This document shows positions 1 to 52,218 of a stretch of DNA of 52,218 nucleotides, in pieces. Numbering within the stretch: position 1 is the first letter of the stretch; each line of letters starts with the position of its first letter. This stretch comes from a virus: positions 1 through 52,218 of IMG/VR virus record IMGVR_UViG_3300048918_000472; one strand, written 5' to 3'. Below the pieces are notes generated by a model. The model saw only the letters and a list, made by a program, of their open reading frames with translations. It did not search any database and was not told the origin of the DNA. Position numbers and translations under genes: made by a program.

Positions 1-213
1 TGTCATCGCTGGTAAACCAGTCGGTCCAGACGGGCCGCGATCTCGGCACGCTGACCGCGGCGCTGACGAAACGCACGGGAATTACGAAGCGCCGGGCCGC
101 ATTTATCGCTCGCGATCAGAATAATAAAGCGACCGCCGTCATGCAGCGCGCGCGGTGGCTCGAGATGGGAATTACACGCGCCCGCTGGCTACATTCGGCC
201 GGCGGTAAGGAGC
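1..213. repeat. Left copy of 213-bp terminal repeat
   Basis: Bases 1-213 equal bases 52006-52218 except A128 versus C52133. Because the repeat lies inside one continuous gene, it is best read as overlap of a circular or circularly permuted assembly rather than a physical terminal repeat. The single mismatch may be a population variant or a sequencing error. Confidence 0.95.
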
Positions 214-362
214 CGCGACCCGAGCACGTCGCCTTTTCCGGGCAGATTTACGACGTCGCCGCCGGTCACGACTTCAATAACGGTGAAGGCGTCGTATGGC
301 CCGGAACCGCGATAAACTGCCGCTGCGTGTCGCGCCCGCTTATACCTGGCGTCGACGACTAG
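1..362 (+). CDS. MuF-like minor head protein, C-terminal part (gene continues from the right end)
   Basis: This is the 3' part of a head morphogenesis protein; the 5' part is at 51576-52218. Joined across the ends the gene is 792 nt, 263 aa. The frame enters at base 3 and stops at 360-362. Near the C-terminus it reads PGTAINCRCVSRPL, the conserved cysteine end of the phage Mu gpF / SPP1 gp7 family, which sits in the procapsid next to the portal and helps head assembly or DNA ejection. The position directly after the portal gene fits. At base 128 the codon is AAA (Lys), while the same base in the right-end copy gives AAC (Asn). Confidence 0.85.
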   Translation, partial: SSLVNQSVQTGRDLGTLTAALTKRTGITKRRAAFIARDQNNKATAVMQRARWLEMGITRARWLHSAGGKEPRPEHVAFSGQIYDVAAGHDFNNGEGVVWPGTAINCRCVSRPLIPGVDD

Positions 363-418
363 CCGTTTCGACCCGTCTCGGTTATACCAACGCCGACTGA
401 TCGGCTCGCGGGGATATT

Positions 419-3400
419 ATGGCGCCTTCAACGTTCGTGGATATGGTGCGTGTCGCATCGGCCAGCGCGGGCACCGGCCCGCTCGTTCTCGGCCCTCCGG
501 TCACCGCATTCCAGGGCACGGACGCACTGATCGACGGGCACCAGTACAGCTATTCGATCCAGCAGGACGCCGACGACGCGTGGGAATATGGACAAGGCAT
601 CTGGAACGCGTCGACCGCTACGCTCGCGCGGGGCGTAATTAAATCGTCGATCGGTACGTCCCCGATCGGTCTGCGCGCCGGCACGCCGATCAGCATTACC
701 GTGCTGGCCGAAGATTTCGCCGCGACCGATCAGGCCGCGCTGGCTGCTGCCGTCGCATCCGCGCAGCAGAGTGCCGCTGACGCCGACGCTGACGTTGCCC
801 TGACCGCCGCCGATCGTGTCGCGACCGGTCAGGATCGGACCGCTGCCGGGAACAGCGCGACCGCCGCCGCTGGATCGGCCGGCGCTGCCGCTGCGAGCGC
901 GACCGCCGCGAATACCAGTGCCGTCGCCGCCGCCGGGTCGGCCACGACCGCTGCCGGTGCCGTCGCCGCGACCGCTGCCAGTGCGACCGCTGCCGCTGGA
1001 TCCGCCACAACTGCCAGTAACGCGGCGACAACCGCGACGAACGCCTCAAGCAGCGCCGGGACGTCCGCAACGAACGCCGCGACCAGCGCGACCGCGGCAG
1101 CTGGGTCGGCGATCAGTGCCGGAAATAGCGCCGCGTCCACCGCTGCCGATCGGGTACAGACCGGGCAGGATCGAACCGCCGCGGCGAGTAGCGCTACGGC
1201 GGCTGGCCTGTCCGAACTGAACGCCGGGAACAGCGCGACCGCCGCAGCTGGGTCCGCTACAACTGCCCAGAACCGTGCGACGGATGCCGCTAATTCGGCG
1301 GCGACAGCGACGACGAAGGCGACCGAAGCGTTCAATTCGGCTGTCGCCGCCGGCGGGCAGGCGAGTGCTGCTGCCGGGAGCGCTACGTCTGCTGCCGGTT
1401 CTCTAGCCGCCGTGGTAACCAGCGCCACCAACGCTGCGAACAGTGCGACTGCTGCCGCCGGATCCGCCACTACGGCGACCACCCAAGCGGGCATCGCGAC
1501 GACCCAGGCCACCAGCGCCGCCGGATCCGCCACTACGGCGACCACCCAAGCGGGCATCGCGACGTCGGCGGCAACGCGACCCGCCTGGTCGACTTTTGCG
1601 AGTTTAACGGTCCCCGCGCCAATAATCCTTATTCAGACCGCGGACACTCTCGCCGCCGGGTCAAGCACGGGCACGGCGTCGGCGCTCTACAAGCTCGACC
1701 CGGAGCAGACTGCGTACCCCGCCGCCCTGCAGGCGTATATCACCGCGTCGATTGCGCTCGGAACCGCGTCTGCGACAGCTTACGCCGCTGCCGATACGTT
1801 CATGGCGTTTTGGCGTCGGCAGTCGGCCAATGGCCGCTGGTTTACTCTCGCCGAGCCGGAACCTTGGAGCGGCCAGTTCGGTTGCCCTGGCGACGGCGCG
1901 GTCGACAGCCTGAACGTCGCGACCGGAACCGACGTATGGGCCAATATGCAGGCGTTTATCGATTACTGCGTGTATATCCAGCGGTGCCACGGTCGGATCG
2001 GCCCGGGATTGCATATCCTGTCGCGGGGGCTCCAGCACGGTTACGGCAATACGTTCGTCGGCGGATCGTTTACCGGTGCGGGACAGGCGTACTCGGGCGC
2101 AACGAATTTCCCCGGCACGACGCTCTATTGCACGACCGACGAAGACCCGGTTCTAAACATCTCTGGCGCGCGTGCTATTCTGTGGGAGAAGCTAACGTTC
2201 AAGGGCAAATATACCAAGTGGATGATCGATAACACTCTTGGCTATATGGCCTCGCCGATGGTGCTAGACGACCTTGATCCAGCGTCGTGGATTGCGAGCT
2301 ATTACCGCACGTCACAGGACGGGCAGTATAATCCGGCCGCGCTGGTGACGATCGACTGCTACGAAGGCACCAAGCCTGTCGCAACGGCTTATGCTAATAG
2401 TATTCCGTACGTCGTTCGTCGTTGTATCTACGCAAACGGAAATGTTTATGTATGTACGGTGGCGGGAACGTCTGCCGCAACGGGCGGCGGTCCGACCGGC
2501 ACGAGCTCGGCGTACGTCGATGGGACAGCGACTTTCCGGTATCTGGGTCCGGAAGATACCAGCAATCGGTCCCTGTACGTCGCCTACCGCGAGCCATACC
2601 GCCCGGCGTGGCTGATGAATCCGGCGTCTAGCTCATACGGGGTCTTGCGGGCCGGCAGTTTCGTGACGATTCGTGATGCTACTTTCGTCGGCAGTCCGTC
2701 CGGTTTCGTCTGTAAGCCCTGTAATAGCTCGTCTCAGGGCGATTTCATGGCGTTGGAACGGTGCAATTTCTACAACCTCCGGTACTGCATCAGCTTCGGC
2801 AACAACCAGATGCGCGGGTTCGCGGCGACCAATTGCCAGTTCGGCATTTATGATTGTCTCGTCACCAACAACACGCACGGGCAGCAGAGCGGGTCAATCA
2901 AGGGCGGCGTCATCAGCGGCTGCGCGGCGGGTTCTGGCGTCGACCTTATCCGCGTTGATAATAGCTACGCGCAGCCGCTCATTTTCATTGGGATGTATAC
3001 GGAAGTACAGCGTCGCATTGGGCTTGTTTCCTATAACGTTACGGGAGTTTCTGGCCCGATGTTTATTGGCCCAGCACTGGGTCTGGCGTTTATCCATGCG
3101 ACACGCGGACGTTATCCCGCAATGCTGTACTCACAGATGCCTAACGATACCAATACAAATTTTGCGGCGGCCAGCACGGGAAGCACTGGAACTGTATTTA
3201 CCGGCGGCGTTATTAACGTAGATAGCGTATTTACTAGTTTCGTCGAGGGTACGAGGTTCGACGGGACGCACATATATGCCTATGATCGCCCGTCATCCGG
3301 CGTAGCGAATCAATACCAAGCGATGTTCAATAACGCACTTGGCGGCGGGTTCGTTTCGCCCGGCCTTGAGTACCGGCATGTTACGCAAAATATCATATTC

Positions 3401-4159
3401 TATGCGTTCAACATCGATACGCTGTCCGGCGTTGCCGTTGTTAACACGGGGGGCGGCTACAAGTATTCTAGTCGACCCTGGTGCATCCCGGCCATGGTTA
3501 AATCGGTGCGCGCATTTTCGGGCACTAACTATGAGAGTATCACCGTTCCGCACCAGGACGCGATCGTCGTTAACAAGGGGTCCGGCAATACCTTGTCGTT
3601 CCCTAACGTTAGCGATCCTACCGAACTAACGATGGTGTTCCCAGGGGCATCGCAAGCTACGAACGCCGATCTTAACGGCTTCGGCCCGGGGTCGGTCATG
3701 ATGGACGGTAAGACTGGAACGGTCTGGGCCGTACGTTCTTTCGACGATACGACGGACACGCTCATTGCGGTCGCGCAGAATAACTATCGAACCATTGCGG
3801 GAGTTAAGAGTTTCGTCGTCCCGGTGACGACGAACACGGGCGCTATTTGCTACCGTCATGCTCGTCTGTACACGCCCGCTAACCCTATTTTCGGCGATTT
3901 CACCGCGGCCAGCGCAACGATCGCGAACGTTGGTAGCTCGACGGGCGTAGGTACTTCCATCGCTACGGACGTCGTGGCCGGCGATTACCTTATGTCCCCC
4001 CAGCAGCTTGATGCGGTTATGCCCGCAACTTCCAAGGTGGTTACTCCTACCAACGGGTCGCCAGGTTCGATTGTGATGAACCAAAATACTAACGCCGGGA
4101 AGGGTGCTGCACAGAAACGTCTCGCGTTCTTTTTCCGCCCCTGCCCCGCTAACGTTTAG
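419..4159 (+). CDS. Tailspike / tail fibre protein, 1246 aa
   Basis: Likely host-recognition protein, possibly with polysaccharide depolymerase activity. Residues 1-100 resemble the N-terminal attachment domain of many phage fibres (WEYGQGIWNASTATLARG, then ITVLAEDF). Residues about 105-390 are an Ala/Ser/Thr-rich repeat region with recurrent AAAGSATTA-like units and two copies of TAADRV.TGQDRTAA, which looks like a trimeric coiled stalk. From about residue 480 (GCPGDGAVDSLN...MQAFIDYC) it resembles the start of a pectate-lyase-type beta-helix tailspike. The C-terminal part is rich in G, S and T. No catalytic residues can be assigned by eye. Its place between the MuF-like gene and the prohead protease is unusual. 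Confidence 0.82.
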   Translation: MAPSTFVDMVRVASASAGTGPLVLGPPVTAFQGTDALIDGHQYSYSIQQDADDAWEYGQGIWNASTATLARGVIKSSIGTSPIGLRAGTPISITVLAEDFAATDQAALAAAVASAQQSAADADADVALTAADRVATGQDRTAAGNSATAAAGSAGAAAASATAANTSAVAAAGSATTAAGAVAATAASATAAAGSATTASNAATTATNASSSAGTSATNAATSATAAAGSAISAGNSAASTAADRVQTGQDRTAAASSATAAGLSELNAGNSATAAAGSATTAQNRATDAANSAATATTKATEAFNSAVAAGGQASAAAGSATSAAGSLAAVVTSATNAANSATAAAGSATTATTQAGIATTQATSAAGSATTATTQAGIATSAATRPAWSTFASLTVPAPIILIQTADTLAAGSSTGTASALYKLDPEQTAYPAALQAYITASIALGTASATAYAAADTFMAFWRRQSANGRWFTLAEPEPWSGQFGCPGDGAVDSLNVATGTDVWANMQAFIDYCVYIQRCHGRIGPGLHILSRGLQHGYGNTFVGGSFTGAGQAYSGATNFPGTTLYCTTDEDPVLNISGARAILWEKLTFKGKYTKWMIDNTLGYMASPMVLDDLDPASWIASYYRTSQDGQYNPAALVTIDCYEGTKPVATAYANSIPYVVRRCIYANGNVYVCTVAGTSAATGGGPTGTSSAYVDGTATFRYLGPEDTSNRSLYVAYREPYRPAWLMNPASSSYGVLRAGSFVTIRDATFVGSPSGFVCKPCNSSSQGDFMALERCNFYNLRYCISFGNNQMRGFAATNCQFGIYDCLVTNNTHGQQSGSIKGGVISGCAAGSGVDLIRVDNSYAQPLIFIGMYTEVQRRIGLVSYNVTGVSGPMFIGPALGLAFIHATRGRYPAMLYSQMPNDTNTNFAAASTGSTGTVFTGGVINVDSVFTSFVEGTRFDGTHIYAYDRPSSGVANQYQAMFNNALGGGFVSPGLEYRHVTQNIIFYAFNIDTLSGVAVVNTGGGYKYSSRPWCIPAMVKSVRAFSGTNYESITVPHQDAIVVNKGSGNTLSFPNVSDPTELTMVFPGASQATNADLNGFGPGSVMMDGKTGTVWAVRSFDDTTDTLIAVAQNNYRTIAGVKSFVVPVTTNTGAICYRHARLYTPANPIFGDFTAASATIANVGSSTGVGTSIATDVVAGDYLMSPQQLDAVMPATSKVVTPTNGSPGSIVMNQNTNAGKGAAQKRLAFFFRPCPANV
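1454..1564 (+). repeat. 48-bp direct repeat in the tailspike stalk
   Basis: Bases 1454-1501 and 1517-1564 are identical 48-mers, one period being 63 nt (21 codons). They encode an identical Ala/Thr-rich stalk segment (AAGSATTATTQAGIAT). Such exact repeats suggest recent duplication and potential for stalk length change by recombination. Confidence 0.9.
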
Positions 4160-4168
4160 GAGGCTCAT

Positions 4169-4330
4169 GTGTCCGTACTTTCGTACCTGCAGGCCCAGGT
4201 TGAAGAAGCCACCGACGACGAGTATCGCAGAAAATGCCAACAGGCATGCGATGATTATGCGGCGGCACTGGATAAAATAAATGCGGCTGAAGCGATTAAA
4301 AATAGCGTACCTGTAACTCCCTCTGTCTAA
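4169..4330 (+). CDS. Small predicted helical protein, 53 aa
   Basis: GTG start at 4169 follows a perfect AGGAGG (4158-4163), which overlaps the tailspike stop. The product begins VSVLSYLQAQVEEATDDEY and is charged and helix-prone with no recognised domain. An ATG two bases earlier gives a different, Arg/Pro-rich frame that looks non-coding, so the GTG frame was chosen. Position directly after the tailspike is compatible with a small accessory or chaperone for the spike, but no function can be assigned. Confidence 0.65.
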   Translation: MSVLSYLQAQVEEATDDEYRRKCQQACDDYAAALDKINAAEAIKNSVPVTPSV

Positions 4331-4343
4331 GGATATCCCCGCC

Positions 4344-4733
4344 ATGGGCACGCTTACCCAAGACGCCACAACCGCGCAGTCGCTGTTCGCCACTCTGCAG
4401 ACCGCCGCGAACGCGACGACCAGTACGTATCTAAAAAACGGCGTCACGGCGCTTGGCACGGCCATGGCGCCGGCTCTTTCGTCGCCCGGCTCGGTTACCC
4501 AGTCGATCGCCGACAACATCGGCACGAAAATGCGCGCGGTCGACGGGTACGCGCAGGCGTCGCTCAGCGATGACGCGCGAAACGCCGCGGCCGGTCTGCA
4601 CACGTTCCTCGCCCAGGCGTTCGTCGACCATTACGATTCGACGCTGGTGTTCGGGGAATCGGCTGGGTGGCCCGCGCCGTATAACGAGCCGCAGTCGGGC
4701 GGTAAGCACAAGCCGGCGCCGTCAGCCGGGTAG
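4344..4733 (+). CDS. Hypothetical protein, 129 aa
   Basis: Begins MGTLTQDATTAQSLFATLQT; mostly alanine-rich and predicted helical up to about residue 100, then a short Gly/Pro/Lys tail. No family was recognised. It lies between the small gene after the tailspike and a multi-span membrane protein, in the same orientation with short gaps, so it probably belongs to the same late transcript. Confidence 0.65.
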   Translation: MGTLTQDATTAQSLFATLQTAANATTSTYLKNGVTALGTAMAPALSSPGSVTQSIADNIGTKMRAVDGYAQASLSDDARNAAAGLHTFLAQAFVDHYDSTLVFGESAGWPAPYNEPQSGGKHKPAPSAG

Positions 4734-4736
4734 CAC

Positions 4737-5270
4737 GTGCAGGTCGTTCCGTTCCTCTTTTATATGGCATGTGCCGTCGGGGCCGCTATCGCATCGCGTG
4801 GCGGCCCTAAGCATTGGTATGGACGGACGCTCGTCGCGAACGTGCTGCTTTTCAACGGCGTTGGCGCATTGCTGCCGACCGACTTCGGGCCGGGGCTCAA
4901 CCTGCTGTCCGAATTCATGCTGTTCGAAGTCGCTGCGGTATCGTCGATCGTGGTCAACGGTCGGATGGCGATGTTTCTCGCACTTATGTTCATTTCGGTT
5001 ATTTCTATAACCGTTTCAACCAGTCAGGCGCTATCCCTTTGGCCGTTTGGAAACTATGAAGTGGTAGTCAACGTTCTGTTCCTCGCAGAGTGCGCGGTTC
5101 TCGGACGTCGGGGGATCGCCAATGTCATCGGGCGAGTTTACGATGTGGTGCGTAGTCGGAGTATTTTGCGGCACCCTATGGACGACGGTGCTGTTTCTGG
5201 TCATGGGGTGGTGGCCCCTGCGGCTCGAGGATCCGAACGACACGACGATAGCGCGAAACACTCCTTGTGA
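4737..5270 (+). CDS. Multi-span membrane protein, 177 aa
   Basis: GTG start at 4737, just after the previous stop. Four to five hydrophobic segments are visible: about residues 4-22 (FLFYMACAVGAAIAS), 32-46, 60-80, 82-103 (MFLALMFISVISITVS) and 108-125. The last 45 residues are polar and overlap another small membrane ORF in a second frame (from 5122), so the true functional end may be earlier. It sits before a TM/coiled-coil protein, so a part in host lysis (holin-like) is possible, but the span number is higher than usual for holins. Confidence 0.6.
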   Translation: MQVVPFLFYMACAVGAAIASRGGPKHWYGRTLVANVLLFNGVGALLPTDFGPGLNLLSEFMLFEVAAVSSIVVNGRMAMFLALMFISVISITVSTSQALSLWPFGNYEVVVNVLFLAECAVLGRRGIANVIGRVYDVVRSRSILRHPMDDGAVSGHGVVAPAARGSERHDDSAKHSL

Positions 5271-5283
5271 CGATAATGACTGA
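5122..5283 (+). CDS. Small single-span membrane protein, 53 aa, overlapping the upstream gene
   Basis: ATG at 5122 opens a frame reading MSSGEFTMWCVVGVFCGTLW, with one strong hydrophobic helix (residues 8-30, ending MGWWPL) followed by a polar tail rich in D, N and T. It overlaps the end of the 4737 gene by 149 bp and the start of the next gene by 8 bp. The hydrophobic pattern looks more protein-like than the overlapping frame there. It could be a small holin, antiholin or other lysis regulator; that is inference from topology and neighbours only. Confidence 0.5.
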   Translation: MSSGEFTMWCVVGVFCGTLWTTVLFLVMGWWPLRLEDPNDTTIARNTPCDDND

Positions 5284-5722
5284 CAGCGACACGCTCGCCC
5301 GGATCGCCGCTGGCTTCACGCCCGGCGCGGTCGGTATCTGGGTCGGCGTGCTCGGCGCGGCCGGGATGCTGTTCAAGCGCTGGATCGAAAATCGTAAGCT
5401 TACGATCGATGAGCGGCAGGCCAAGCGCGAGGGATTTTCCGCACAGGTCGAATTCCTGACCAAGGAAAATCGCCAGCTTCGTGAGGATTACGACGAATAC
5501 CGCTCGACCGCGGAAGATCGATACGATCGCTATCGCCGGCAGTGCGAGCAGGAAACCGAGCAACTGCGCGACCAGCTTCGGGCTATCCAGGACGATATGA
5601 TCGGGCTGAAGCGTAAATTCGACGCGCAAGCCGACGCGCTCGGACGTGCGGCGATAGGCGGCATGAACGCGCCGACGAGCAGTCATCGTTTTGGTGGCGT
5701 ATCGCACGAAGACGACGTATAA
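5276..5722 (+). CDS. TM plus coiled-coil protein, Rz-like inner spanin candidate, 148 aa
   Basis: One N-terminal hydrophobic segment (residues about 15-35, PGAVGIWVGVLGAAGMLF) is followed by a long charged coiled coil (about 40-125, with many E, R, Q and D) and a short polar tail. This is the layout of inner-membrane spanins (Rz), which with an outer-membrane partner fuse the envelope at lysis. No outer spanin was found next to it; the lipoprotein at 23608 is the only lipobox protein seen. ATG 5276 was chosen over GTG 5267; neither has a strong ribosome site. Confidence 0.55.
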   Translation: MTDSDTLARIAAGFTPGAVGIWVGVLGAAGMLFKRWIENRKLTIDERQAKREGFSAQVEFLTKENRQLREDYDEYRSTAEDRYDRYRRQCEQETEQLRDQLRAIQDDMIGLKRKFDAQADALGRAAIGGMNAPTSSHRFGGVSHEDDV

Positions 5723-5729
5723 CGTCGGT

Positions 5730-6977
5730 ATGTTGCTGATCGCCATGGACCGCGCGCCGACCGGGCGCCGTATCGATGCCCAAGGGTTCCTGCACGTCGA
5801 TTCCAGTAATATCAGCAAGGCGGCGGTCAATCCGTACCGCGGCAGCGAAATCCCCGGCTGGCGGACGCTCGGGCTTGATCCCGACCGTACGTATCGAATG
5901 CTGCGGCACCCGGACGAACTGGCGAAAGCGACCGCGACGTTTAATAAATTGCCGTTGCTATCCGAACACGTCCCGGTCGATTGCGATAATATCCCGGACG
6001 AATTGATTGTCGGCTCGACCGGCAGCAGCGCGGCGTTCGACGGCTCGTTCCTGACGAACGATCTGGTCGTCTGGAAGCGCGGCGCGATCGACGGCGTGCT
6101 GTCGAATCGCAAGCGCCAGCTGTCGTGCGCCTATCGCTACACGCCCGTTATGACCCCCGGTAATTATCAGGGATTGCAATACGACGGGATCATGTCACAA
6201 TTAGAGGGCAACCACGTGGCGCTCGTTATTGAGGGTCGGGCTGGTCCGGACGTTCTGGTCGGGGATGAAAATATGAAACTTACGAGCCGCGCGGCATTGA
6301 TGGTATCGGGAGCGGTGGCCGCAATGGTCCGTCCCCTACTCGCCGCCGACGCCAAGGTCGACCTGACCGACGCGTTCAAGGACGTGAACGCCGCGAGTCT
6401 GGCCATGGACGGCGCACCGGCCGCCCTCGCCGCTCGTGTCGGCGATCTGGTCAAACCGCATCTCGCCGCCGACAAGGCACTCGACGCCGACGCGCTGACC
6501 GCCGTCATCGTGTCCGTGCCGATCGTCGCGCAGGACGACGCGATCGAGGATCCGAAGCCGACCCCGCCCGCCCCGGCCCCGGCTCCCGTGCCGCCCGTTA
6601 CGCCAACCCCGGAGACGCCACCCGTGCCCAATCCTGCCCCCACCCCGGCCATGGACGAAAAGCGCGTGCAGGAAATGGTCGACGCGGCCCGTGCCGGTGC
6701 CCTGACCGAAGCGGCGGCGATCCGTACCGCCGAACGTGAAGTCGAACCGTTTATCGGCGAAGTCGCCGCAATGGACAGCGCCGCGGGCGTCTACAAACTC
6801 GCGCTCGACCACCTCAAGGTCGATCTGACCGGCGTGCCGGAATCGGCGTACGGCGCGGTTCTCCGCACCCAGCCGAAGCCGGGCACCGTCACGGTCGCGC
6901 AGGACCGCAATTACGTTCCGACGGGCGGCGGCAAGCTGGCCGGTATCGTCAAACTCGCGCCGATGGGGGTGATTTAA
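5730..6977 (+). CDS. DUF2213 prohead protease with scaffold-like tail, 415 aa
   Basis: Residues 1-190 match the DUF2213 family found before the major capsid gene in myoviruses (RIDAQGFLHVDSSNISKAAV, NPYRGSEIPGW, LLSEHVPVD, VVWKRGAIDGVLS, LEGNHVALVIEGRAG). The family is taken to be the maturation protease; the conserved H in SEHVP and S/G-rich following strand may be catalytic. Residues about 190-415 hold a Pro-rich linker and a charged helical section typical of scaffold. ATG 5730 was chosen; a GTG/TTG extension to 5691 overlaps the previous gene. Followed directly by the decoration-like and capsid genes. Confidence 0.85.
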   Translation: MLLIAMDRAPTGRRIDAQGFLHVDSSNISKAAVNPYRGSEIPGWRTLGLDPDRTYRMLRHPDELAKATATFNKLPLLSEHVPVDCDNIPDELIVGSTGSSAAFDGSFLTNDLVVWKRGAIDGVLSNRKRQLSCAYRYTPVMTPGNYQGLQYDGIMSQLEGNHVALVIEGRAGPDVLVGDENMKLTSRAALMVSGAVAAMVRPLLAADAKVDLTDAFKDVNAASLAMDGAPAALAARVGDLVKPHLAADKALDADALTAVIVSVPIVAQDDAIEDPKPTPPAPAPAPVPPVTPTPETPPVPNPAPTPAMDEKRVQEMVDAARAGALTEAAAIRTAEREVEPFIGEVAAMDSAAGVYKLALDHLKVDLTGVPESAYGAVLRTQPKPGTVTVAQDRNYVPTGGGKLAGIVKLAPMGVI

Positions 6978-6978
6978 T

Positions 6979-7674
6979 ATGGCCGGTTTTCAGGTTTCCG
7001 TCAGCGCCCAGATGGCGCCGGGTATCGAAGGCGGCTGGTCCGGCGCGAACCCGCATTTCACTTTGACCAACCCGGACGAAGGCATGTGGGTCGTCGGTTC
7101 GACCGGCGCGATCATCGGCCGTTTCGCCTGGGGCAACGTCGCCACGGGTCGTGTCACCAGTGCCCATCCGGGCGTTGCGGTCACGCGTATCGGTTTCGTC
7201 CATAAGGACCAGCCGGTCTATATCACCGGCCTCAATCTCGACTCGTCCATGACGCTGACCAGCGGTCAGATGATCGACCTGCTCGAGGATGGTCCGGTCT
7301 GGGCACGCTTCGCAGGCGGCGCGACGACGAACATGAAGGTCTACGCGAGCTATGCGGACGGTTCTTGCCGCGCGGCGATCACCGGCGCGGCCGCTACGGC
7401 GACCGGCGTAACCGTCACGACCACCAACGGCACGCCGAATCTGACCGCAGTCGCGGGCGGAACGCTCGTCCCCGGTCAGCTGATCAGCGGCACGAACATT
7501 CCCGCCGGCGCGTTCGTCGTCAGCGTCGGTTCGGGCACGGCGGTCATGTCGGCCAACGCGACCGGCTCGGCGAGCGGTACGGCGGTCACGCAGACGCTCG
7601 ATTACGAAACGGCCTGGACGGTCCGGTCAAACTGTCTGTCCGGCGAAGTCGCCAAAATCTCGGTTCGGGGGTAA
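6979..7674 (+). CDS. Capsid decoration / cement-like protein, 231 aa
   Basis: Placed between the DUF2213 protease and the DUF2184 capsid gene, where related phages encode an abundant structural protein. Residues 1-130 form a beta-rich core (GRFAWGNVATGRVTS, GFVHKDQPVYITGLN). Residues about 133-207 form a Thr/Gly-rich module with ISGTNIPAGAFVVSV, a motif of small Ig-like domains found in many phage structural proteins; a similar module occurs in the sheath protein. Role as head decoration is inferred from position. Confidence 0.7.
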   Translation: MAGFQVSVSAQMAPGIEGGWSGANPHFTLTNPDEGMWVVGSTGAIIGRFAWGNVATGRVTSAHPGVAVTRIGFVHKDQPVYITGLNLDSSMTLTSGQMIDLLEDGPVWARFAGGATTNMKVYASYADGSCRAAITGAAATATGVTVTTTNGTPNLTAVAGGTLVPGQLISGTNIPAGAFVVSVGSGTAVMSANATGSASGTAVTQTLDYETAWTVRSNCLSGEVAKISVRG

Positions 7675-7680
7675 CACACA

Positions 7681-8805
7681 ATGCGCGATCCTATCTTGCG
7701 GGCCGAACTGGCGGAACGCGGCGTTTTCTTTCCGCCCATGGCGATCATGGCGGAAGACGGCTACGACGCGTCGGGTACGTACAACGCCGGTAACGACCGC
7801 CTTCGCGCCTGGAAGCGCGACTGGCTGATCGCCGCCGACGCGAACCCCTCGCTCGTCAGCCCCGAACTGCGCTACGCGATGGACGCGCAGCCCGGCATGA
7901 TCACCACGCCGAACGCGGGCGTCCCGCTGCTCTTCACGTCGATCGTGGATCCGCAGGTCGTGCGCACCGTGTTCCAGGTGCTGAGCGCCGAAGACGTGTA
8001 CGGCGCCGCGGTCCAGAAAGGTTCGTGGGTCACGCAGGTCGATTATTTCCCGCTGGTCGAGCCGACCGGTCAGGTCGCCACGTACGGCGACTATTCCGAA
8101 AACGGCGCGGTCGACGTCAACGCGCAGTGGACGCCTCGCCAGCCCTATGGCTACCAGACGTTCAAGCGCTACGGCGAACAGCAGATGGCCCGCTGGGGCG
8201 CTGCCGGCCTGAACTATTCGGCCGAACTGGACGTCGCGCGAGCGATCAAGTTCAACCAGTTCCAGAACAATTCGTATTTCTTCGGCGTGACCGGTCTGGT
8301 CAATTACGGCTCGCTCAACGATCCGTCGCTTATCGCGGCGATCGCGCCGTACACCAAGGCAGCGGGCGGTACGGCATGGACCAACGCCACGGCCGACGAA
8401 GAGTACAACGATATCGCGCTCAAGCTTTACACCCAGCTGGTTACCCAGATGGGCGGTAACGTTCGCGCCGACACACCGATGACGCTGGCCTTGTCGACGC
8501 TGCGCGAGCCGCTGCTCGCTCGCAAGACGCAGTACGGCATGACCGTTCGCGAATATCTAATGTCGACGTTCCCGAACCTGCGTATCGTCACCGCGCCGCA
8601 GTTCTCGACGCAGGCCGGCGAGCTCGTTCAGCTGATCATCGGCAATTACGAGGGCGTCCAGACGGTCGTCCCCGCCTATACCGAAAAGCTTCGCGCGCAT
8701 GCGGTCGTCACCGAATCGTCGTCCTGGCGCCAGAAGCTTTCGGGCGGCACCTGGGGCGCGATCATCCGCCGGCCGATCGCTATCGCGCAGATGATCGGCA
8801 TTTAA
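7681..8805 (+). CDS. Major capsid protein, DUF2184 family, 374 aa
   Basis: Family features are clear: GVFFPPMAIMAEDGYDASGTYN near the start is of this type, then LLFTSIVDPQVVRTVFQVL, GSWVTQVDYFPLVEPTGQV and YSENGAVDVNAQWTPRQPYGYQTF, and a C-terminal domain with FPNLRIVTAPQF and VRRPIAI-type end. DUF2184 proteins are HK97-fold capsid subunits. Length is normal. The gene follows protease and decoration genes and precedes connector genes, the standard order. Confidence 0.9.
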   Translation: MRDPILRAELAERGVFFPPMAIMAEDGYDASGTYNAGNDRLRAWKRDWLIAADANPSLVSPELRYAMDAQPGMITTPNAGVPLLFTSIVDPQVVRTVFQVLSAEDVYGAAVQKGSWVTQVDYFPLVEPTGQVATYGDYSENGAVDVNAQWTPRQPYGYQTFKRYGEQQMARWGAAGLNYSAELDVARAIKFNQFQNNSYFFGVTGLVNYGSLNDPSLIAAIAPYTKAAGGTAWTNATADEEYNDIALKLYTQLVTQMGGNVRADTPMTLALSTLREPLLARKTQYGMTVREYLMSTFPNLRIVTAPQFSTQAGELVQLIIGNYEGVQTVVPAYTEKLRAHAVVTESSSWRQKLSGGTWGAIIRRPIAIAQMIGI

Positions 8806-8826
8806 TTCAGGACAGGAACCGAACCT

Positions 8827-9249
8827 ATGACTACTTTTGTTGCTTGCGCCCTGTCGTCCGGTCTGGTGATCGAATTCGCCGGTACGACCGTCAAGCTGAA
8901 CGGCGCGAACGAAGGGCTCGACCCGCTCAACCTGCCGCGCAACGGCATGGCCGACGATACGGCGTTCCGCATGTCCGGCTACGGTCTGACCCGTTTGGAC
9001 GACGCGAACGAAGCGGCGTTTCTCGGCTGGGTCGACGAAGTGACCAAGGCTCCCGACGGTAAGACGCCGTTGAAGGATCCATTCGCCCCGATCGCCAATG
9101 GCGCGATTTTCTGGGCTGGGTCGGAAGCCGACCTGCGCAAGGAAGCGAACAAGAACGAATCGAAGGGAATGGGCCTCGATCCGTCCAAGGATCTGCCCGC
9201 CGACGTCGAGACGTCCGACGAAACCAAGGCTGCGGCCAAGGGCAAGTAA
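8827..9249 (+). CDS. Hypothetical virion-associated protein after the capsid gene, 140 aa
   Basis: Begins MTTFVACALSSGLVIEFAGTTVKLNGANEG; a short beta-rich N-terminus followed by a segment resembling YGLTRLDDANEAAFLGWVD and an acidic/lysine-rich tail ending ETKAAAKGK. Similar small proteins occur between DUF2184 capsid and DUF4054 adaptor genes, where they are thought to be head-associated. No enzymatic motif is visible. Confidence 0.65.
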   Translation: MTTFVACALSSGLVIEFAGTTVKLNGANEGLDPLNLPRNGMADDTAFRMSGYGLTRLDDANEAAFLGWVDEVTKAPDGKTPLKDPFAPIANGAIFWAGSEADLRKEANKNESKGMGLDPSKDLPADVETSDETKAAAKGK

Positions 9250-9255
9250 TTTGTC

Positions 9256-9717
9256 ATGGGGGTAGCGGTTTTCGATTATGCCGCCTGGGCGGCCCGCTAT
9301 CCCGAACTGACCGGGCCGAACGGCGTACAGGAACCGCTCGCTCAAGCGCTGTTCGCCGAAGCGGGTATCTACCTCGACAATACCGACGGGTCGATCGTCT
9401 GTGACGTTCCGACCCGTCTCGCGTTGCTGAACATGATCGTCGCGCACCTTGCCGCCAGCGAGGGCTGGTCGAGCAACGGTAAGAATCCGTCCGGTTTCGT
9501 CGGGCGCATCACCGACGCGTCGGAAGGATCCGTCCGGGTCAAGGTCGCTGATATCGTCGCGTCGGGCACTGAACAATGGTGGCTGCAAACCCCGTACGGT
9601 TTCTCATTCTGGACCGCGACCGCGCAGTACCGCACGATGCGCTACGTTCCCGGCCCCGATCGTTCGTTCGAACCGTACGGCGGGTTCTACGGCGTGCGCG
9701 ACCAGTGGCCGAGATAA
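9256..9717 (+). CDS. Head-tail connector, DUF4054-like adaptor, 153 aa
   Basis: The start FDYAAWAARYPELTGPNGVQEPLAQALFAEAGIYLDN and the later RLALLNMIVAHLAASEG and GRITDASEGSVRVK are features of DUF4054 adaptor proteins, which bind under the portal and complete the head. Position three genes after the capsid supports this. Overlaps the following GTG start by 13 bp, typical of translational coupling in this genome. Confidence 0.8.
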   Translation: MGVAVFDYAAWAARYPELTGPNGVQEPLAQALFAEAGIYLDNTDGSIVCDVPTRLALLNMIVAHLAASEGWSSNGKNPSGFVGRITDASEGSVRVKVADIVASGTEQWWLQTPYGFSFWTATAQYRTMRYVPGPDRSFEPYGGFYGVRDQWPR

Positions 9718-10241
9718 ACGTCCCGGGGTCGCTGCTGCGCGACCAGATGGATCGGCTCGGCAAGAAAATCCGATCGGGCGGTTACGTGCGGGCGGGATTT
9801 CTTGAGGGTGCGACGTATCCGGACGGAACGTCCGTGGCGACCGTCGCCGCAATCAATAATTTCGGTGCGCCCGCGAAGGGCATCCCTCCCCGCCCGTTCT
9901 TTACCAATGTGATCCGGTCGAACAGCGCCGAATGGGGCGCCAAGCTTGGCAAGATTCTGGTTGCTGTCGGCTGGGATACGCACCGGGCGCTTGAACTGAT
10001 CGGCGAAGTGATCGTCGGCGATATCCGTCAGTCGATCGTCGACACGAACGGGCCGCCGAATTCGCCCGTCACGAACCTGCTCAAGCAACGCTTCCCGACG
10101 GGAGACGGGCTGACGTTCGCCGACGTGATCGAAGCGTGGCGTGACGTCGCGAACGGACAGGCGGACGCGCCGGCAGGCAAACCGCTTGTGTGGTCGGGTC
10201 ATATGCTCGATAGCGTGTCGGCAGAGGTCACCGATGGTTAA
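9705..10241 (+). CDS. Neck / tail-completion protein, HK97 gp10-like, 178 aa
   Basis: GTG start at 9705 gives VAEINVPGSLLRDQMDRLGKK; the earlier frame is antisense-like, so this start was chosen. The segment AINNFGAPAKGIPPRPFFTNV is the hallmark of phage virion morphogenesis/tail-completion proteins (the conserved N-[FE]-G...IPxRPF signature). It is followed by two more neck genes with overlapping starts. Confidence 0.78.
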   Translation: MAEINVPGSLLRDQMDRLGKKIRSGGYVRAGFLEGATYPDGTSVATVAAINNFGAPAKGIPPRPFFTNVIRSNSAEWGAKLGKILVAVGWDTHRALELIGEVIVGDIRQSIVDTNGPPNSPVTNLLKQRFPTGDGLTFADVIEAWRDVANGQADAPAGKPLVWSGHMLDSVSAEVTDG

Positions 10242-10644
10242 TCTACGCATCGCCGCGAACATGCTTACCCGGACGATCAATCCGAACGTCTCGGCGACGG
10301 TTCGTATCTGCACGGGCTATCAGGATGCGCCCGGCGCGCGCCGTACCCCGACGTACGCCGACCCGGTGCCGGTAACGATCCAGATTCAAGCCCTGACGCG
10401 GCGCGACGTCGAGCACCTGAGCTCGCTCAATATCAGCAACGCCGTCTGGTCGTGCTATTCGAACCTGCAGCTGACGCCGGTTGACCGCAAGACGCAGACC
10501 GGCGGCGACCTGGTGAAATTCGCCGATCCCGTATCGGGCAGTCTCGACACGTGGCTGGTCGTCGCGCTGCTCGAGGGCTGGTCGACCGCCGGCTGGTGCC
10601 GCGTCGCGCTCGTCAAGCAACTGGACGCAGCCAATGGCGGATGA
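10234..10644 (+). CDS. Neck-region protein, 136 aa
   Basis: ATG at 10234 overlaps the end of the previous gene by 8 bp. Product MVNLRIAANMLTRTINPNVSATV with later TIQIQALTRRDVEHLSSLNI and WLVVALLEGWSTAGWCRVALVKQ is beta-rich and of the type seen between the gp10-like and LIC_12616-like neck proteins in short contractile phages. Probably part of the head-tail connector; exact role unknown. Confidence 0.68.
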   Translation: MVNLRIAANMLTRTINPNVSATVRICTGYQDAPGARRTPTYADPVPVTIQIQALTRRDVEHLSSLNISNAVWSCYSNLQLTPVDRKTQTGGDLVKFADPVSGSLDTWLVVALLEGWSTAGWCRVALVKQLDAANGG

Positions 10645-11209
10645 TCCCGACGTTCCTTACCTGCCTGGGAACCCGTTCGGTGCGAGCGGGCCGGCGCCCG
10701 GTGCGCTGGGCGTCTCGATCCCGGAAAACCAGATGGTCGACGCGATCAAGACGTTTATCCAGGGAATCGTCGGGACCGGCGTGCCGGTCGTCCGTGGCCA
10801 GGATAACAGGGTCGCCCAACCCGCGCAGGGCGATTATTTCATCGTTACGCCCAGTGCGCGCCATCGAATCGCAACGAACCAGGACACGTACGACACGGAC
10901 GCCGATCGGCGCCACGCGCAGCGCAGCATACGGGCCGACGTGCAGATCGACGCGTACGGGCCGAACAGCGCCGACTATACCGAAGCCGTTTCGATGCTAT
11001 TCCGCGATATGTACGGGACCGAGGTTTTCGCACCGTTTTCGGTTCAGCCGCTCTACTGTGGCGACGGGCAGCAAATGCCGCTCGTCAACGGCGAGGAACA
11101 GTATGAAGACCGATGGACGTTCAGTATGTCGCTTCAGCTGAACCCCGCCGTCTCGACAAGCCAGCAGTTTGCGGATAGTGTGGTGCTTAATCTGGTGGAG
11201 GCGGACTAA
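10634..11209 (+). CDS. Neck terminator protein, LIC_12616-like, 191 aa
   Basis: The region IKTFIQGIVGTGVPVVRGQDNRVAQPAQGDYFIVTPS followed by RADVQIDAYGPNSADYTEAVSMLFRDMY matches the LIC_12616 family of phage neck/tail terminator proteins, encoded directly before the sheath gene in BcepB1A- and Pam3-type phages. Begins inside the previous gene (11 bp overlap) and ends one base before the sheath start. Confidence 0.72.
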   Translation: MADDPDVPYLPGNPFGASGPAPGALGVSIPENQMVDAIKTFIQGIVGTGVPVVRGQDNRVAQPAQGDYFIVTPSARHRIATNQDTYDTDADRRHAQRSIRADVQIDAYGPNSADYTEAVSMLFRDMYGTEVFAPFSVQPLYCGDGQQMPLVNGEEQYEDRWTFSMSLQLNPAVSTSQQFADSVVLNLVEAD

Positions 11210-12889
11210 ATGGTGGGCACGATTCCCGCATCGACGGTCGTAAATATCGTCCCGAACGTCATCGACGCCGGCGGCACCGGACTCGACCTTGTCGGTTTGA
11301 TCCTGACCAACTCCACGCGCGTTCCGATGGGCTCGGCCGTCCGACTGTCGTCGCTGCTCGCCGTGCAGCAGTATTTCGGTTCGCTGTCGACGGAAGCGTC
11401 GCTGGCCGCCATCTATTTCGGCGGCTATGACGGATCGACCGCCAAGCCCGCCGCGCTCGTTTTCTGGCAGTATCCGACCGCCGCCGTGCCCGCGTATCTA
11501 CGGGGCGGCCTGCCGCTCACGCTCGCCCAGCTTCAGGCCGCCAGCGCCGGTACGATTTCGCTGACGATCGATGGCCGCTCGGTCACGTCGTCGAGCCTGT
11601 CGTTCGGTTCGGCGACCAGCATGTCCGATATCGCCGCGACGATCCAGTCCGGCCTGAACGACAAGGATGCGTCGACGACCGGCAGTATCACCGGCACGGC
11701 GATGACCGTCGCGTCCGGTACGGGTATTGTCGTCGGGCAGACGGTCAGCGGCTCGGGCGTTACGGTCGGGACGAAAGTCGTGTCCGGCTCGGGCACGTCG
11801 TGGATCGTCACCCCTTCCCAGACCGCTGCCAGCACGACGCTGACGTTCGGTCAGACGACCGTCGCGTACGACTCGATTTCCGGCGCGTTCGTCATCACCG
11901 CGGGCACCCCGGGTGCGACCGGAACGATCACCGTCGCCACGGGCGCCATGTCGGCCAATCTCGCCCTTACGACCGCGACCGGTGCCGTGACCAGTCAGGG
12001 GTCGGCGATCGCCACGCCTGCCGCGTCGATGACCGCCGTTCTCGCCCAGACGCAGAATTTCGCGTCGTTCATGACGACGTTCGAACCGGTCACCGCCGAT
12101 GCGCTCGCGTTCGCCGCATGGACGGCCGGACAGAACGACGATTACGTTTACGTGGCGTGGGATACCGACGCGGTGCCCGCCGGCACGACCGACACGGCAT
12201 CGTTGATGTACCTTATCAGCCAGGCGAATTACGACGGCACGATCGGCATATACGCGCCGATCAATCAGGCGAAGGCCGCCGCGTTCGTCATGGGTTGGGC
12301 GGCGTCGCTCAACTATCAGCAGGCGGACGGGCGCGCGACGTTGAAGTTCCGCAGCGGCTCGGGACTGGTCGCCGACGTGACCGACGCCGTTACCGCGGCG
12401 AACCTGACCGCGCACGGCTACAATTTCTATGGCACCTATGCGACCGCGAACGATCAATTCACGTTCATGTCGCCCGGTTCGATCAGTGGCCAGTATCTAT
12501 GGGCGGACAGTTTCGTCAATCAGATCCAGCTGAACAACGCGCTGCAACTCGCATTGATGGATTTCCTGACGTCGGTCGGTCGCATCCCGTTCAACGAGGT
12601 CGGATACGGCAAGGTCGAAGCGGCGATGACCGGCCCAATCCAGGACGCCCTGAATTTCGGTTCGATCGTGCCGGGTGTGACGCTCAGTGCGGCGCAGATC
12701 GCGCAGGTAAACGCCGCGGCGGGCGGTCGAGATATCGCCACGACGGTCAGCCAGCGCGGCTGGTATATCCTGGTCGTTGACGCGTCGCCGCAGATTCGCG
12801 CCGCGCGCGGGCCGCTGCAGGTTTTCCTGTACTATTGCGACGGGCAGGCGGTCCAAACGATCACCGTGTCGAGCACTGAAATCGAGTAG
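11210..12889 (+). CDS. Tail sheath protein, DUF3383 family, 559 aa
   Basis: Identifies the phage as a myovirus. N-terminus IPASTVVNIVPNVIDAGG, LVGLILTNSTRVPMGSAVRL and the central LAAIYFGGYDGS are DUF3383 features; the C-terminal domain (IGRIPFNEVGYGKVEAAM, INAAAG-like and SQRGWYILVVDAS) is the conserved handshake region of sheath proteins. Residues about 158-213 hold a Gly/Ser/Thr Ig-like module (VVGQTVSGSGVTVGTKVV) resembling that in the 6979 protein, inserted in the middle of the fold. ATG 11210 follows the previous stop directly. Confidence 0.88.
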   Translation: MVGTIPASTVVNIVPNVIDAGGTGLDLVGLILTNSTRVPMGSAVRLSSLLAVQQYFGSLSTEASLAAIYFGGYDGSTAKPAALVFWQYPTAAVPAYLRGGLPLTLAQLQAASAGTISLTIDGRSVTSSSLSFGSATSMSDIAATIQSGLNDKDASTTGSITGTAMTVASGTGIVVGQTVSGSGVTVGTKVVSGSGTSWIVTPSQTAASTTLTFGQTTVAYDSISGAFVITAGTPGATGTITVATGAMSANLALTTATGAVTSQGSAIATPAASMTAVLAQTQNFASFMTTFEPVTADALAFAAWTAGQNDDYVYVAWDTDAVPAGTTDTASLMYLISQANYDGTIGIYAPINQAKAAAFVMGWAASLNYQQADGRATLKFRSGSGLVADVTDAVTAANLTAHGYNFYGTYATANDQFTFMSPGSISGQYLWADSFVNQIQLNNALQLALMDFLTSVGRIPFNEVGYGKVEAAMTGPIQDALNFGSIVPGVTLSAAQIAQVNAAAGGRDIATTVSQRGWYILVVDASPQIRAARGPLQVFLYYCDGQAVQTITVSSTEIE

Positions 12890-12897
12890 GGGCAATT

Positions 12898-13347
12898 ATG
12901 GCGGTTCAACCGAACGATCGGACCACAACTTCAGCAAACGTGATTTTGCTGCTGTCGGTCCGTAACCTTTTCCCGTCGCCCCAGCAGATCCAGGGCTTTG
13001 CGTCGGACGAAATGATCTCGACCGAAGCACTCAATAATATCGAATCGAGCATGGGCGCCGACGGTCGGTTGTCCGCCGGATTCACGCCGGCCGCCACGAC
13101 GATGACCGTCACACTCCAGGCGGACAGCCTTAGTGTCGATTTCTTCGAACAGGTACAGGCCGCGCAGGCGCAGGCGCGCGAGGCGTACGTATTCGACGGA
13201 ACGTACATCATGGCGTCGGTCGGCAAGAAATACGACCTGGTTCGCGGCTTCCTGCAGGGCGGCCCGAAATTCGCCAGTGCGCGCCGTGTCCTGCAGCCGC
13301 GGCCATGGGTAATTATCTGGGAGCAGGTAACGCCTGCCCAGACCTGA
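12898..13347 (+). CDS. Tail tube protein, DUF3277-like, 149 aa
   Basis: Short beta-rich protein directly after the sheath gene. It contains SMGADGRLSAGFTPAATTMTV, LQADSLSVDFFEQVQAAQAQ and the end PRPWVIIWEQVTPAQ, features of the tube proteins paired with DUF3383 sheaths. It should polymerise as the inner tube around the tape measure. Confidence 0.82.
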   Translation: MAVQPNDRTTTSANVILLLSVRNLFPSPQQIQGFASDEMISTEALNNIESSMGADGRLSAGFTPAATTMTVTLQADSLSVDFFEQVQAAQAQAREAYVFDGTYIMASVGKKYDLVRGFLQGGPKFASARRVLQPRPWVIIWEQVTPAQT

Positions 13348-13366
13348 CAGGAAGGGCAGACGATCC

Positions 13367-13906
13367 GTGCGTAAAAGAAACATCGTAACGATTCCGAGCG
13401 GCGATCCGGACAAGAACCGCGATCAGGGAAAATCGTATTTGCTGACCGAGATGCCGGCGCGGCAGGCGGAGAAATTCGCCATGCGCCTGGTACTCGCGCT
13501 CGCCGCCCAAAAGCTGATCGACCCCGAGATTGCCCGTAACGGCGTTGCCGGACTGTCGCACGTCACGACCGATATGCTCGGCGGCCTGTCGCCGGACGTT
13601 ATCGAACCGTTACTGGACGAGATGCTCGACACGTGCGTCGATTATGTCGGCGACCCGTCGAAGCGTGACGATGGGAGATCGACCGTCGAGGGCCGCATGG
13701 TCCCGATCAGCCGGCCGCTCATTCCGGACGATATCGAGGAAGTGACCACGCTGCTCTTGCTGCGCGGGAGGCTTATCGATTTGCATACGGGTTTTTCCGT
13801 GACCGCCTTCCTGTCCCGTATGGGGGAGGCGGCGAAAGAGAAATTGACTATGCTGAATACCCCAACATCCCTCGAACCGCAGGATCCATCGTCGGACGCG
13901 GCCTAG
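13367..13906 (+). CDS. Tail assembly chaperone, short form, 179 aa
   Basis: GTG start VRKRNIVTIPSGDPDKNRDQGKSYLLTEMPARQAEKFAMR is typical of the first tail chaperone (G-like protein) in this gene order. It lies between tube and tape-measure genes. Near the end the -1 frame is open and encodes a second conserved domain (see 13822-14022), so this is the product made without frameshifting. Confidence 0.8.
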   Translation: MRKRNIVTIPSGDPDKNRDQGKSYLLTEMPARQAEKFAMRLVLALAAQKLIDPEIARNGVAGLSHVTTDMLGGLSPDVIEPLLDEMLDTCVDYVGDPSKRDDGRSTVEGRMVPISRPLIPDDIEEVTTLLLLRGRLIDLHTGFSVTAFLSRMGEAAKEKLTMLNTPTSLEPQDPSSDAA

Positions 13907-14022
13907 CGACACTGGCCGAGCTTGATACGATTTACGGTTTGGAGGATATGTACGACCTGTTAGAAATCGCTCAGGTCGACGCGATCAACGAAAGAAAGGC
14001 AACGCAAAATGCCGGCGGGTAA
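13822..14022 (+). CDS. -1 frameshift extension of the tail chaperone (GT-like form)
   Basis: In the -1 frame the sequence reads EYPNIPRTAGSIVGRG, then LATLAELDTIYGLEDMYDLL and EIAQVDAINERKA, the conserved chaperone T-domain, ending at the TAA 14020-14022 inside the tape-measure start. It has no good own start, so it is probably made by programmed -1 frameshifting from the 13367 gene. The best slip candidate is G-GGG-GAG at 13822-13828 (shift to GGG-GGA); no canonical A-rich heptamer is present. The exact slip site is inference; the frame and its conserved content are seen directly. Confidence 0.75.
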   Translation, partial: GGGGEREIDYAEYPNIPRTAGSIVGRGLATLAELDTIYGLEDMYDLLEIAQVDAINERKATQNAGG

Positions 14023-15655
14023 CATGCTCGAGGCGTTTTTCGTTTCCCTTGGCTGGGATACGCGCGATTTCGATCGCGGTCGTAAACAGATATCGTCAGA
14101 CTTCGGCAAGACCAAAGACGACGCGCGGAAAACCGCGAACGATATCGAAGCGGCGGGCAAGCAAGCCGCATCGTTTTTCCGATCGCTCCGTAACGAGACG
14201 GTCGGACTGTTCCTCGCGTTCCAGGGCGCGTCGTCGCTCAAATCATTCCTTGGCGATATCATCACCACGGCGGCCAGTACCGACCGTCTCGCAAAGAACA
14301 TGGGCGTTGCGCGGAACGAACTGTACGCCTGGCAAAACCTCGCGAAAACGAACGGTGGCACGCCCGCCGACGCGCGCAACGCACTCGGCACGATGGCCGA
14401 TCAGATTCAAAGCTGGAAGCTCGGAATATCGACCGGGAACGAACAGAACCTTGCAGGCCTGGGGCTGACCCGTAACGATTACACGACCCCCGACCACATG
14501 CTTGAAAAGATCTCGGAAGCGGCCGGGAAGATGGATCGCGCGACGTTTTCGAAACGTCTCGGACTGCTCGGGTTCTCCCCGGAAATGATCGACCTGCTAT
14601 CGAAGGGCCGCGGCGAGCTCGAAAAGCAACTGGAGGTGCAGCGTAAATTGGCGTCGCTGACCGCCGACGATGCGAAGGCGGCCGAAGATTTCCAGAAAGC
14701 GTTGGCGGAATTGCAGACGTCACTGACCGGAACCGTATTGCCGGCGATTACCGGGTTGCTCGAATGGTTCCGCGATTTCCTTGAAGTCAATAAAGACTTG
14801 AAGCTGACCGTTCCCGAAGTGTCAGCGTTGTTCGGCCTGCTTGCGCTGGCGATCGCGCCGGCCGCGGTCGAAATGGCGATTTTCGTATTTGCGGCTCTGG
14901 GTGCGATCAATATCATGCGCCGACTGCGCGGCGAACCGCCCATCGTTATTAAAATCCCGCGGTTCGGCGGTATCGGGGGGATGGGCACGGCAGGCGGTGA
15001 CGGGGGTGACGGACGACCGACGAACGACAAAGGCCAGTACATCGGCGGCAACGGCATGTTTAACTTAGATTCGATCGATAAGGCAGCGGGGCGTGGCGGC
15101 GGCAGCGGCGCAGCGAGCAGTGTCGAAGCGTTTCTGATCGGGCGTGGTGTCAGCCCGCAGGTCGCGCGCGGTGTGGCGGCGGGTGTCTACGCGGAAGGCG
15201 GCTCGCCGACGGCCCGTAACCCGACGTCCGGCGCGTTCGGTATCGGGCAGTGGTTGGGTGGCCGGAAGAAAGGATTGCTCCAACGGTACGGCCCGAACCC
15301 GAACATGCAACAGCAAATGGAATACCTGCTATGGGAATTGCGCGGCGGCGACCACGGCGGGGCGTCTGTGCTCGGTTCGGGCAGTGCCGGTGCAGCAGGC
15401 TATAACTACATCACGAAATTTATGCGTCCGGCCGCCGGCGCGGAAACTATCGGCGACCTTTCGCGCGTTCGTCAGTTCCTCGGTTCGCGCGCCCCGGTCG
15501 GCGGCGGGGCAGGCGGCGGGGGCGGCTCGACCGTGACGATCGGTGCGATAAACGTTACGACGCCGGACGCAGATAGTTTCGCGAAGAAAGACCTCGAGCA
15601 GAAATTGCGGTCGCGCGGTCTGGTCGTCCAGGCGGCGCGCGGGATGAGCCGATAA
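14009..15655 (+). CDS. Tape measure protein with lysozyme-like domain, 548 aa
   Basis: Sets tail length and is ejected with DNA. Residues 1-280 are helical and charged (QISSDFGKTKDDARKTANDI, TDRLAKNMGVARNELYAWQN); a strongly hydrophobic stretch at about 270-310 (LFGLLALAIAPAAVEMAIFV) may insert in the host membrane; residues about 370-470 hold a phage tail lysozyme-like domain (GVSPQVARGVAAGVYAEGG, SGAFGIGQW, LLWELRGGDH) for local peptidoglycan digestion. The C-terminal piece contains a TVTIGAINVTT strand. At 548 aa it predicts a short tail, about 80 nm if 1.5 angstrom per residue holds. Confidence 0.85.
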   Translation: MPAGNMLEAFFVSLGWDTRDFDRGRKQISSDFGKTKDDARKTANDIEAAGKQAASFFRSLRNETVGLFLAFQGASSLKSFLGDIITTAASTDRLAKNMGVARNELYAWQNLAKTNGGTPADARNALGTMADQIQSWKLGISTGNEQNLAGLGLTRNDYTTPDHMLEKISEAAGKMDRATFSKRLGLLGFSPEMIDLLSKGRGELEKQLEVQRKLASLTADDAKAAEDFQKALAELQTSLTGTVLPAITGLLEWFRDFLEVNKDLKLTVPEVSALFGLLALAIAPAAVEMAIFVFAALGAINIMRRLRGEPPIVIKIPRFGGIGGMGTAGGDGGDGRPTNDKGQYIGGNGMFNLDSIDKAAGRGGGSGAASSVEAFLIGRGVSPQVARGVAAGVYAEGGSPTARNPTSGAFGIGQWLGGRKKGLLQRYGPNPNMQQQMEYLLWELRGGDHGGASVLGSGSAGAAGYNYITKFMRPAAGAETIGDLSRVRQFLGSRAPVGGGAGGGGGSTVTIGAINVTTPDADSFAKKDLEQKLRSRGLVVQAARGMSR

Positions 15656-16395
15656 TGCCGCACGTCCCGAACGCACCGGGCGTCCCGCCTCTCACGTCGC
15701 ATGACGGCGGCGGGGGCGAGCCGCTGGCGACAGAGAACGTCACGCAAGCCGACGCCGCCACGTCGTATCAATGGGGTGTGTTCGCCTCGCACGGGGACGC
15801 CGTGCTTGAGCCGGACAGCTTCGGCGGGATCGAATATTCGCTGGACTACCGTATCGCCGACTATCCGATGGAATCGGGCCAGTTCGGTTCGTACAACAAG
15901 GTCGCGACGCCGTGGCATAATCGTGTCACCGTCAGCAAGGGTGGATCGCTTGCCGAGCGGCAGGCGTTCGAAACAACGCTGGCGCACCTCGCCGCGTCGC
16001 TCGACCTGTATAATATCGTCACGCCCGAACGCGCGTACCTGGACTGCAATATCACGGCGGTTCGGCTGTCGCGCAATGCCGAACGTGGCGCCGGGCTGCT
16101 AACGTACGATATCGATTTCGTGCAGATCCGCCAGACCGGCGAAATCCAGTTCGACGACGATAGCGTTGCGACCGCTCAGCCGGACAGCGCGACGAAAGCC
16201 GATGCGGTGCCCGGCACGACGAAACCCGCCGCGCCGAAACTGCCCGTTGCAAAGACGCCGAAAAGCCCCGCCGCCGCGCGTCGCCAGAGTCGCGGGTCGA
16301 TCCAGCCGAAGGGGCCGAGCCGTGCGGAAATCAACCGTCTGAAGGGACTCGGCGCGACCGAATTGCCCAACGGCGATTTAGTGCTAAAACTGTAG
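15655..16395 (+). CDS. Baseplate protein (Dit-like position), 246 aa
   Basis: Contains YQWGVFASHGDAVLEPDSF, GGIEYSLDYRIADYPMESGQ and WHNRVTVSKGGSLAERQAFE, with SLDLYNIVTPERAYLDCNIT, all typical of a baseplate protein encoded after the tape measure in Pam3/BcepB1A-type phages. The last 80 residues are Pro/Ala/Lys-rich and look disordered. ATG overlaps the tape-measure stop. Confidence 0.72.
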   Translation: MPHVPNAPGVPPLTSHDGGGGEPLATENVTQADAATSYQWGVFASHGDAVLEPDSFGGIEYSLDYRIADYPMESGQFGSYNKVATPWHNRVTVSKGGSLAERQAFETTLAHLAASLDLYNIVTPERAYLDCNITAVRLSRNAERGAGLLTYDIDFVQIRQTGEIQFDDDSVATAQPDSATKADAVPGTTKPAAPKLPVAKTPKSPAAARRQSRGSIQPKGPSRAEINRLKGLGATELPNGDLVLKL

Positions 16396-16396
16396 C

Positions 16397-16903
16397 ATGT
16401 CGCTTCCCTACCCTACCGAAGATGGCGGCGGCACGGTCGGAGGCGGCGGGTCACCCACGCCTACTCCAACGCCAAGCCCCACGCCGACACCGACACCCTC
16501 GCCGGCCGCGCCGCCCCCTCCCGTTCCCCCGCCGCCAGTTATACCGCCCCCGCCGACCGCGCCGAACATCGTCGGCTCGACGGTCAGTTCGGACGTGCCG
16601 GTCAGCGCCCAGTCGATTGCGTTGATCGCCGTGCCAGCGCAGCGGGTCGATACGCAGCTGGGGCGCCAGCCCTGTACGATTTTCGTCTACCAGAAAACGA
16701 CCGGGCTATATCTAGATTTGTTCGTGTCGGACGTGCCGATCGTCACCGGCGCGCTCTGTCCGGAAGGCGTGTTCCTGGTGCGCGACGCGTACCTTGGATT
16801 CACGGGCGATTTGATATTCGTCGACACGGAAGGAACCGACGATCCGGATTATACTGGGCTCGGTTCGCGCTGGTCGTTGCTTTGGCTGGCGCCGGTGTCG
16901 TGA
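16397..16903 (+). CDS. Baseplate plug protein, Pam3 gp18-like, 168 aa
   Basis: Residues 1-55 are an unusual Pro/Thr-rich leader (repeats of TPTPSPT and PPPPVPPPP). The remainder (LIAVPAQRVDTQLGRQPCTI, FVYQKTTGLYLDLFVSDVPI, VFLVRDAYLGFTGDLIFVDT) matches the small baseplate plug family typified by Pam3 gp18, which seals the tube at the baseplate. The Pro-rich extension is longer than the family core needs. Confidence 0.78.
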   Translation: MSLPYPTEDGGGTVGGGGSPTPTPTPSPTPTPTPSPAAPPPPVPPPPVIPPPPTAPNIVGSTVSSDVPVSAQSIALIAVPAQRVDTQLGRQPCTIFVYQKTTGLYLDLFVSDVPIVTGALCPEGVFLVRDAYLGFTGDLIFVDTEGTDDPDYTGLGSRWSLLWLAPVS

Positions 16904-17820
16904 CGTTTACCGGCCGCCACATATCGTTGAAATTCTCGCTCGGACAATCGACCGACGGGACGCAGCGCAATCTGGGGGTTGCCGGGGCGACGTCCGTCAC
17001 GCTCGACGGCCATCGCGTGAAAGCCGATATTACGTATTCCGGCGCGGCCGACACGGCGCACGCGTCGGTCATCGTGTACGGCATGCCGCTCGATATTATG
17101 AACCGGCTGACCGTGCTGAACACACTCAACCCAACCGATGGGATCCAGAATTACGTAACGATCAGCGCGGGCGACGACGAAGCGGGTATGTCGGTCTGTT
17201 TCGTCGGGAACATATCGGAGGCATGGGCCGATTTCAGCGGCGCGCCGGACGGTAAATTCGTCGTGTCGGCATTTTCCGGCGTGTATCCTGCGATCAAGCC
17301 CGTCCCGCCGACCAGTTACCGCGGTTCGGTCGACGTGGCGACCGTTATGGAAGGGATCGCCGCGCAATGGGCGTCGCAGCCGGGTGAGCCGCGCTTGACG
17401 CTCGAAAATAACGGCGTGACGGGGAAAATCGATAATCCATACCTGTCCGGCACGCTGACCCAGCAACTCGATAAAATGCGCCAAGCGGCCGGTATCGAAG
17501 CGGTCGTGGTCGGCTCGATCCTCGCGATTTACCCGAAGGGGAAAGCGCGTAGTGGCCAGCCGATTATCGTTTCGCCCGACACGGGACTGGTCGGCTACCC
17601 GACGTTTACGCAGAGCGGCGTTCAGTTCCAGACGCTTTACAACCCGTCGATCGTGTTCGGCCGGCGGGTTCAGATCCAGTCGATCCTGGCACAAGCGGCC
17701 GGTATCTGGCGGGTCGATAACGTGAGCCATAATCTTGAAGCCGAGACGCCGAACGGCGCGTGGTTCACGCACGTCGAATCCACTTCGATCAGTCGCGAAA
17801 CGCCGGTGAGTTATGGTTAG
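16900..17820 (+). CDS. Baseplate hub protein, 306 aa
   Basis: GTG at 16900 overlaps the previous TGA (GTGA), the usual coupling in this genome; a TTG at 16882 in frame is an alternative. Features such as VTLDGHRVKADITYSGAADT, ASVIVYGMPLDIMNRLTVLN, and YLSGTLTQQLDKMRQAAGIE resemble the hub proteins encoded before Gp138-like spikes; these form the trimeric ring joining tube and spike. Ends inside the spike gene start. Confidence 0.75.
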   Translation: MTFTGRHISLKFSLGQSTDGTQRNLGVAGATSVTLDGHRVKADITYSGAADTAHASVIVYGMPLDIMNRLTVLNTLNPTDGIQNYVTISAGDDEAGMSVCFVGNISEAWADFSGAPDGKFVVSAFSGVYPAIKPVPPTSYRGSVDVATVMEGIAAQWASQPGEPRLTLENNGVTGKIDNPYLSGTLTQQLDKMRQAAGIEAVVVGSILAIYPKGKARSGQPIIVSPDTGLVGYPTFTQSGVQFQTLYNPSIVFGRRVQIQSILAQAAGIWRVDNVSHNLEAETPNGAWFTHVESTSISRETPVSYG

Positions 17821-18391
17821 TTCATTCGTCGGACCGGGCCGTATCGTCGACGGCAACAGCGAATATAGCCGGATTAAATTCGTATTCGAGCAGCTGCTCG
17901 ATAACGTTTCGACCGCCATGCCGTGCAAGGTCGTGTCGGTCAGCGCGGACGGTGCGCGCGTCGACGTGCAGCCGATGGTAAACCAGCTGGACGGGGCGGG
18001 TAACGCCGTCCCGCACGGCACGGTAAACGGGCTGCTCGTCTGGCAGTATCGCGCCGGTGTCAGCGCCGTGCTGCTCGAGCCGGCCGTGGGAGATCGCGGA
18101 CTGGTCGTTTTCTGCCATTCGGATATCAGCAGCGTTAAAGCGAGCGGCGACGTCGCGAACCCGGGATCATTGCGGAAGTTCGACTATTCGGATGGCGTAT
18201 ACCTGGGCGGTCTGTTCGGCGACACGCCCGAGCAGTATATTAAGCTGTCCGGCGTTGGGATCGAGCTTGTCTCGCCGCGCGTGTCGACGAGCGGTAACCT
18301 GTCGGTCGGCACCGGCGCGACCGGCTCGTTTACCGACGCGAGCGGGCAGGTCGTCACGGTGGTCGACGGGATAATCACGGGGATTGTATGA
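17813..18391 (+). CDS. Baseplate central spike, Gp138 N-terminal domain family, 192 aa
   Basis: The segment FEQLLDNVSTAMPCKVVSVS, then ARVDVQPMVNQL, LEPAVGDRGLVVFCHSDIS and a repetitive Gly/Thr end (SVGTGATGSFTDASGQVVTV) are features of Gp138-type spike proteins: an OB-fold followed by a short beta-helix tip that pierces the outer membrane. Overlaps neighbours at both ends by a few bases. Confidence 0.82.
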   Translation: MVSSFVGPGRIVDGNSEYSRIKFVFEQLLDNVSTAMPCKVVSVSADGARVDVQPMVNQLDGAGNAVPHGTVNGLLVWQYRAGVSAVLLEPAVGDRGLVVFCHSDISSVKASGDVANPGSLRKFDYSDGVYLGGLFGDTPEQYIKLSGVGIELVSPRVSTSGNLSVGTGATGSFTDASGQVVTVVDGIITGIV

Positions 18392-18750
18392 CGATCAATA
18401 CGGCATTCTTCGACCAGATCGCGGACCAGGCGGCGCTGTGCCGCACGTGTGCGGACGTCCAGCGGCTCGCCGATAGTTGCGTGCCGCAGCTGAACGACTT
18501 ACTCGCGGCGATCGGCGTGCAGCAGTCGGTACTGGCTGGCGCGCAGGAATTGCTGACGTTGAACCCGGCGAATCTGGCCGATGTCATTTCGTTTATCGGC
18601 AAGCTGCAGACCGAATTGCTCGGCCCGATGCTTGCCGCTTACGCTAAGGTCGTCGCGCAGACCGCGGAGACGGCAACGGCAGTGACCGGCGCGATCGCGG
18701 CGATCGAAGCGACTGCGGCGGCGATACCGGGCTGCACGATTACGGTGTGA
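18388..18750 (+). CDS. Hypothetical helical protein, 120 aa
   Basis: Starts MTINTAFFDQIADQAALCRT and is almost wholly helical, Ala/Leu/Thr-rich, with two cysteines near residue 18-30. It follows the spike gene with an ATGA overlap and meets the minus-strand operon tail to tail (11-bp overlap at 18740). Possibly a baseplate or tail accessory; no family recognised. Confidence 0.62.
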   Translation: MTINTAFFDQIADQAALCRTCADVQRLADSCVPQLNDLLAAIGVQQSVLAGAQELLTLNPANLADVISFIGKLQTELLGPMLAAYAKVVAQTAETATAVTGAIAAIEATAAAIPGCTITV

Positions 18751-18919
18751 GACGGATCGGCGCGGACGAGAAGGGATGCGCGGCGTCGAAATTAATAACC
18801 GTCGCGATCGTTTGGGCGATCGTTGGATTTACCGCCACACAAACCGGGTCGCCACCATTGTCATAGACGGTACATCCACGCGCACGAACAGGCACGTAAA
18901 TTTTGTGAGGGTCGCTCAC
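18740..18919 (-). CDS. Small hypothetical protein, 59 aa
   Basis: GTG start at 18919 gives VSDPHKIYVPVRARGCTVYD, with VCVAVNPTIAQTIATVINFD later. It begins at the GTGA overlap with the preceding minus-strand gene and is the last gene of a five-gene minus operon. Function unknown. Confidence 0.6.
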   Translation of the reverse strand: MSDPHKIYVPVRARGCTVYDNGGDPVCVAVNPTIAQTIATVINFDAAHPFSSAPIRLTP

Positions 18920-19089
18920 TGTCCGCCCTCCTCGTCCGTTTCGAACCGACCGCCGCGCCACGTCCCGCAGCCGCGTACCGGCAACAATTCGCGATCGCCG
19001 TCGGCGCGTACGGTCCGCAGCGACCCGCGTAAGGGCGGCCTGCCGAACACGCGCAGGACGTGCTGGTATGTCTGGCGGCGGGCGGTCAC
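18916..19089 (-). CDS. Small basic hypothetical protein, 57 aa
   Basis: GTG start at 19089 (GTGA overlap with the gene before it) and TGA at 18916-18918 overlapping the next start. Reads VTARRQTYQHVLRVFGRPPL, RELLPVRGCGTWRGGRFETD. Arg-rich with one central cysteine. The tight GTGA coupling at both ends supports it as a real gene in the minus operon; no function recognised. Confidence 0.6.
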   Translation of the reverse strand: MTARRQTYQHVLRVFGRPPLRGSLRTVRADGDRELLPVRGCGTWRGGRFETDEEGGQ

Positions 19090-19364
19090 AGCCCGATTCC
19101 CGCAGTGCGTTCTATTTCGTCCATATAACGGGCGATTTGTTCACGCAGCCACGGTTCGAAGTGGTCGCCACGCCACGAATTCTCGCCGAACGTCACGCCC
19201 GCACCGGGAAGTCGGTCAATCGAGATGACCGCAACTACGCCGGCCTCCGGGAAGACGGTAGCCAACGCATTGCCCGTTTCCGAGTCGTGGAACTGGATCG
19301 CGTAGAACGGCACGCCCGACACACCATTACGATGAAAGGCGATTTGCATAATCGATCGTTTCAT
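19086..19364 (-). CDS. Conserved phage hypothetical protein, 92 aa
   Basis: Starts MKRSIMQIAFHRNGVSGVPF; contains FHDSETGNALATVFPEAG, and the segment GVTFGENSWRGDHFEPWLRE. Proteins with the pattern IAFHRNGV...F..ELSWRGDRFEP-like occur widely in tailed phages without known function. The ATG overlaps the stop of the gene before it (ATGA). The longer frame upstream is Arg-rich and non-coding in appearance, so this start was chosen. Confidence 0.7.
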   Translation of the reverse strand: MKRSIMQIAFHRNGVSGVPFYAIQFHDSETGNALATVFPEAGVVAVISIDRLPGAGVTFGENSWRGDHFEPWLREQIARYMDEIERTAGIGL

Positions 19365-19519
19365 TTCGATTCTCCCGTCACCGTCGCGTCGTATAGCGCG
19401 GCCAGCTGCTCGGTCGTGACGTTCGCGAGGAACTGCGCGATTGCCGCTCGGGCGGCCACGCCGACGGTCAGGCCGGTCAGCGCGTCCAGCATACGGGCGG
19501 CTTTGTCGGAGGGGGTCAT
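19361..19519 (-). CDS. Small helical protein, 52 aa
   Basis: ATG at 19519 follows the previous stop with no gap; TGA 19361-19363 overlaps the next start. Reads MTPSDKAARMLDALTGLTVG, VTTEQLAALYDATVTGESK. Predicted all-helical; no family recognised. Second gene of the minus operon. Confidence 0.58.
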   Translation of the reverse strand: MTPSDKAARMLDALTGLTVGVAARAAIAQFLANVTTEQLAALYDATVTGESK

Positions 19520-19708
19520 TTACTTGGTTCCCTCGCAAGCGTTCCAACCCTTGACGAAATCGGAACGGCACCGGTCGTTCGTCGAGCGCATTCCGAAATG
19601 GCATCCGTAACTATCTCGCGGCATGCCGAGCGAGGCGGCCAGCGCGCCAGCGGCGAACGGGTGGTCGGTTTTCATCGCGTCGATGGTTTGGCGGTCGATC
19701 GTTTGCAT
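19520..19708 (-). CDS. Small hypothetical protein, 62 aa, first gene of the minus operon
   Basis: MQTIDRQTIDAMKTDHPFAA, then MPRDSYGCHFGMRSTNDRCR and KGWNACEGTK; three Cys residues in the second half, no standard zinc motif. It is the first gene after the palindromic control site at 19750-19767, with GAGGAACC upstream as ribosome site, so the five-gene operon probably starts here. Confidence 0.62.
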   Translation of the reverse strand: MQTIDRQTIDAMKTDHPFAAGALAASLGMPRDSYGCHFGMRSTNDRCRSDFVKGWNACEGTK

Positions 19709-19749
19709 CTCGTCGGTTCCTCGTTTCGATAACGAATCACCTAACGGGT

Positions 19750-19767
19750 ATTGACCGTGTCGTCAAT
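19750..19767. promoter_or_regulatory. Palindrome ATTGAC-N6-GTCAAT, site 1, with divergent promoter candidates
   Basis: Exact inverted repeat ATTGAC CGTGTC GTCAAT between the minus operon and the tmRNA terminator. Both arms supply a TTGAC -35-like hexamer. On the plus strand TTGACCG-N11-GCTAAAAT fits the Caulobacter housekeeping promoter pattern; on the minus strand it is followed by ACCCGTTAGG, the same bases that follow site 2 read on the minus strand. Could be an operator, a divergent promoter, or both. Confidence 0.65.
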
Positions 19768-19770
19768 GGC

Positions 19771-19814
19771 TAAAATGATACGGCCCGCGCCAATACTCCC
19801 AAACGCGGGCCGTA
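19771..19814 (-). terminator. Rho-independent terminator of the tmRNA gene
   Basis: Read on the minus strand, an 11-bp perfect stem TACGGCCCGCG (19814-19804) pairs with CGCGGGCCGTA (19789-19779) around a 14-nt loop and is followed by TCATTTT. It lies at the end of the tmRNA gene. The plus-strand promoter candidate at site 1 would place the same hairpin at the start of a plus transcript. Confidence 0.78.
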
Positions 19815-20330
19815 CCCGTCCGTCGCGCGTCTCTCCGGTTTGCAGACCGGGCCGACAAGTCGCGCGGGGCGCATAATATAACGATTGGTGTGGGAAGGAA
19901 AGCGGCCCGTTCTGTTGCTACGCCGGGACCATGCGCCATCGAATTACGCCGCTGCGCGGGCATCCGAAATGTAATTGTCATTTGCGACAGTTACGGTTTT
20001 GGGCGTTAGGGTGCTCCGTCCCGGCCGCGTTCCGTTTCTCTCCGCGCAGTCGATCCTGTTTCGCCCCCATCAATACCAGCGGTTTCATCGTTCAGTATTC
20101 GGCGGCGCCGCCTAGTCCCTACTAGATCGCTATTCGGTGACGGTCCATGGAATCCCGTCATTTATCCGGCTAGTTTCTGGATTGGAGTCCAGTCTGGTCC
20201 GGCCGATGCTCGCCCAATTGCGTTAGGGTCCGCTGGTAATGGTGGAGGCGGCGGGCACTGCCCCCGCGTCCTTGCGCTTTAATCAACAGACCGAATTACG
20301 GCCATATCTCGACAAGTGCCAACTCGTCGC
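19815..20330 (-). ncRNA. ssrA: Two-piece, circularly permuted tmRNA
   Basis: Gene order on the minus strand is acceptor piece, intervening segment (20239-20069), coding piece, as in alphaproteobacterial permuted ssrA. Acceptor piece ends GGAC (20271-68), T-arm GCGGG / loop GGCAGTG / CCCGC (20267-20251), CGCCTCC (20250-20244), ACCA (20243-20240). Coding piece starts at 20068 with GGGGGCGAAACAGGATCGAC. Acceptor stem GGGGGCG pairs fully with CGCCTCC and keeps G3-U, the alanine identity pair. Helix UGCGC (20048-20044) pairs with GCGCA (20277-20273) across the two pieces. The tag ORF follows at 19985-19944. Outer ends are approximate. Function: rescue of stalled ribosomes and tagging of unfinished proteins. 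Confidence 0.92.
19944..19985 (-). other. tmRNA proteolysis-tag reading frame
   Basis: After the resume context ACTGTC the codons GCA AAT GAC AAT ... GCG GCG TAA encode ANDNYISDARAAA. The ANDN start is standard for proteobacterial tags; the end RAAA differs from the usual hydrophobic -LAA or -VAA end. Confidence 0.9.
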
Positions 20331-20336
20331 TCGACT

Positions 20337-20413
20337 CGGTACGCCTCTCGTCCGAGTCGTGTCAATACCCGCCGCTAGACCGGCCCGCACCGACCGTGCT
20401 ACACATTCCGGCA
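20337..20413. promoter_or_regulatory. Divergent control region between tmRNA and baseplate operon
   Basis: On the minus strand GGGTATTGACACG (TTGACA at 20365-20360) is a -35-like element placed to start the tmRNA precursor. On the plus strand the same place reads GTCAATACCCGCCGCTAGACC; GTCAATACCCG repeats the right half of palindrome site 1 (minus) and GCTAGACC resembles the Caulobacter -10 GCTANAWC, placed to serve the gene at 20413. Promoter calls are by pattern only. Confidence 0.45.
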
Positions 20414-20763
20414 TGTCGTCCACGCTCCTGCTCGACCGGCTCGTCTGGGATCTCGTCGTCGACGCGTCGGGCAATATCGCGCTTGCGACCGAGCCGTACA
20501 GCCAGATACAGGACGCGGCGAGTGCGGCCCGCACGTTCGAAGGCGAGCCGTGGTACGATATCAGTCTCGGCCTGCCGTATTTCGATCAGATTCTGGGGCG
20601 CCTGCAACCGATCCAGGTATTCCGCGCGCGGGCCGTTCAAGCCGCGCTGACGGTGCCGGGGGTGACGGACGCTAAAGTCGTGATTACAGCCTATTCGAAG
20701 CGTGCTATTACCGGCCAGCTGCAAATCCGCACGGACGCTGGCGTACAGGGGGCCTCGTTTTGA
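20413..20763 (+). CDS. Baseplate wedge protein, gp25-like, 116 aa
   Basis: ATG at 20413 gives MSSTLLLDRLVWDLVVDASG; then IALATEPYSQIQDAASAART, FEGEPWYDISLGLPYFDQIL, LRPIQVFRARAVQAAL-type segment, VPGVTDAKVVI. This is the layout of the gp25/GPW-like wedge protein that precedes baseplate J. An upstream in-frame extension to 20239 is antisense to the tmRNA acceptor piece and is rejected. Overlaps the J gene start. Confidence 0.78.
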   Translation: MSSTLLLDRLVWDLVVDASGNIALATEPYSQIQDAASAARTFEGEPWYDISLGLPYFDQILGRLQPIQVFRARAVQAALTVPGVTDAKVVITAYSKRAITGQLQIRTDAGVQGASF

Positions 20764-21971
20764 CGACCAACGTTCCGTCCGCCACGTTCGGACCCGCCGG
20801 CTTTTCGACCCCGGGCGAATCGGCGATCCTGACGGGCGTGTTCGCCGACTTCCAGTCCGCCTTCGGCGGCAAGCTCAATCCGGGGCTGTCGACCCCGCAG
20901 GGCCAGCTGGCGACGAGCATCACGACGATCATCGGCCAGACGAACGACCTGTTTCTTTACTACGCCGCGCAGGTCGACCCGGCGACGGCGTCGGGCCGTT
21001 TCCAGGACGGTATCGCCCGTATCTATTATCTGTCGCGCCGCGGCGCGCTGCCAACGACCGTCGCGTGTCTCTGCACCGGCGCGTCGGGCACGATTATCCC
21101 CGCCGGGTCGCTGGTGCTCGCGACCGACGGCACGCAATACCAGTCGTCGGACGCCGCGACGATCTCGGGCGCCGGCACGGTAACGGTCAATTTCCAGGCG
21201 GTCGTCCCCGGTCCGACGACCTGCCCGGCGAATACCGTCACGTTCATTCAGTCGGCGATCCCCGGCTGGGATACGGTCAATAACCCGACCGACGGCACGC
21301 CGGGGCGCAATACCGAGACCCGGGCCGAATTCGAGGAACGCCGCGGCAAGTCCGTTTCGCTCAATGCGACCGGGATCCTGCCCGCGATCCGTGCCGCACT
21401 GCTACAGGTCGACGACGTGATCGACGCGTACGTTACCGAGAATTCGACCGGTTCGGCCGTGACGATCGGTGGCGTTTCGGTCGCGGCGCATAGTATGTAC
21501 GTCGCGGCGGTCGGCGGGTCGGATGCAGATGTTGCGCGTGCGATCTGGCTGAAGAAACCGCCCGGCTGCGATTATACCGGCACGACCAGCGTGGTCGTCC
21601 AGGACACGGGCAGCGGGTACGTGCCGCCCTACCCGTCGTATACGGTCAAATTCCAGCGACCGACCGCCGTTCCAATTTACATGACCGTGCAACTGACCGA
21701 CGGCGGCGACGTACCGTCCGACGTCGAGGCGCAGGTTCGCAACGCCATCACGACTGCGTTCGTCGGCGGGGATGGTGGCACGAGCGCGGGAATCGGCTCG
21801 ACCGTCTACGCCAGCCGTTATTACGCGGCGGTCGGGCTACTCGGCACGTGGGCGCGTATCGTATCGATCAAGGTCGGCACGACCAGTCCCGGCGCCGCCG
21901 ATGACGTGTCGCTCAATATCGACCAGACGCCGACGCTCACCGCGGCGAACATCACCGTTACCCTCGTATGA
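20760..21971 (+). CDS. Baseplate J-like wedge protein, 403 aa
   Basis: TTG start at 20760 overlaps the previous TGA. Features of the Baseplate_J family: SAILTGVFADFQSAFGGKLN, TPQGQLATSITTIIGQTNDL, ARIYYLSRRGALPT, IPAGSLVLATDGTQYQS, GWDTVNNPTDGTPGRNTETR and EFEERRGKSVSLNATGILPA. It forms the wedge ring around the hub and controls sheath contraction. Length and order are normal. Confidence 0.88.
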   Translation: MTTNVPSATFGPAGFSTPGESAILTGVFADFQSAFGGKLNPGLSTPQGQLATSITTIIGQTNDLFLYYAAQVDPATASGRFQDGIARIYYLSRRGALPTTVACLCTGASGTIIPAGSLVLATDGTQYQSSDAATISGAGTVTVNFQAVVPGPTTCPANTVTFIQSAIPGWDTVNNPTDGTPGRNTETRAEFEERRGKSVSLNATGILPAIRAALLQVDDVIDAYVTENSTGSAVTIGGVSVAAHSMYVAAVGGSDADVARAIWLKKPPGCDYTGTTSVVVQDTGSGYVPPYPSYTVKFQRPTAVPIYMTVQLTDGGDVPSDVEAQVRNAITTAFVGGDGGTSAGIGSTVYASRYYAAVGLLGTWARIVSIKVGTTSPGAADDVSLNIDQTPTLTAANITVTLV

Positions 21972-22525
21972 GCCGGTATTTTCCGTCGATCATTTCGCAA
22001 TATGCGAACAGCCCGGTCATCAACGCGCTGCTCGACTCGATCGAGTCGGCGATCGTGCCGGACTTCGACGCGTTCTACGATAATATCTGGAATATCCTCA
22101 CGGCGACCGGCTACGGGCTCGACGTGTGGGGCCGGATCGTCGGCGTTGCGCGCGTGCTACATATCCCGGTCGCGGGCGACTATCTTGGATTTACCGAGGC
22201 GACCGACGCCGATACGTTCGGACACGGCGTGTTCTACGACGGGGCGACCGCGACGAACAGCTTTTCGCTTTCCGACGACGCCTACCGCGGATTGATCCTC
22301 GCCAAGGCCGCATTGAACATCACGAACGCGTCGTCATCGTCGATCAATGCGATTCTCATGGCGCTGTTTTCGACGTACGGAAACTGTTATGTTCGCGACA
22401 ACGGGGGAATGTCATTGACCTACGTTTTCGGCGCGACGCTCAATTCCGTAGATAACGCGATCGTCACGCAATCGGGCGTCCTGCCGCGTCCGGTCGGCGT
22501 GTCGTCGACGGTGGAGCAACCGTAA
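21968..22525 (+). CDS. Baseplate wedge / tail protein I-like, DUF2612 family, 185 aa
   Basis: Contains YANSPVINALLDSIESAIVP, FDAFYDNIWNILTATGYGLD, VWGRIVGVARVLHIP and YRGLILAKAALNITNASSSS, the conserved pattern of DUF2612, encoded directly after baseplate J. It likely links wedge to tail fibre. ATG overlaps the J stop (ATGA). Confidence 0.82.
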   Translation: MSRYFPSIISQYANSPVINALLDSIESAIVPDFDAFYDNIWNILTATGYGLDVWGRIVGVARVLHIPVAGDYLGFTEATDADTFGHGVFYDGATATNSFSLSDDAYRGLILAKAALNITNASSSSINAILMALFSTYGNCYVRDNGGMSLTYVFGATLNSVDNAIVTQSGVLPRPVGVSSTVEQP

Positions 22526-23241
22526 TGCAACTGTCAGACCTCCCCACCCGGTTCGCCTACGCGTTCGCGTACATGGCTGCGGCGGGTTATACGCGAGTGA
22601 TCCCCGAGACACACCAGACGCCGAGCGGCACCGACGCGCCGGCGAACCTGTACGACGGGTTTCAACAGCTGAATTTCAGCGCGGTCGGTGCGGGCGGTAT
22701 CCCGCCGAGCGGGCAGGACTTTAACGGCATCCTGAACCAGGTGACGGCCGGTATGCGCTGGCTGCAGGGCGGCGGCCAGGCGGTCTATAACAGCACGTTC
22801 GCAACGAAAATCGGCGGCTATCCGAAGGGCGCAATCCTGCTGTCGTCGGACGGTACGAAACAATGGATCTGCACAGCAGATAACAACACGTCCGATCCGG
22901 ACGCCGCCGGCGCGAACTGGCGGTTGCTGTCGCGCGACCCGCTGACGAACGCGAACTATTTCTACCACCCGAACGGCGCGCTCGAGCAATGGGGCAAGAC
23001 GCTGCTGACCAGTACGGGCGAACCGGTCGTGGCGACGTCGTTGTATATCGCCTATTCGAACGCCGCCTACGATATTCAGATGACCCCACTTATCTACGCG
23101 CCGAACGTGCTGTGCGATACGTGGGTACAGGTCATCGAATCGACCGTCACGGCGTCTGGCTTCAGTGCGCAGTACCAGCACGCCCAGAACGGCGGCAACC
23201 CGAACCTCGACGGCTATCGCTGGCGGACTATCGGTTACTAG
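22525..23241 (+). CDS. Tail fibre protein, 238 aa
   Basis: N-terminus has the common fibre pattern: FNFSAVGAGGIPPSGQDFNG-like (here LNFSAVGAGGIPPSGQDFNG), ILNQVTAGMRWLQGGGQAVY, FATKIGGYPKGAILLSSDGT, then WRLLSRDP and a C-terminal receptor-binding-like domain (YFYHPNGALEQWGKTLLTST). Likely a short baseplate-attached fibre; the 1246-aa tailspike elsewhere would be a second receptor-binding protein. Confidence 0.78.
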   Translation: MQLSDLPTRFAYAFAYMAAAGYTRVIPETHQTPSGTDAPANLYDGFQQLNFSAVGAGGIPPSGQDFNGILNQVTAGMRWLQGGGQAVYNSTFATKIGGYPKGAILLSSDGTKQWICTADNNTSDPDAAGANWRLLSRDPLTNANYFYHPNGALEQWGKTLLTSTGEPVVATSLYIAYSNAAYDIQMTPLIYAPNVLCDTWVQVIESTVTASGFSAQYQHAQNGGNPNLDGYRWRTIGY

Positions 23242-23266
23242 CATTTTACGGTAAGGAGTGATCCCT

Positions 23267-23611
23267 ATGGCAACGAACCCTCCTGTTAACCCGACCGACG
23301 GCCCGGCGCCGGCATATGTCGTGCCGCCGAACACCGATGCCGCGAAGCTGCAGGCCGGTCTGGCGACCAGTGTCCGCGATATCGGCGTCGTCGTCGCGTT
23401 CGGCACGGCGATTCTCGGGTTCGTCAGCAAGCACGACCTTGCCGGTGCGATCGCGTATCTTCAGAGTGCGCCCGCCGTCCCGGCCCTGACCCTCGTTTGC
23501 GGCATCGCGCTCAGTGCGTACCGTTTCTGGAACGCGCGCCGCAACGTGAAGATTACCGCACTCGCCGCCGAATCGCGGCCGAACAGCGTCGTCCAGGTGA
23601 AGGAATCATGA
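23267..23611 (+). CDS. Holin-like membrane protein, 114 aa
   Basis: ATG 23267 has AAGGAG nine to ten bases upstream. After a Pro-rich 25-residue start, two hydrophobic segments are visible: about residues 42-60 (DIGVVVAFGTAILGFV) and 75-95 (AVPALTLVCGIALSAYRFW), then a basic tail (NARRNVK). Two TM helices with a basic C-terminus is a usual holin form. It stands after the fibre gene and before a lipoprotein, which supports a lysis role without proving it. Confidence 0.55.
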   Translation: MATNPPVNPTDGPAPAYVVPPNTDAAKLQAGLATSVRDIGVVVAFGTAILGFVSKHDLAGAIAYLQSAPAVPALTLVCGIALSAYRFWNARRNVKITALAAESRPNSVVQVKES

Positions 23612-23928
23612 TGCGCCGTCTCGCTATTCTCGCGCTGCTCGTCGCGCCGCTGCCCGCCTGTACGGCGCTCGACGCGAACCACGTCACGCTGACGATCGAC
23701 GCCGGGTACGCCAGTACCGAGGCGGCGTTTGTCGCTTTCCAGAACGCGGCGATCGCCGGGATCCGGAACGGCACGATCACCGGCGCGACCAAGGCACGCG
23801 TTCTCGACCTGCTCGCACAGGGCCAGACGATCAATAACCGGCTCTACGCGACCCGTTCGGCGGCCGATATCGTGCTGCTGTCCGGCATCGTCTCGCAACT
23901 GACCGCACTCGGTATCAAAGGGAACTGA
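23608..23928 (+). CDS. Predicted lipoprotein, 106 aa
   Basis: Signal sequence MMRRLAILALLVAPLPACTA with a lipobox-like LPAC; after cleavage the lipid-modified Cys would start the mature protein. The remainder (YASTEAAFVAFQNAAIAGIR, ARVLDLLAQGQTINNRLYAT) is helical. Similar proteins in phages are found in lysis or virion modules. It might act as an outer-membrane spanin partner or as a surface protein; it is longer than most Rz1 proteins and lacks their Pro-rich region. Confidence 0.62.
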   Translation: MMRRLAILALLVAPLPACTALDANHVTLTIDAGYASTEAAFVAFQNAAIAGIRNGTITGATKARVLDLLAQGQTINNRLYATRSAADIVLLSGIVSQLTALGIKGN

Positions 23929-23931
23929 CAC

Positions 23932-24174
23932 ATGGGCGATATCCTTCCGATTTTGCAGCGCGCGCTGGCACTCGCCGCCGAGCTCGCCGGCCTGCTCCCG
24001 GTGATCGAGCAGAATTATCAGTCGATCAAGGACGCGCTGTCGAACGACGACGACGCGGCGCTGCGTCGACTGATCGACGATTTGCACAACCAGTCGGTCG
24101 ATAATGCCGCGACGCTCGAGGCGCTACGCGATCCGGCACCGACCCCCGCACCGACCGCGAAAGCCGCGAAGTAA
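23932..24174 (+). CDS. Small helical protein, 80 aa
   Basis: MGDILPILQRALALAAELAG, VIEQNYQSIKDALSNDDDAA, then LRRLIDDLHNQSVDNAATLE and a Pro/Ala/Lys tail (PAPTPAPTAKAAK). Amphipathic helices only; resembles small phage proteins seen near holin or virion genes. Function unknown. Stop overlaps the next ATG. Confidence 0.58.
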   Translation: MGDILPILQRALALAAELAGLLPVIEQNYQSIKDALSNDDDAALRRLIDDLHNQSVDNAATLEALRDPAPTPAPTAKAAK

Positions 24175-25244
24175 TGCGCCTGGTTCGGCTCGCACTCGTC
24201 GCGCTGGCGGGGCTGATCGCCCTGCCCGCCGCCGCGCAGGTTATCGCGACGCTTCCCGTCACGTGTAACGCGAGCGGGACGAACTGTACGCAGGCGACGC
24301 CCGTCGTCAATCCGGACGGCACGACTATTTCGGGCGGCGGCGGGGGCGGCACGCCGACGGGTACGGCAGGATCGCCGAACGCAGCGGTCGTGACGGTCCA
24401 GGGCGTTTCGGGCGGTACGGTTGTCCCGATCAGTGCGGCGGCGCTCCCGTTACCGACCGGTGCGGCGACCGAAACGACACTGGCCGCTGCGAGCGGTAAA
24501 CTCCCGGCGTCCCTGGGCGCGAAAACGGGCGCGACTAGTCTATCCGTCGTTCCGGCTTCGGATGGGTTCGCAACGATCGCAGGCGGAAATGTAGCGTCAG
24601 GCGCGACCGACAGCGGCAACCCGATCAAAATCGGGGGTGTATATAATTCCGGCGCGCTATCGGCTGTTACGACCGGGCAGCGGACGAACCTGCAGAGTGA
24701 CCAGTATGGCAATGCCAGGGTATCGCTCACGGGTATTGGCGCTAGCACCGGCGATACTATCGGCGCTGCGGCTGGCGCGTTCGTTACGACCAGTGCATCC
24801 GGGGCAGGAAGCGGCGCCGTTCTGGTCGTCGGAAATTACGTCAGCGATGGCACAAACTGGAATCGCAGCCGGGGTGATACGACCGGTAACTGGGTTGTAC
24901 CTACCCCGACCGCCGTAGCAGGCAACGCGATTACTCCGGTTGTTACATCGGTTGCGGCCGGATCGGTCGTCGGCAAGGCCAGCGCAGGCAACCTGTACGG
25001 CGTCAACGTCACGACCGGCGCGAGCGCGGGGTACGTGCTGATTTTCAATGCGACCAGCGCGCCGGCCGACGGAACCGTTACACCCGTGAAGTGCCTGCCG
25101 ATCGCGGCGAACACCGGCGTTGATCTGAACTACCGGTCGCTGCCCGTGGCATTCTCGACCGGCATAACCGCCGTATTCTCGACGACTGGGTGCTTTACGA
25201 AAACGATTAGTGCGACCGCCTTCATTTCGATTGACGTCAAGTGA
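24174..25244 (+). CDS. Exported beta-rich structural-type protein, 356 aa
   Basis: A clear signal peptide (MRLVRLALVALAGLIALPAA, predicted cleavage after AQ region near residue 22) precedes a Gly/Thr/Ser-rich beta protein with VVTVQGVSGGTVVPISAAAL and repeats of TGATSLSVVPASDGF type, as in phage tail proteins. A Gly run sits at about 57-64. A signal peptide on such a protein is odd and suggests periplasmic export during infection or use of the peptide as a membrane anchor. Function not known. Confidence 0.62.
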   Translation: MRLVRLALVALAGLIALPAAAQVIATLPVTCNASGTNCTQATPVVNPDGTTISGGGGGGTPTGTAGSPNAAVVTVQGVSGGTVVPISAAALPLPTGAATETTLAAASGKLPASLGAKTGATSLSVVPASDGFATIAGGNVASGATDSGNPIKIGGVYNSGALSAVTTGQRTNLQSDQYGNARVSLTGIGASTGDTIGAAAGAFVTTSASGAGSGAVLVVGNYVSDGTNWNRSRGDTTGNWVVPTPTAVAGNAITPVVTSVAAGSVVGKASAGNLYGVNVTTGASAGYVLIFNATSAPADGTVTPVKCLPIAANTGVDLNYRSLPVAFSTGITAVFSTTGCFTKTISATAFISIDVK

Positions 25245-25612
25245 TCCGCGCCGCCCTGACCGCTCTGGCGCTGCTCGCCTCGCCGCAGACGACAAGTTCG
25301 CTTAACGGCCCGCTCGCGACGATCGCCGACGCGATTCAGTACGCCGCCCCGTCGAGCGGCGCGACAGTCACGGTCGCGCCGGACAAGAGTACGTTGATTA
25401 TCGATAACGCGTCGTTGCTCGCGACGCTGACGGTTACGCTGCCAGGCGGCCCGATCGACGGGCAGCGCGTCACGATCGTATCGGGCGCAGGCGTGACGGC
25501 GCTCACAGTTAACGGCGGGACGATCAAAGGTCTGATCACGGCCCTTTCGATCAATGGGTACGCGCGGTTCGTCTATAGCGCGTCGGCGAACGCTTGGTTT
25601 CGAAGTGGGTAA
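25241..25612 (+). CDS. Exported beta-rich protein, 123 aa
   Basis: GTG start at 25241 (GTGA overlap). N-terminal hydrophobic segment IRAALTALALLASPQT looks like a signal peptide. The mature part (VTVAPDKSTLIIDNASLLAT, LPGGPIDGQRVTIVSGAGVT) resembles the small beta domains found at the ends of phage fibre proteins. The 3' end overlaps the convergent immunity-like gene by 62 bp. Confidence 0.58.
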   Translation: MIRAALTALALLASPQTTSSLNGPLATIADAIQYAAPSSGATVTVAPDKSTLIIDNASLLATLTVTLPGGPIDGQRVTIVSGAGVTALTVNGGTIKGLITALSINGYARFVYSASANAWFRSG

Positions 25613-25775
25613 GCGCCCAGACCATCGCGACGCACCAGCCGATAAACGTCCATCCGAGCAGGATATTAACCGCGGCGATCGCTGGCCAGTTCGGGTGGCC
25701 ACGAAACTGCGCGACGATCGTCGGGAAGAAAAACGCGACCCAGATCGTGAGTAGTGCGGCGAACATGTCGGTCAT
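25551..25775 (-). CDS. Superinfection immunity (Imm-like) membrane protein, 74 aa
   Basis: Two hydrophobic helices: FAALLTIWVAFFFPTIVAQF and IAAVNILLGWTFIGWCVAMV, with the signature RGHPN..AI..VNILLGWTFIGW..A.VWALT of the superinfection immunity protein family (T4 Imm type). Such proteins sit in the inner membrane and block DNA entry of related phages. The 13 C-terminal residues are read antisense to the 25241 gene. It lies at the end of the early minus operon. Confidence 0.75.
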   Translation of the reverse strand: MTDMFAALLTIWVAFFFPTIVAQFRGHPNWPAIAAVNILLGWTFIGWCVAMVWALTHFETKRSPTRYRRTARTH

Positions 25776-25778
25776 ATC

Positions 25779-28700
25779 CTATGCCTTCCTGTATCGACGA
25801 CCGACCCAGCCGCCCGACGCTCGTATCGGCCACGGCGACCCGTCGGGCAGATACGCCCATGGCGGATTGCGTGACATGATCTCTTCGAATTCCTCGATCG
25901 ACCCGAAACCGTGCGGGACTTCAGCGACATTTTCGTCGTACACTTCCTGAACGATCGGGTAGCCCGCAGCTTCGTGCGCGGCCATCGAAAACCGCTGGAT
26001 ATCGTGGGCGATCGCCTGAACGGCATTCTCGAAAACGCGCGAGCCCCAGGTATCCATCCGAACCCAGCCGAGCGCGCCGTACTTTGGGTTCGTATTGTCG
26101 GTCATGTACGACATGGCGAGCGACCCGGGACGTTTCTCGCTCGGGCGCAGGCGCGGCTGGTGGTAGGTCAGCTGCCGACCGCTCGGGAGGGTCAGCTTCA
26201 GCCAGTCGCACGGCACGACGTCGGTCTGGACGCGCCAGCCGGACGATGGGTTATAGACCCAGCGCGACCGCTCGTACGACGTGTAATAACAGAACGACAG
26301 CGGCCCGACCGGCCAGTGCGTGCCGGGCGAGCGTATCGCCTGGATCATCGCGCCTTCGATCCCGTAGAGCTCGTCGCGCCACCAGCCGGATATCGGATCC
26401 TTGCGACGCTGGCCGCCCCACATTTCGACGATGCGCGGCGACGCCTCGCGCCACGCTAGGATGATCTCGGTCAGCTGCGCGTCGGTTTTGTTCGCTTCGT
26501 CCGGGTCGAACGCACGCCACGATCCGATCCAGCCGCCGAACCCGCAATTGTGGACGAGCAGATGCCCGCTATCCGTGCGGATCGTGAACCGGTTCTGCGG
26601 CCCCGCATTTGCAATGTCGTAGACACGACTCGTACAGATCGACGAGTGCCTGAAGTTCGACGACGGATCGTTTATTCGACATGTTCGCGGCGCGAGTAAT
26701 GAACCGCAGATTCCCCGGTTCGTAATTGCCGTGCGTGCGGATTCGATCCATTTCCAAAACCGGGTCGTCCCAGCCGGGGAGAGTAACGAGGTAGGCGAGA
26801 AACGCACGTCGCCCCTTCGTTCCCTCTGTCCATGGCTCGTAGACCTTGATTCCCCGGCCGCCGTAATTGCGGTAACGTGGGTCGGTCGTCCCGGGTTTGC
26901 AACGCGTGAGACAAGCAGCGATCCGGTTAAGGAGGCGCCGACGGTGTGCGGGATGCTCGACAATATCGGTATAGCCCCAATAGTTTTTTCGATGCCGACT
27001 GACGCGCTCTCGCGAACAACCTGGGCAACTGACGACACCGCCTTTGCGAAGCCGATGCCATCCCGACCGAAACAGCGGCCCGTCACAGTCGCAAAGCAAA
27101 ACGATTTGGTGCTCGCGCGGTGCAGGTTCCAAGCCGACGACGGTAAGCTGGCCGAACCTGTCGCCAAAGCCTGGCAAAGGGAATTTTCGTCGGAAGCGAG
27201 TGTCGATGCCGGAAGCCAGAAACCGTTGGTATTCACCAGATGATCCGGGGTTATCTTCACTCCATCCAGTGGGATAACGGTGCGATACCCCTTGAAAATC
27301 ACGCCGTCGTGCTCGACCCATCGTTCCCCGTCCCATAGCCTGTCCGTTGGTAAGACGTCTGGTATGGCGACATAGCCCCTGTTTGTCAAAACTTGGGTAA
27401 GCGGCCCGAAGCAAGCGAGTTCCGAAATTTTGCCTATAAGCTGGCGATCTGGGTGCGGCTCGCCGTGCGCCGCTTGGTAGGCTTCATACTCGTCGAGTGT
27501 TCGCCCCGTGATATTCGCGGCACCCGCCAGATAGATATCGCGGCGCGCGCGGAACACGTCGATCCGCCATTGCTCGCCCGAGATGCACGCCGCCACGACT
27601 GCTTCGATCGCACTGTAATCCGATGCGATCAGATCGTGCCCCGGCGCCGCGACGAACAGCCCGCGGATACAGCCCTGCAGCACGCGCTGGACGTCGCCGA
27701 AAAACTGTTCGACCATATCGAGCGAGCGGAACGCCATGATTTCCAGAACGTGATCCTGCATTTCGATCCGCCAGGCGGGTTTCGCCGCGGTCCGCTCGGT
27801 CGCGCCGCACCATGGACACGATACTGCGTCGGGGCGGTACGGGCGTCCGCACGGCGCGCATACGACCAGTTTCGGCCCGATCTTAACCAAGTTCGTCGTT
27901 TGCACCCCTTCGCCCGTCGGACGGCCCGTACGCGTGCCGTGATGCACGAACAGCCCGCGCAGCCGATCGTCGGCGCTCGCCCGGTGTTCGATCGCGTAGA
28001 GCTTCTTCACGCCGGCCGAACCGACCAGTGCGCGGATTTCGAGCACGCGCCGAACGTCGTCGGGCAGGTCGGTTCGCTGCAGTTCGATTTCGAGCGGCTG
28101 TTTTTTCTGATCGAACGACCAGATCCCGCCGACCCCGCGCGCGACGATCCACCCGAGCAGCTTTTCGCCCTGCGATACGCCGATACCGCCGGTCAGCCGC
28201 TCGCACTCTGAACCGTACCGCTCGAGCAGCTGTTCCAGTACGGCGATACAGTCACGCACTGCAGGCCGGTCGACGGCCAGCCCGCGCCAGTTTATCGCTT
28301 GGTCCTGTAGCCACGCGACCCGTTCGGGCAGCGTCATCGGTTCCATACGATCAGCGGCCGATTCTTCGGCGAGTACGTCGCGATCGCAATACAGGTGGTA
28401 ACGGTCGAACAGTTCGGGCACCGACGCGAGCGCGCCGGCGAACCGGACCGGTTTCGGGTCGTTCAGATAGATACGGGTGCGATCGTCGGTTTTGGTCGGA
28501 TTGCGCGGCTTCGAGAATATGTCCATCAGGCGTTTGCCGTCCGGGTCTTTCTGGAAATCCGTGTCGAGCGCTTCCCCCAGTCGCTCGAGCGCCCCGGGAT
28601 AGCCGTTGACGTGCGCCGTCGCGAGCGAACAGTGTACCCGATCGTGCGCGAGCGGCGGCCAGCCGTGGCGCGCGACGAGTACGTGATGCCAGCCGAGCTT

Positions 28701-29024
28701 TTCGAACATCGCGTTGTGAAATTCGATATGGCCGCCCTGTTCGAGCCACTCGCGCAGTGGCGCGGGCATCGGCTGGCCTGGGCGCCACCGATCGACCGTA
28801 CCGACCGGCCAGTGCGGCAGGCGATACGATAGGCAGAGTATCTCGGCGGTCGGGTGCTCCCAGTACGGCGCGGCACCGACGACGGGCAGACCGATTTTGT
28901 TTTTTGGTGCGCCCGCCGGTCGGGTCCATTTGCCGTCCGCCCAGTGAAACCCGGCGAACGAAATCGCTTCGACGTCGAGCGTCGCGCAGGGCGGCGTGAC
29001 GTATGTCACGTCAGGGGCGCCCAC
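25779..29024 (-). CDS. Family A DNA polymerase with 3'-5' exonuclease domain and intein, 1081 aa precursor
   Basis: Replicative polymerase. Exonuclease domain: LDVE (D17, E19), FHNAMFEKLGW (N104 region) and YCDRDV (about 212-217). Motif A is SDYSAIEAV (about 468-477); motif B is RQLIGKISELA followed by CGFGGWIG, split by the intein after A537; motif C is VYDENVAE (D1030, E1031). A Cys4-type insert (CAPCGRPYRPDAVSCPWCG) lies at about 389-407. Removing residues 538-826 leaves a 792-aa mature enzyme with motif B restored, normal for phage polymerases. It is part of the minus-strand early operon and overlaps the upstream gene by 19 bp. Confidence 0.92.
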   Translation of the reverse strand: MGAPDVTYVTPPCATLDVEAISFAGFHWADGKWTRPAGAPKNKIGLPVVGAAPYWEHPTAEILCLSYRLPHWPVGTVDRWRPGQPMPAPLREWLEQGGHIEFHNAMFEKLGWHHVLVARHGWPPLAHDRVHCSLATAHVNGYPGALERLGEALDTDFQKDPDGKRLMDIFSKPRNPTKTDDRTRIYLNDPKPVRFAGALASVPELFDRYHLYCDRDVLAEESAADRMEPMTLPERVAWLQDQAINWRGLAVDRPAVRDCIAVLEQLLERYGSECERLTGGIGVSQGEKLLGWIVARGVGGIWSFDQKKQPLEIELQRTDLPDDVRRVLEIRALVGSAGVKKLYAIEHRASADDRLRGLFVHHGTRTGRPTGEGVQTTNLVKIGPKLVVCAPCGRPYRPDAVSCPWCGATERTAAKPAWRIEMQDHVLEIMAFRSLDMVEQFFGDVQRVLQGCIRGLFVAAPGHDLIASDYSAIEAVVAACISGEQWRIDVFRARRDIYLAGAANITGRTLDEYEAYQAAHGEPHPDRQLIGKISELACFGPLTQVLTNRGYVAIPDVLPTDRLWDGERWVEHDGVIFKGYRTVIPLDGVKITPDHLVNTNGFWLPASTLASDENSLCQALATGSASLPSSAWNLHRASTKSFCFATVTGRCFGRDGIGFAKAVSSVAQVVRESASVGIEKTIGAIPILSSIPHTVGASLTGSLLVSRVANPGRPTHVTAITAAGESRSTSHGQRERRGDVRFSPTSLLSPAGTTRFWKWIESARTAITNRGICGSLLAPRTCRINDPSSNFRHSSICTSRVYDIANAGPQNRFTIRTDSGHLLVHNCGFGGWIGSWRAFDPDEANKTDAQLTEIILAWREASPRIVEMWGGQRRKDPISGWWRDELYGIEGAMIQAIRSPGTHWPVGPLSFCYYTSYERSRWVYNPSSGWRVQTDVVPCDWLKLTLPSGRQLTYHQPRLRPSEKRPGSLAMSYMTDNTNPKYGALGWVRMDTWGSRVFENAVQAIAHDIQRFSMAAHEAAGYPIVQEVYDENVAEVPHGFGSIEEFEEIMSRNPPWAYLPDGSPWPIRASGGWVGRRYRKA
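26547..27413 (-). mobile_element. Intein in polymerase motif B, 289 aa
   Basis: Polymerase residues 538-826. Block A starts at Cys538 (CFGPLTQVLTNRGYVAIPDV), block B has the T-x-x-H motif ITPDHLV (T592, H595), block F is RVYDIANAG (D803), block G is LLVHN with Asn826 followed by the extein Cys827. All residues needed for protein splicing are present. Between blocks B and F (about 616-790) the intein frame shows no LAGLIDADG or HNH domain and is rich in S, T, R and A like a shadow frame; the endonuclease is in another frame (26569-27321). Confidence 0.92.
26569..27321 (-). CDS. HNH homing endonuclease encoded out of frame inside the intein, about 250 aa
   Basis: This frame is shifted by -1 from the polymerase/intein frame. 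It contains FGDRFGQLTVVGLEPAPREH, a CDC...CPGC zinc-type segment (LLCDCDGPLFRSGWHRLRKG, VVSCPGCSRE), then DPRYRNYGGRGIKVYEPW and LEMDRIRTHGNYEPGNLRFI, the standard order of phage HNH homing endonucleases. The conserved part (27177-26665) exactly fills the space between splicing blocks B and F. The frame is open over the whole intein (first ATG at 27414, the intein border) and stops 22 bp before its end. ATG 27321, with GGGGA three bases upstream, is the likely start; frameshifting from the intein frame is an alternative. Confidence 0.8.
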   Translation of the reverse strand: MGRARRRDFQGVSHRYPTGWSEDNPGSSGEYQRFLASGIDTRFRRKFPLPGFGDRFGQLTVVGLEPAPREHQIVLLCDCDGPLFRSGWHRLRKGGVVSCPGCSRERVSRHRKNYWGYTDIVEHPAHRRRLLNRIAACLTRCKPGTTDPRYRNYGGRGIKVYEPWTEGTKGRRAFLAYLVTLPGWDDPVLEMDRIRTHGNYEPGNLRFITRAANMSNKRSVVELQALVDLYESCLRHCKCGAAEPVHDPHG

Positions 29025-29503
29025 ATATAGAGCTTGCCTCGGACGACCCGATCGTTCTCCCAGCCAGCCAACCGATAGCAGTAACCGGTCCGACGGCCCG
29101 ACAATCCGATCTCGGTCCGCAACCGTTCGGCGGGAAGCGCGCCATAACGAGCCGCCCAGTGCCGATACGTCTCGGTCGTTGCCGATATGATCAGTTCGGA
29201 ACTAAGACCGGCGCCAAGATTGCGGAACAGCATGTTGCGCCAGATAAAACAAGCGTTACCGTCCGATTGGCCTTCGCGCCCTCGACTTGATCCTGACCCA
29301 CGCGCCGCCGGGGTTTTCTGCCGGACGCATGCCCAAACGGCACGCCCACAGTCGGATAGCAATACGATTTCTTGCCCGACCCCGGTAAACGTGCGGCTCC
29401 CCGGCGTGCGGCGCGAATAGTGCGGCCCGAACTGCTCGAATTCCCCTGTCCCGTCGACGACAGCAAGCGCGGCGGGATCCGAACTGGACGATAAATTCCA
29501 CAC
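29006..29503 (-). CDS. Conserved protein with GNAT-like pattern, 165 aa
   Basis: GTG start at 29503 gives VWNLSSSSDPAALAVVDGTG. Later FGPHYSRRTPGSRTFTGVGQ, RAVWACV, FIWRNMLFRNLGAGLSSELI, and GLSGRRTGYCYRLAGWENDR. This pattern (HYSRQxPG ... W ... FRNEGAGLSSELI ... GxCxxxAGF) is a recurrent phage and actinobacterial family of unknown function; the fold may be acyltransferase-like, which is a guess. The gene lies directly before the polymerase and overlaps it. An earlier frame start at 29680 is Arg-rich shadow and was not used. Confidence 0.68.
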   Translation of the reverse strand: MWNLSSSSDPAALAVVDGTGEFEQFGPHYSRRTPGSRTFTGVGQEIVLLSDCGRAVWACVRQKTPAARGSGSSRGREGQSDGNACFIWRNMLFRNLGAGLSSELIISATTETYRHWAARYGALPAERLRTEIGLSGRRTGYCYRLAGWENDRVVRGKLYMWAPLT

Positions 29504-29508
29504 GGTTA

Positions 29509-29724
29509 TTACGCGGCGGTCGTTCGCGCGAGCGGTACGGGCCGTGGGCGATCGCTGATCGGGTGCGGGCAGTTCGGGCAAATATGCGTCCCGCCCGAAC
29601 AGTGCCACCCGAGGTTGATCAGCCCGTGGCCGGCGAGGATTGCGACGGTATCGGGGGCTGGCGCGCCGCACGTATCGCACGCCAGCCCCGCATAGTTACC
29701 GTTCGTGTCGCGTTTTACGGTCAT
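29509..29724 (-). CDS. Small zinc-ribbon-like protein, 71 aa
   Basis: ATG 29724 gives MTVKRDTNGNYAGLACDTCG. Two Cys pairs, CDTCG and CPNCP (with an extra WHCSGGTHIC), form a probable zinc ribbon. The stop is followed six bases later by the next GTG. Early operon member; possible nucleic-acid or protein binder, function unknown. Confidence 0.65.
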   Translation of the reverse strand: MTVKRDTNGNYAGLACDTCGAPAPDTVAILAGHGLINLGWHCSGGTHICPNCPHPISDRPRPVPLARTTAA

Positions 29725-29903
29725 GGCCGTACCGATCCCTCTTGAACGACGTGTCCGCTCGGATGGCCGACGGCGTCTTCGGTGCGTTCGAACAGATAAT
29801 ACCCGCCGGGGAAAGGCCGCACGATAGCGACCCCCTCCCGAACGGCACTCGGCGGTCCGTCGTACGGCACACCCGGCACGGTATAGAGTGTACGGGTCGC
29901 CAT
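29721..29903 (-). CDS. Small hypothetical protein, 60 aa
   Basis: MATRTLYTVPGVPYDGPPSA, then REGVAIVRPFPGGYYLFERT and HPSGHVVQEGSV. ATG at 29903 overlaps the SSB-like gene stop, and its TGA overlaps the next ATG. Beta-rich; no family recognised. Confidence 0.6.
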   Translation of the reverse strand: MATRTLYTVPGVPYDGPPSAVREGVAIVRPFPGGYYLFERTEDAVGHPSGHVVQEGSVRP

Positions 29904-30826
29904 CACACAATATACCCGTGCTGGCGCATCGTCTCGTCGGTCCATCCCTGCGCGATAAACGACTCGTACGTCGCGCCGGCCGCTTTCGCCGTCATCGTCG
30001 GGCCAGCGGGCACCGGCGCGACAGGCGGCGCGGGCGGGTTTGCCGGGGGTGCCATATACCCGGCGTATGGCGGGGGCGCCGGGTTACCAGGGGCAGCAGT
30101 CGGCGAGGTCGGGGCGGTATGAACAGGCGGCGCGGGATTTGCCGCAGGGGCAGCGTTTCCCGGCGTGCCGCGCGCACCGAACGCGGCGTTCGGGTCGACC
30201 GCGGCGGCCGAGACGATCGCCGGGCCTTCCTGTTCGAACGTGACGGCGTTCAGGTTCATGTACATGCCTGGCGATTCCTGCGACTGGTTCGACGTGCACG
30301 TACCCGTGATCGACACGTAATCGCCGCACTTCACGAACCGGCCAGTCGGGCCGCCCATTTCCTGCCAACCAGACGCGCCCCACTCCCAGACCTTGGGAGC
30401 GAATTGCGAGTCGGCTTTCACGACCCAGCAACCAGCGTATCCTTCGCGCGTCGAGAAAGGCTGGCCGTTCTCGTCGAACCCGTCGCCGTCGATAATCTTG
30501 TTCGCGAAATTCGGGTTCGTGCATCCCGCGGGCAGTTCCGGACCAACCGCGGGGGCGCCGGGAAGCGGCGTTCCGAAGAATTGCGGCCACGCGGCGCGCG
30601 CGTCGGCATCCAGTTGCGCCTTGGTCTGTTCGAACGGCGTCATTCCGGGGATCTGCAAGCGCTGCGCCGGATTCTTCGGAATCGCGACGGCGGTAAAGAA
30701 ACGACCGGGCATTGGCTGGCCGTCCTTGCCGATTTTGACCTGCTTGGTCTTACGATCCTTCGGCGGGTTACCCTGCTTATGCGGGTCGCCCTGGACCAGA
30801 CGGCCCGTAACGGTGAATTCGGACAT
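29903..30826 (-). CDS. Single-stranded DNA-binding-like protein, DUF2815 type, 307 aa
   Basis: Strong ribosome site AGGAG before ATG 30826. Residues 1-205 form an OB-like core: FTVTGRLVQGDPHKQGNPPK, GRFFTAVAIPKNP, CWVVKADSQFAPKVWEWGAS, FVKCGDYVSITGTCTSNQSQ and SPGMYMNLNAVTFEQEGPAI, as in the phage DUF2815 SSB family (T7 gp2.5-like role). Residues about 225-290 are Pro/Ala-rich and disordered, as expected of an SSB tail, though the acidic tip is missing; the end is GWTDETMRQHGYIV. It sits in the replication operon between nuclease and polymerase genes. Confidence 0.75.
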   Translation of the reverse strand: MSEFTVTGRLVQGDPHKQGNPPKDRKTKQVKIGKDGQPMPGRFFTAVAIPKNPAQRLQIPGMTPFEQTKAQLDADARAAWPQFFGTPLPGAPAVGPELPAGCTNPNFANKIIDGDGFDENGQPFSTREGYAGCWVVKADSQFAPKVWEWGASGWQEMGGPTGRFVKCGDYVSITGTCTSNQSQESPGMYMNLNAVTFEQEGPAIVSAAAVDPNAAFGARGTPGNAAPAANPAPPVHTAPTSPTAAPGNPAPPPYAGYMAPPANPPAPPVAPVPAGPTMTAKAAGATYESFIAQGWTDETMRQHGYIV

Positions 30827-30844
30827 ATTATAAATCTCCTGTCG

Positions 30845-32005
30845 TTAACGATTACCGAACACCCGCGCCGCCGACCCCTCGTCGCACGGCTCGAGCTTCG
30901 GGTTACCCTTCGGCGTATAGGCGTATGCGTCAATGACCGATTGGTCAAGACCCAGTTTTACGGCCTGCGCGGGCGTGACGAGGGGTATTTCTGCTTTACG
31001 CAATTCGACGCCCTGGATATCGCCCATCAACGCGACTTCCGATTCGCTCCCGTCGCGCCAGACGGTTCGCGGCTTCGTCGAGCCGAGCGTCCAGTGCGGC
31101 ACGGACTGGCCGGCGCGCTGCAATCCCATCACGCGCGCCTCGAGCGCTTCGCCACGTGCTTTCAGTCGGTCACGCGCCGCGTCGATCATGCGCAGTTCCA
31201 GTCCGAGCGCGGCGGCGTCCATACCGGTCGATTGCTGCGCGTACGCGACGTCGATCGCCGCGCCGCCGACCCGCTGGTTCGCCACGCAATCCCAGGCGGC
31301 ACGACAGTCCCGACAGTGCGGGCCGGTCTGGCATTGCGCGTCCGGCTCGCTCGCGGCGTGTGCGGCGACGCGCAGCTGTAGCAGCATCGGGCCGATTACG
31401 GTTCCCGGCGCGTGCCATTCGCGTACCGGGCCGTCGGGATGATACGCGCGGGGCTGGCCGATCGTGAACGTATAACTGAACGTCAGGATATCGTCGAACG
31501 TGAAGCCCTCACTGTCCATGATACAGGCGGCGTAATCGACCATCTGCCAGTGACGGAACGGATCGTGCTGTCGGTGGCCGAATTTAAAGTCCCAGACGTG
31601 CAGTACGCGCGCGCCGCGGTCGAGCAGGTAACAGTCGGGCGTACCGCCGTTGTCCGGATGGATCGTCTCGGCCGCCGACACATATTCCTCGATCCGGATC
31701 GTATAGCCGGGCGTCTGACACGCTCGCTGCGTGTCGCGGATATCGTCGACGAGCGGCGCGACGCCCTGGATCATCTCGACCGTAACGGGGTGACCGTTCG
31801 GCGTGAGCGTGCCGACCGCCGGTTCGGGCTGGCCGCGCAGGATTTGCTCTAACACCCAGTGCGCGGCGGTTCCCTCGCGGGCTTCCTGCGACTCGGTATC
31901 CTCGGGATAGCGCGCTTCCATCGCCGGACTGGCCGGACAGCCGCCCGGCCCCCAACGGTGCGCTGACGACGGGGCGAGCGGGGCGTGGTAGGTGCCGTCG
32001 GTCAT
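30845..32005 (-). CDS. PD-(D/E)XK exonuclease, DUF2800 (Cas4/RecB-like), 386 aa
   Basis: ATG 32005 overlaps the upstream stop (ATGA). N-terminus HAPLAPSSAHRWGPGGCPAS and REGTAAHWVLEQIL, then IHPDNGGTPDCYLLDRGARV and HVWDFKFGHRQHDPFRHWQM hold the nuclease core (GTPD and DFKFG, with D and K catalytic), followed by CQTGPHCRDCRAAWDC, the Fe-S or zinc cysteines. DUF2800 proteins pair with DUF2815 SSB and polymerase in phage replication operons and probably process DNA ends. Confidence 0.83.
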   Translation of the reverse strand: MTDGTYHAPLAPSSAHRWGPGGCPASPAMEARYPEDTESQEAREGTAAHWVLEQILRGQPEPAVGTLTPNGHPVTVEMIQGVAPLVDDIRDTQRACQTPGYTIRIEEYVSAAETIHPDNGGTPDCYLLDRGARVLHVWDFKFGHRQHDPFRHWQMVDYAACIMDSEGFTFDDILTFSYTFTIGQPRAYHPDGPVREWHAPGTVIGPMLLQLRVAAHAASEPDAQCQTGPHCRDCRAAWDCVANQRVGGAAIDVAYAQQSTGMDAAALGLELRMIDAARDRLKARGEALEARVMGLQRAGQSVPHWTLGSTKPRTVWRDGSESEVALMGDIQGVELRKAEIPLVTPAQAVKLGLDQSVIDAYAYTPKGNPKLEPCDEGSAARVFGNR

Positions 32006-32295
32006 GCGGGTGGTCCTTCCAGTACGGACGGGCCCCAGTAGAAATCGGCGATCCATTGCGTAACGGGAATTCCGAACACATTGACCGAAAAATACTCATC
32101 GCCAGCGGGGTCACCGAACGGGTCGTTTTCGTTCACTTCGACGATTTCCCATTGGGTCGATTCCCAGCTTTTGCCCTCCGGTTCGATTCGCATGCCTTGG
32201 CAAGCGGCTGGAATCCCCTCGCAATAGAAATTGCCGCCGGACGGGGTTTTCAGCTTCGCCCAGTAATAGCCGGGCCGCGTCGGAACGGGGCTCAT
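32002..32295 (-). CDS. Hypothetical protein, 97 aa
   Basis: ATG 32295 (GTG 32298 also possible) overlaps the GapR stop. Reads MSPVPTRPGYYWAKLKTPSG, IEPEGKSWESTQWEIVEVNE and FGIPVTQWIADFYWGPSVL. The PGYYWAK...W..V.V pattern occurs in small phage proteins of unknown function. Confidence 0.63.
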   Translation of the reverse strand: MSPVPTRPGYYWAKLKTPSGGNFYCEGIPAACQGMRIEPEGKSWESTQWEIVEVNENDPFGDPAGDEYFSVNVFGIPVTQWIADFYWGPSVLEGPPA

Positions 32296-32567
32296 CACAG
32301 CATTCCCAGCGCGTGCAAATACGTCTCCAGGATCGCCTCGCCCTCGCGGTACGACTCGCGTTCCATTTTACGGATCGTCAGGATCCGCCGAATCGTTTTC
32401 ACGTCGTACCCGCGCGATTTCGCTTCGGCGAGCACGTCCTTACGATCGTCGCGAATTCCCTTCGCCTCTTCGTCGAGCCGTTCGACTCGTTCGATCAGCA
32501 GGCGCAGTTCGTCCGCGGCGACGCGGCCAGAATTATCGCCTATGCCGGGGGTCGGCGTATCGGTCAT
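32295..32567 (-). CDS. gapR: GapR / DUF2312 nucleoid-associated protein homologue, 90 aa
   Basis: MTDTPTPGIGDNSGRVAADE, LRLLIERVERLDEEAKGIRD, KDVLAEAKSRGYDVKTIRRI and EAILETYLHALGML reproduce the full GapR pattern. Cellular GapR of alphaproteobacteria clamps over-twisted AT-rich DNA ahead of replication and aids topoisomerases. A phage copy in the replication operon may serve phage DNA or compete with the host protein. ATG 32567 overlaps the previous stop (ATGA), favouring it over the longer 32594 start. Confidence 0.87.
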   Translation of the reverse strand: MTDTPTPGIGDNSGRVAADELRLLIERVERLDEEAKGIRDDRKDVLAEAKSRGYDVKTIRRILTIRKMERESYREGEAILETYLHALGML

Positions 32568-32788
32568 GCTGATATCCCCCGGCACGAATTCCAATCGCTG
32601 CCCCGCGGCGCGGTTTTACGCATCTCTGCCAGCCGCGCGTCGAGCGCTTTCTGGGCGGCGTTCATGCTGTTCAGCGCGTCGGTTTCTTCGCGGCGTGCCG
32701 TAGCGGCACGATTTTCCGCCGACCGGTATCGTTCGGTCGTAGTGACCAACGACTTTTCCAGATCGGCCAGTGTCGGCGTATCGGTCAT
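32564..32788 (-). CDS. Coiled-coil protein, 74 aa
   Basis: MTDTPTLADLEKSLVTTTER, then SAENRAATARREETDALNSM and QKALDARLAEM; a single long amphipathic helix. It begins with the same MTDTPT as the following GapR gene. Upstream AAAGGATTCGTTAAATG has a ribosome site and the GATTCGTT string seen near other control sites. Function unknown. Confidence 0.6.
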   Translation of the reverse strand: MTDTPTLADLEKSLVTTTERYRSAENRAATARREETDALNSMNAAQKALDARLAEMRKTAPRGSDWNSCRGISA

Positions 32789-32850
32789 TTAACGAATCCT
32801 TTATATCATCGATCCGCGCCGCCAGCCCCTCGACCAGCGGCGCCCATCGG

Positions 32851-33597
32851 TCAGGCCGGCAACGCGTCGTAGAACATATCCCACGAATCGGGACGATCGC
32901 GCAGCGCGATAAATTGCGGCACGCCGAACAGATCCGACGCGTGCTTATTCAACGCTTCGTATGCGAGCCCCTTCGAACTGACCGCGCGGACCAGATCGGC
33001 GTAGGTCGGGAAGCGCGCGCCGTCGGCAGCGACAGCCGGTGCGGGCGGCGCCGGGACGCTAGCCGCAGTTTCGGCAACGACCGGTCCAGACGCCGTGTCG
33101 GCAACGTCGGGCGTAACGGGCGGCGCAGGCGGGGCAGTGATCGGGGCCGTCGCATCGCTCGCCGGGGCGGGAGGCGCAGGCACGGCGGCCGGCGACGTAG
33201 GGCGCGGGGGGCCGCGCAGTTCCGCTTCGATCTGGGCGACCAGTTCGTCCGAGACGCCGCGTTTCTTGCGCCACGTGCCGTTCGCGTTCTGCGGCTTCGT
33301 GCCGTCGGCGCTCAGACCGTGGATCCGCTCATCCCACGGCAGGCCCGACGAATCGACTGCAGGGGATTCCCCGCCAGTATTCGTGGACCCAGTGGGCTCC
33401 CCCGCAACACGCGCCGCTTCGTTCGCGATCAGCGACTCGGACGTGCGGTCCGCGGTGATCGGGTGGTCGGTCGGCGCAGGCGGGGCCGCTGACTGCGGGG
33501 CGGTAACGACGGTACGCCCGCCGAGCGACGCGACCAGGGCGGCGAGCGCTGCCATATCGGTCGAAAGCGTCGTGTCGAGCACGATAGTAATTTGCAT
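32851..33597 (-). CDS. Hypothetical protein with Pro/Ala-rich linker, 248 aa
   Basis: Residues 85-125 hold VDSSGLPWDERIHGLSADGT and NGTWRKKRGVSDELV, a conserved segment found in many phage proteins of unknown role encoded beside SSB and nuclease genes. Residues about 127-195 are Pro/Ala/Thr-rich. The C-terminus (FPTYADLVRAVSSKGLAYEA, FGVPQFIALRDRPDSWDMFY) is a compact helical domain. First gene of the early minus operon after palindrome site 2. Confidence 0.7.
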   Translation of the reverse strand: MQITIVLDTTLSTDMAALAALVASLGGRTVVTAPQSAAPPAPTDHPITADRTSESLIANEAARVAGEPTGSTNTGGESPAVDSSGLPWDERIHGLSADGTKPQNANGTWRKKRGVSDELVAQIEAELRGPPRPTSPAAVPAPPAPASDATAPITAPPAPPVTPDVADTASGPVVAETAASVPAPPAPAVAADGARFPTYADLVRAVSSKGLAYEALNKHASDLFGVPQFIALRDRPDSWDMFYDALPA

Positions 33598-33644
33598 CGG
33601 TGAATTCCTGTCGAGTCGTTGTTGACAGCGACGGGCTAACGGGT

Positions 33645-33662
33645 AATGACGGTCCGGTCAAT
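33645..33662. promoter_or_regulatory. Palindrome site 2 between divergent early operons
   Basis: AATGAC GGTCCG GTCAAT, one mismatch from the consensus, lies between the divergent genes at 33597 (minus) and 33675 (plus). CTAACGGGTAATGAC here repeats CTAACGGGTATTGAC at site 1. It stands 17 bases after a TTGACA (33622-33627) and overlaps the AGGAG ribosome site region of the plus gene, so binding here could stop both transcription and translation. Confidence 0.65.
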
Positions 33663-33674
33663 AGGAGATTCGTT

Positions 33675-34370
33675 ATGACTGACTGGGGACGGGAAATTAT
33701 AGTCGACGGCAAGCGCCCGTCGTGGCTGACCGACGATTCGCCCGTATCGTGGTGTAATAAAGGCCATAGGTGGCTCGAAACGACGGCAAACCCGTTAAAT
33801 TGGGTCGGCGGCAAGCACGGTTCGCCTGTCTGGGCGATTCGCCTCCCCGCCGACCACTGGGCGTATCGTGCGATCGACGCCGGGTTCGAACCGTGGGGCG
33901 GCGGCGATAACGCGCCGGACGATTGGGACGGCGGAGACGTATTGTGGCAGACGCCGAGCGGAAAACTGATCAAACAGCCTATCGTAAATTATTCAGGTAC
34001 GTGGAGTCGCGAATCGAACGGTCCGATCAATAATATTATCGGCTACCGTCGCCGCGCCGAACCGACGCTGCGTACGGCCGACGAAGCGCTGCAGCGTATG
34101 GAAGCATTGGTTCGTCGGATGGCGGCGCTGTCGAATCCGTTCGCTGGCAACGCCGATTACGTCGACGCTCGCGAAATCGTTAAATTACTGCCCGAACCGC
34201 CGGTCGATCCGGATTTGATCGAAGCGCGGCGAATCGCGCAGGACGATGCGAACGGACTGGCCCCCGGCAATGACGATTCGTATTATACGTCCGGTCAGGG
34301 CGACCATACGGACCTTATCGCTCAGCTGACCCGCGCGATCAAACGCGGGCGCGAGCTCGCCGATCAGTGA
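33675..34370 (+). CDS. Hypothetical protein, 231 aa
   Basis: ATG 33675 with AGGAG upstream. Contains WCNKGHRWLETTANPLNWVG, GGGDNAPDDWDGGDVLWQTP and NGPINNIIGYRRRAEPTLRT; the DDWDGG...IIGYR pattern recurs in phage hypothetical proteins encoded near replication genes. The second half is helical. First gene of the plus-strand early operon; stop overlaps the helicase GTG. Confidence 0.65.
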   Translation: MTDWGREIIVDGKRPSWLTDDSPVSWCNKGHRWLETTANPLNWVGGKHGSPVWAIRLPADHWAYRAIDAGFEPWGGGDNAPDDWDGGDVLWQTPSGKLIKQPIVNYSGTWSRESNGPINNIIGYRRRAEPTLRTADEALQRMEALVRRMAALSNPFAGNADYVDAREIVKLLPEPPVDPDLIEARRIAQDDANGLAPGNDDSYYTSGQGDHTDLIAQLTRAIKRGRELADQ

Positions 34371-36025
34371 CCCTCTCCGTACAATTACGACAGGACGACC
34401 AGCAACCGCTCGTCGATGCCGTCCAGGCGCACTGGGCGGCCGGCGCGCGGGGCGTGTTGATGCGGGCCGACACCGGGTTCGGAAAGACAGTCTGTCTATC
34501 GTATCTGGTCGACCAGCACGGCGGGGCGTCGTGTATCATGGCGCACCGGCAAGAGCTCGTCATGCAATTATCGTTGACGCTCGCGCGGTACGGTGTCCGA
34601 CACGATCTGATCGCATCGGCCGCTACGTGTCGGGCGATCGCGCGGGCACACGTCGAGGAACTGGGCGCCTGCTATTACCAGCCGGGCGCGCGATGCCGGG
34701 TCGCATCGGTCGATACGATCATTCGGGCGCAAGGGCTCGAGGCGTGGGCGCAACAGGTAACGCTGGTCGTGCCGGACGAAGGGCACCACGTCGTCCGCGG
34801 TAATAAATGGTCGAAGGCGATCGACCTGTTTACCCATCCGGCGCTTCGAATCCTGCTCCCGACAGCCACGCCGTTACGCGCCGACGGCAAGGGTCTGGGG
34901 ACGCACGCCGACGGGTACGCCGACGTCATGGTCGAAGCGCCGCCCATGCGCTGGTGTATCGAACGCGGCTATCTGACCGATTATCGCATCGTCTGCCCGC
35001 CGTCCGACCTGGTCGTGCTGGGCGATCCCGGCGCGTCCGGTGACTGGTCGCCCGAGCAGCTGCGCGAAGCGGCGCGTAAATCGCATATCGTCGGTGACGT
35101 CGTGCAGCATTACCAGAAATGGGCGACGGGTCGCCTGGGCGTGACGTTCTGCACCGACGTCGAAACGGCGATTGATACGACCGCGGCGTTTCGTGCGGCT
35201 GGCGTGAACGCCGAGACACTGACCGGCAAGACGCCCGACCACGTGCGGCGCGATATCCTGAGACGTTACCGGGCACGCGAAGTGATGCAGCTGGTAACGG
35301 TCGATATCGTGTCGGAGGGGTTCGACCTGCCCGCGATCGAAGTGGCGAGCATGGCCCGACCGACCCAGTCGCTCGCGCTGTACATGCAGCAGTTCGGCCG
35401 TGCGCTTCGCCCGATGGCCGGTAAGGATCGTGCGTTAATTATAGATCACGTATCGAACGTCGTCCGGCATAACGGGCCGCCCGATCGCCCGCGTGTCTGG
35501 TCGCTCGACCGGCGCGAACGGCGCGCGAAAACCGACCCGGACGCGATACCGATTCGAATCTGCCTGAACACGGGCTGTTTCCAGCCGTACGAACGCTATT
35601 ATCGTCGCTGCCCGCACTGTGGCTATTATCCGGAACCGGCCGGCCGTTCGCTGCCCGAGCAGGTCGACGGCGATCTGGCCGAACTGTCCGCCGAAGCGCT
35701 CGAGCGGCTGCGGGGCGGAATTGTCGACGTCGACCTGTCGCCGGCCGATTACGCTATGAACCAGGCGCGCACGACCGGACTGCCGCAATACGCGATCGCC
35801 ACGAACGCGCCGCGGTACGAACGCAAGGTCGAGGCGCAACGGACGCTACGGGCCACTATGGCGATCTGGGGCGGCGCGCAGCTGGCGGCCGGCCTGACCG
35901 ACGAGCAGATGCAGCGGCGATTTTTTCTGTCGTATGGGATCGACTGTTTATCCGCGCAGGGGCTCGGAGCGACCGATGCGTACGCGTTGACGGAACGTAT
36001 TGACGGAACGGTCAATAGGGGGTAG
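34367..36025 (+). CDS. SF2 DNA/RNA helicase, 552 aa
   Basis: GTG at 34367 (GTGA overlap). Walker A is ADTGFGKT (34-41); motif Ia CIMAHRQELV; motif II PDEGHH (D137, E138) replaces DEAH; motif III LLPTATPLR; motif V VTVDIVSEGFDLP; motif VI QQFGRALRP. Residues about 400-425 hold CLNTGC...CPHCG, a probable zinc ribbon. Related proteins with DEGH and a zinc ribbon are common phage replication or recombination helicases. Palindrome site 3 lies in its last codons. Confidence 0.88.
   Translation: MTLSVQLRQDDQQPLVDAVQAHWAAGARGVLMRADTGFGKTVCLSYLVDQHGGASCIMAHRQELVMQLSLTLARYGVRHDLIASAATCRAIARAHVEELGACYYQPGARCRVASVDTIIRAQGLEAWAQQVTLVVPDEGHHVVRGNKWSKAIDLFTHPALRILLPTATPLRADGKGLGTHADGYADVMVEAPPMRWCIERGYLTDYRIVCPPSDLVVLGDPGASGDWSPEQLREAARKSHIVGDVVQHYQKWATGRLGVTFCTDVETAIDTTAAFRAAGVNAETLTGKTPDHVRRDILRRYRAREVMQLVTVDIVSEGFDLPAIEVASMARPTQSLALYMQQFGRALRPMAGKDRALIIDHVSNVVRHNGPPDRPRVWSLDRRERRAKTDPDAIPIRICLNTGCFQPYERYYRRCPHCGYYPEPAGRSLPEQVDGDLAELSAEALERLRGGIVDVDLSPADYAMNQARTTGLPQYAIATNAPRYERKVEAQRTLRATMAIWGGAQLAAGLTDEQMQRRFFLSYGIDCLSAQGLGATDAYALTERIDGTVNRG
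35999..36016. promoter_or_regulatory. Palindrome site 3 at the end of the helicase gene
   Basis: Exact ATTGAC GGAACG GTCAAT, overlapping the last coding bases of the helicase. A tandem TTGACGGAACG copy (35985-35995 and 36000-36010) precedes it. Downstream are GTGATTCGTT and the ribosome site of the 36058 gene, so it may start or control the methyltransferase segment of the operon. Confidence 0.6.
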
Positions 36026-36057
36026 ACAGTGATTCGTTCAGAGTGTGGAGGCGGAAT

Positions 36058-36237
36058 ATGGTTCGGCAGATTGCCCGCAAGGAATACCAGAACGGGCGTT
36101 GGGGCGTGCAGTCTGCGTCGTTATCGTGGGACAGTGCCAGCCTGCGCTGGATTGTCGGCGCATGGGATTGCTGGGCTCACCAATCGTTAACTGAGGCGAA
36201 GGTCCACTACCGCAGCATTGGTCAGGCTTCGGCATGA
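36058..36237 (+). CDS. Small hypothetical protein, 59 aa
   Basis: ATG 36058 after GGAGGCGG. Reads MVRQIARKEYQNGRWGVQSA, SWDSASLRWIVGAWDCWAHQ, then a short helical tail. Trp-rich; no family recognised. It is the first gene after palindrome site 3. Confidence 0.6.
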   Translation: MVRQIARKEYQNGRWGVQSASLSWDSASLRWIVGAWDCWAHQSLTEAKVHYRSIGQASA

Positions 36238-36271
36238 CCGCTCACGCTCCCATCCTGGCCGCGCTACCCGC

Positions 36272-36367
36272 ATGATCCGCCGTATCGTTCTGTTCGTCGA
36301 CGCGGTTATCGTCGGCGCCGGCTGGGTGACGGGCGTGCTGATCGTCCTGCGGATCGTATCGCGGTGA
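36272..36367 (+). CDS. Transmembrane miniprotein, 31 aa
   Basis: ATG 36272 to TGA 36367 gives MIRRIVLFVDAVIVGAGWVT followed by GVLIVLRIVSR: one hydrophobic helix with positive residues at both ends. Its stop overlaps the methyltransferase GTG (GTGA), the coupling seen throughout the genome, which is the main support. Function unknown. Confidence 0.45.
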   Translation: MIRRIVLFVDAVIVGAGWVTGVLIVLRIVSR

Positions 36368-37644
36368 CCGCTTACTATAACGAATACGATCCGTTCGCAG
36401 CGGCGTGGCTCGGTCAGCTAATAGCGGACGGTCTGATCGCGCCGGGGATCGTCGACACGCGCAGCATTACGGACGTACAGCCGTCCGACCTGAAAGGATT
36501 CACGCAATGGCATTTCTTCGCGGGACTGGGCGTCTGGTCGCTGGCGGCACGTATCGTCGGATGGCCCGATGACCGGCCCCTTATCAGCGGATCCTGCCCG
36601 TGCCCTCCGTTCAGTAGCGCCGGACCAACCTTTCGATGCCCCGTCTGCGACACGCCGAGCCCTGTGCCGAACGCTGTCCGAACTGGAGCTTTTAATTGCG
36701 TCCGATGCGACCATGAATGGCAAGCCGACGAGCGCCACTTGTTCCCCGAATTTTATCGCCTCATCCGCCACCTCGGAAATGTGCCAGTCGTTGGCGAGCA
36801 GGTTGCGAGTCGAGACGGACGTACTTGGATCGACATTGTACGCGCTTCGCTGGAAATGCTGGGACGCACCGTTGGGGTGGTCGATACCTGCGCTGCGGGC
36901 CACGGCGCGCCGCATATCCGACAAAGGATTTACTGGCTGGCCGACGCCGCGGACAGTGACGGGTGGGGCAGAGAGTGCGGAACGGAAACAGGAACTAGGT
37001 CGAACGGCGAGCGGCGGCGGGGACTTGCAGGCAGCAGCGATGCTAACCGGCTGGTCGGAGACGACCAGCCGGGACTGGAAGGATACGCCGGGTATGGCGA
37101 CGACCGGAACCAATCCGGACGGCTCGACGCGCGATCGGATCGATATGCTGCCACGCCAGGCGTACCTAGCGGGCTGGACGACACCGACCGCAGCGGAACG
37201 GGAACGCAGCCCGGAGATAATCGAGAAACTGGCAGCGAAACGTTTCGAGACGTGCGGGCAGACGACCGTACCGCTCTACCATTGCGAGCAGGTTCAGCTA
37301 GCGGGCTGGCCGACGCCGACCGCGGGCGACGGGACGGGCAGTCGGATGGCGACGGGAGCATCGATAACGGGTCGCCGACCGGACGGATCGAAAACGACGG
37401 TAGCGCTGAACATGGCGGCACGATTTATCGATACGAACAGCCCGGCCCGACTAACGGTTTCTGGCGAGATGCTGACTGGCTGTTCTGCCGGGATGGAAAG
37501 TGGCGGCCAGTTGAGCCCGGCACATTCCCTCTGGCTAATGCTGGGGCCTTTCGCAATCGCGTGGCTGAACTGCGCGGAGCGGGTAACGCGGTCAACGTCG
37601 CGCAAGCGGCGGGTTTCCTCCGAGCGGTGATGGCATGTATCTGA
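36364..37644 (+). CDS. C5-cytosine DNA methyltransferase (Dcm-like), 426 aa
   Basis: Motif I is HFFAGLGVWSLAA, motif IV SCPCPPFSSAG with the catalytic Cys, motif VI VVGEQVAS, motif VIII HIRQRIYWLADA, and C-terminal motif X RGAGNAVNVAQAAGF. Between motifs VIII and IX/X (residues about 197-365) is a low-complexity D/G/R/S segment with LADAD-type words, then GFWRDADWLFCRDGKWRPVE. It probably modifies cytosine to protect phage DNA. A second ORF (36569-37630) overlaps it in another frame for over 1 kb. GTG start at 36364. Confidence 0.85.
   Translation: MTAYYNEYDPFAAAWLGQLIADGLIAPGIVDTRSITDVQPSDLKGFTQWHFFAGLGVWSLAARIVGWPDDRPLISGSCPCPPFSSAGPTFRCPVCDTPSPVPNAVRTGAFNCVRCDHEWQADERHLFPEFYRLIRHLGNVPVVGEQVASRDGRTWIDIVRASLEMLGRTVGVVDTCAAGHGAPHIRQRIYWLADAADSDGWGRECGTETGTRSNGERRRGLAGSSDANRLVGDDQPGLEGYAGYGDDRNQSGRLDARSDRYAATPGVPSGLDDTDRSGTGTQPGDNRETGSETFRDVRADDRTALPLRAGSASGLADADRGRRDGQSDGDGSIDNGSPTGRIENDGSAEHGGTIYRYEQPGPTNGFWRDADWLFCRDGKWRPVEPGTFPLANAGAFRNRVAELRGAGNAVNVAQAAGFLRAVMACI
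36569..37630 (+). CDS. Long overlapping ORF with GWPTP repeats, 353 aa, inside the methyltransferase gene
   Basis: This second frame reads TGWPTPRTVTGGAESAERKQ, AGWTTPTAAERERSP, AGWPTPTAGDGTGSR and near the end SPARLTVSGEMLTGCSAGME, SGGQLSPAHSLWLMLGP. Proteins with repeated GWPTP and GEMLTG...SGGQLNPAHSRWLMG occur in many phage and prophage genomes, so conservation in this frame is real at the level of pattern. GWPTPT in this frame is the same DNA as LADAD in the methyltransferase frame. Whether it is translated or only a conserved shadow is open. Confidence 0.5.
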   Translation: MTGPLSADPARALRSVAPDQPFDAPSATRRALCRTLSELELLIASDATMNGKPTSATCSPNFIASSATSEMCQSLASRLRVETDVLGSTLYALRWKCWDAPLGWSIPALRATARRISDKGFTGWPTPRTVTGGAESAERKQELGRTASGGGDLQAAAMLTGWSETTSRDWKDTPGMATTGTNPDGSTRDRIDMLPRQAYLAGWTTPTAAERERSPEIIEKLAAKRFETCGQTTVPLYHCEQVQLAGWPTPTAGDGTGSRMATGASITGRRPDGSKTTVALNMAARFIDTNSPARLTVSGEMLTGCSAGMESGGQLSPAHSLWLMLGPFAIAWLNCAERVTRSTSRKRRVSSER

Positions 37645-38135
37645 GCGTCACCGGCCATCGCCCAAACTGCACGGGTGGCTACGGCGCCGCGGCGATCGCC
37701 CGCGTCGAACGGATCGCTTACCGCTGGATCGACGCGTTACGGCCCGAGCTCGCGTACGTCGGTATGGCGCTCGGCTGGGACCAGGCAGTCGCGACAGCGT
37801 GCGTATCGCTCGGCGTGCCGTTCGTAGCGGTAATTCCCGGTCTGCCTCGCGGCATGGCGTTCGGCGATAACTGGCCGCGCGCGTCGTACGAACGGTATCT
37901 GTCGTTGCTCGAACGGGCCGAATCGATCGAGTGGCGGCCCTGGGCGGGCGCCGGACGCGAATATTACGATCGGGACCGCCGGCTGGTCGAACTGGCAGCG
38001 GCCCGACTGCCCGACGCGCTGTTACTGGCGCTCTGGTCGGGCGAACGGAGCGGGACGTCGCTGACGGTCGGTCTGGCCGTCGAGTGGAGCGTACCGGTGT
38101 GGAACGTATGGGGAGATTATAGCGATGGCCAGTGA
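37635..38135 (+). CDS. SLOG-superfamily (YspA/DUF1273-like) protein, 166 aa
   Basis: MYLSVTGHRPNCTGGYG, ALRPELAYVGMALGWDQAVA, ACVSLGVPFVAVIPGLP, and LLALWSGERSGTSLTVGLA resemble the SLOG fold: an N-terminal TGHR motif, G.A.G.D and GT...T nucleotide-binding loops. SLOG proteins sense or process nucleotide-derived ligands in phage-bacteria conflict or handle nucleotides. The ligand cannot be read from sequence. Begins inside the methyltransferase end. Confidence 0.72.
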   Translation: MYLSVTGHRPNCTGGYGAAAIARVERIAYRWIDALRPELAYVGMALGWDQAVATACVSLGVPFVAVIPGLPRGMAFGDNWPRASYERYLSLLERAESIEWRPWAGAGREYYDRDRRLVELAAARLPDALLLALWSGERSGTSLTVGLAVEWSVPVWNVWGDYSDGQ

Positions 38136-38547
38136 ATCGTCCGTCCAGGCCGCCGTCCGGCTCGAATATGCGCGCCGCGGCTATCGACTGTTCCGGAATA
38201 ACAGCGGTGCCCTCAAACGGACCGTCCCGACGCGCATAACGCCCGATATGGTCGGTCAGGTGCTCGACGTCGCCGCCCCGAACGCCGCGCCGATTCGGTT
38301 CGGCCTCGGAAACGACAGTCCGGCCGTAAACGAACGGATCAAATCGTCCGATCTGATCGGGTGGTCGCCGACGCTGGTCGTGCCGGATATGGTCGGATCG
38401 TGTATCGCGCGGTTCGTATCGATAGAAACGAAGGCGCCGGGGTGGAAACTGCAGCTCGGTGATAAGCGCGCACAGGCTCAGCAGCGCTGGATAGATATGG
38501 TCGTCGCGGACGGTGGTGAGGCGCGATTCGTACAGGGGGTGGAATGA
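38125..38547 (+). CDS. VRR-NUC domain nuclease, 140 aa
   Basis: MASESSVQAAVRLEYARRGY and LFRNNSGALK start the domain; SSDLIGWSPTLVVPDMVGSC, FVSIETKAPGWKL, and RAQAQQRWIDMVVADGGEAR give the PD-(D/E)XK-type core: D in SDLIG, E-x-K in ETK, and Q-x-x-W. VRR-NUC enzymes are structure-specific nucleases common in phage replication modules. Overlaps both neighbours. Confidence 0.82.
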   Translation: MASESSVQAAVRLEYARRGYRLFRNNSGALKRTVPTRITPDMVGQVLDVAAPNAAPIRFGLGNDSPAVNERIKSSDLIGWSPTLVVPDMVGSCIARFVSIETKAPGWKLQLGDKRAQAQQRWIDMVVADGGEARFVQGVE

Positions 38548-39296
38548 TTCGGCACGACTTTCCGACGGGGCACTGGCTGACCGGCGACACGTTCGAAGGA
38601 ATGGCCACGCTGCCCGACCAGTCGGTCGATATGATCCTGGCCGATCTGCCGTACGGGACGACGCAAAATAAATGGGATTCGGTCCTGCCGCTCAACCGGT
38701 TATGGGCCGAATATTGGCGTATCGCCCGACCGAACGCTGCTATCGTGCTGACCGCGCAGCCACCGTTTGATAAACTGCTCGGCGCTTCCCAGATCGACCG
38801 TCTTAAGTACGAATGGATTTGGGAAAAACAGCTAGCAACGGGTCATCTGAACGCGAAAAAACAGCCGATGAAAGCGCACGAAAACGTGTTGGTTTTCTAC
38901 GACAAGCAGTGCCTGTACAATCCGCAAATGACGCCGGGCCGTCGGTACGCCCCTAAAGGCGGAAGCACGACCGGAAAACAACCAGGAACGCATAATTACG
39001 GCTCTTACGGGAATATCCGACATAATGATGGGGCGGAACGCTACCCACGTTCGATTCAGTTTTTTCCGAACGACCTGAGGACGGGAGACAACGACCATCC
39101 TACTCGCAAACCGACTGCCCTATTCGACTATCTCATCCGTACGTACACCGACCCGGGTGCGACGATCTTGGACAACACGGCTGGATCCGGCACGACTGCG
39201 GTCGCTGCGATCCGGTCGGGCCGACGCTGGGTTTGTATCGAACGGGACGAAACGTATAGTAACGCGGCGTTACTTCGTATCTGCGGCGAGTATTAA
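38544..39296 (+). CDS. N4-cytosine or N6-adenine DNA methyltransferase, 250 aa
   Basis: Catalytic motif IV is DLPYG (in MILADLPYGTTQNKWD), followed later by the SAM-binding motif I LDNTAGSGTTAVAAIRSGRR, so the order is that of the beta class. HPTRKPTALFDYLIRTYTDP is motif X-like. Target base cannot be told from sequence. With the C5 methyltransferase it gives the phage two modification enzymes. Its end overlaps the convergent lysozyme by 4 bp. Confidence 0.85.
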   Translation: MIRHDFPTGHWLTGDTFEGMATLPDQSVDMILADLPYGTTQNKWDSVLPLNRLWAEYWRIARPNAAIVLTAQPPFDKLLGASQIDRLKYEWIWEKQLATGHLNAKKQPMKAHENVLVFYDKQCLYNPQMTPGRRYAPKGGSTTGKQPGTHNYGSYGNIRHNDGAERYPRSIQFFPNDLRTGDNDHPTRKPTALFDYLIRTYTDPGATILDNTAGSGTTAVAAIRSGRRWVCIERDETYSNAALLRICGEY

Positions 39297-39742
39297 CCGC
39301 CCCGATAAATAACCGACTCGGCCGCCCGACGCTTCGTCAGACCTGCCAGCGGCCGTAACACACCGTCCGCCCCGCGCTGCTTGTTCCACAGCCCGAACGC
39401 CCATGCCGCCGTCTGGTAATGTCCCGCCCGGTGCGCGGTCAGTACGCTCGACGACGCGAAATTACCCATCCCGATATTATCGGCCAGGCTGACCATTGCG
39501 TCGAACTGTCCCTGCGTCGTCGGCGCGTTACCGATCGCGGCGGACACCCGTACCGCCAGTGCGGCGACCCGGGCGGCGAAATTCTGCTCGGCCTGCTCGA
39601 GCGTCCAGACCATGCCGGGCTTGACGCCGTTCGTCTCGCCGTAACCGATCGTCCATTTATCGTTCGGGGTCGGCAGATACGCGCGGGCGCGGAATTTCTC
39701 GTAACCCTTCATGAATGCCTGAATCGATGCGCTCGGTTTCAT
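39293..39742 (-). CDS. Endolysin, GH24 phage lysozyme, 149 aa
   Basis: MKPSASIQAFMKGYEKFRAR, YLPTPNDKWTIGYGETNG (catalytic E15, with T31 in TIGYG), FDAMVSLADNIGMGNFASSS and AAWAFGLWNKQRG...LAGLTKRRAAES are the GH24 pattern. There is no signal or SAR helix, so a holin is needed. ATG 39742 gives a six-base gap from AAAGGG; ATG 39745 is possible. The ribosome site lies in the spacer of palindrome site 4. It stands alone, far from the holin- and spanin-like genes. Confidence 0.87.
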   Translation of the reverse strand: MKPSASIQAFMKGYEKFRARAYLPTPNDKWTIGYGETNGVKPGMVWTLEQAEQNFAARVAALAVRVSAAIGNAPTTQGQFDAMVSLADNIGMGNFASSSVLTAHRAGHYQTAAWAFGLWNKQRGADGVLRPLAGLTKRRAAESVIYRGG

Positions 39743-39743
39743 C

Positions 39744-39761
39744 ATTGACCCTTTCGTCAAT
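39744..39761. promoter_or_regulatory. Palindrome site 4 over the lysozyme ribosome site
   Basis: Exact ATTGAC CCTTTC GTCAAT (plus strand). On the minus strand its spacer GAAAGG is the lysozyme Shine-Dalgarno region and its last bases overlap the first possible ATG, so a protein bound here, or an RNA hairpin of the two arms, would block lysozyme translation or transcription. On the plus strand TTGACCC-N14-GGTACGGA could start the 39867 operon. Confidence 0.65.
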
Positions 39762-39866
39762 ACACGGTACGGATAGCACGAATCGACGGAGAGTGCGAGA
39801 TGACGATCCTGAATGATGGGGAAAGGGCATGACCCACCCCATCAGTTTGGAGAAGGAAGCGAGCAA

Positions 39867-40100
39867 GTGAGCGAGGACATCAAGCATTCCGACAGCGCGA
39901 TCTACAAGGGCAGCTTCTACGGCATCCTGAACGCGCAGGGCGACTTCTGGACGCCGCTTGCCTTCGACAGCGAGGAAGATGCCCGCGACCACATGAAGCA
40001 GTTCTGGCGCACCCAGCCGGACATGCTGGCGAAGTGTCTCGCGACACACCGCATCGTGCCAGTTCGCATCCAGCTTTCCACCCTTCCGGAGCAAGACTGA
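39867..40100 (+). CDS. Hypothetical protein, 77 aa
   Basis: GTG 39867 after GGAGAAGGAAG. Reads VSEDIKHSDSAIYKGSFYGI, LNAQGDFWTPLAFDSEEDAR, FWRTQPDMLAKCLATHRIVP. Codon use (frequent GAG, AAG, CTG, GAT) looks unlike the flanking phage genes. First of four genes in an apparent acquired segment; its stop overlaps the next ATG. Confidence 0.62.
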   Translation: MSEDIKHSDSAIYKGSFYGILNAQGDFWTPLAFDSEEDARDHMKQFWRTQPDMLAKCLATHRIVPVRIQLSTLPEQD

Positions 40101-41179
40101 TGAACACAGATGATCGAGCGCTTGCAGACCTGAAGGCGCTGCAAGAATGGATGCGCGAGCCAGACAACGCAGAGACGTTCGGGACCCAGCGAATCCTGGA
40201 GTGGATCAATCGGCGTCCGACGCATGTCGTGCCCAAGGTCCTCGCCGCCCTGCAATCCCCGCCTCCCGTAGTGTCGGGGGAAGCGATTGCGTGGCGAACT
40301 CTGGGCACGGTCCTTGATATGGTCGATGGCCTTTACCGCGAGCATGGCACCGAGTTGACCCAGCGTGAAACGGCGATCGCTCAAGGAGCCCGCAACCGAT
40401 GGCTAAACCGGGGCGCTCCCGTAGTAGAGGAAGGGCGGCGGGAAGCGATTGCGAACGCTCTGCATTTGGAGGCTCGACGGCTGGCACGCGCCGTTGTCGG
40501 GAGCGACGATTGCCCCGACGCATACGATCAGTCCGCGCTGAATTGGGTACGAAATCGCCAATACCAACTTGCCGATGCCGCCATCCTCGCGCTGACCCCC
40601 GTTGAAGGGGTGGGGGAGAGTGCGGCGCAGCGCGTTGTAGCGGCATGGCGCGCAGTGAACACCGAGTTCGGGTCATACTTCGTCGATGAAGACGGCCCCT
40701 ATCGTGAAGTCCGCGACATGGATGAGGCGATTGAGGCCCTCTCCACCCCCGCCACCGCGCAGGGGGATGTACGGGAGGGCATTTACGTCGCCAGTCGGGC
40801 CAGCATTCCAGAGCGAGGGCGGATGTGGCGCGATCTGCGGGCGTCCGGCGTCCAGATCAATTCTTCGTGGATCGACGAGGATGGCGAAGGGGAAACCTCC
40901 GACTGGTCTGAGTTGTGGACGCGGATCGAGGCGGAGATCAAGCGTTCGCGCGCACTGATCCTCTATGCCGAGCCGAACGACTTCCCGCTGAAGGGGGCGT
41001 TCGTGGAGGCGGGTATCGCAATCGCTGCGGGCATACCGGTGTTCATCGTTGCCCCTAGCGTCGAGCTTGGCAGTTATGGTTGCCGGCCCATCGGCAGCTG
41101 GGCGTCACATCCGCTCGTTAGTTACGCCGATACGATCGGCGGTGCCCTCGCAACACTAGGAGCGCCCCATGAAGGATGA
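40100..41179 (+). CDS. Protein with C-terminal nucleoside 2-deoxyribosyltransferase-like domain, 359 aa
   Basis: Residues 1-200 are helical and unrecognised (LADLKALQEWMREPDNAETF, AAQRVVAAWRAVNTEFGSYF). Residues about 228-355 begin GIYVASRASIPERGRMWRDL and contain INSSWIDEDGEGE, RIEAEIKRSRALILYAEPND, KGAFVEAGIAIAAGIPVFIV, the pattern of nucleoside 2-deoxyribosyltransferase or DUF4406-type proteins (SLOG/TIR relatives). Possible roles are nucleotide salvage or interference with nucleotide signals of host defence. Base composition differs from the backbone, suggesting recent gain. Confidence 0.65.
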   Translation: MNTDDRALADLKALQEWMREPDNAETFGTQRILEWINRRPTHVVPKVLAALQSPPPVVSGEAIAWRTLGTVLDMVDGLYREHGTELTQRETAIAQGARNRWLNRGAPVVEEGRREAIANALHLEARRLARAVVGSDDCPDAYDQSALNWVRNRQYQLADAAILALTPVEGVGESAAQRVVAAWRAVNTEFGSYFVDEDGPYREVRDMDEAIEALSTPATAQGDVREGIYVASRASIPERGRMWRDLRASGVQINSSWIDEDGEGETSDWSELWTRIEAEIKRSRALILYAEPNDFPLKGAFVEAGIAIAAGIPVFIVAPSVELGSYGCRPIGSWASHPLVSYADTIGGALATLGAPHEG

Positions 41180-41438
41180 TGAGGAAATCCCGACGCACCC
41201 GGTGCAAGCGAACTGGCGGCGCGAACGCGGGGAGAAAGCGCGGATGCCGCAGGTTGTCACGCTGAAAGCATACGAGGTCTATCGGCACGTCCATGGCGAC
41301 CAGAAGGCGCTGATCACCGGGGAATGCCGTGGCGGCTTTGGCGTCGGGGAATTGATCGCCTTCCTATACGCGTCGAGCTTCCCGCGGTCCGAGTGGAGCG
41401 AACGTGTCCGCGAGGCTTTCAAAGGGATGCTGTTGTGA
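41169..41438 (+). CDS. Hypothetical protein, 89 aa
   Basis: MKDDEEIPTHPVQANWRRER, then VTLKAYEVYRHVHGDQKALI, GECRGGFGVGELIAFLYASS and WSERVREAFKGML. Begins 11 bp inside the previous gene. It and the next gene share the start MKDD, hinting at a duplicated start region. No family recognised. Confidence 0.6.
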   Translation: MKDDEEIPTHPVQANWRRERGEKARMPQVVTLKAYEVYRHVHGDQKALITGECRGGFGVGELIAFLYASSFPRSEWSERVREAFKGMLL

Positions 41439-41821
41439 TGAAGGATGATGCAGCTCGGGCAGGGGAGTGTCTGGCGATCACGGCAGGGCTGGACGAGTCT
41501 CATCGTAGCGATGCGGCTGAATGGCTGAAAACGTGGTGCGAAGGGGTGGTGCCGGTCGAGACCGCTATTGAAGCCATGCTCGCCTTTGCACAGCAGCCAG
41601 TCAAGGAAACGGTGTCGCTGGACGACGGGTTCACAATCGATCTGGACGATGACGATTTCACCGTGTGCTGGCCAGATGGTAGTTGGCTGGTCGCTCATCG
41701 GAGCGGCAAGATCACGGTCGGTAAGTCGCCGTTCGATGAAGCCCTTCCGCCGAAGCAAACGACGCTGTCCGCCATGCTCGACGTAGCGCCGATACCTCAA
41801 TCACAGGAACCAATCGTATGA
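41438..41821 (+). CDS. Hypothetical protein, 127 aa
   Basis: ATG 41438 overlaps the previous stop (TGATG). Reads MKDDAARAGECLAITAGLDE, EWLKTWCEGVVPVETAIEAM, then a beta-rich part LDDGFTIDLDDDDFTVCWPD and VAHRSGKITVGKSPF. Last gene of the foreign-looking segment; the next gene returns to backbone style. Confidence 0.6.
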   Translation: MKDDAARAGECLAITAGLDESHRSDAAEWLKTWCEGVVPVETAIEAMLAFAQQPVKETVSLDDGFTIDLDDDDFTVCWPDGSWLVAHRSGKITVGKSPFDEALPPKQTTLSAMLDVAPIPQSQEPIV

Positions 41822-42159
41822 CCGACCCTCGCAATACCGACCGTGACGAACGGATCCTGACCGCGGCGGCCGACTTGGTCCGTGCCGGCGGCCTGCACGC
41901 GCTGACCCGCGAAGCGATTGCCCAGGCGGCCGGTATGGCGGCGGGCAGTGTCAGTAATTTCGGGCAGTGGTCGCTCAGCACGACCCGGCTCGGACTGGCC
42001 GGACCGGTCATCCCGCGCGTGCTCGACGCGTTGATGCAACGCGCCGTCGATACGGGCGACCTGGAACTGCTCGCTATGGGGATCGCCGGCGCGCATCCGA
42101 TCGCGCGGGCCGCACCCGACGCGCTGCGGTTGGCTGCTATCGCGAGTGCGACACGATGA
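41818..42159 (+). CDS. TetR-like DNA-binding regulator, 113 aa
   Basis: Residues 8-55 (RDERILTAAADLVRAGGLHA, LTREAIAQAAGMAAGSVSNF) follow the TetR helix-turn-helix closely. The ligand-binding part is very short compared with normal TetR proteins (about 190 aa), so it may be a minimal regulator. It is the only clear transcription factor seen and is a natural candidate to bind the ATTGAC-N6-GTCAAT palindromes; this link is inference. Confidence 0.7.
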   Translation: MTDPRNTDRDERILTAAADLVRAGGLHALTREAIAQAAGMAAGSVSNFGQWSLSTTRLGLAGPVIPRVLDALMQRAVDTGDLELLAMGIAGAHPIARAAPDALRLAAIASATR

Positions 42160-42365
42160 TGCCCCGCGCCCACTTCCCGACCGACGAGTCGTATCGTGAA
42201 TATCTGCGCGATTGGTTCGCTGGGCAGGCGCTGACCGGACTGACCGCATACGCGCCGCGCGAAAAGGAAAATCCCGTACCTCTCGACTTCGGTCGGTATA
42301 GTTACGCCCTAGCCGACGCGATGCTATCTGCTCGGTCGTTGACACAGACGGGAAACGGGTCGTAA
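42156..42365 (+). CDS. Small hypothetical protein, 69 aa
   Basis: ATG 42156 (or 42159) overlaps the regulator stop. Reads MMPRAHFPTDESYREYLRDW, FAGQALTGLTAYAPREKENP, FGRYSYALADAMLSAR. Similar small proteins (FAGQALxGL....YA..AY..ADAML.AR) are common in phage and prophage early regions without known function. Confidence 0.68.
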   Translation: MMPRAHFPTDESYREYLRDWFAGQALTGLTAYAPREKENPVPLDFGRYSYALADAMLSARSLTQTGNGS

Positions 42366-42369
42366 CCGT

Positions 42370-42415
42370 AGGGCGGGCGGGCAGAGCGCGATCCGCGAAC
42401 GCTCATACCCGCCCT
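42370..42415 (+). other. GC-rich hairpin between early genes
   Basis: AGGGCGGG (42370-42377) can pair with CCCGCCCT (42408-42415) around a 30-nt loop. No T-run follows, so it is a weak terminator at best or an RNA structure before the 42453 gene, whose ribosome site AGGAGGGGAAGG lies just after. Confidence 0.35.
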
Positions 42416-42452
42416 GACGCAACGATCCCTTAGGACAGGAGGGGAAGGACCG

Positions 42453-42647
42453 ATGGCTAATTCGGTAATAAACGACGCGACGACGGGGCGCAAGGCCGAG
42501 TCGTGCGGGGCGTGTCGGTACGCTGACGATGCTGGCTGGCGGATGCTGTACTGTCGGCGTTTCCCAGCCGTACCCGATTCGAATGGTCGCGGTAAATTTC
42601 CGATCATATCCCCGACCGACTGGTGCGGCGAATACGCCCGTGGCTGA
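42453..42647 (+). CDS. Small Cys-rich protein, 64 aa
   Basis: Strong ribosome site AGGAGGGG. ESCGACRYADDAGWRMLYCR, then PTDWCGEYARG: a C-x2-C ... C ... C zinc-type arrangement frequent in small phage proteins located just before primase genes. Overlaps the primase GTG by 8 bp. Confidence 0.68.
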   Translation: MANSVINDATTGRKAESCGACRYADDAGWRMLYCRRFPAVPDSNGRGKFPIISPTDWCGEYARG

Positions 42648-44961
42648 CTGGTCCTTTTACACGACCCACGGCTGGTCGCTCTTTCCGATCCACCCGCATG
42701 GTAAAACGCCCGCAATCGAATCGTGGGAACCGTACCAGACGATACCCGCCGCGCCGCCCGTCGTCGCGCGCTGGTCGGAACGGGCCGATTATAACACCGG
42801 CGTCGCGACCGGCGCGGTCAGTCGGATCATCGTGCTCGATCTGGACGGCATGGACGCATGGGCCGCCGCGCTCGCCCGCGGTCTGCCCGAAACGCTGACG
42901 GTCAAGACGCCGCGCGGCTGGCACTATTATTTCCAGCACCCCGGCTGGCGCGTATCGAACCGCGCCGGGCCGCGCTGGTGCGGCGGTCAGTTCGGCTGGG
43001 ATATCCGTGGCGATGGTGGATACGTCGTCGGGCCGGGCAGCTATTACACGCCGACCGATGCCGAGCGTGCGGCGGGGAAACTCGCCGGGGCATACGCTGT
43101 CGAAACCGACGCACCGATCGCGCCTGCACCTGACTGGCTGCTCGCCCTGCTCGCGGCTAAACCCGTGCCGGATACGGCGCCTGTGCCACTGCGTGTCGCC
43201 GAACAGACCAGCGCGTACGGTCGTGCGGCGCTGCACGCCGAGCTTGCCATTATCGCGGACGCCGTGCGGGGGCACGTCAACGACCAGATTAACGCGTCGG
43301 TATTCGCAATCGCCCAGCTTACGGCCGGTGGCGAGATCACCGAAGAGGAAGCGCGCGGGGCGATCTACGAAGCGCTCGCCGCGCGCGCGATCGCCAGTGA
43401 GGATAAAACGCTTGGGACTGTAGAACGCGCCTGGTCCGCCGGGTTCGATCATCCGCGCGCGGCGCCGCCAGCGCCCGGGCCGCTCGAGCAGTTCGGGACG
43501 CGTGAGTCGGACGTAACCGGCGACGCGTCGGACGGTACGGTCGGTCCGCTTCCTCCGTCCGCTCCCTCCCTCGGCCATACTACGATCACGCAAACCATCG
43601 CCGGGTCGCAGATTATCGATTACTTCAAAGACTGCGTGTATGTCGCTCGGGATAACGTCATCTACGTGCCAGGCGCGCCGGCGGGGCTCGGTCAGTCGCA
43701 GTTCAATGCGATCTACGGCGGCCCGAAATTCTATCTCGGCGCGCAAGGCGAGGAACCGACGAAATCCGCTTGGGAGTGTTTCACGACGAACCAGATACTC
43801 GTCATGCCGCGCGTCTGGGCGACGTGCTTCCGCCCCGAACTGCCAGCGCGCGGACCGGTTCTTATCGAGGGGCTGCTTTACCTCAATACATATGTGCCGG
43901 CGGTTATCGATCGTCGCGTCGGCGATCCTTCGCCGTTCCTTGACTTCCTGTCACGCTTGCTGCCCGATCAGCGCGACCGTGAAATACTGCTGTCCTACGC
44001 GTCGGCGCTCGTCCAGAATCCGGGTCGTAAATTCCAATGGTGGCCAGTGCTGCAGGGCGCGGAAGGCAACGGCAAATCGGCGATCCTGCGGTGCATTTCG
44101 TACGCAGTCGGCGAACGATACACGCATCTCGTCAATCCCGAAGCGATGGCCAAAACGGGCAACCAGTTCAACAGCTGGATCCAGGGCAATCTGTTCCTCG
44201 GGATCGAAGAAATTCATATGGCCAGCCGGCGCGATTTCCTCGACAGCTTCAAACCGGTCGTCACGAACGACCGCATCGGGCTCGAGGGTAAGGGCAAGGA
44301 CCAGGCGACCGGCGATAATCGCCTGAACGGTCTGCTCTGCACGAACCACCGGGACGCGATCCCGATCACGGTCGACGGTCGGCGCTATGCGATTTTCTAT
44401 ACCGCCCAGCAGTCGGCCGAAGATATCGAACGCGATTTTCCGGGCGCCTATTTCGTCCAGTTCTACGACTGGCTGCGTAGCGGCGGGTACGCGATCGTCG
44501 CCGAGTATCTCCATACGTTCGAACCGATCGCCGAATTCAACCCCGCAGGTCAGTGCCAGCGCGCGCCACGCACGAGCAGCACCGCCGCGGCGCTCGGCGA
44601 AGCGTTCGGCATGGTCGAGCAGGAAATCCAGGAAGCTATCGACAGCGAGACGTACGGGTTCCGAGGCGGTATCGTCTCGAGCAACGCCCTCACGCGGCTA
44701 TTCGAGCGCCTGCGGGTAAAGATCGGGCCGAACCGATACCAGCCGATCATGAAGTCGCTCGGGTACGAATACCACCCCGCGCTCGCCGGCGGTCGGTCGA
44801 CTGTACGGCTGGCCGATCAGACCAAGCCGCGTTTCTATTTCCGAGCGGGACACCCCGCGCTCGCGCTGACCGACGGGGCGCTAATCGCCGCGGCGTTCGA
44901 CGAAGCACAGGCAGTCGATGCGCCTGGCCCGTCGAACGTCGTGCCACTCAGGCGTCCCTAG
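42640..44961 (+). CDS. Bifunctional prim-pol and D5-like helicase, 773 aa
   Basis: GTG 42640. Residues 1-200 are an archaeo-eukaryotic primase (prim-pol) domain: GWSLFPIHPHGKTPAIESWE, ATGAVSRIIVLDLDGMDAW (catalytic D-x-D), TPRGWHYYFQ and IRGDGGYVVGPGSYY. Residues about 370-640 are a D5/SF3-type helicase: Walker A GAEGNGKSAIL (about 472-482), Walker B LFLGIEEIHM, then CTNHRDAIPITVDGRRYAIF. Such fused enzymes prime and unwind at phage origins. The candidate origin lies about 0.6 kb downstream. Confidence 0.88.
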   Translation: MADWSFYTTHGWSLFPIHPHGKTPAIESWEPYQTIPAAPPVVARWSERADYNTGVATGAVSRIIVLDLDGMDAWAAALARGLPETLTVKTPRGWHYYFQHPGWRVSNRAGPRWCGGQFGWDIRGDGGYVVGPGSYYTPTDAERAAGKLAGAYAVETDAPIAPAPDWLLALLAAKPVPDTAPVPLRVAEQTSAYGRAALHAELAIIADAVRGHVNDQINASVFAIAQLTAGGEITEEEARGAIYEALAARAIASEDKTLGTVERAWSAGFDHPRAAPPAPGPLEQFGTRESDVTGDASDGTVGPLPPSAPSLGHTTITQTIAGSQIIDYFKDCVYVARDNVIYVPGAPAGLGQSQFNAIYGGPKFYLGAQGEEPTKSAWECFTTNQILVMPRVWATCFRPELPARGPVLIEGLLYLNTYVPAVIDRRVGDPSPFLDFLSRLLPDQRDREILLSYASALVQNPGRKFQWWPVLQGAEGNGKSAILRCISYAVGERYTHLVNPEAMAKTGNQFNSWIQGNLFLGIEEIHMASRRDFLDSFKPVVTNDRIGLEGKGKDQATGDNRLNGLLCTNHRDAIPITVDGRRYAIFYTAQQSAEDIERDFPGAYFVQFYDWLRSGGYAIVAEYLHTFEPIAEFNPAGQCQRAPRTSSTAAALGEAFGMVEQEIQEAIDSETYGFRGGIVSSNALTRLFERLRVKIGPNRYQPIMKSLGYEYHPALAGGRSTVRLADQTKPRFYFRAGHPALALTDGALIAAAFDEAQAVDAPGPSNVVPLRRP

Positions 44962-45539
44962 GGTATCAATCCTAGGGCGCGTCGTTCGATAATTCGAAGC
45001 GTAGGTCGCTTTCCGCTCGGTTTTGGTGGCGCGGCCGGGGCGGCCAGAACGCGCCCTTGGCGACTTACGAAGTGAAACGACTTCCCGGCTTCGCCGCGCT
45101 GACCATGACGGAGCAACCGAAGAACAGTCGCGACCGACAGCCCCTCTCCGAGAGCGGCCTGCGAGGCGTTTTCGTAACGACGTCCGGTCGGTAGGCATTT
45201 TACCCACCTCGCCCCATTCTGCCATTTCTGAGGGCGCCCGTTGGCTATAGGGTCGAGCGGACTTAGCCACGCTTTCTTGCCATGCACGTTCGCCAACGGC
45301 TGCAGCCCCGCGATATGGTAATATTCTCGCGCGATCGCTTGGTCCGGATACCAGCAGAATTCTAAGATAGTAATCGTAACGGGTCGGTTTCCCACCATCT
45401 CCAACCAGAGTTTGGTTCGATGCGACGGGCCGAGCGAAAATGCCCGAGCGACTGTACCGCTCCCCACATAAATTATGTCGTTTCCGCAACTGTGCATATA
45501 GACACATAGCGGGCGGTTCGGAGAGACGGTTATCTGCAT
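44958..45539 (-). CDS. GIY-YIG-like homing endonuclease, 193 aa
   Basis: Residues 10-85: LCVYMHSCGNDIIYVGSGTV (GIY-YIG core as VYM...YVG), RA, RPVTITILEFCWYPDQAIAR with E in AREYYHI, and LQPLANVHG, the pattern of phage GIY-YIG enzymes. Residues about 110-165 (CLPTGRRYENASQAALGEGL, SVATVLRLLRHGQRGEAGKS, FHFVS) look like a NUMOD/HTH DNA-recognition repeat. It is free-standing, faces the prim-pol gene and lies beside the repeat-rich AT region. No intron was seen around it. Confidence 0.72.
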   Translation of the reverse strand: MQITVSPNRPLCVYMHSCGNDIIYVGSGTVARAFSLGPSHRTKLWLEMVGNRPVTITILEFCWYPDQAIAREYYHIAGLQPLANVHGKKAWLSPLDPIANGRPQKWQNGARWVKCLPTGRRYENASQAALGEGLSVATVLRLLRHGQRGEAGKSFHFVSRQGRVLAAPAAPPKPSGKRPTLRIIERRALGLIP

Positions 45540-45540
45540 G

Positions 45541-45820
45541 GGGACCTGTTAAAAGTTTTTCGAGCAGAGTCAACCGGTCCTCGCTAACCATATGGTTTTA
45601 CAGATTTTTCAGTCGAAGGACCGAAGGACCGAACTTTAGCCATATCCACCCTAGGCGCGTATATACCCACCAGCGCTGCGCGCTACATAACGGGCGTGTA
45701 ATATAGCGTATATTAGGTCCCTTAGGTCCTTATCTTATATTCTGTAGGTATATCAGTAACTTATAGTAAGGACCGAACCGAGGACCGAACGTGGTCCTAA
45801 CGATTCTGTTCGGTCCAGAC
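45541..45820. other. AT-rich, repeat-bearing intergenic region; candidate replication origin
   Basis: The only long protein-free stretch apart from the tmRNA. GGACC or its complement GGTCC occurs about ten times; AAGGACCG is tandem at 45616-45631 and again at 45768-45775, GAGGACCG at 45780-45787, TTAGGTCC at 45713-45720 and 45722-45729, and the inverted TTCGGTCC at 45809-45816. Between them lie AT-rich runs such as TATCTTATATTCTGTAGGTA. The mix of iterons and AT-rich DNA between the prim-pol side and the late operon suggests an origin, possibly with the late promoter. No protein frame was found. Confidence 0.5.
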
Positions 45821-45869
45821 GTTTCGTAGCTTGCGAATTAGCAGGGCGACCGGTATCGTGCGGGGAGCC

Positions 45870-46349
45870 ATGACCGCCGACCCAAACCCTCGCACGCAAG
45901 TCCCGGCCACCATCGAGTCGGTGACTGCCGACTATTCGAGCTCGACGCTATTGGTCGACGAGATGCTGGCCGATCTGATCGCTAACGGCTCGACCGTGTA
46001 CGACGCCTGTCGGACGGTCGGTTATGGTCGCATGGAATTTTACCGACGTCTGCGAAAAGACGCTGACTTCGCGCACCTGATGGACGATGCCCAGGCGGCC
46101 GGCGCCGATGCCCAAGCCGATATGAGCGACCGGATCGCTGCGGGCGACCGGGAAGCCGGCTCGACCGGTGACTGGCGGCGCGACCAACTGATCGTCAAGC
46201 AACGTCAGTGGCGTCTCAGCAAGCAACACGTGAAACGCTACGGCGACAAGCTCCAGGTCGAGTCGACCAACGTCAACGCGAACGTCCCGATCAGCGACGA
46301 CCCGATCGAAGCATCGCGGCAATACGCGGCCATGATGGATCGCACTTGA
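45870..46349 (+). CDS. terS: Terminase small subunit, 159 aa
   Basis: ATG 45870 after GGGGAG. Residues 25-90 hold a helix-turn-helix (VDEMLADLIANGSTVYDACR, TVGYGRMEFYRRLRKDADFA); then AQAAGADAQADMSDRIAAG and DQLIVKQRQWRLSKQHVKRY, YGDKLQVES, typical of phage small terminase subunits that bind DNA at the pac or cos site. First gene of the late operon, and TerL follows 1.4 kb later after tiny genes. Confidence 0.8.
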   Translation: MTADPNPRTQVPATIESVTADYSSSTLLVDEMLADLIANGSTVYDACRTVGYGRMEFYRRLRKDADFAHLMDDAQAAGADAQADMSDRIAAGDREAGSTGDWRRDQLIVKQRQWRLSKQHVKRYGDKLQVESTNVNANVPISDDPIEASRQYAAMMDRT

Positions 46350-46362
46350 CGACCCGGTCATA
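46345..46362. promoter_or_regulatory. Degenerate palindrome site 5 after terS
   Basis: CTTGAC GACCCG GTCATA: both core arms TTGAC and GTCA kept, outer bases changed. It overlaps the terS stop and precedes GAGGGAGTGATTCGCATG of the next gene. The same order of palindrome then GTGATTCG occurs at sites 1 and 3. Confidence 0.4.
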
Positions 46363-46405
46363 ATAGCGATACGCCCCGTTCGGACAGACCGAGGGAGTGA
46401 TTCGC

Positions 46406-46609
46406 ATGCAACCGCGACAGACCGTACAGATCACCCGCAAGGATAACGGGACGACCGTGTATCACTACCGGGCCGCCCCGCCGCTGCCGCCGCGATACAC
46501 GCTCGGCCAGACGGTCGTCGTGACGTTCGCTGGGCTCGCCGTCGGATCGTTCCTCGCGTGGGTGATCGTCTCGGCCGCGTGCCGTGCGCTCGAGTGGGCG
46601 TGGTCGTAA
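46406..46609 (+). CDS. Small membrane protein, 67 aa
   Basis: ATG 46406 with GAGGGAG eight bases upstream (GTG 46397 possible). Basic N-terminus MQPRQTVQITRKDNGTTVYH, then one TM helix VVVTFAGLAVGSFLAWVIVS. Function unknown. Confidence 0.6.
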   Translation: MQPRQTVQITRKDNGTTVYHYRAAPPLPPRYTLGQTVVVTFAGLAVGSFLAWVIVSAACRALEWAWS

Positions 46610-46765
46610 GTGCGTTCGACCCGCAGCCGAGCCGAAGCGGGCTTGCGATCGTTCCAGCGGTGGCGCGGCGACCACCCCGCCCTGTCGTGCGCCCAGCGCC
46701 GCGAGGGCGACGAGATGGCGTGTCGCTGCGGCGCGCGCTGGCCGGTCGGGGAGTCGCATCCGTGA
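46610..46765 (+). CDS. Small protein with CRCG...W motif, 51 aa
   Basis: GTG 46610 follows the previous stop at once; TGA overlaps the next GTG. Reads VRSTRSRAEAGLRSFQRWRG, then CAQRREGDEMACRCGARWPV and GESHP. The C-x-CG-x-RW-x-V end resembles small phage proteins placed near terminase genes. Probable zinc or metal binder. Confidence 0.55.
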   Translation: MRSTRSRAEAGLRSFQRWRGDHPALSCAQRREGDEMACRCGARWPVGESHP

Positions 46766-46947
46766 CGGACGAATCGTACGAATTGGACGAATACGCCGTC
46801 GGTGACGATCCGACCGTCGAGTACGCGAAGCTTTTAGCGGAGGGGTTAGAGCTGACTGAGATCGTGTGTCGTCTAGGCATATCGTTGGAACTTGGCGCTC
46901 GTACCTACGACCGAATCGTCGCTGATCTCGGCCCGCAGGCGGTATGA
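46762..46947 (+). CDS. Small acidic protein, 61 aa
   Basis: GTG 46762 (GTGA overlap). VTDESYELDEYAVGDDPTVE, then AKLLAEGLELTEIVCRLGIS with a short HTH-like helix pair. The longer upstream frame is Arg/Pro-rich shadow. Function unknown. Confidence 0.55.
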   Translation: MTDESYELDEYAVGDDPTVEYAKLLAEGLELTEIVCRLGISLELGARTYDRIVADLGPQAV

Positions 46948-47276
46948 TGCGCCCGCTCGACCCGATCGAATGGCTGCACGCGCAACGCCTGACCGCACTG
47001 GCCGCCGGCGATCACGCTGGGTTCGATCATGCGACGGCGCTGCTCGATACGCTGGGCGAACTGCCGCGGATGACCGAGCTAGAGGAAATTATTGGTCACG
47101 GGGCGCCGGTTGATGATTACCACGACCCGTTGCTTGCTCGAGCCGTTCTGCTCGTCGACACGCGCGACACGACGCTGGGCGTTCTGGAACGAGCGGGCGT
47201 GATCGCTACGACGGACACGCCGACCCCAGTCGAACTGTTACGGCTGCTCGAAATGTTCGTACCGGGCGCCGAGTGA
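46944..47276 (+). CDS. Hypothetical helical protein, 110 aa
   Basis: MMRPLDPIEWLHAQRLTALA, HAGFDHATALLDTLGELPRM, LLARAVLLVDTRDTTLGVLE. All-helical, acidic; overlaps both neighbours by 1-4 bases. No family recognised. Confidence 0.62.
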   Translation: MMRPLDPIEWLHAQRLTALAAGDHAGFDHATALLDTLGELPRMTELEEIIGHGAPVDDYHDPLLARAVLLVDTRDTTLGVLERAGVIATTDTPTPVELLRLLEMFVPGAE

Positions 47277-47443
47277 TGCGAGCCGCTGAAACTCGCTACG
47301 GCTTAAGGCCCGATAGCGCGCCGGGCTGGCCGGATACACGTCCGATAATCGACTGGGACGGCACGCGCGATCATCGTGGTCGACGCTACCCGGTGTCTGG
47401 CTGCGGATGCGTACCGTGCCGTATCGCGTCGCTGCCTGCATGA
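47276..47443 (+). CDS. Small zinc-motif protein, 55 aa
   Basis: ATG 47276 overlaps the previous TGA. Reads MRAAETRYGLRPDSAPGWPD, DWDGTRDHRGRRYPVSGCGC and VPCRIASLPA; CGC-x2-C may bind zinc. TGA 47441-47443 overlaps the next ATG. Supported mainly by the gap-free coupling. Confidence 0.52.
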   Translation: MRAAETRYGLRPDSAPGWPDTRPIIDWDGTRDHRGRRYPVSGCGCVPCRIASLPA

Positions 47444-47601
47444 GCACCGGTCATGCCTTCGGCGGCGCGCAGGCCCAAGCGTTGGAACGACGATTACAGG
47501 CGCTCGCCCGGGAAAACCGTCAGCGCCGCCCGTGCCCGCATTGCGGCCTGGCGATCAGTCTCAGCGGCTTCGAACGACACGTGACGTTATGCGCGGAGTA
47601 G
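47440..47601 (+). CDS. Small C2H2-type zinc-finger-like protein, 53 aa
   Basis: MSTGHAFGGAQAQALERRLQ, then CPHCGLAISLSGFERHVTLC: C-x2-C-x12-H-x4-C, a C2HC finger. Possible DNA-binding partner of the packaging genes; unproven. Overlaps the next gene by 13 bp. Confidence 0.6.
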   Translation: MSTGHAFGGAQAQALERRLQALARENRQRRPCPHCGLAISLSGFERHVTLCAE

Positions 47602-47786
47602 CGAACAGCCCGGACGTGCGGCGGCGCGTCGTGCGGCTCTGGAACGAACCGCAATCGGCCGCCGCAGTCGCGCGTGAAACGGGTCTGTGCCGTCGTACGG
47701 TCATATCGATCGTACGACGCGCCCGAGCGAACGGCGATTACGTGCGAGCTGGTAAATTCCCCTCGCAAGCGGATCTGCTCGCATGA
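47589..47786 (+). CDS. HTH DNA-binding protein, 65 aa
   Basis: MRGVANSPDVRRRVVRLWNE, PQSAAAVARETGLCRRTVIS, IVRRARANGDYVRAG: a resolvase/homeodomain-like helix-turn-helix. It stands directly before TerL, so it may help DNA recognition in packaging or regulate the late operon. ATGA overlap with TerL. Confidence 0.65.
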   Translation: MRGVANSPDVRRRVVRLWNEPQSAAAVARETGLCRRTVISIVRRARANGDYVRAGKFPSQADLLA

Positions 47787-49408
47787 CTGAAATCGACTGG
47801 AAAAACCCGCAGTACGCCGAGATCTACCAACGGCGCGCACGGATCCTGCGGGACATACGGGAAAATCCCGACCGTCTGCCTTACCTCAAGCGCTACTATC
47901 GCGATCACCCGGCTGATTTTATCGACGACTGGGGCATCACGTTCGACCCGCGTATCGTCGACCGGAAACTGCCCGCTCGCGTGCCGTTCATTCTGTTCCC
48001 GAAGCAACGCGAGTGGGTCGACTGGGTCGTCGAGCGGTGGAAAGCGGGCGAGCCGGGCGTGACGGACAAGTCACGCGATCTGGGCATGTCGTGGCTGTCC
48101 GTGTCGCTCGCCTGCACCCTCGCGATATTCTACGAAGGGTTCACGGCCGGCTTCGGCAGTCGCAAGGAAGAGTATGTCGACAAGATCGGCTCGCCCAAGT
48201 CGTTGTTCTGGAAGGCGCGCGAATTCATGCGCTGTCTGCCGACCGAATTTCGCGCCGGCCACAACCCGGCGTTCCACGCGCCACACCTGCGCCTGTCGTT
48301 CCCGCATACGGGCAGCGGCATATACGGTGAGGCGGGCGACAATATCGGCCGCGGTGATCGTGCGTCGATATTCTTCGTAGACGAAGCGGCGCACCTGGAA
48401 CGCCCGATGCTGGTCGAAGCGTCCCTGTCCGCCACGACGAACTGCCGTATCGATATCAGCAGCGCGAACGGGACGACCAATCCGTTCTACGACAAGCGGA
48501 CGAAATACCCGACCGAGCAGATATTCACACTGCACTGGCGCGACGACCCGCGCAAGGATGACGCCTGGTACGCCAAGCAATGCGAGAACCTCGACCCCGT
48601 CACGGTCGCGCAGGAAATCGACATAAACTATTCGGCGTCGGTTACCGGTGTGATCATCCCGTCCGTCTGGGTACAATCCGCGGTCGACGCGCACGTGAAG
48701 CTCGGTATCCAGCCGACCGGCGCGCGACGTGGGGCGCTTGATATCGCCGACGAAGGACGCGACGCGAACGCGTGGGCGAGCGCACGGGGCATCCTGGTCG
48801 ACCGGCTCGAGGAATGGTCGGGCAGCGGGTCGGACATATTCGCGACGACGCAGCATACGTTCGGGCTGTGCGACGAACTGGGACTGACCGATTTCCTGTA
48901 CGACGCGGACGGCATGGGCGCCGGCGTGCGGGGCGACGCGCGCGTGCTGAACGAACTGCGCGACCATGGCGGACAGGTCGCTGGGCGACACGTGCCGGCG
49001 ATCCTGGCCATACCGTTCCGCGGCTCGGGCGAAATACTCGACCCGGAATCGCAGGATTACGAGGGGCGCGAAAACCAGGATTATTTCGCGAACCGTAAAG
49101 CCCAGTCGTGGGGCTGGCTGCGGAAACGGTTCAAGGAAACGTATCGAGCCGTATCGGCGGTTGCCGACGGCCAGCCGGTCGATTACGACCCGGACATGAT
49201 AATTTCGCTATCGTCCGATCTGCCCGGGCTGAGTAAGCTGCTCGGCGAATTGTCCCAGCCGACGTGGGGGCCTAACATGACGGGGAAAATGGTGGTAAAC
49301 AAGCAACCCGACGGTAGCCGGTCGCCGAATCTGGCCGACGCCGTGATGATCCTGATGGGACGTAATCGTATGGCGATGATGATCAGCGACGAGGCGTTGG
49401 CGGCATGA
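47783..49408 (+). CDS. terL: Terminase large subunit, 541 aa
   Basis: Packaging motor. ATPase: FPKQREWVDWVVERWKAG, a deviant Walker A in TDKSRDLGMSWLS, Walker B IFFVDEAAHLE (about 196-205), coupling motif SSANGTTNPFYDKR. Nuclease: ALDIADEGRDANAW, LYDADGMGAGVRGD and near the end SPNLADAVMILMGRN supply the acidic residues. Length is normal for this type, which in related phages packages by headful or cos cutting; that cannot be told here. Confidence 0.9.
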   Translation: MTEIDWKNPQYAEIYQRRARILRDIRENPDRLPYLKRYYRDHPADFIDDWGITFDPRIVDRKLPARVPFILFPKQREWVDWVVERWKAGEPGVTDKSRDLGMSWLSVSLACTLAIFYEGFTAGFGSRKEEYVDKIGSPKSLFWKAREFMRCLPTEFRAGHNPAFHAPHLRLSFPHTGSGIYGEAGDNIGRGDRASIFFVDEAAHLERPMLVEASLSATTNCRIDISSANGTTNPFYDKRTKYPTEQIFTLHWRDDPRKDDAWYAKQCENLDPVTVAQEIDINYSASVTGVIIPSVWVQSAVDAHVKLGIQPTGARRGALDIADEGRDANAWASARGILVDRLEEWSGSGSDIFATTQHTFGLCDELGLTDFLYDADGMGAGVRGDARVLNELRDHGGQVAGRHVPAILAIPFRGSGEILDPESQDYEGRENQDYFANRKAQSWGWLRKRFKETYRAVSAVADGQPVDYDPDMIISLSSDLPGLSKLLGELSQPTWGPNMTGKMVVNKQPDGSRSPNLADAVMILMGRNRMAMMISDEALAA

Positions 49409-49596
49409 AAGTCGTTGGTATTGTCATCGATAAATGGAAACTGCCCGTCTTTAAGCGCCATTTGGAAACGGCCGGATTTCCCTTTACCGAACACCCGGGC
49501 GTAACGACCGACACGTTATTGCTGAAAGTCGAAACGAATTTTGTGGCAACCCTACAGCCGGTCATCGAAGCGGCGCAGCGGGAGTGCAGAACATAA
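49405..49596 (+). CDS. Small conserved phage protein, 63 aa
   Basis: MKVVGIVIDKWKLPVFKRHL, AGFPFTEHPGVTTDTLLLKV, then FVATLQPVIEAAQRECR. The DKWKLPVFK..L pattern with GVT.DT..L.V recurs in phage genomes beside TerL; alpha-beta fold likely, function unknown. Confidence 0.68.
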   Translation: MKVVGIVIDKWKLPVFKRHLETAGFPFTEHPGVTTDTLLLKVETNFVATLQPVIEAAQRECRT

Positions 49597-49934
49597 TGCC
49601 CCGAACGACATTGACCGACGGTTCGCCCGTTACGCCCGATCACCGTGAAATTCTGACAGACGGCATACGTGCTGGCCAGCAAAAAGCCTACGTCGTGCTG
49701 TCCGCCGATGAGCGAGCGAAAGGTTTCGTCGAGCCGGTTCGCCGGTCGTACATTCACGAAAAGTGCGGCGTCGTCACGACGATGGGCCAAACGCTCGCCG
49801 AAACGTACGCTCGCGACCCGTTTTTCTACAGCGCGACGTTCTGTTGCGGCTGCGGGGCGCACTTCCCGGTCGGGGAAGATGGCGAATTCATCTGGGACGG
49901 TACGACCCAGAAAGTCGGGACGCGCTCGTCGTGA
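49596..49934 (+). CDS. Conserved hypothetical protein, 112 aa
   Basis: MPRTTLTDGSPVTPDHREIL, YVVLSADERAKGFVEPVRRS, YIHEKCGVVTTMGQTLAETY, FCCGCGAHFPVGEDGEFIWD. This pattern, with CG and C-x-CG-x-HFP, is common in tailed phages of many groups without known role. Overlaps the portal GTG. Confidence 0.7.
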   Translation: MPRTTLTDGSPVTPDHREILTDGIRAGQQKAYVVLSADERAKGFVEPVRRSYIHEKCGVVTTMGQTLAETYARDPFFYSATFCCGCGAHFPVGEDGEFIWDGTTQKVGTRSS

Positions 49935-51424
49935 TCGACCGTATCCGCCGCTGGCTGCTCGGCGATACGTCGCCCCGTGCGCTCGCCGTCGCCGCGCCCG
50001 AGCCGGACGGCGATAAACCGATCACGATCAGTTACGCGGCGATGTGGGAAGCCGATCGCCACGGCGGTTACGTGCCGGATCCGTCCGATATATTCGAGCG
50101 TCCGAAACCGCCCGCAGGTGTGTTGCCCGCTGGTCTGGCGATGGACAGCGCGCTCCCCCCGCTCGGCGCGATGAATAATTACGCGCTCGCGGGGGCGTTC
50201 CACGAAGGCCTGATGTTCCTCGGTTTCCCGTACCTCGCCGAACTGGCGCAGCGGGCCGAATACCGGATGATGGCCGAGAAATGGGCCGAGCACGCGACGC
50301 GTAAGTGGATCGAGATCGACGGACTGCCCGACGAACGCAAAGCCGAGATGGACGAATTTCTCGGCGAGGGCGACGCGGGGCTGAAAGTCCGTTCGACGTT
50401 CCAGCAGGTCGTCGAAGGCGACTGGCTGTTCGGCCGCTTCCACATATTTCCCGATTTCGGTCGCACCGACGGTCCCGAGCTCGCGAAGCCGCTGCTGCGT
50501 GACAAGGCGAAAATATCGCCCGAACGTCCGTTGCGCGCGCTACGCACCGTCGAGCCCATGTGGATCTACCCGGGGCCGTACGAAGCGACCAACCCACTCG
50601 ACGAGAAATTCTATAAACCCGACCAGTGGTACGTGAACGGGCAGACGGTCCATACGTCGCGGCTGCTGACCGTGATCGGTCGGGAAGTGCCCGATCTGTT
50701 GAAACCAGCGTACGCGTTCGGCGGCCTGTCGATGACGCAAATGGCCAAGCCATACGTCGATAACTGGCTGCGCGCCCGGCAGGCGGCGAGCGACACGCTC
50801 GAAGGGTTCTCGCAGTGGATCCTGAAAACGAACATGGGCGCTGTGCTGCAGGGCGGCGGCGCGCAGGCGATCCTGGATCGCGTCGCACTGTTCAATAAAT
50901 GGCGCGTCACGCGCGGCACGGCGGTAATCGACAAGGGCAGCGAGGAACTGGATAACCGGTCGACGCCGCTGTCCGGGATCGACAAGCTGCAGGCCCAGGC
51001 GCAGGAACACCTGTCGTCCGTGTCGGGCATTCCGATGGTGATCCTGCTCGGCGTGACGCCCAGTGGCCTGAACGCGAGCAGCGACAGTGAGCTTGAGGCG
51101 TTCCGGGACGCGGTCCATGCGTACCAGGAAAAGGCGCTTCGCCAGCCGATCCAGGCGATTCTCGATTTCGCGCAGCTGTCGCTGTGGGGCACGATCGATC
51201 CGAAAGTGACATTTAAATTCGTGCCGCTCGAGGAAATGAGCGAAGCCGAGACGGCCGACCTGCAATCGAAACACGCCGACACGCACGGGAAATACGTGAA
51301 TATGGGCGTCGTCGATAACCAGGAAGTGCGCGACAAGGTGACGAACGACAAGAACCACCCGTACCACGGGCTGACCGGACCGGCGCCCGAGATCGACGAT
51401 GGTGATGGAGGAGACGACGAATGA
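49931..51424 (+). CDS. Portal protein, DUF1073 family, 497 aa
   Basis: GTG 49931 (GTGA overlap) gives VIDRIRRWLLGDTSP. Portal features: AGAFHEGLMFLGFPYLAELA, EYRMMAEKWAEHATRKWIEI, DWLFGRFHIFPDFGR, PDLLKPAYAFGGLSMTQMAK, GFSQWILKTNMGAVLQGGGA, LSSVSGIPMVILLGVTPSGL. Dodecameric channel for DNA entry. Lies between TerL and the MuF-like gene as expected. Confidence 0.87.
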   Translation: MIDRIRRWLLGDTSPRALAVAAPEPDGDKPITISYAAMWEADRHGGYVPDPSDIFERPKPPAGVLPAGLAMDSALPPLGAMNNYALAGAFHEGLMFLGFPYLAELAQRAEYRMMAEKWAEHATRKWIEIDGLPDERKAEMDEFLGEGDAGLKVRSTFQQVVEGDWLFGRFHIFPDFGRTDGPELAKPLLRDKAKISPERPLRALRTVEPMWIYPGPYEATNPLDEKFYKPDQWYVNGQTVHTSRLLTVIGREVPDLLKPAYAFGGLSMTQMAKPYVDNWLRARQAASDTLEGFSQWILKTNMGAVLQGGGAQAILDRVALFNKWRVTRGTAVIDKGSEELDNRSTPLSGIDKLQAQAQEHLSSVSGIPMVILLGVTPSGLNASSDSELEAFRDAVHAYQEKALRQPIQAILDFAQLSLWGTIDPKVTFKFVPLEEMSEAETADLQSKHADTHGKYVNMGVVDNQEVRDKVTNDKNHPYHGLTGPAPEIDDGDGGDDE

Positions 51425-51588
51425 CCCTGCCCGTTCTAGCCGCAATGCTCGCAATCGCCGTCGTCGCGTACGTGCTGACCAACGCGCTCGCCGACGCGCG
51501 CACGAACCGGATTATCTGGATCGTCGCCGCGGTGCTCGTCGTCCTGGTCGCGTTCAACGCGTTCGTGCCGGGCGTATGGCGGACCTGA
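51421..51588 (+). CDS. Small two-span membrane protein, 55 aa
   Basis: ATG 51421 overlaps the portal TGA. MTLPVLAAMLAIAVVAYVLT (TM1), NALADARTNR loop, then IIWIVAAVLVVLVAFNAFVP (TM2). Overlaps the MuF-like gene start by 13 bp. Two short TM helices could be holin-like, but the head-gene location argues for an unknown role. Confidence 0.6.
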   Translation: MTLPVLAAMLAIAVVAYVLTNALADARTNRIIWIVAAVLVVLVAFNAFVPGVWRT

Positions 51589-52218
51589 TACCGCAGCGCC
51601 CATCGGCCGCGCTGACCGATCGCTATACGAAACGGCTCGACGCGCAAATCGAAGCGATGGGCCGCGATATCGTCCGAGCCGTCAGCGTCGCGTACCGCCA
51701 GTCGCCACCGGTGGCGTTCGTCGTGTACGGGCAGGACGTCAGCCCGGCGGTCGTGCTGCAGCGTGCCGTCGAAGCGATGGGCCGTAAGTGGACGAAACGG
51801 TTTGATACGCTCGCCGACCAGCTGGCCCGCTATTTCGCGCAGTCGGTGTACGAGCGGAACGACCGCACACTGCGCGACCAGATGCGTAAAGCCGGCTTCA
51901 CCGTTAAATTCCGCATGACCCGCGCCATGAACAACGCGTACCAGGCGGTTCGGGCCGAGAATATCGACCTGATAAAATCGATCCCTGCCCAGCATATGAC
52001 CGGCGTGTCATCGCTGGTAAACCAGTCGGTCCAGACGGGCCGCGATCTCGGCACGCTGACCGCGGCGCTGACGAAACGCACGGGAATTACGAAGCGCCGG
52101 GCCGCATTTATCGCTCGCGATCAGAATAATAACGCGACCGCCGTCATGCAGCGCGCGCGGTGGCTCGAGATGGGAATTACACGCGCCCGCTGGCTACATT
52201 CGGCCGGCGGTAAGGAGC
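51576..52218 (+). CDS. MuF-like minor head protein, N-terminal part (continues at base 1)
   Basis: ATG 51576 gives MADLIPQRPSAALTDRYTKR; helical N-terminal domain (LDAQIEAMGRDIVRAVSVAY), then FRMTRAMNNAYQAVRAENID, LIKSIPAQHMTGVSSLVNQS, LTKRTGITKRRAAFIARDQ, the core of the phage Mu gpF/SPP1 gp7 head morphogenesis family. The gene runs through the right end and finishes at 362. Confidence 0.87.
   Translation, partial: MADLIPQRPSAALTDRYTKRLDAQIEAMGRDIVRAVSVAYRQSPPVAFVVYGQDVSPAVVLQRAVEAMGRKWTKRFDTLADQLARYFAQSVYERNDRTLRDQMRKAGFTVKFRMTRAMNNAYQAVRAENIDLIKSIPAQHMTGVSSLVNQSVQTGRDLGTLTAALTKRTGITKRRAAFIARDQNNNATAVMQRARWLEMGITRARWLHSAGGKE
52006..52218. repeat. Right copy of 213-bp terminal repeat
   Basis: Same as bases 1-213, with C at 52133 where the left copy has A at 128. 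Together they close the map to about 52,005 bp. Confidence 0.95.

Follow-up and report, generated by a model that had tools for sequence, protein, structure and literature searches.

Does the minus strand between the baseplate genes of this phage carry a complete two-piece tmRNA gene, and what would such an RNA do for the virus? The initial annotation had read a circularly permuted tmRNA at this place without giving its strand. Our sequence analysis confirms that the minus strand from 19900 to 20330 is a complete, phage-borne, circularly permuted tmRNA gene of the alphaproteobacterial type, and all its elements lie on that strand.

A permuted tmRNA gene between baseplate genes

The window, that is, the whole stretch of 52,218 bases analysed here (63% G+C), corresponds to one entire virus record, a 52-kb contig from a phage that has a contractile tail and encodes a DNA polymerase of its own. 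Its genes code for a tail sheath, tape measure, baseplate hub and wedge, head protease, major head protein, portal and terminase, and for a helicase, primase, exonuclease and DNA polymerase. The terminase is nearest to those of Burkholderia phages (61%) and the baseplate J protein to that of an Acetobacter phage (51.5%); judged from the type of tmRNA alone, the host is probably an alphaproteobacterium. The tmRNA gene runs antisense within a gap that opens where baseplate-region genes end, near 18750, and that is followed by a wedge gene downstream. Since only residues 59–169 of the wedge reading frame (20239–20763) give a match, its true start is probably near 20413. Within the same gap, the tmRNA is followed by small minus-strand reading frames (19086–19708) without family matches. 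Elsewhere in the window, the family A DNA polymerase reading frame (25779–29024, minus strand) contains an apparent intein, a segment from CFGPLTQVLTNRG to LLVHN before CGFGGW, and its residues 557–839 match a phage 'endonuclease' profile.

At gathering thresholds, an Rfam scan of the window gave two matches only, both to the tmRNA gene: RF04321 (tmRNA_permuted) at 20303–19944, minus strand, with 91.6 bits (cut-off 47, E 1.9e-16) over the full model (1–213), and RF01849 (alpha_tmRNA), the model named in the initial annotation as a check on its reading, at 20323–19950, minus strand, with 86.4 bits (cut-off 50, E 4.2e-22). It is these two models, together with the context (the virus record coincides with the window, and baseplate genes stand on either side of the gene), that bear out a permuted, two-piece tmRNA on phage DNA. 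ARAGORN called no tmRNA in the window, so standard annotation would overlook the gene.

The order of the parts is that of a permuted gene (Table 1), with the CCA-bearing 3΄ half of the acceptor (CCA at 20240) ahead of the 5΄ half (GGGGGCG at 20068). Both ends and the 171-nt spacer had been proposed before, and they are exact in the sequence; the acceptor pairs, the T-stem, the first cross-piece helix and the tag frame that were claimed with them are likewise all present. The acceptor stem has seven pairs (GGGGGCG, 20068–20062, with CGCCUCC, 20250–20244), among them G3-U, the alanine identity pair, and is followed by ACCA to 20240. The T-arm reads GCGGG-GGCAGUG-CCCGC. The two pieces are joined by the P2 helix, which begins with UGCGC (20048–20044) and GCGCA (20277–20273) and continues, with internal loops between, through AACGGA (20036–20031) with UCUGUU (20290–20285) and CGGCC (20027–20023) with GGCCG (20303–20299). 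The hairpin ahead of UAUGGC is the counterpart of the first hairpin of RF01849, and the PK1 stem-1 region is gapped in the RF04321 alignment. The tag frame starts with an ANDN motif and closes with a stop codon, and 25 nt past this stop lies GCAACAGAA, the conserved alphaproteobacterial 3΄ element. The hairpin that holds this element is supported by the conserved motif and not by energy, because the stretch folds no better than shuffled sequences; the full precursor folds modestly better than its shuffles (z -2.0).

Table 1. Coordinates of the tmRNA gene and of its flanking signals in the window
Feature	Positions	Strand	Basis and remarks
Whole permuted tmRNA precursor (acceptor piece, intervening segment, coding piece)	19893..20330	-	RF04321 and RF01849; ends extended by the 5΄ hairpin and the 3΄ GCAACAGAA; outer ends approximate
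Acceptor piece: 5΄ hairpin (20329–20310), UAUGGC, P2 strands, T-arm, acceptor 3΄ strand (20250–20244), encoded CCA to 20240	20240..20330	-	Rfam and sequence; 5΄ end approximate
Intervening segment, 171 nt, presumably removed in processing	20069..20239	-	Rfam and sequence
Coding piece: 5΄ GGGGGCG, GAAACAGGATCGAC, P2 strands, PK1 region, tag frame, 3΄ hairpin	19900..20068	-	Rfam and sequence; 3΄ end approximate
Tag reading frame, ANDNYISDARAAA, from resume codon GCA (19985) to TAA (ending at 19944)	19944..19985	-	Rfam and sequence
3΄ hairpin GGUCCCG / CGGGCC with GCAACAGAA (19918–19910) in the loop	19904..19930	-	Sequence; GCAACAGAA also at the RF01849 3΄ end
Precursor clamp, 5΄ arm: CGCCTCCACCATTACCAGCGG	20230..20250	-	21-nt arm; pairing and covariation
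Precursor clamp, 3΄ arm: flank CCGCTGGTATTGAT and GGGGGCG	20062..20082	-	21-nt arm, 86% complementary to 20230–20250
Probable terminator: 15-bp stem, then ATCATTTTAG	19775..19818	-	Inverted repeat and folding (15-bp stem within 19765–19850; U-poor tail AUCAUUUUAG)
TTGACA, possible -35 element	20360..20365	-	Sequence

The precursor clamp and the flanking signals

In the precursor, the acceptor stem extends through the CCA into a perfect 9-bp helix (UACCAGCGG/CCGCUGGUA), forming a clamp that would hold both processing sites together. We compared such clamps across 88 distinct permuted loci from virus contigs, isolate phages and cellular genomes. The mean pairing energy is -15.9 kcal/mol when both arms come from one locus and -6.2 kcal/mol when arms are exchanged among loci; the p of about 1e-43 is overstated, since the loci are related by descent. 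The clamp of the window reaches -19.5 kcal/mol, a value attained by 0.3% of the swapped pairs. The arm sequences differ strongly among loci and still match each other, which amounts to compensatory change, and this covariation of the clamp speaks for a route of processing shared among permuted tmRNAs. We make no claim of novelty for it.

The signals around the gene are less distinct. A terminator had been proposed downstream, and a 15-bp stem makes it plausible; it is unproven, as the tail is U-poor and a consensus scan did not flag the stem. Upstream, the TTGACA has no convincing -10 element at 16–18 nt, and the consensus scan gave no promoter hit on the minus strand ahead of the tmRNA gene. 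On either side of the tmRNA region stands one copy of a perfect inverted repeat of 11 nt, CGGGTATTGAC (19745–19755 and 20361–20371); we set it aside as the boundary of a mobile cassette, as it is just 11 nt long and both copies contain the -35-like TTGAC. In the window as a whole, GGTATTGAC, allowing up to one mismatch, occurs more often than expected (20 observed, 8 expected).

Relatives of the phage gene

Two-piece phage tmRNA is already published as a kind, and the gene described here is a further, divergent copy. The 2022 survey found tmRNA in 402 of 18,146 phages, with 133 unique structures, 53 of which, in isolate phages, were suggested by ARAGORN to be two-piece (PMC9004378); the accessible text on the 2025 tmRNA database gives 79 unique phage tmRNA sequences, all forms together (PMC11915505), and tmRNAs whose form is not stated have been reported in Bradyrhizobium elkanii phages (PMC12656738). 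Distant BLAST searches found related genes in alphaproteobacterial phages, and Rfam confirmed them in 11 isolates: Mesorhizobium phage Cp1R7A-A1, Erythrobacter phages L02 and XM05, Rhodobacter phages RcRudolph, RcSimone-Hastad and RcXuper, roseophages DSS3_MAL1, MD18, V10 and DSS3P8, and Caulobacter phage CcrPW. Our motif parser read four of these 11 genes, and the other seven rest on Rfam. In the stretches viewed, a tmRNA feature is annotated in one of the 11 records (DSS3_MAL1, an ssrA of the permuted form). The background given in the initial annotation, that a few phages carry one-piece tmRNAs, is thus outdated. In addition, virus contigs contain one exact 20-mer of the coding piece in at least 119 stretches; some of these contigs may carry cellular flanks.

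The gene shares with Caulobacter ssrA and the cellular members of RF01849 and RF04321 the gene order, the G3-U acceptor stem, the T-arm, GAAACAGGATCGAC, an ANDN-type tag, the 3΄ GCAACAGAA and the encoded CCA. It differs from them in being phage-borne, in its spacer (171 nt, against 3–75 nt in the parsed cellular loci), in the RAAA end of its tag and in its sequence, which is at best about 64% identical to the cellular genes sampled. Like the tmRNAs of Methylophilales phage Melnitz and Pelagibacter phage Mosig (PMC9004378), it is a phage-encoded permuted ssrA of the alphaproteobacterial type; unlike them, it lies in a different, smaller contractile-tail phage and has no glutamine riboswitch, the Rfam scan giving the tmRNA matches alone. 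With the 11 isolate-phage genes it shares the Rfam families, a low RF01849 score (86 bits in the window and 67–113 in the isolate phages, against 224–303 for the cellular genes of four genomes) and, in three of the four that were parsed, a short 3΄ region; theirs are found in phages of about 63–308 kb and, where parsed, have LAA tag ends and spacers of 93–98 nt. As a trait of phages only, the short region after the tag was ruled out, many cellular genes having it too.

Where does this copy come from? Megablast with 24 kb of the phage found no relative, and a permuted tmRNA was found in none of 50 records of related phages, many of them fragments (15 related by the baseplate J protein, 35 by terminase or primase); the tmRNA is evidently patchy cargo across the wider phage group. 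In 385 alphaproteobacterial genomes no cellular donor was found, the matches being mostly short core matches of about 30–70 nt, and the closest sampled cellular gene has about 64% identity over 166 positions. A FastTree phylogeny puts the gene in a group of four, together with the copy of the Mesorhizobium phage and those of two virus contigs (support 0.906 for the group, only 0.30 for the inner node); built on short sequences, this tree does no more than suggest that the copy is long established in phages and was not captured recently from one of the hosts sampled. The gene is peculiar in its rare RAAA tag end, in its strong divergence from cellular copies and in being absent from the phages whose structural genes are nearest.

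Some of the relatives have neighbours of their own. Erythrobacter phages L02 and XM05 both have the permuted tmRNA within a cluster of tRNA genes, and a short way downstream of it follows a gene annotated as proteasome subunit or HslV-family peptidase; phage tag and phage protease could act as a pair. In four roseophages a GOLLD RNA (RF02032) is found a little upstream of the permuted tmRNA. On a virus contig of 52,839 bases, the stretch 2252–2390 resembles the acceptor and the beginning of the coding piece of a tmRNA and has a strong clamp, with no recognisable tag frame and a match to RF01849 positions 90–166 only; it may be a permuted tmRNA that has decayed or lacks a tag.

Function of the RNA and the competing explanations

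What is the role of this RNA during infection? We propose that the gene encodes a functional two-piece tmRNA that would perform ordinary trans-translation with host factors, and give this reading a probability of about 0.85. The minus-strand transcript would fold on the clamp, host RNase P would cut the 5΄ end at 20068, and host 3΄ tRNA-processing nucleases would expose the CCA at 20240, releasing the spacer and leaving two RNAs that would remain paired. Host AlaRS, EF-Tu and SmpB would use this two-piece RNA to rescue ribosomes on truncated mRNAs; rescue would add A-ANDNYISDARAAA and recycle ribosomes in the infected cell, and the phage would benefit when truncated mRNAs accumulate. No SmpB was found in the 52,218-base record, so that of the host would have to serve. 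Reliance on host processing, put forward in the initial annotation, is a fair inference from the gene; the sustained translation and redirected tagging suggested along with it are speculation, akin to that already published.

We favour this explanation because of the Rfam scores, the clamp pairing and the presence of all diagnostic elements, which are read from the sequence: the order of acceptor, spacer and coding piece, a tRNA-like domain with G3-U, an encoded CCA, a resume codon with its tag frame, the 3΄ element and the clamp. The same gene form in Mesorhizobium, Erythrobacter, Rhodobacter, Ruegeria, Phaeobacter and Caulobacter phages and the FastTree grouping argue for it too, as do the central position among baseplate genes and the lack of a tyrosine integrase. 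Against it count the lack of a convincing -10, the low RF01849 score and a precursor z of only -2.0.

The alternatives turn largely on the tag. Its end is RAAA, where a protease signal of the LAA or VAA type would be expected. Among 116 parsable tags of virus contigs (52 distinct), 108 end in LAA and one in AAA, and the pattern ANDN...AAA matches in 20 of 385 alphaproteobacterial genomes, a few of the matches off-frame; as a fingerprint of the host it was rejected, since the matches are scattered and not conclusive. Rarity of this kind would suit a decoy or modulator that either acts as a competitor of the host tmRNA, with SmpB or AlaRS as the object, or puts in place of the host tag one that host proteases see poorly, and so gives rescue without normal proteolysis. 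Inhibition of tmRNA by a molecule that resembles the TLD-only tmRNA of mycobacteriophage DS6A is described in PMC4131195 and PMC11915505. DS6A also encodes a tRNA-like domain, but its tmRNA is tag-less, whereas the copy in the window is two-piece with a full tag frame. Moreover, in-frame RAAA tags exist in cellular tmRNA genes (ANDNYAGELRAAA, ANDNFAPVRAAA), so this end is not foreign to hosts, and we consider a decoy unlikely. Given this precedent, we do not take the RAAA end to show that tagged proteins meet a new fate; they are probably still degraded, perhaps less efficiently, the end resembling a minority of cellular alphaproteobacterial tags. That host SmpB would recycle the ribosomes while host proteases or adaptors handle the tag poorly, rescue being uncoupled from proteolysis and tagged proteins spared or redirected, seems less likely still.

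A low covariance score may reflect decay as well as specialisation, and the gene might be a non-functional passenger, a decaying host ssrA acquired by recombination; the lack of a clear promoter and the absence from the 50 related records would fit. We regard this as very improbable, because the tag frame is open, the acceptor and P2 pairings are intact and the strong clamp is of the gene's own sequence; with no close cellular donor, the gene would have persisted intact over long divergence. An ssrA fragment left as the attP of a temperate phage, suggested by the common use of ssrA as an integration site in the literature (PMC9004378, PMC11915505), is largely refuted and has a negligible probability, as the gene is complete with both pieces, lies inside the tail cluster and has no tyrosine integrase beside it (no PF00589 match in the record).

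The finding of one annotated tmRNA feature among 11 model-confirmed isolate records, within the stretches viewed, shows that annotation overlooks many phage tmRNAs. The divergent copy described here, missed by ARAGORN, adds to the increasing number of two-piece tmRNAs known from phages. The reason why phages encode RNAs for ribosome rescue could be addressed in isolates, for example in the Rhodobacter or Caulobacter phages.
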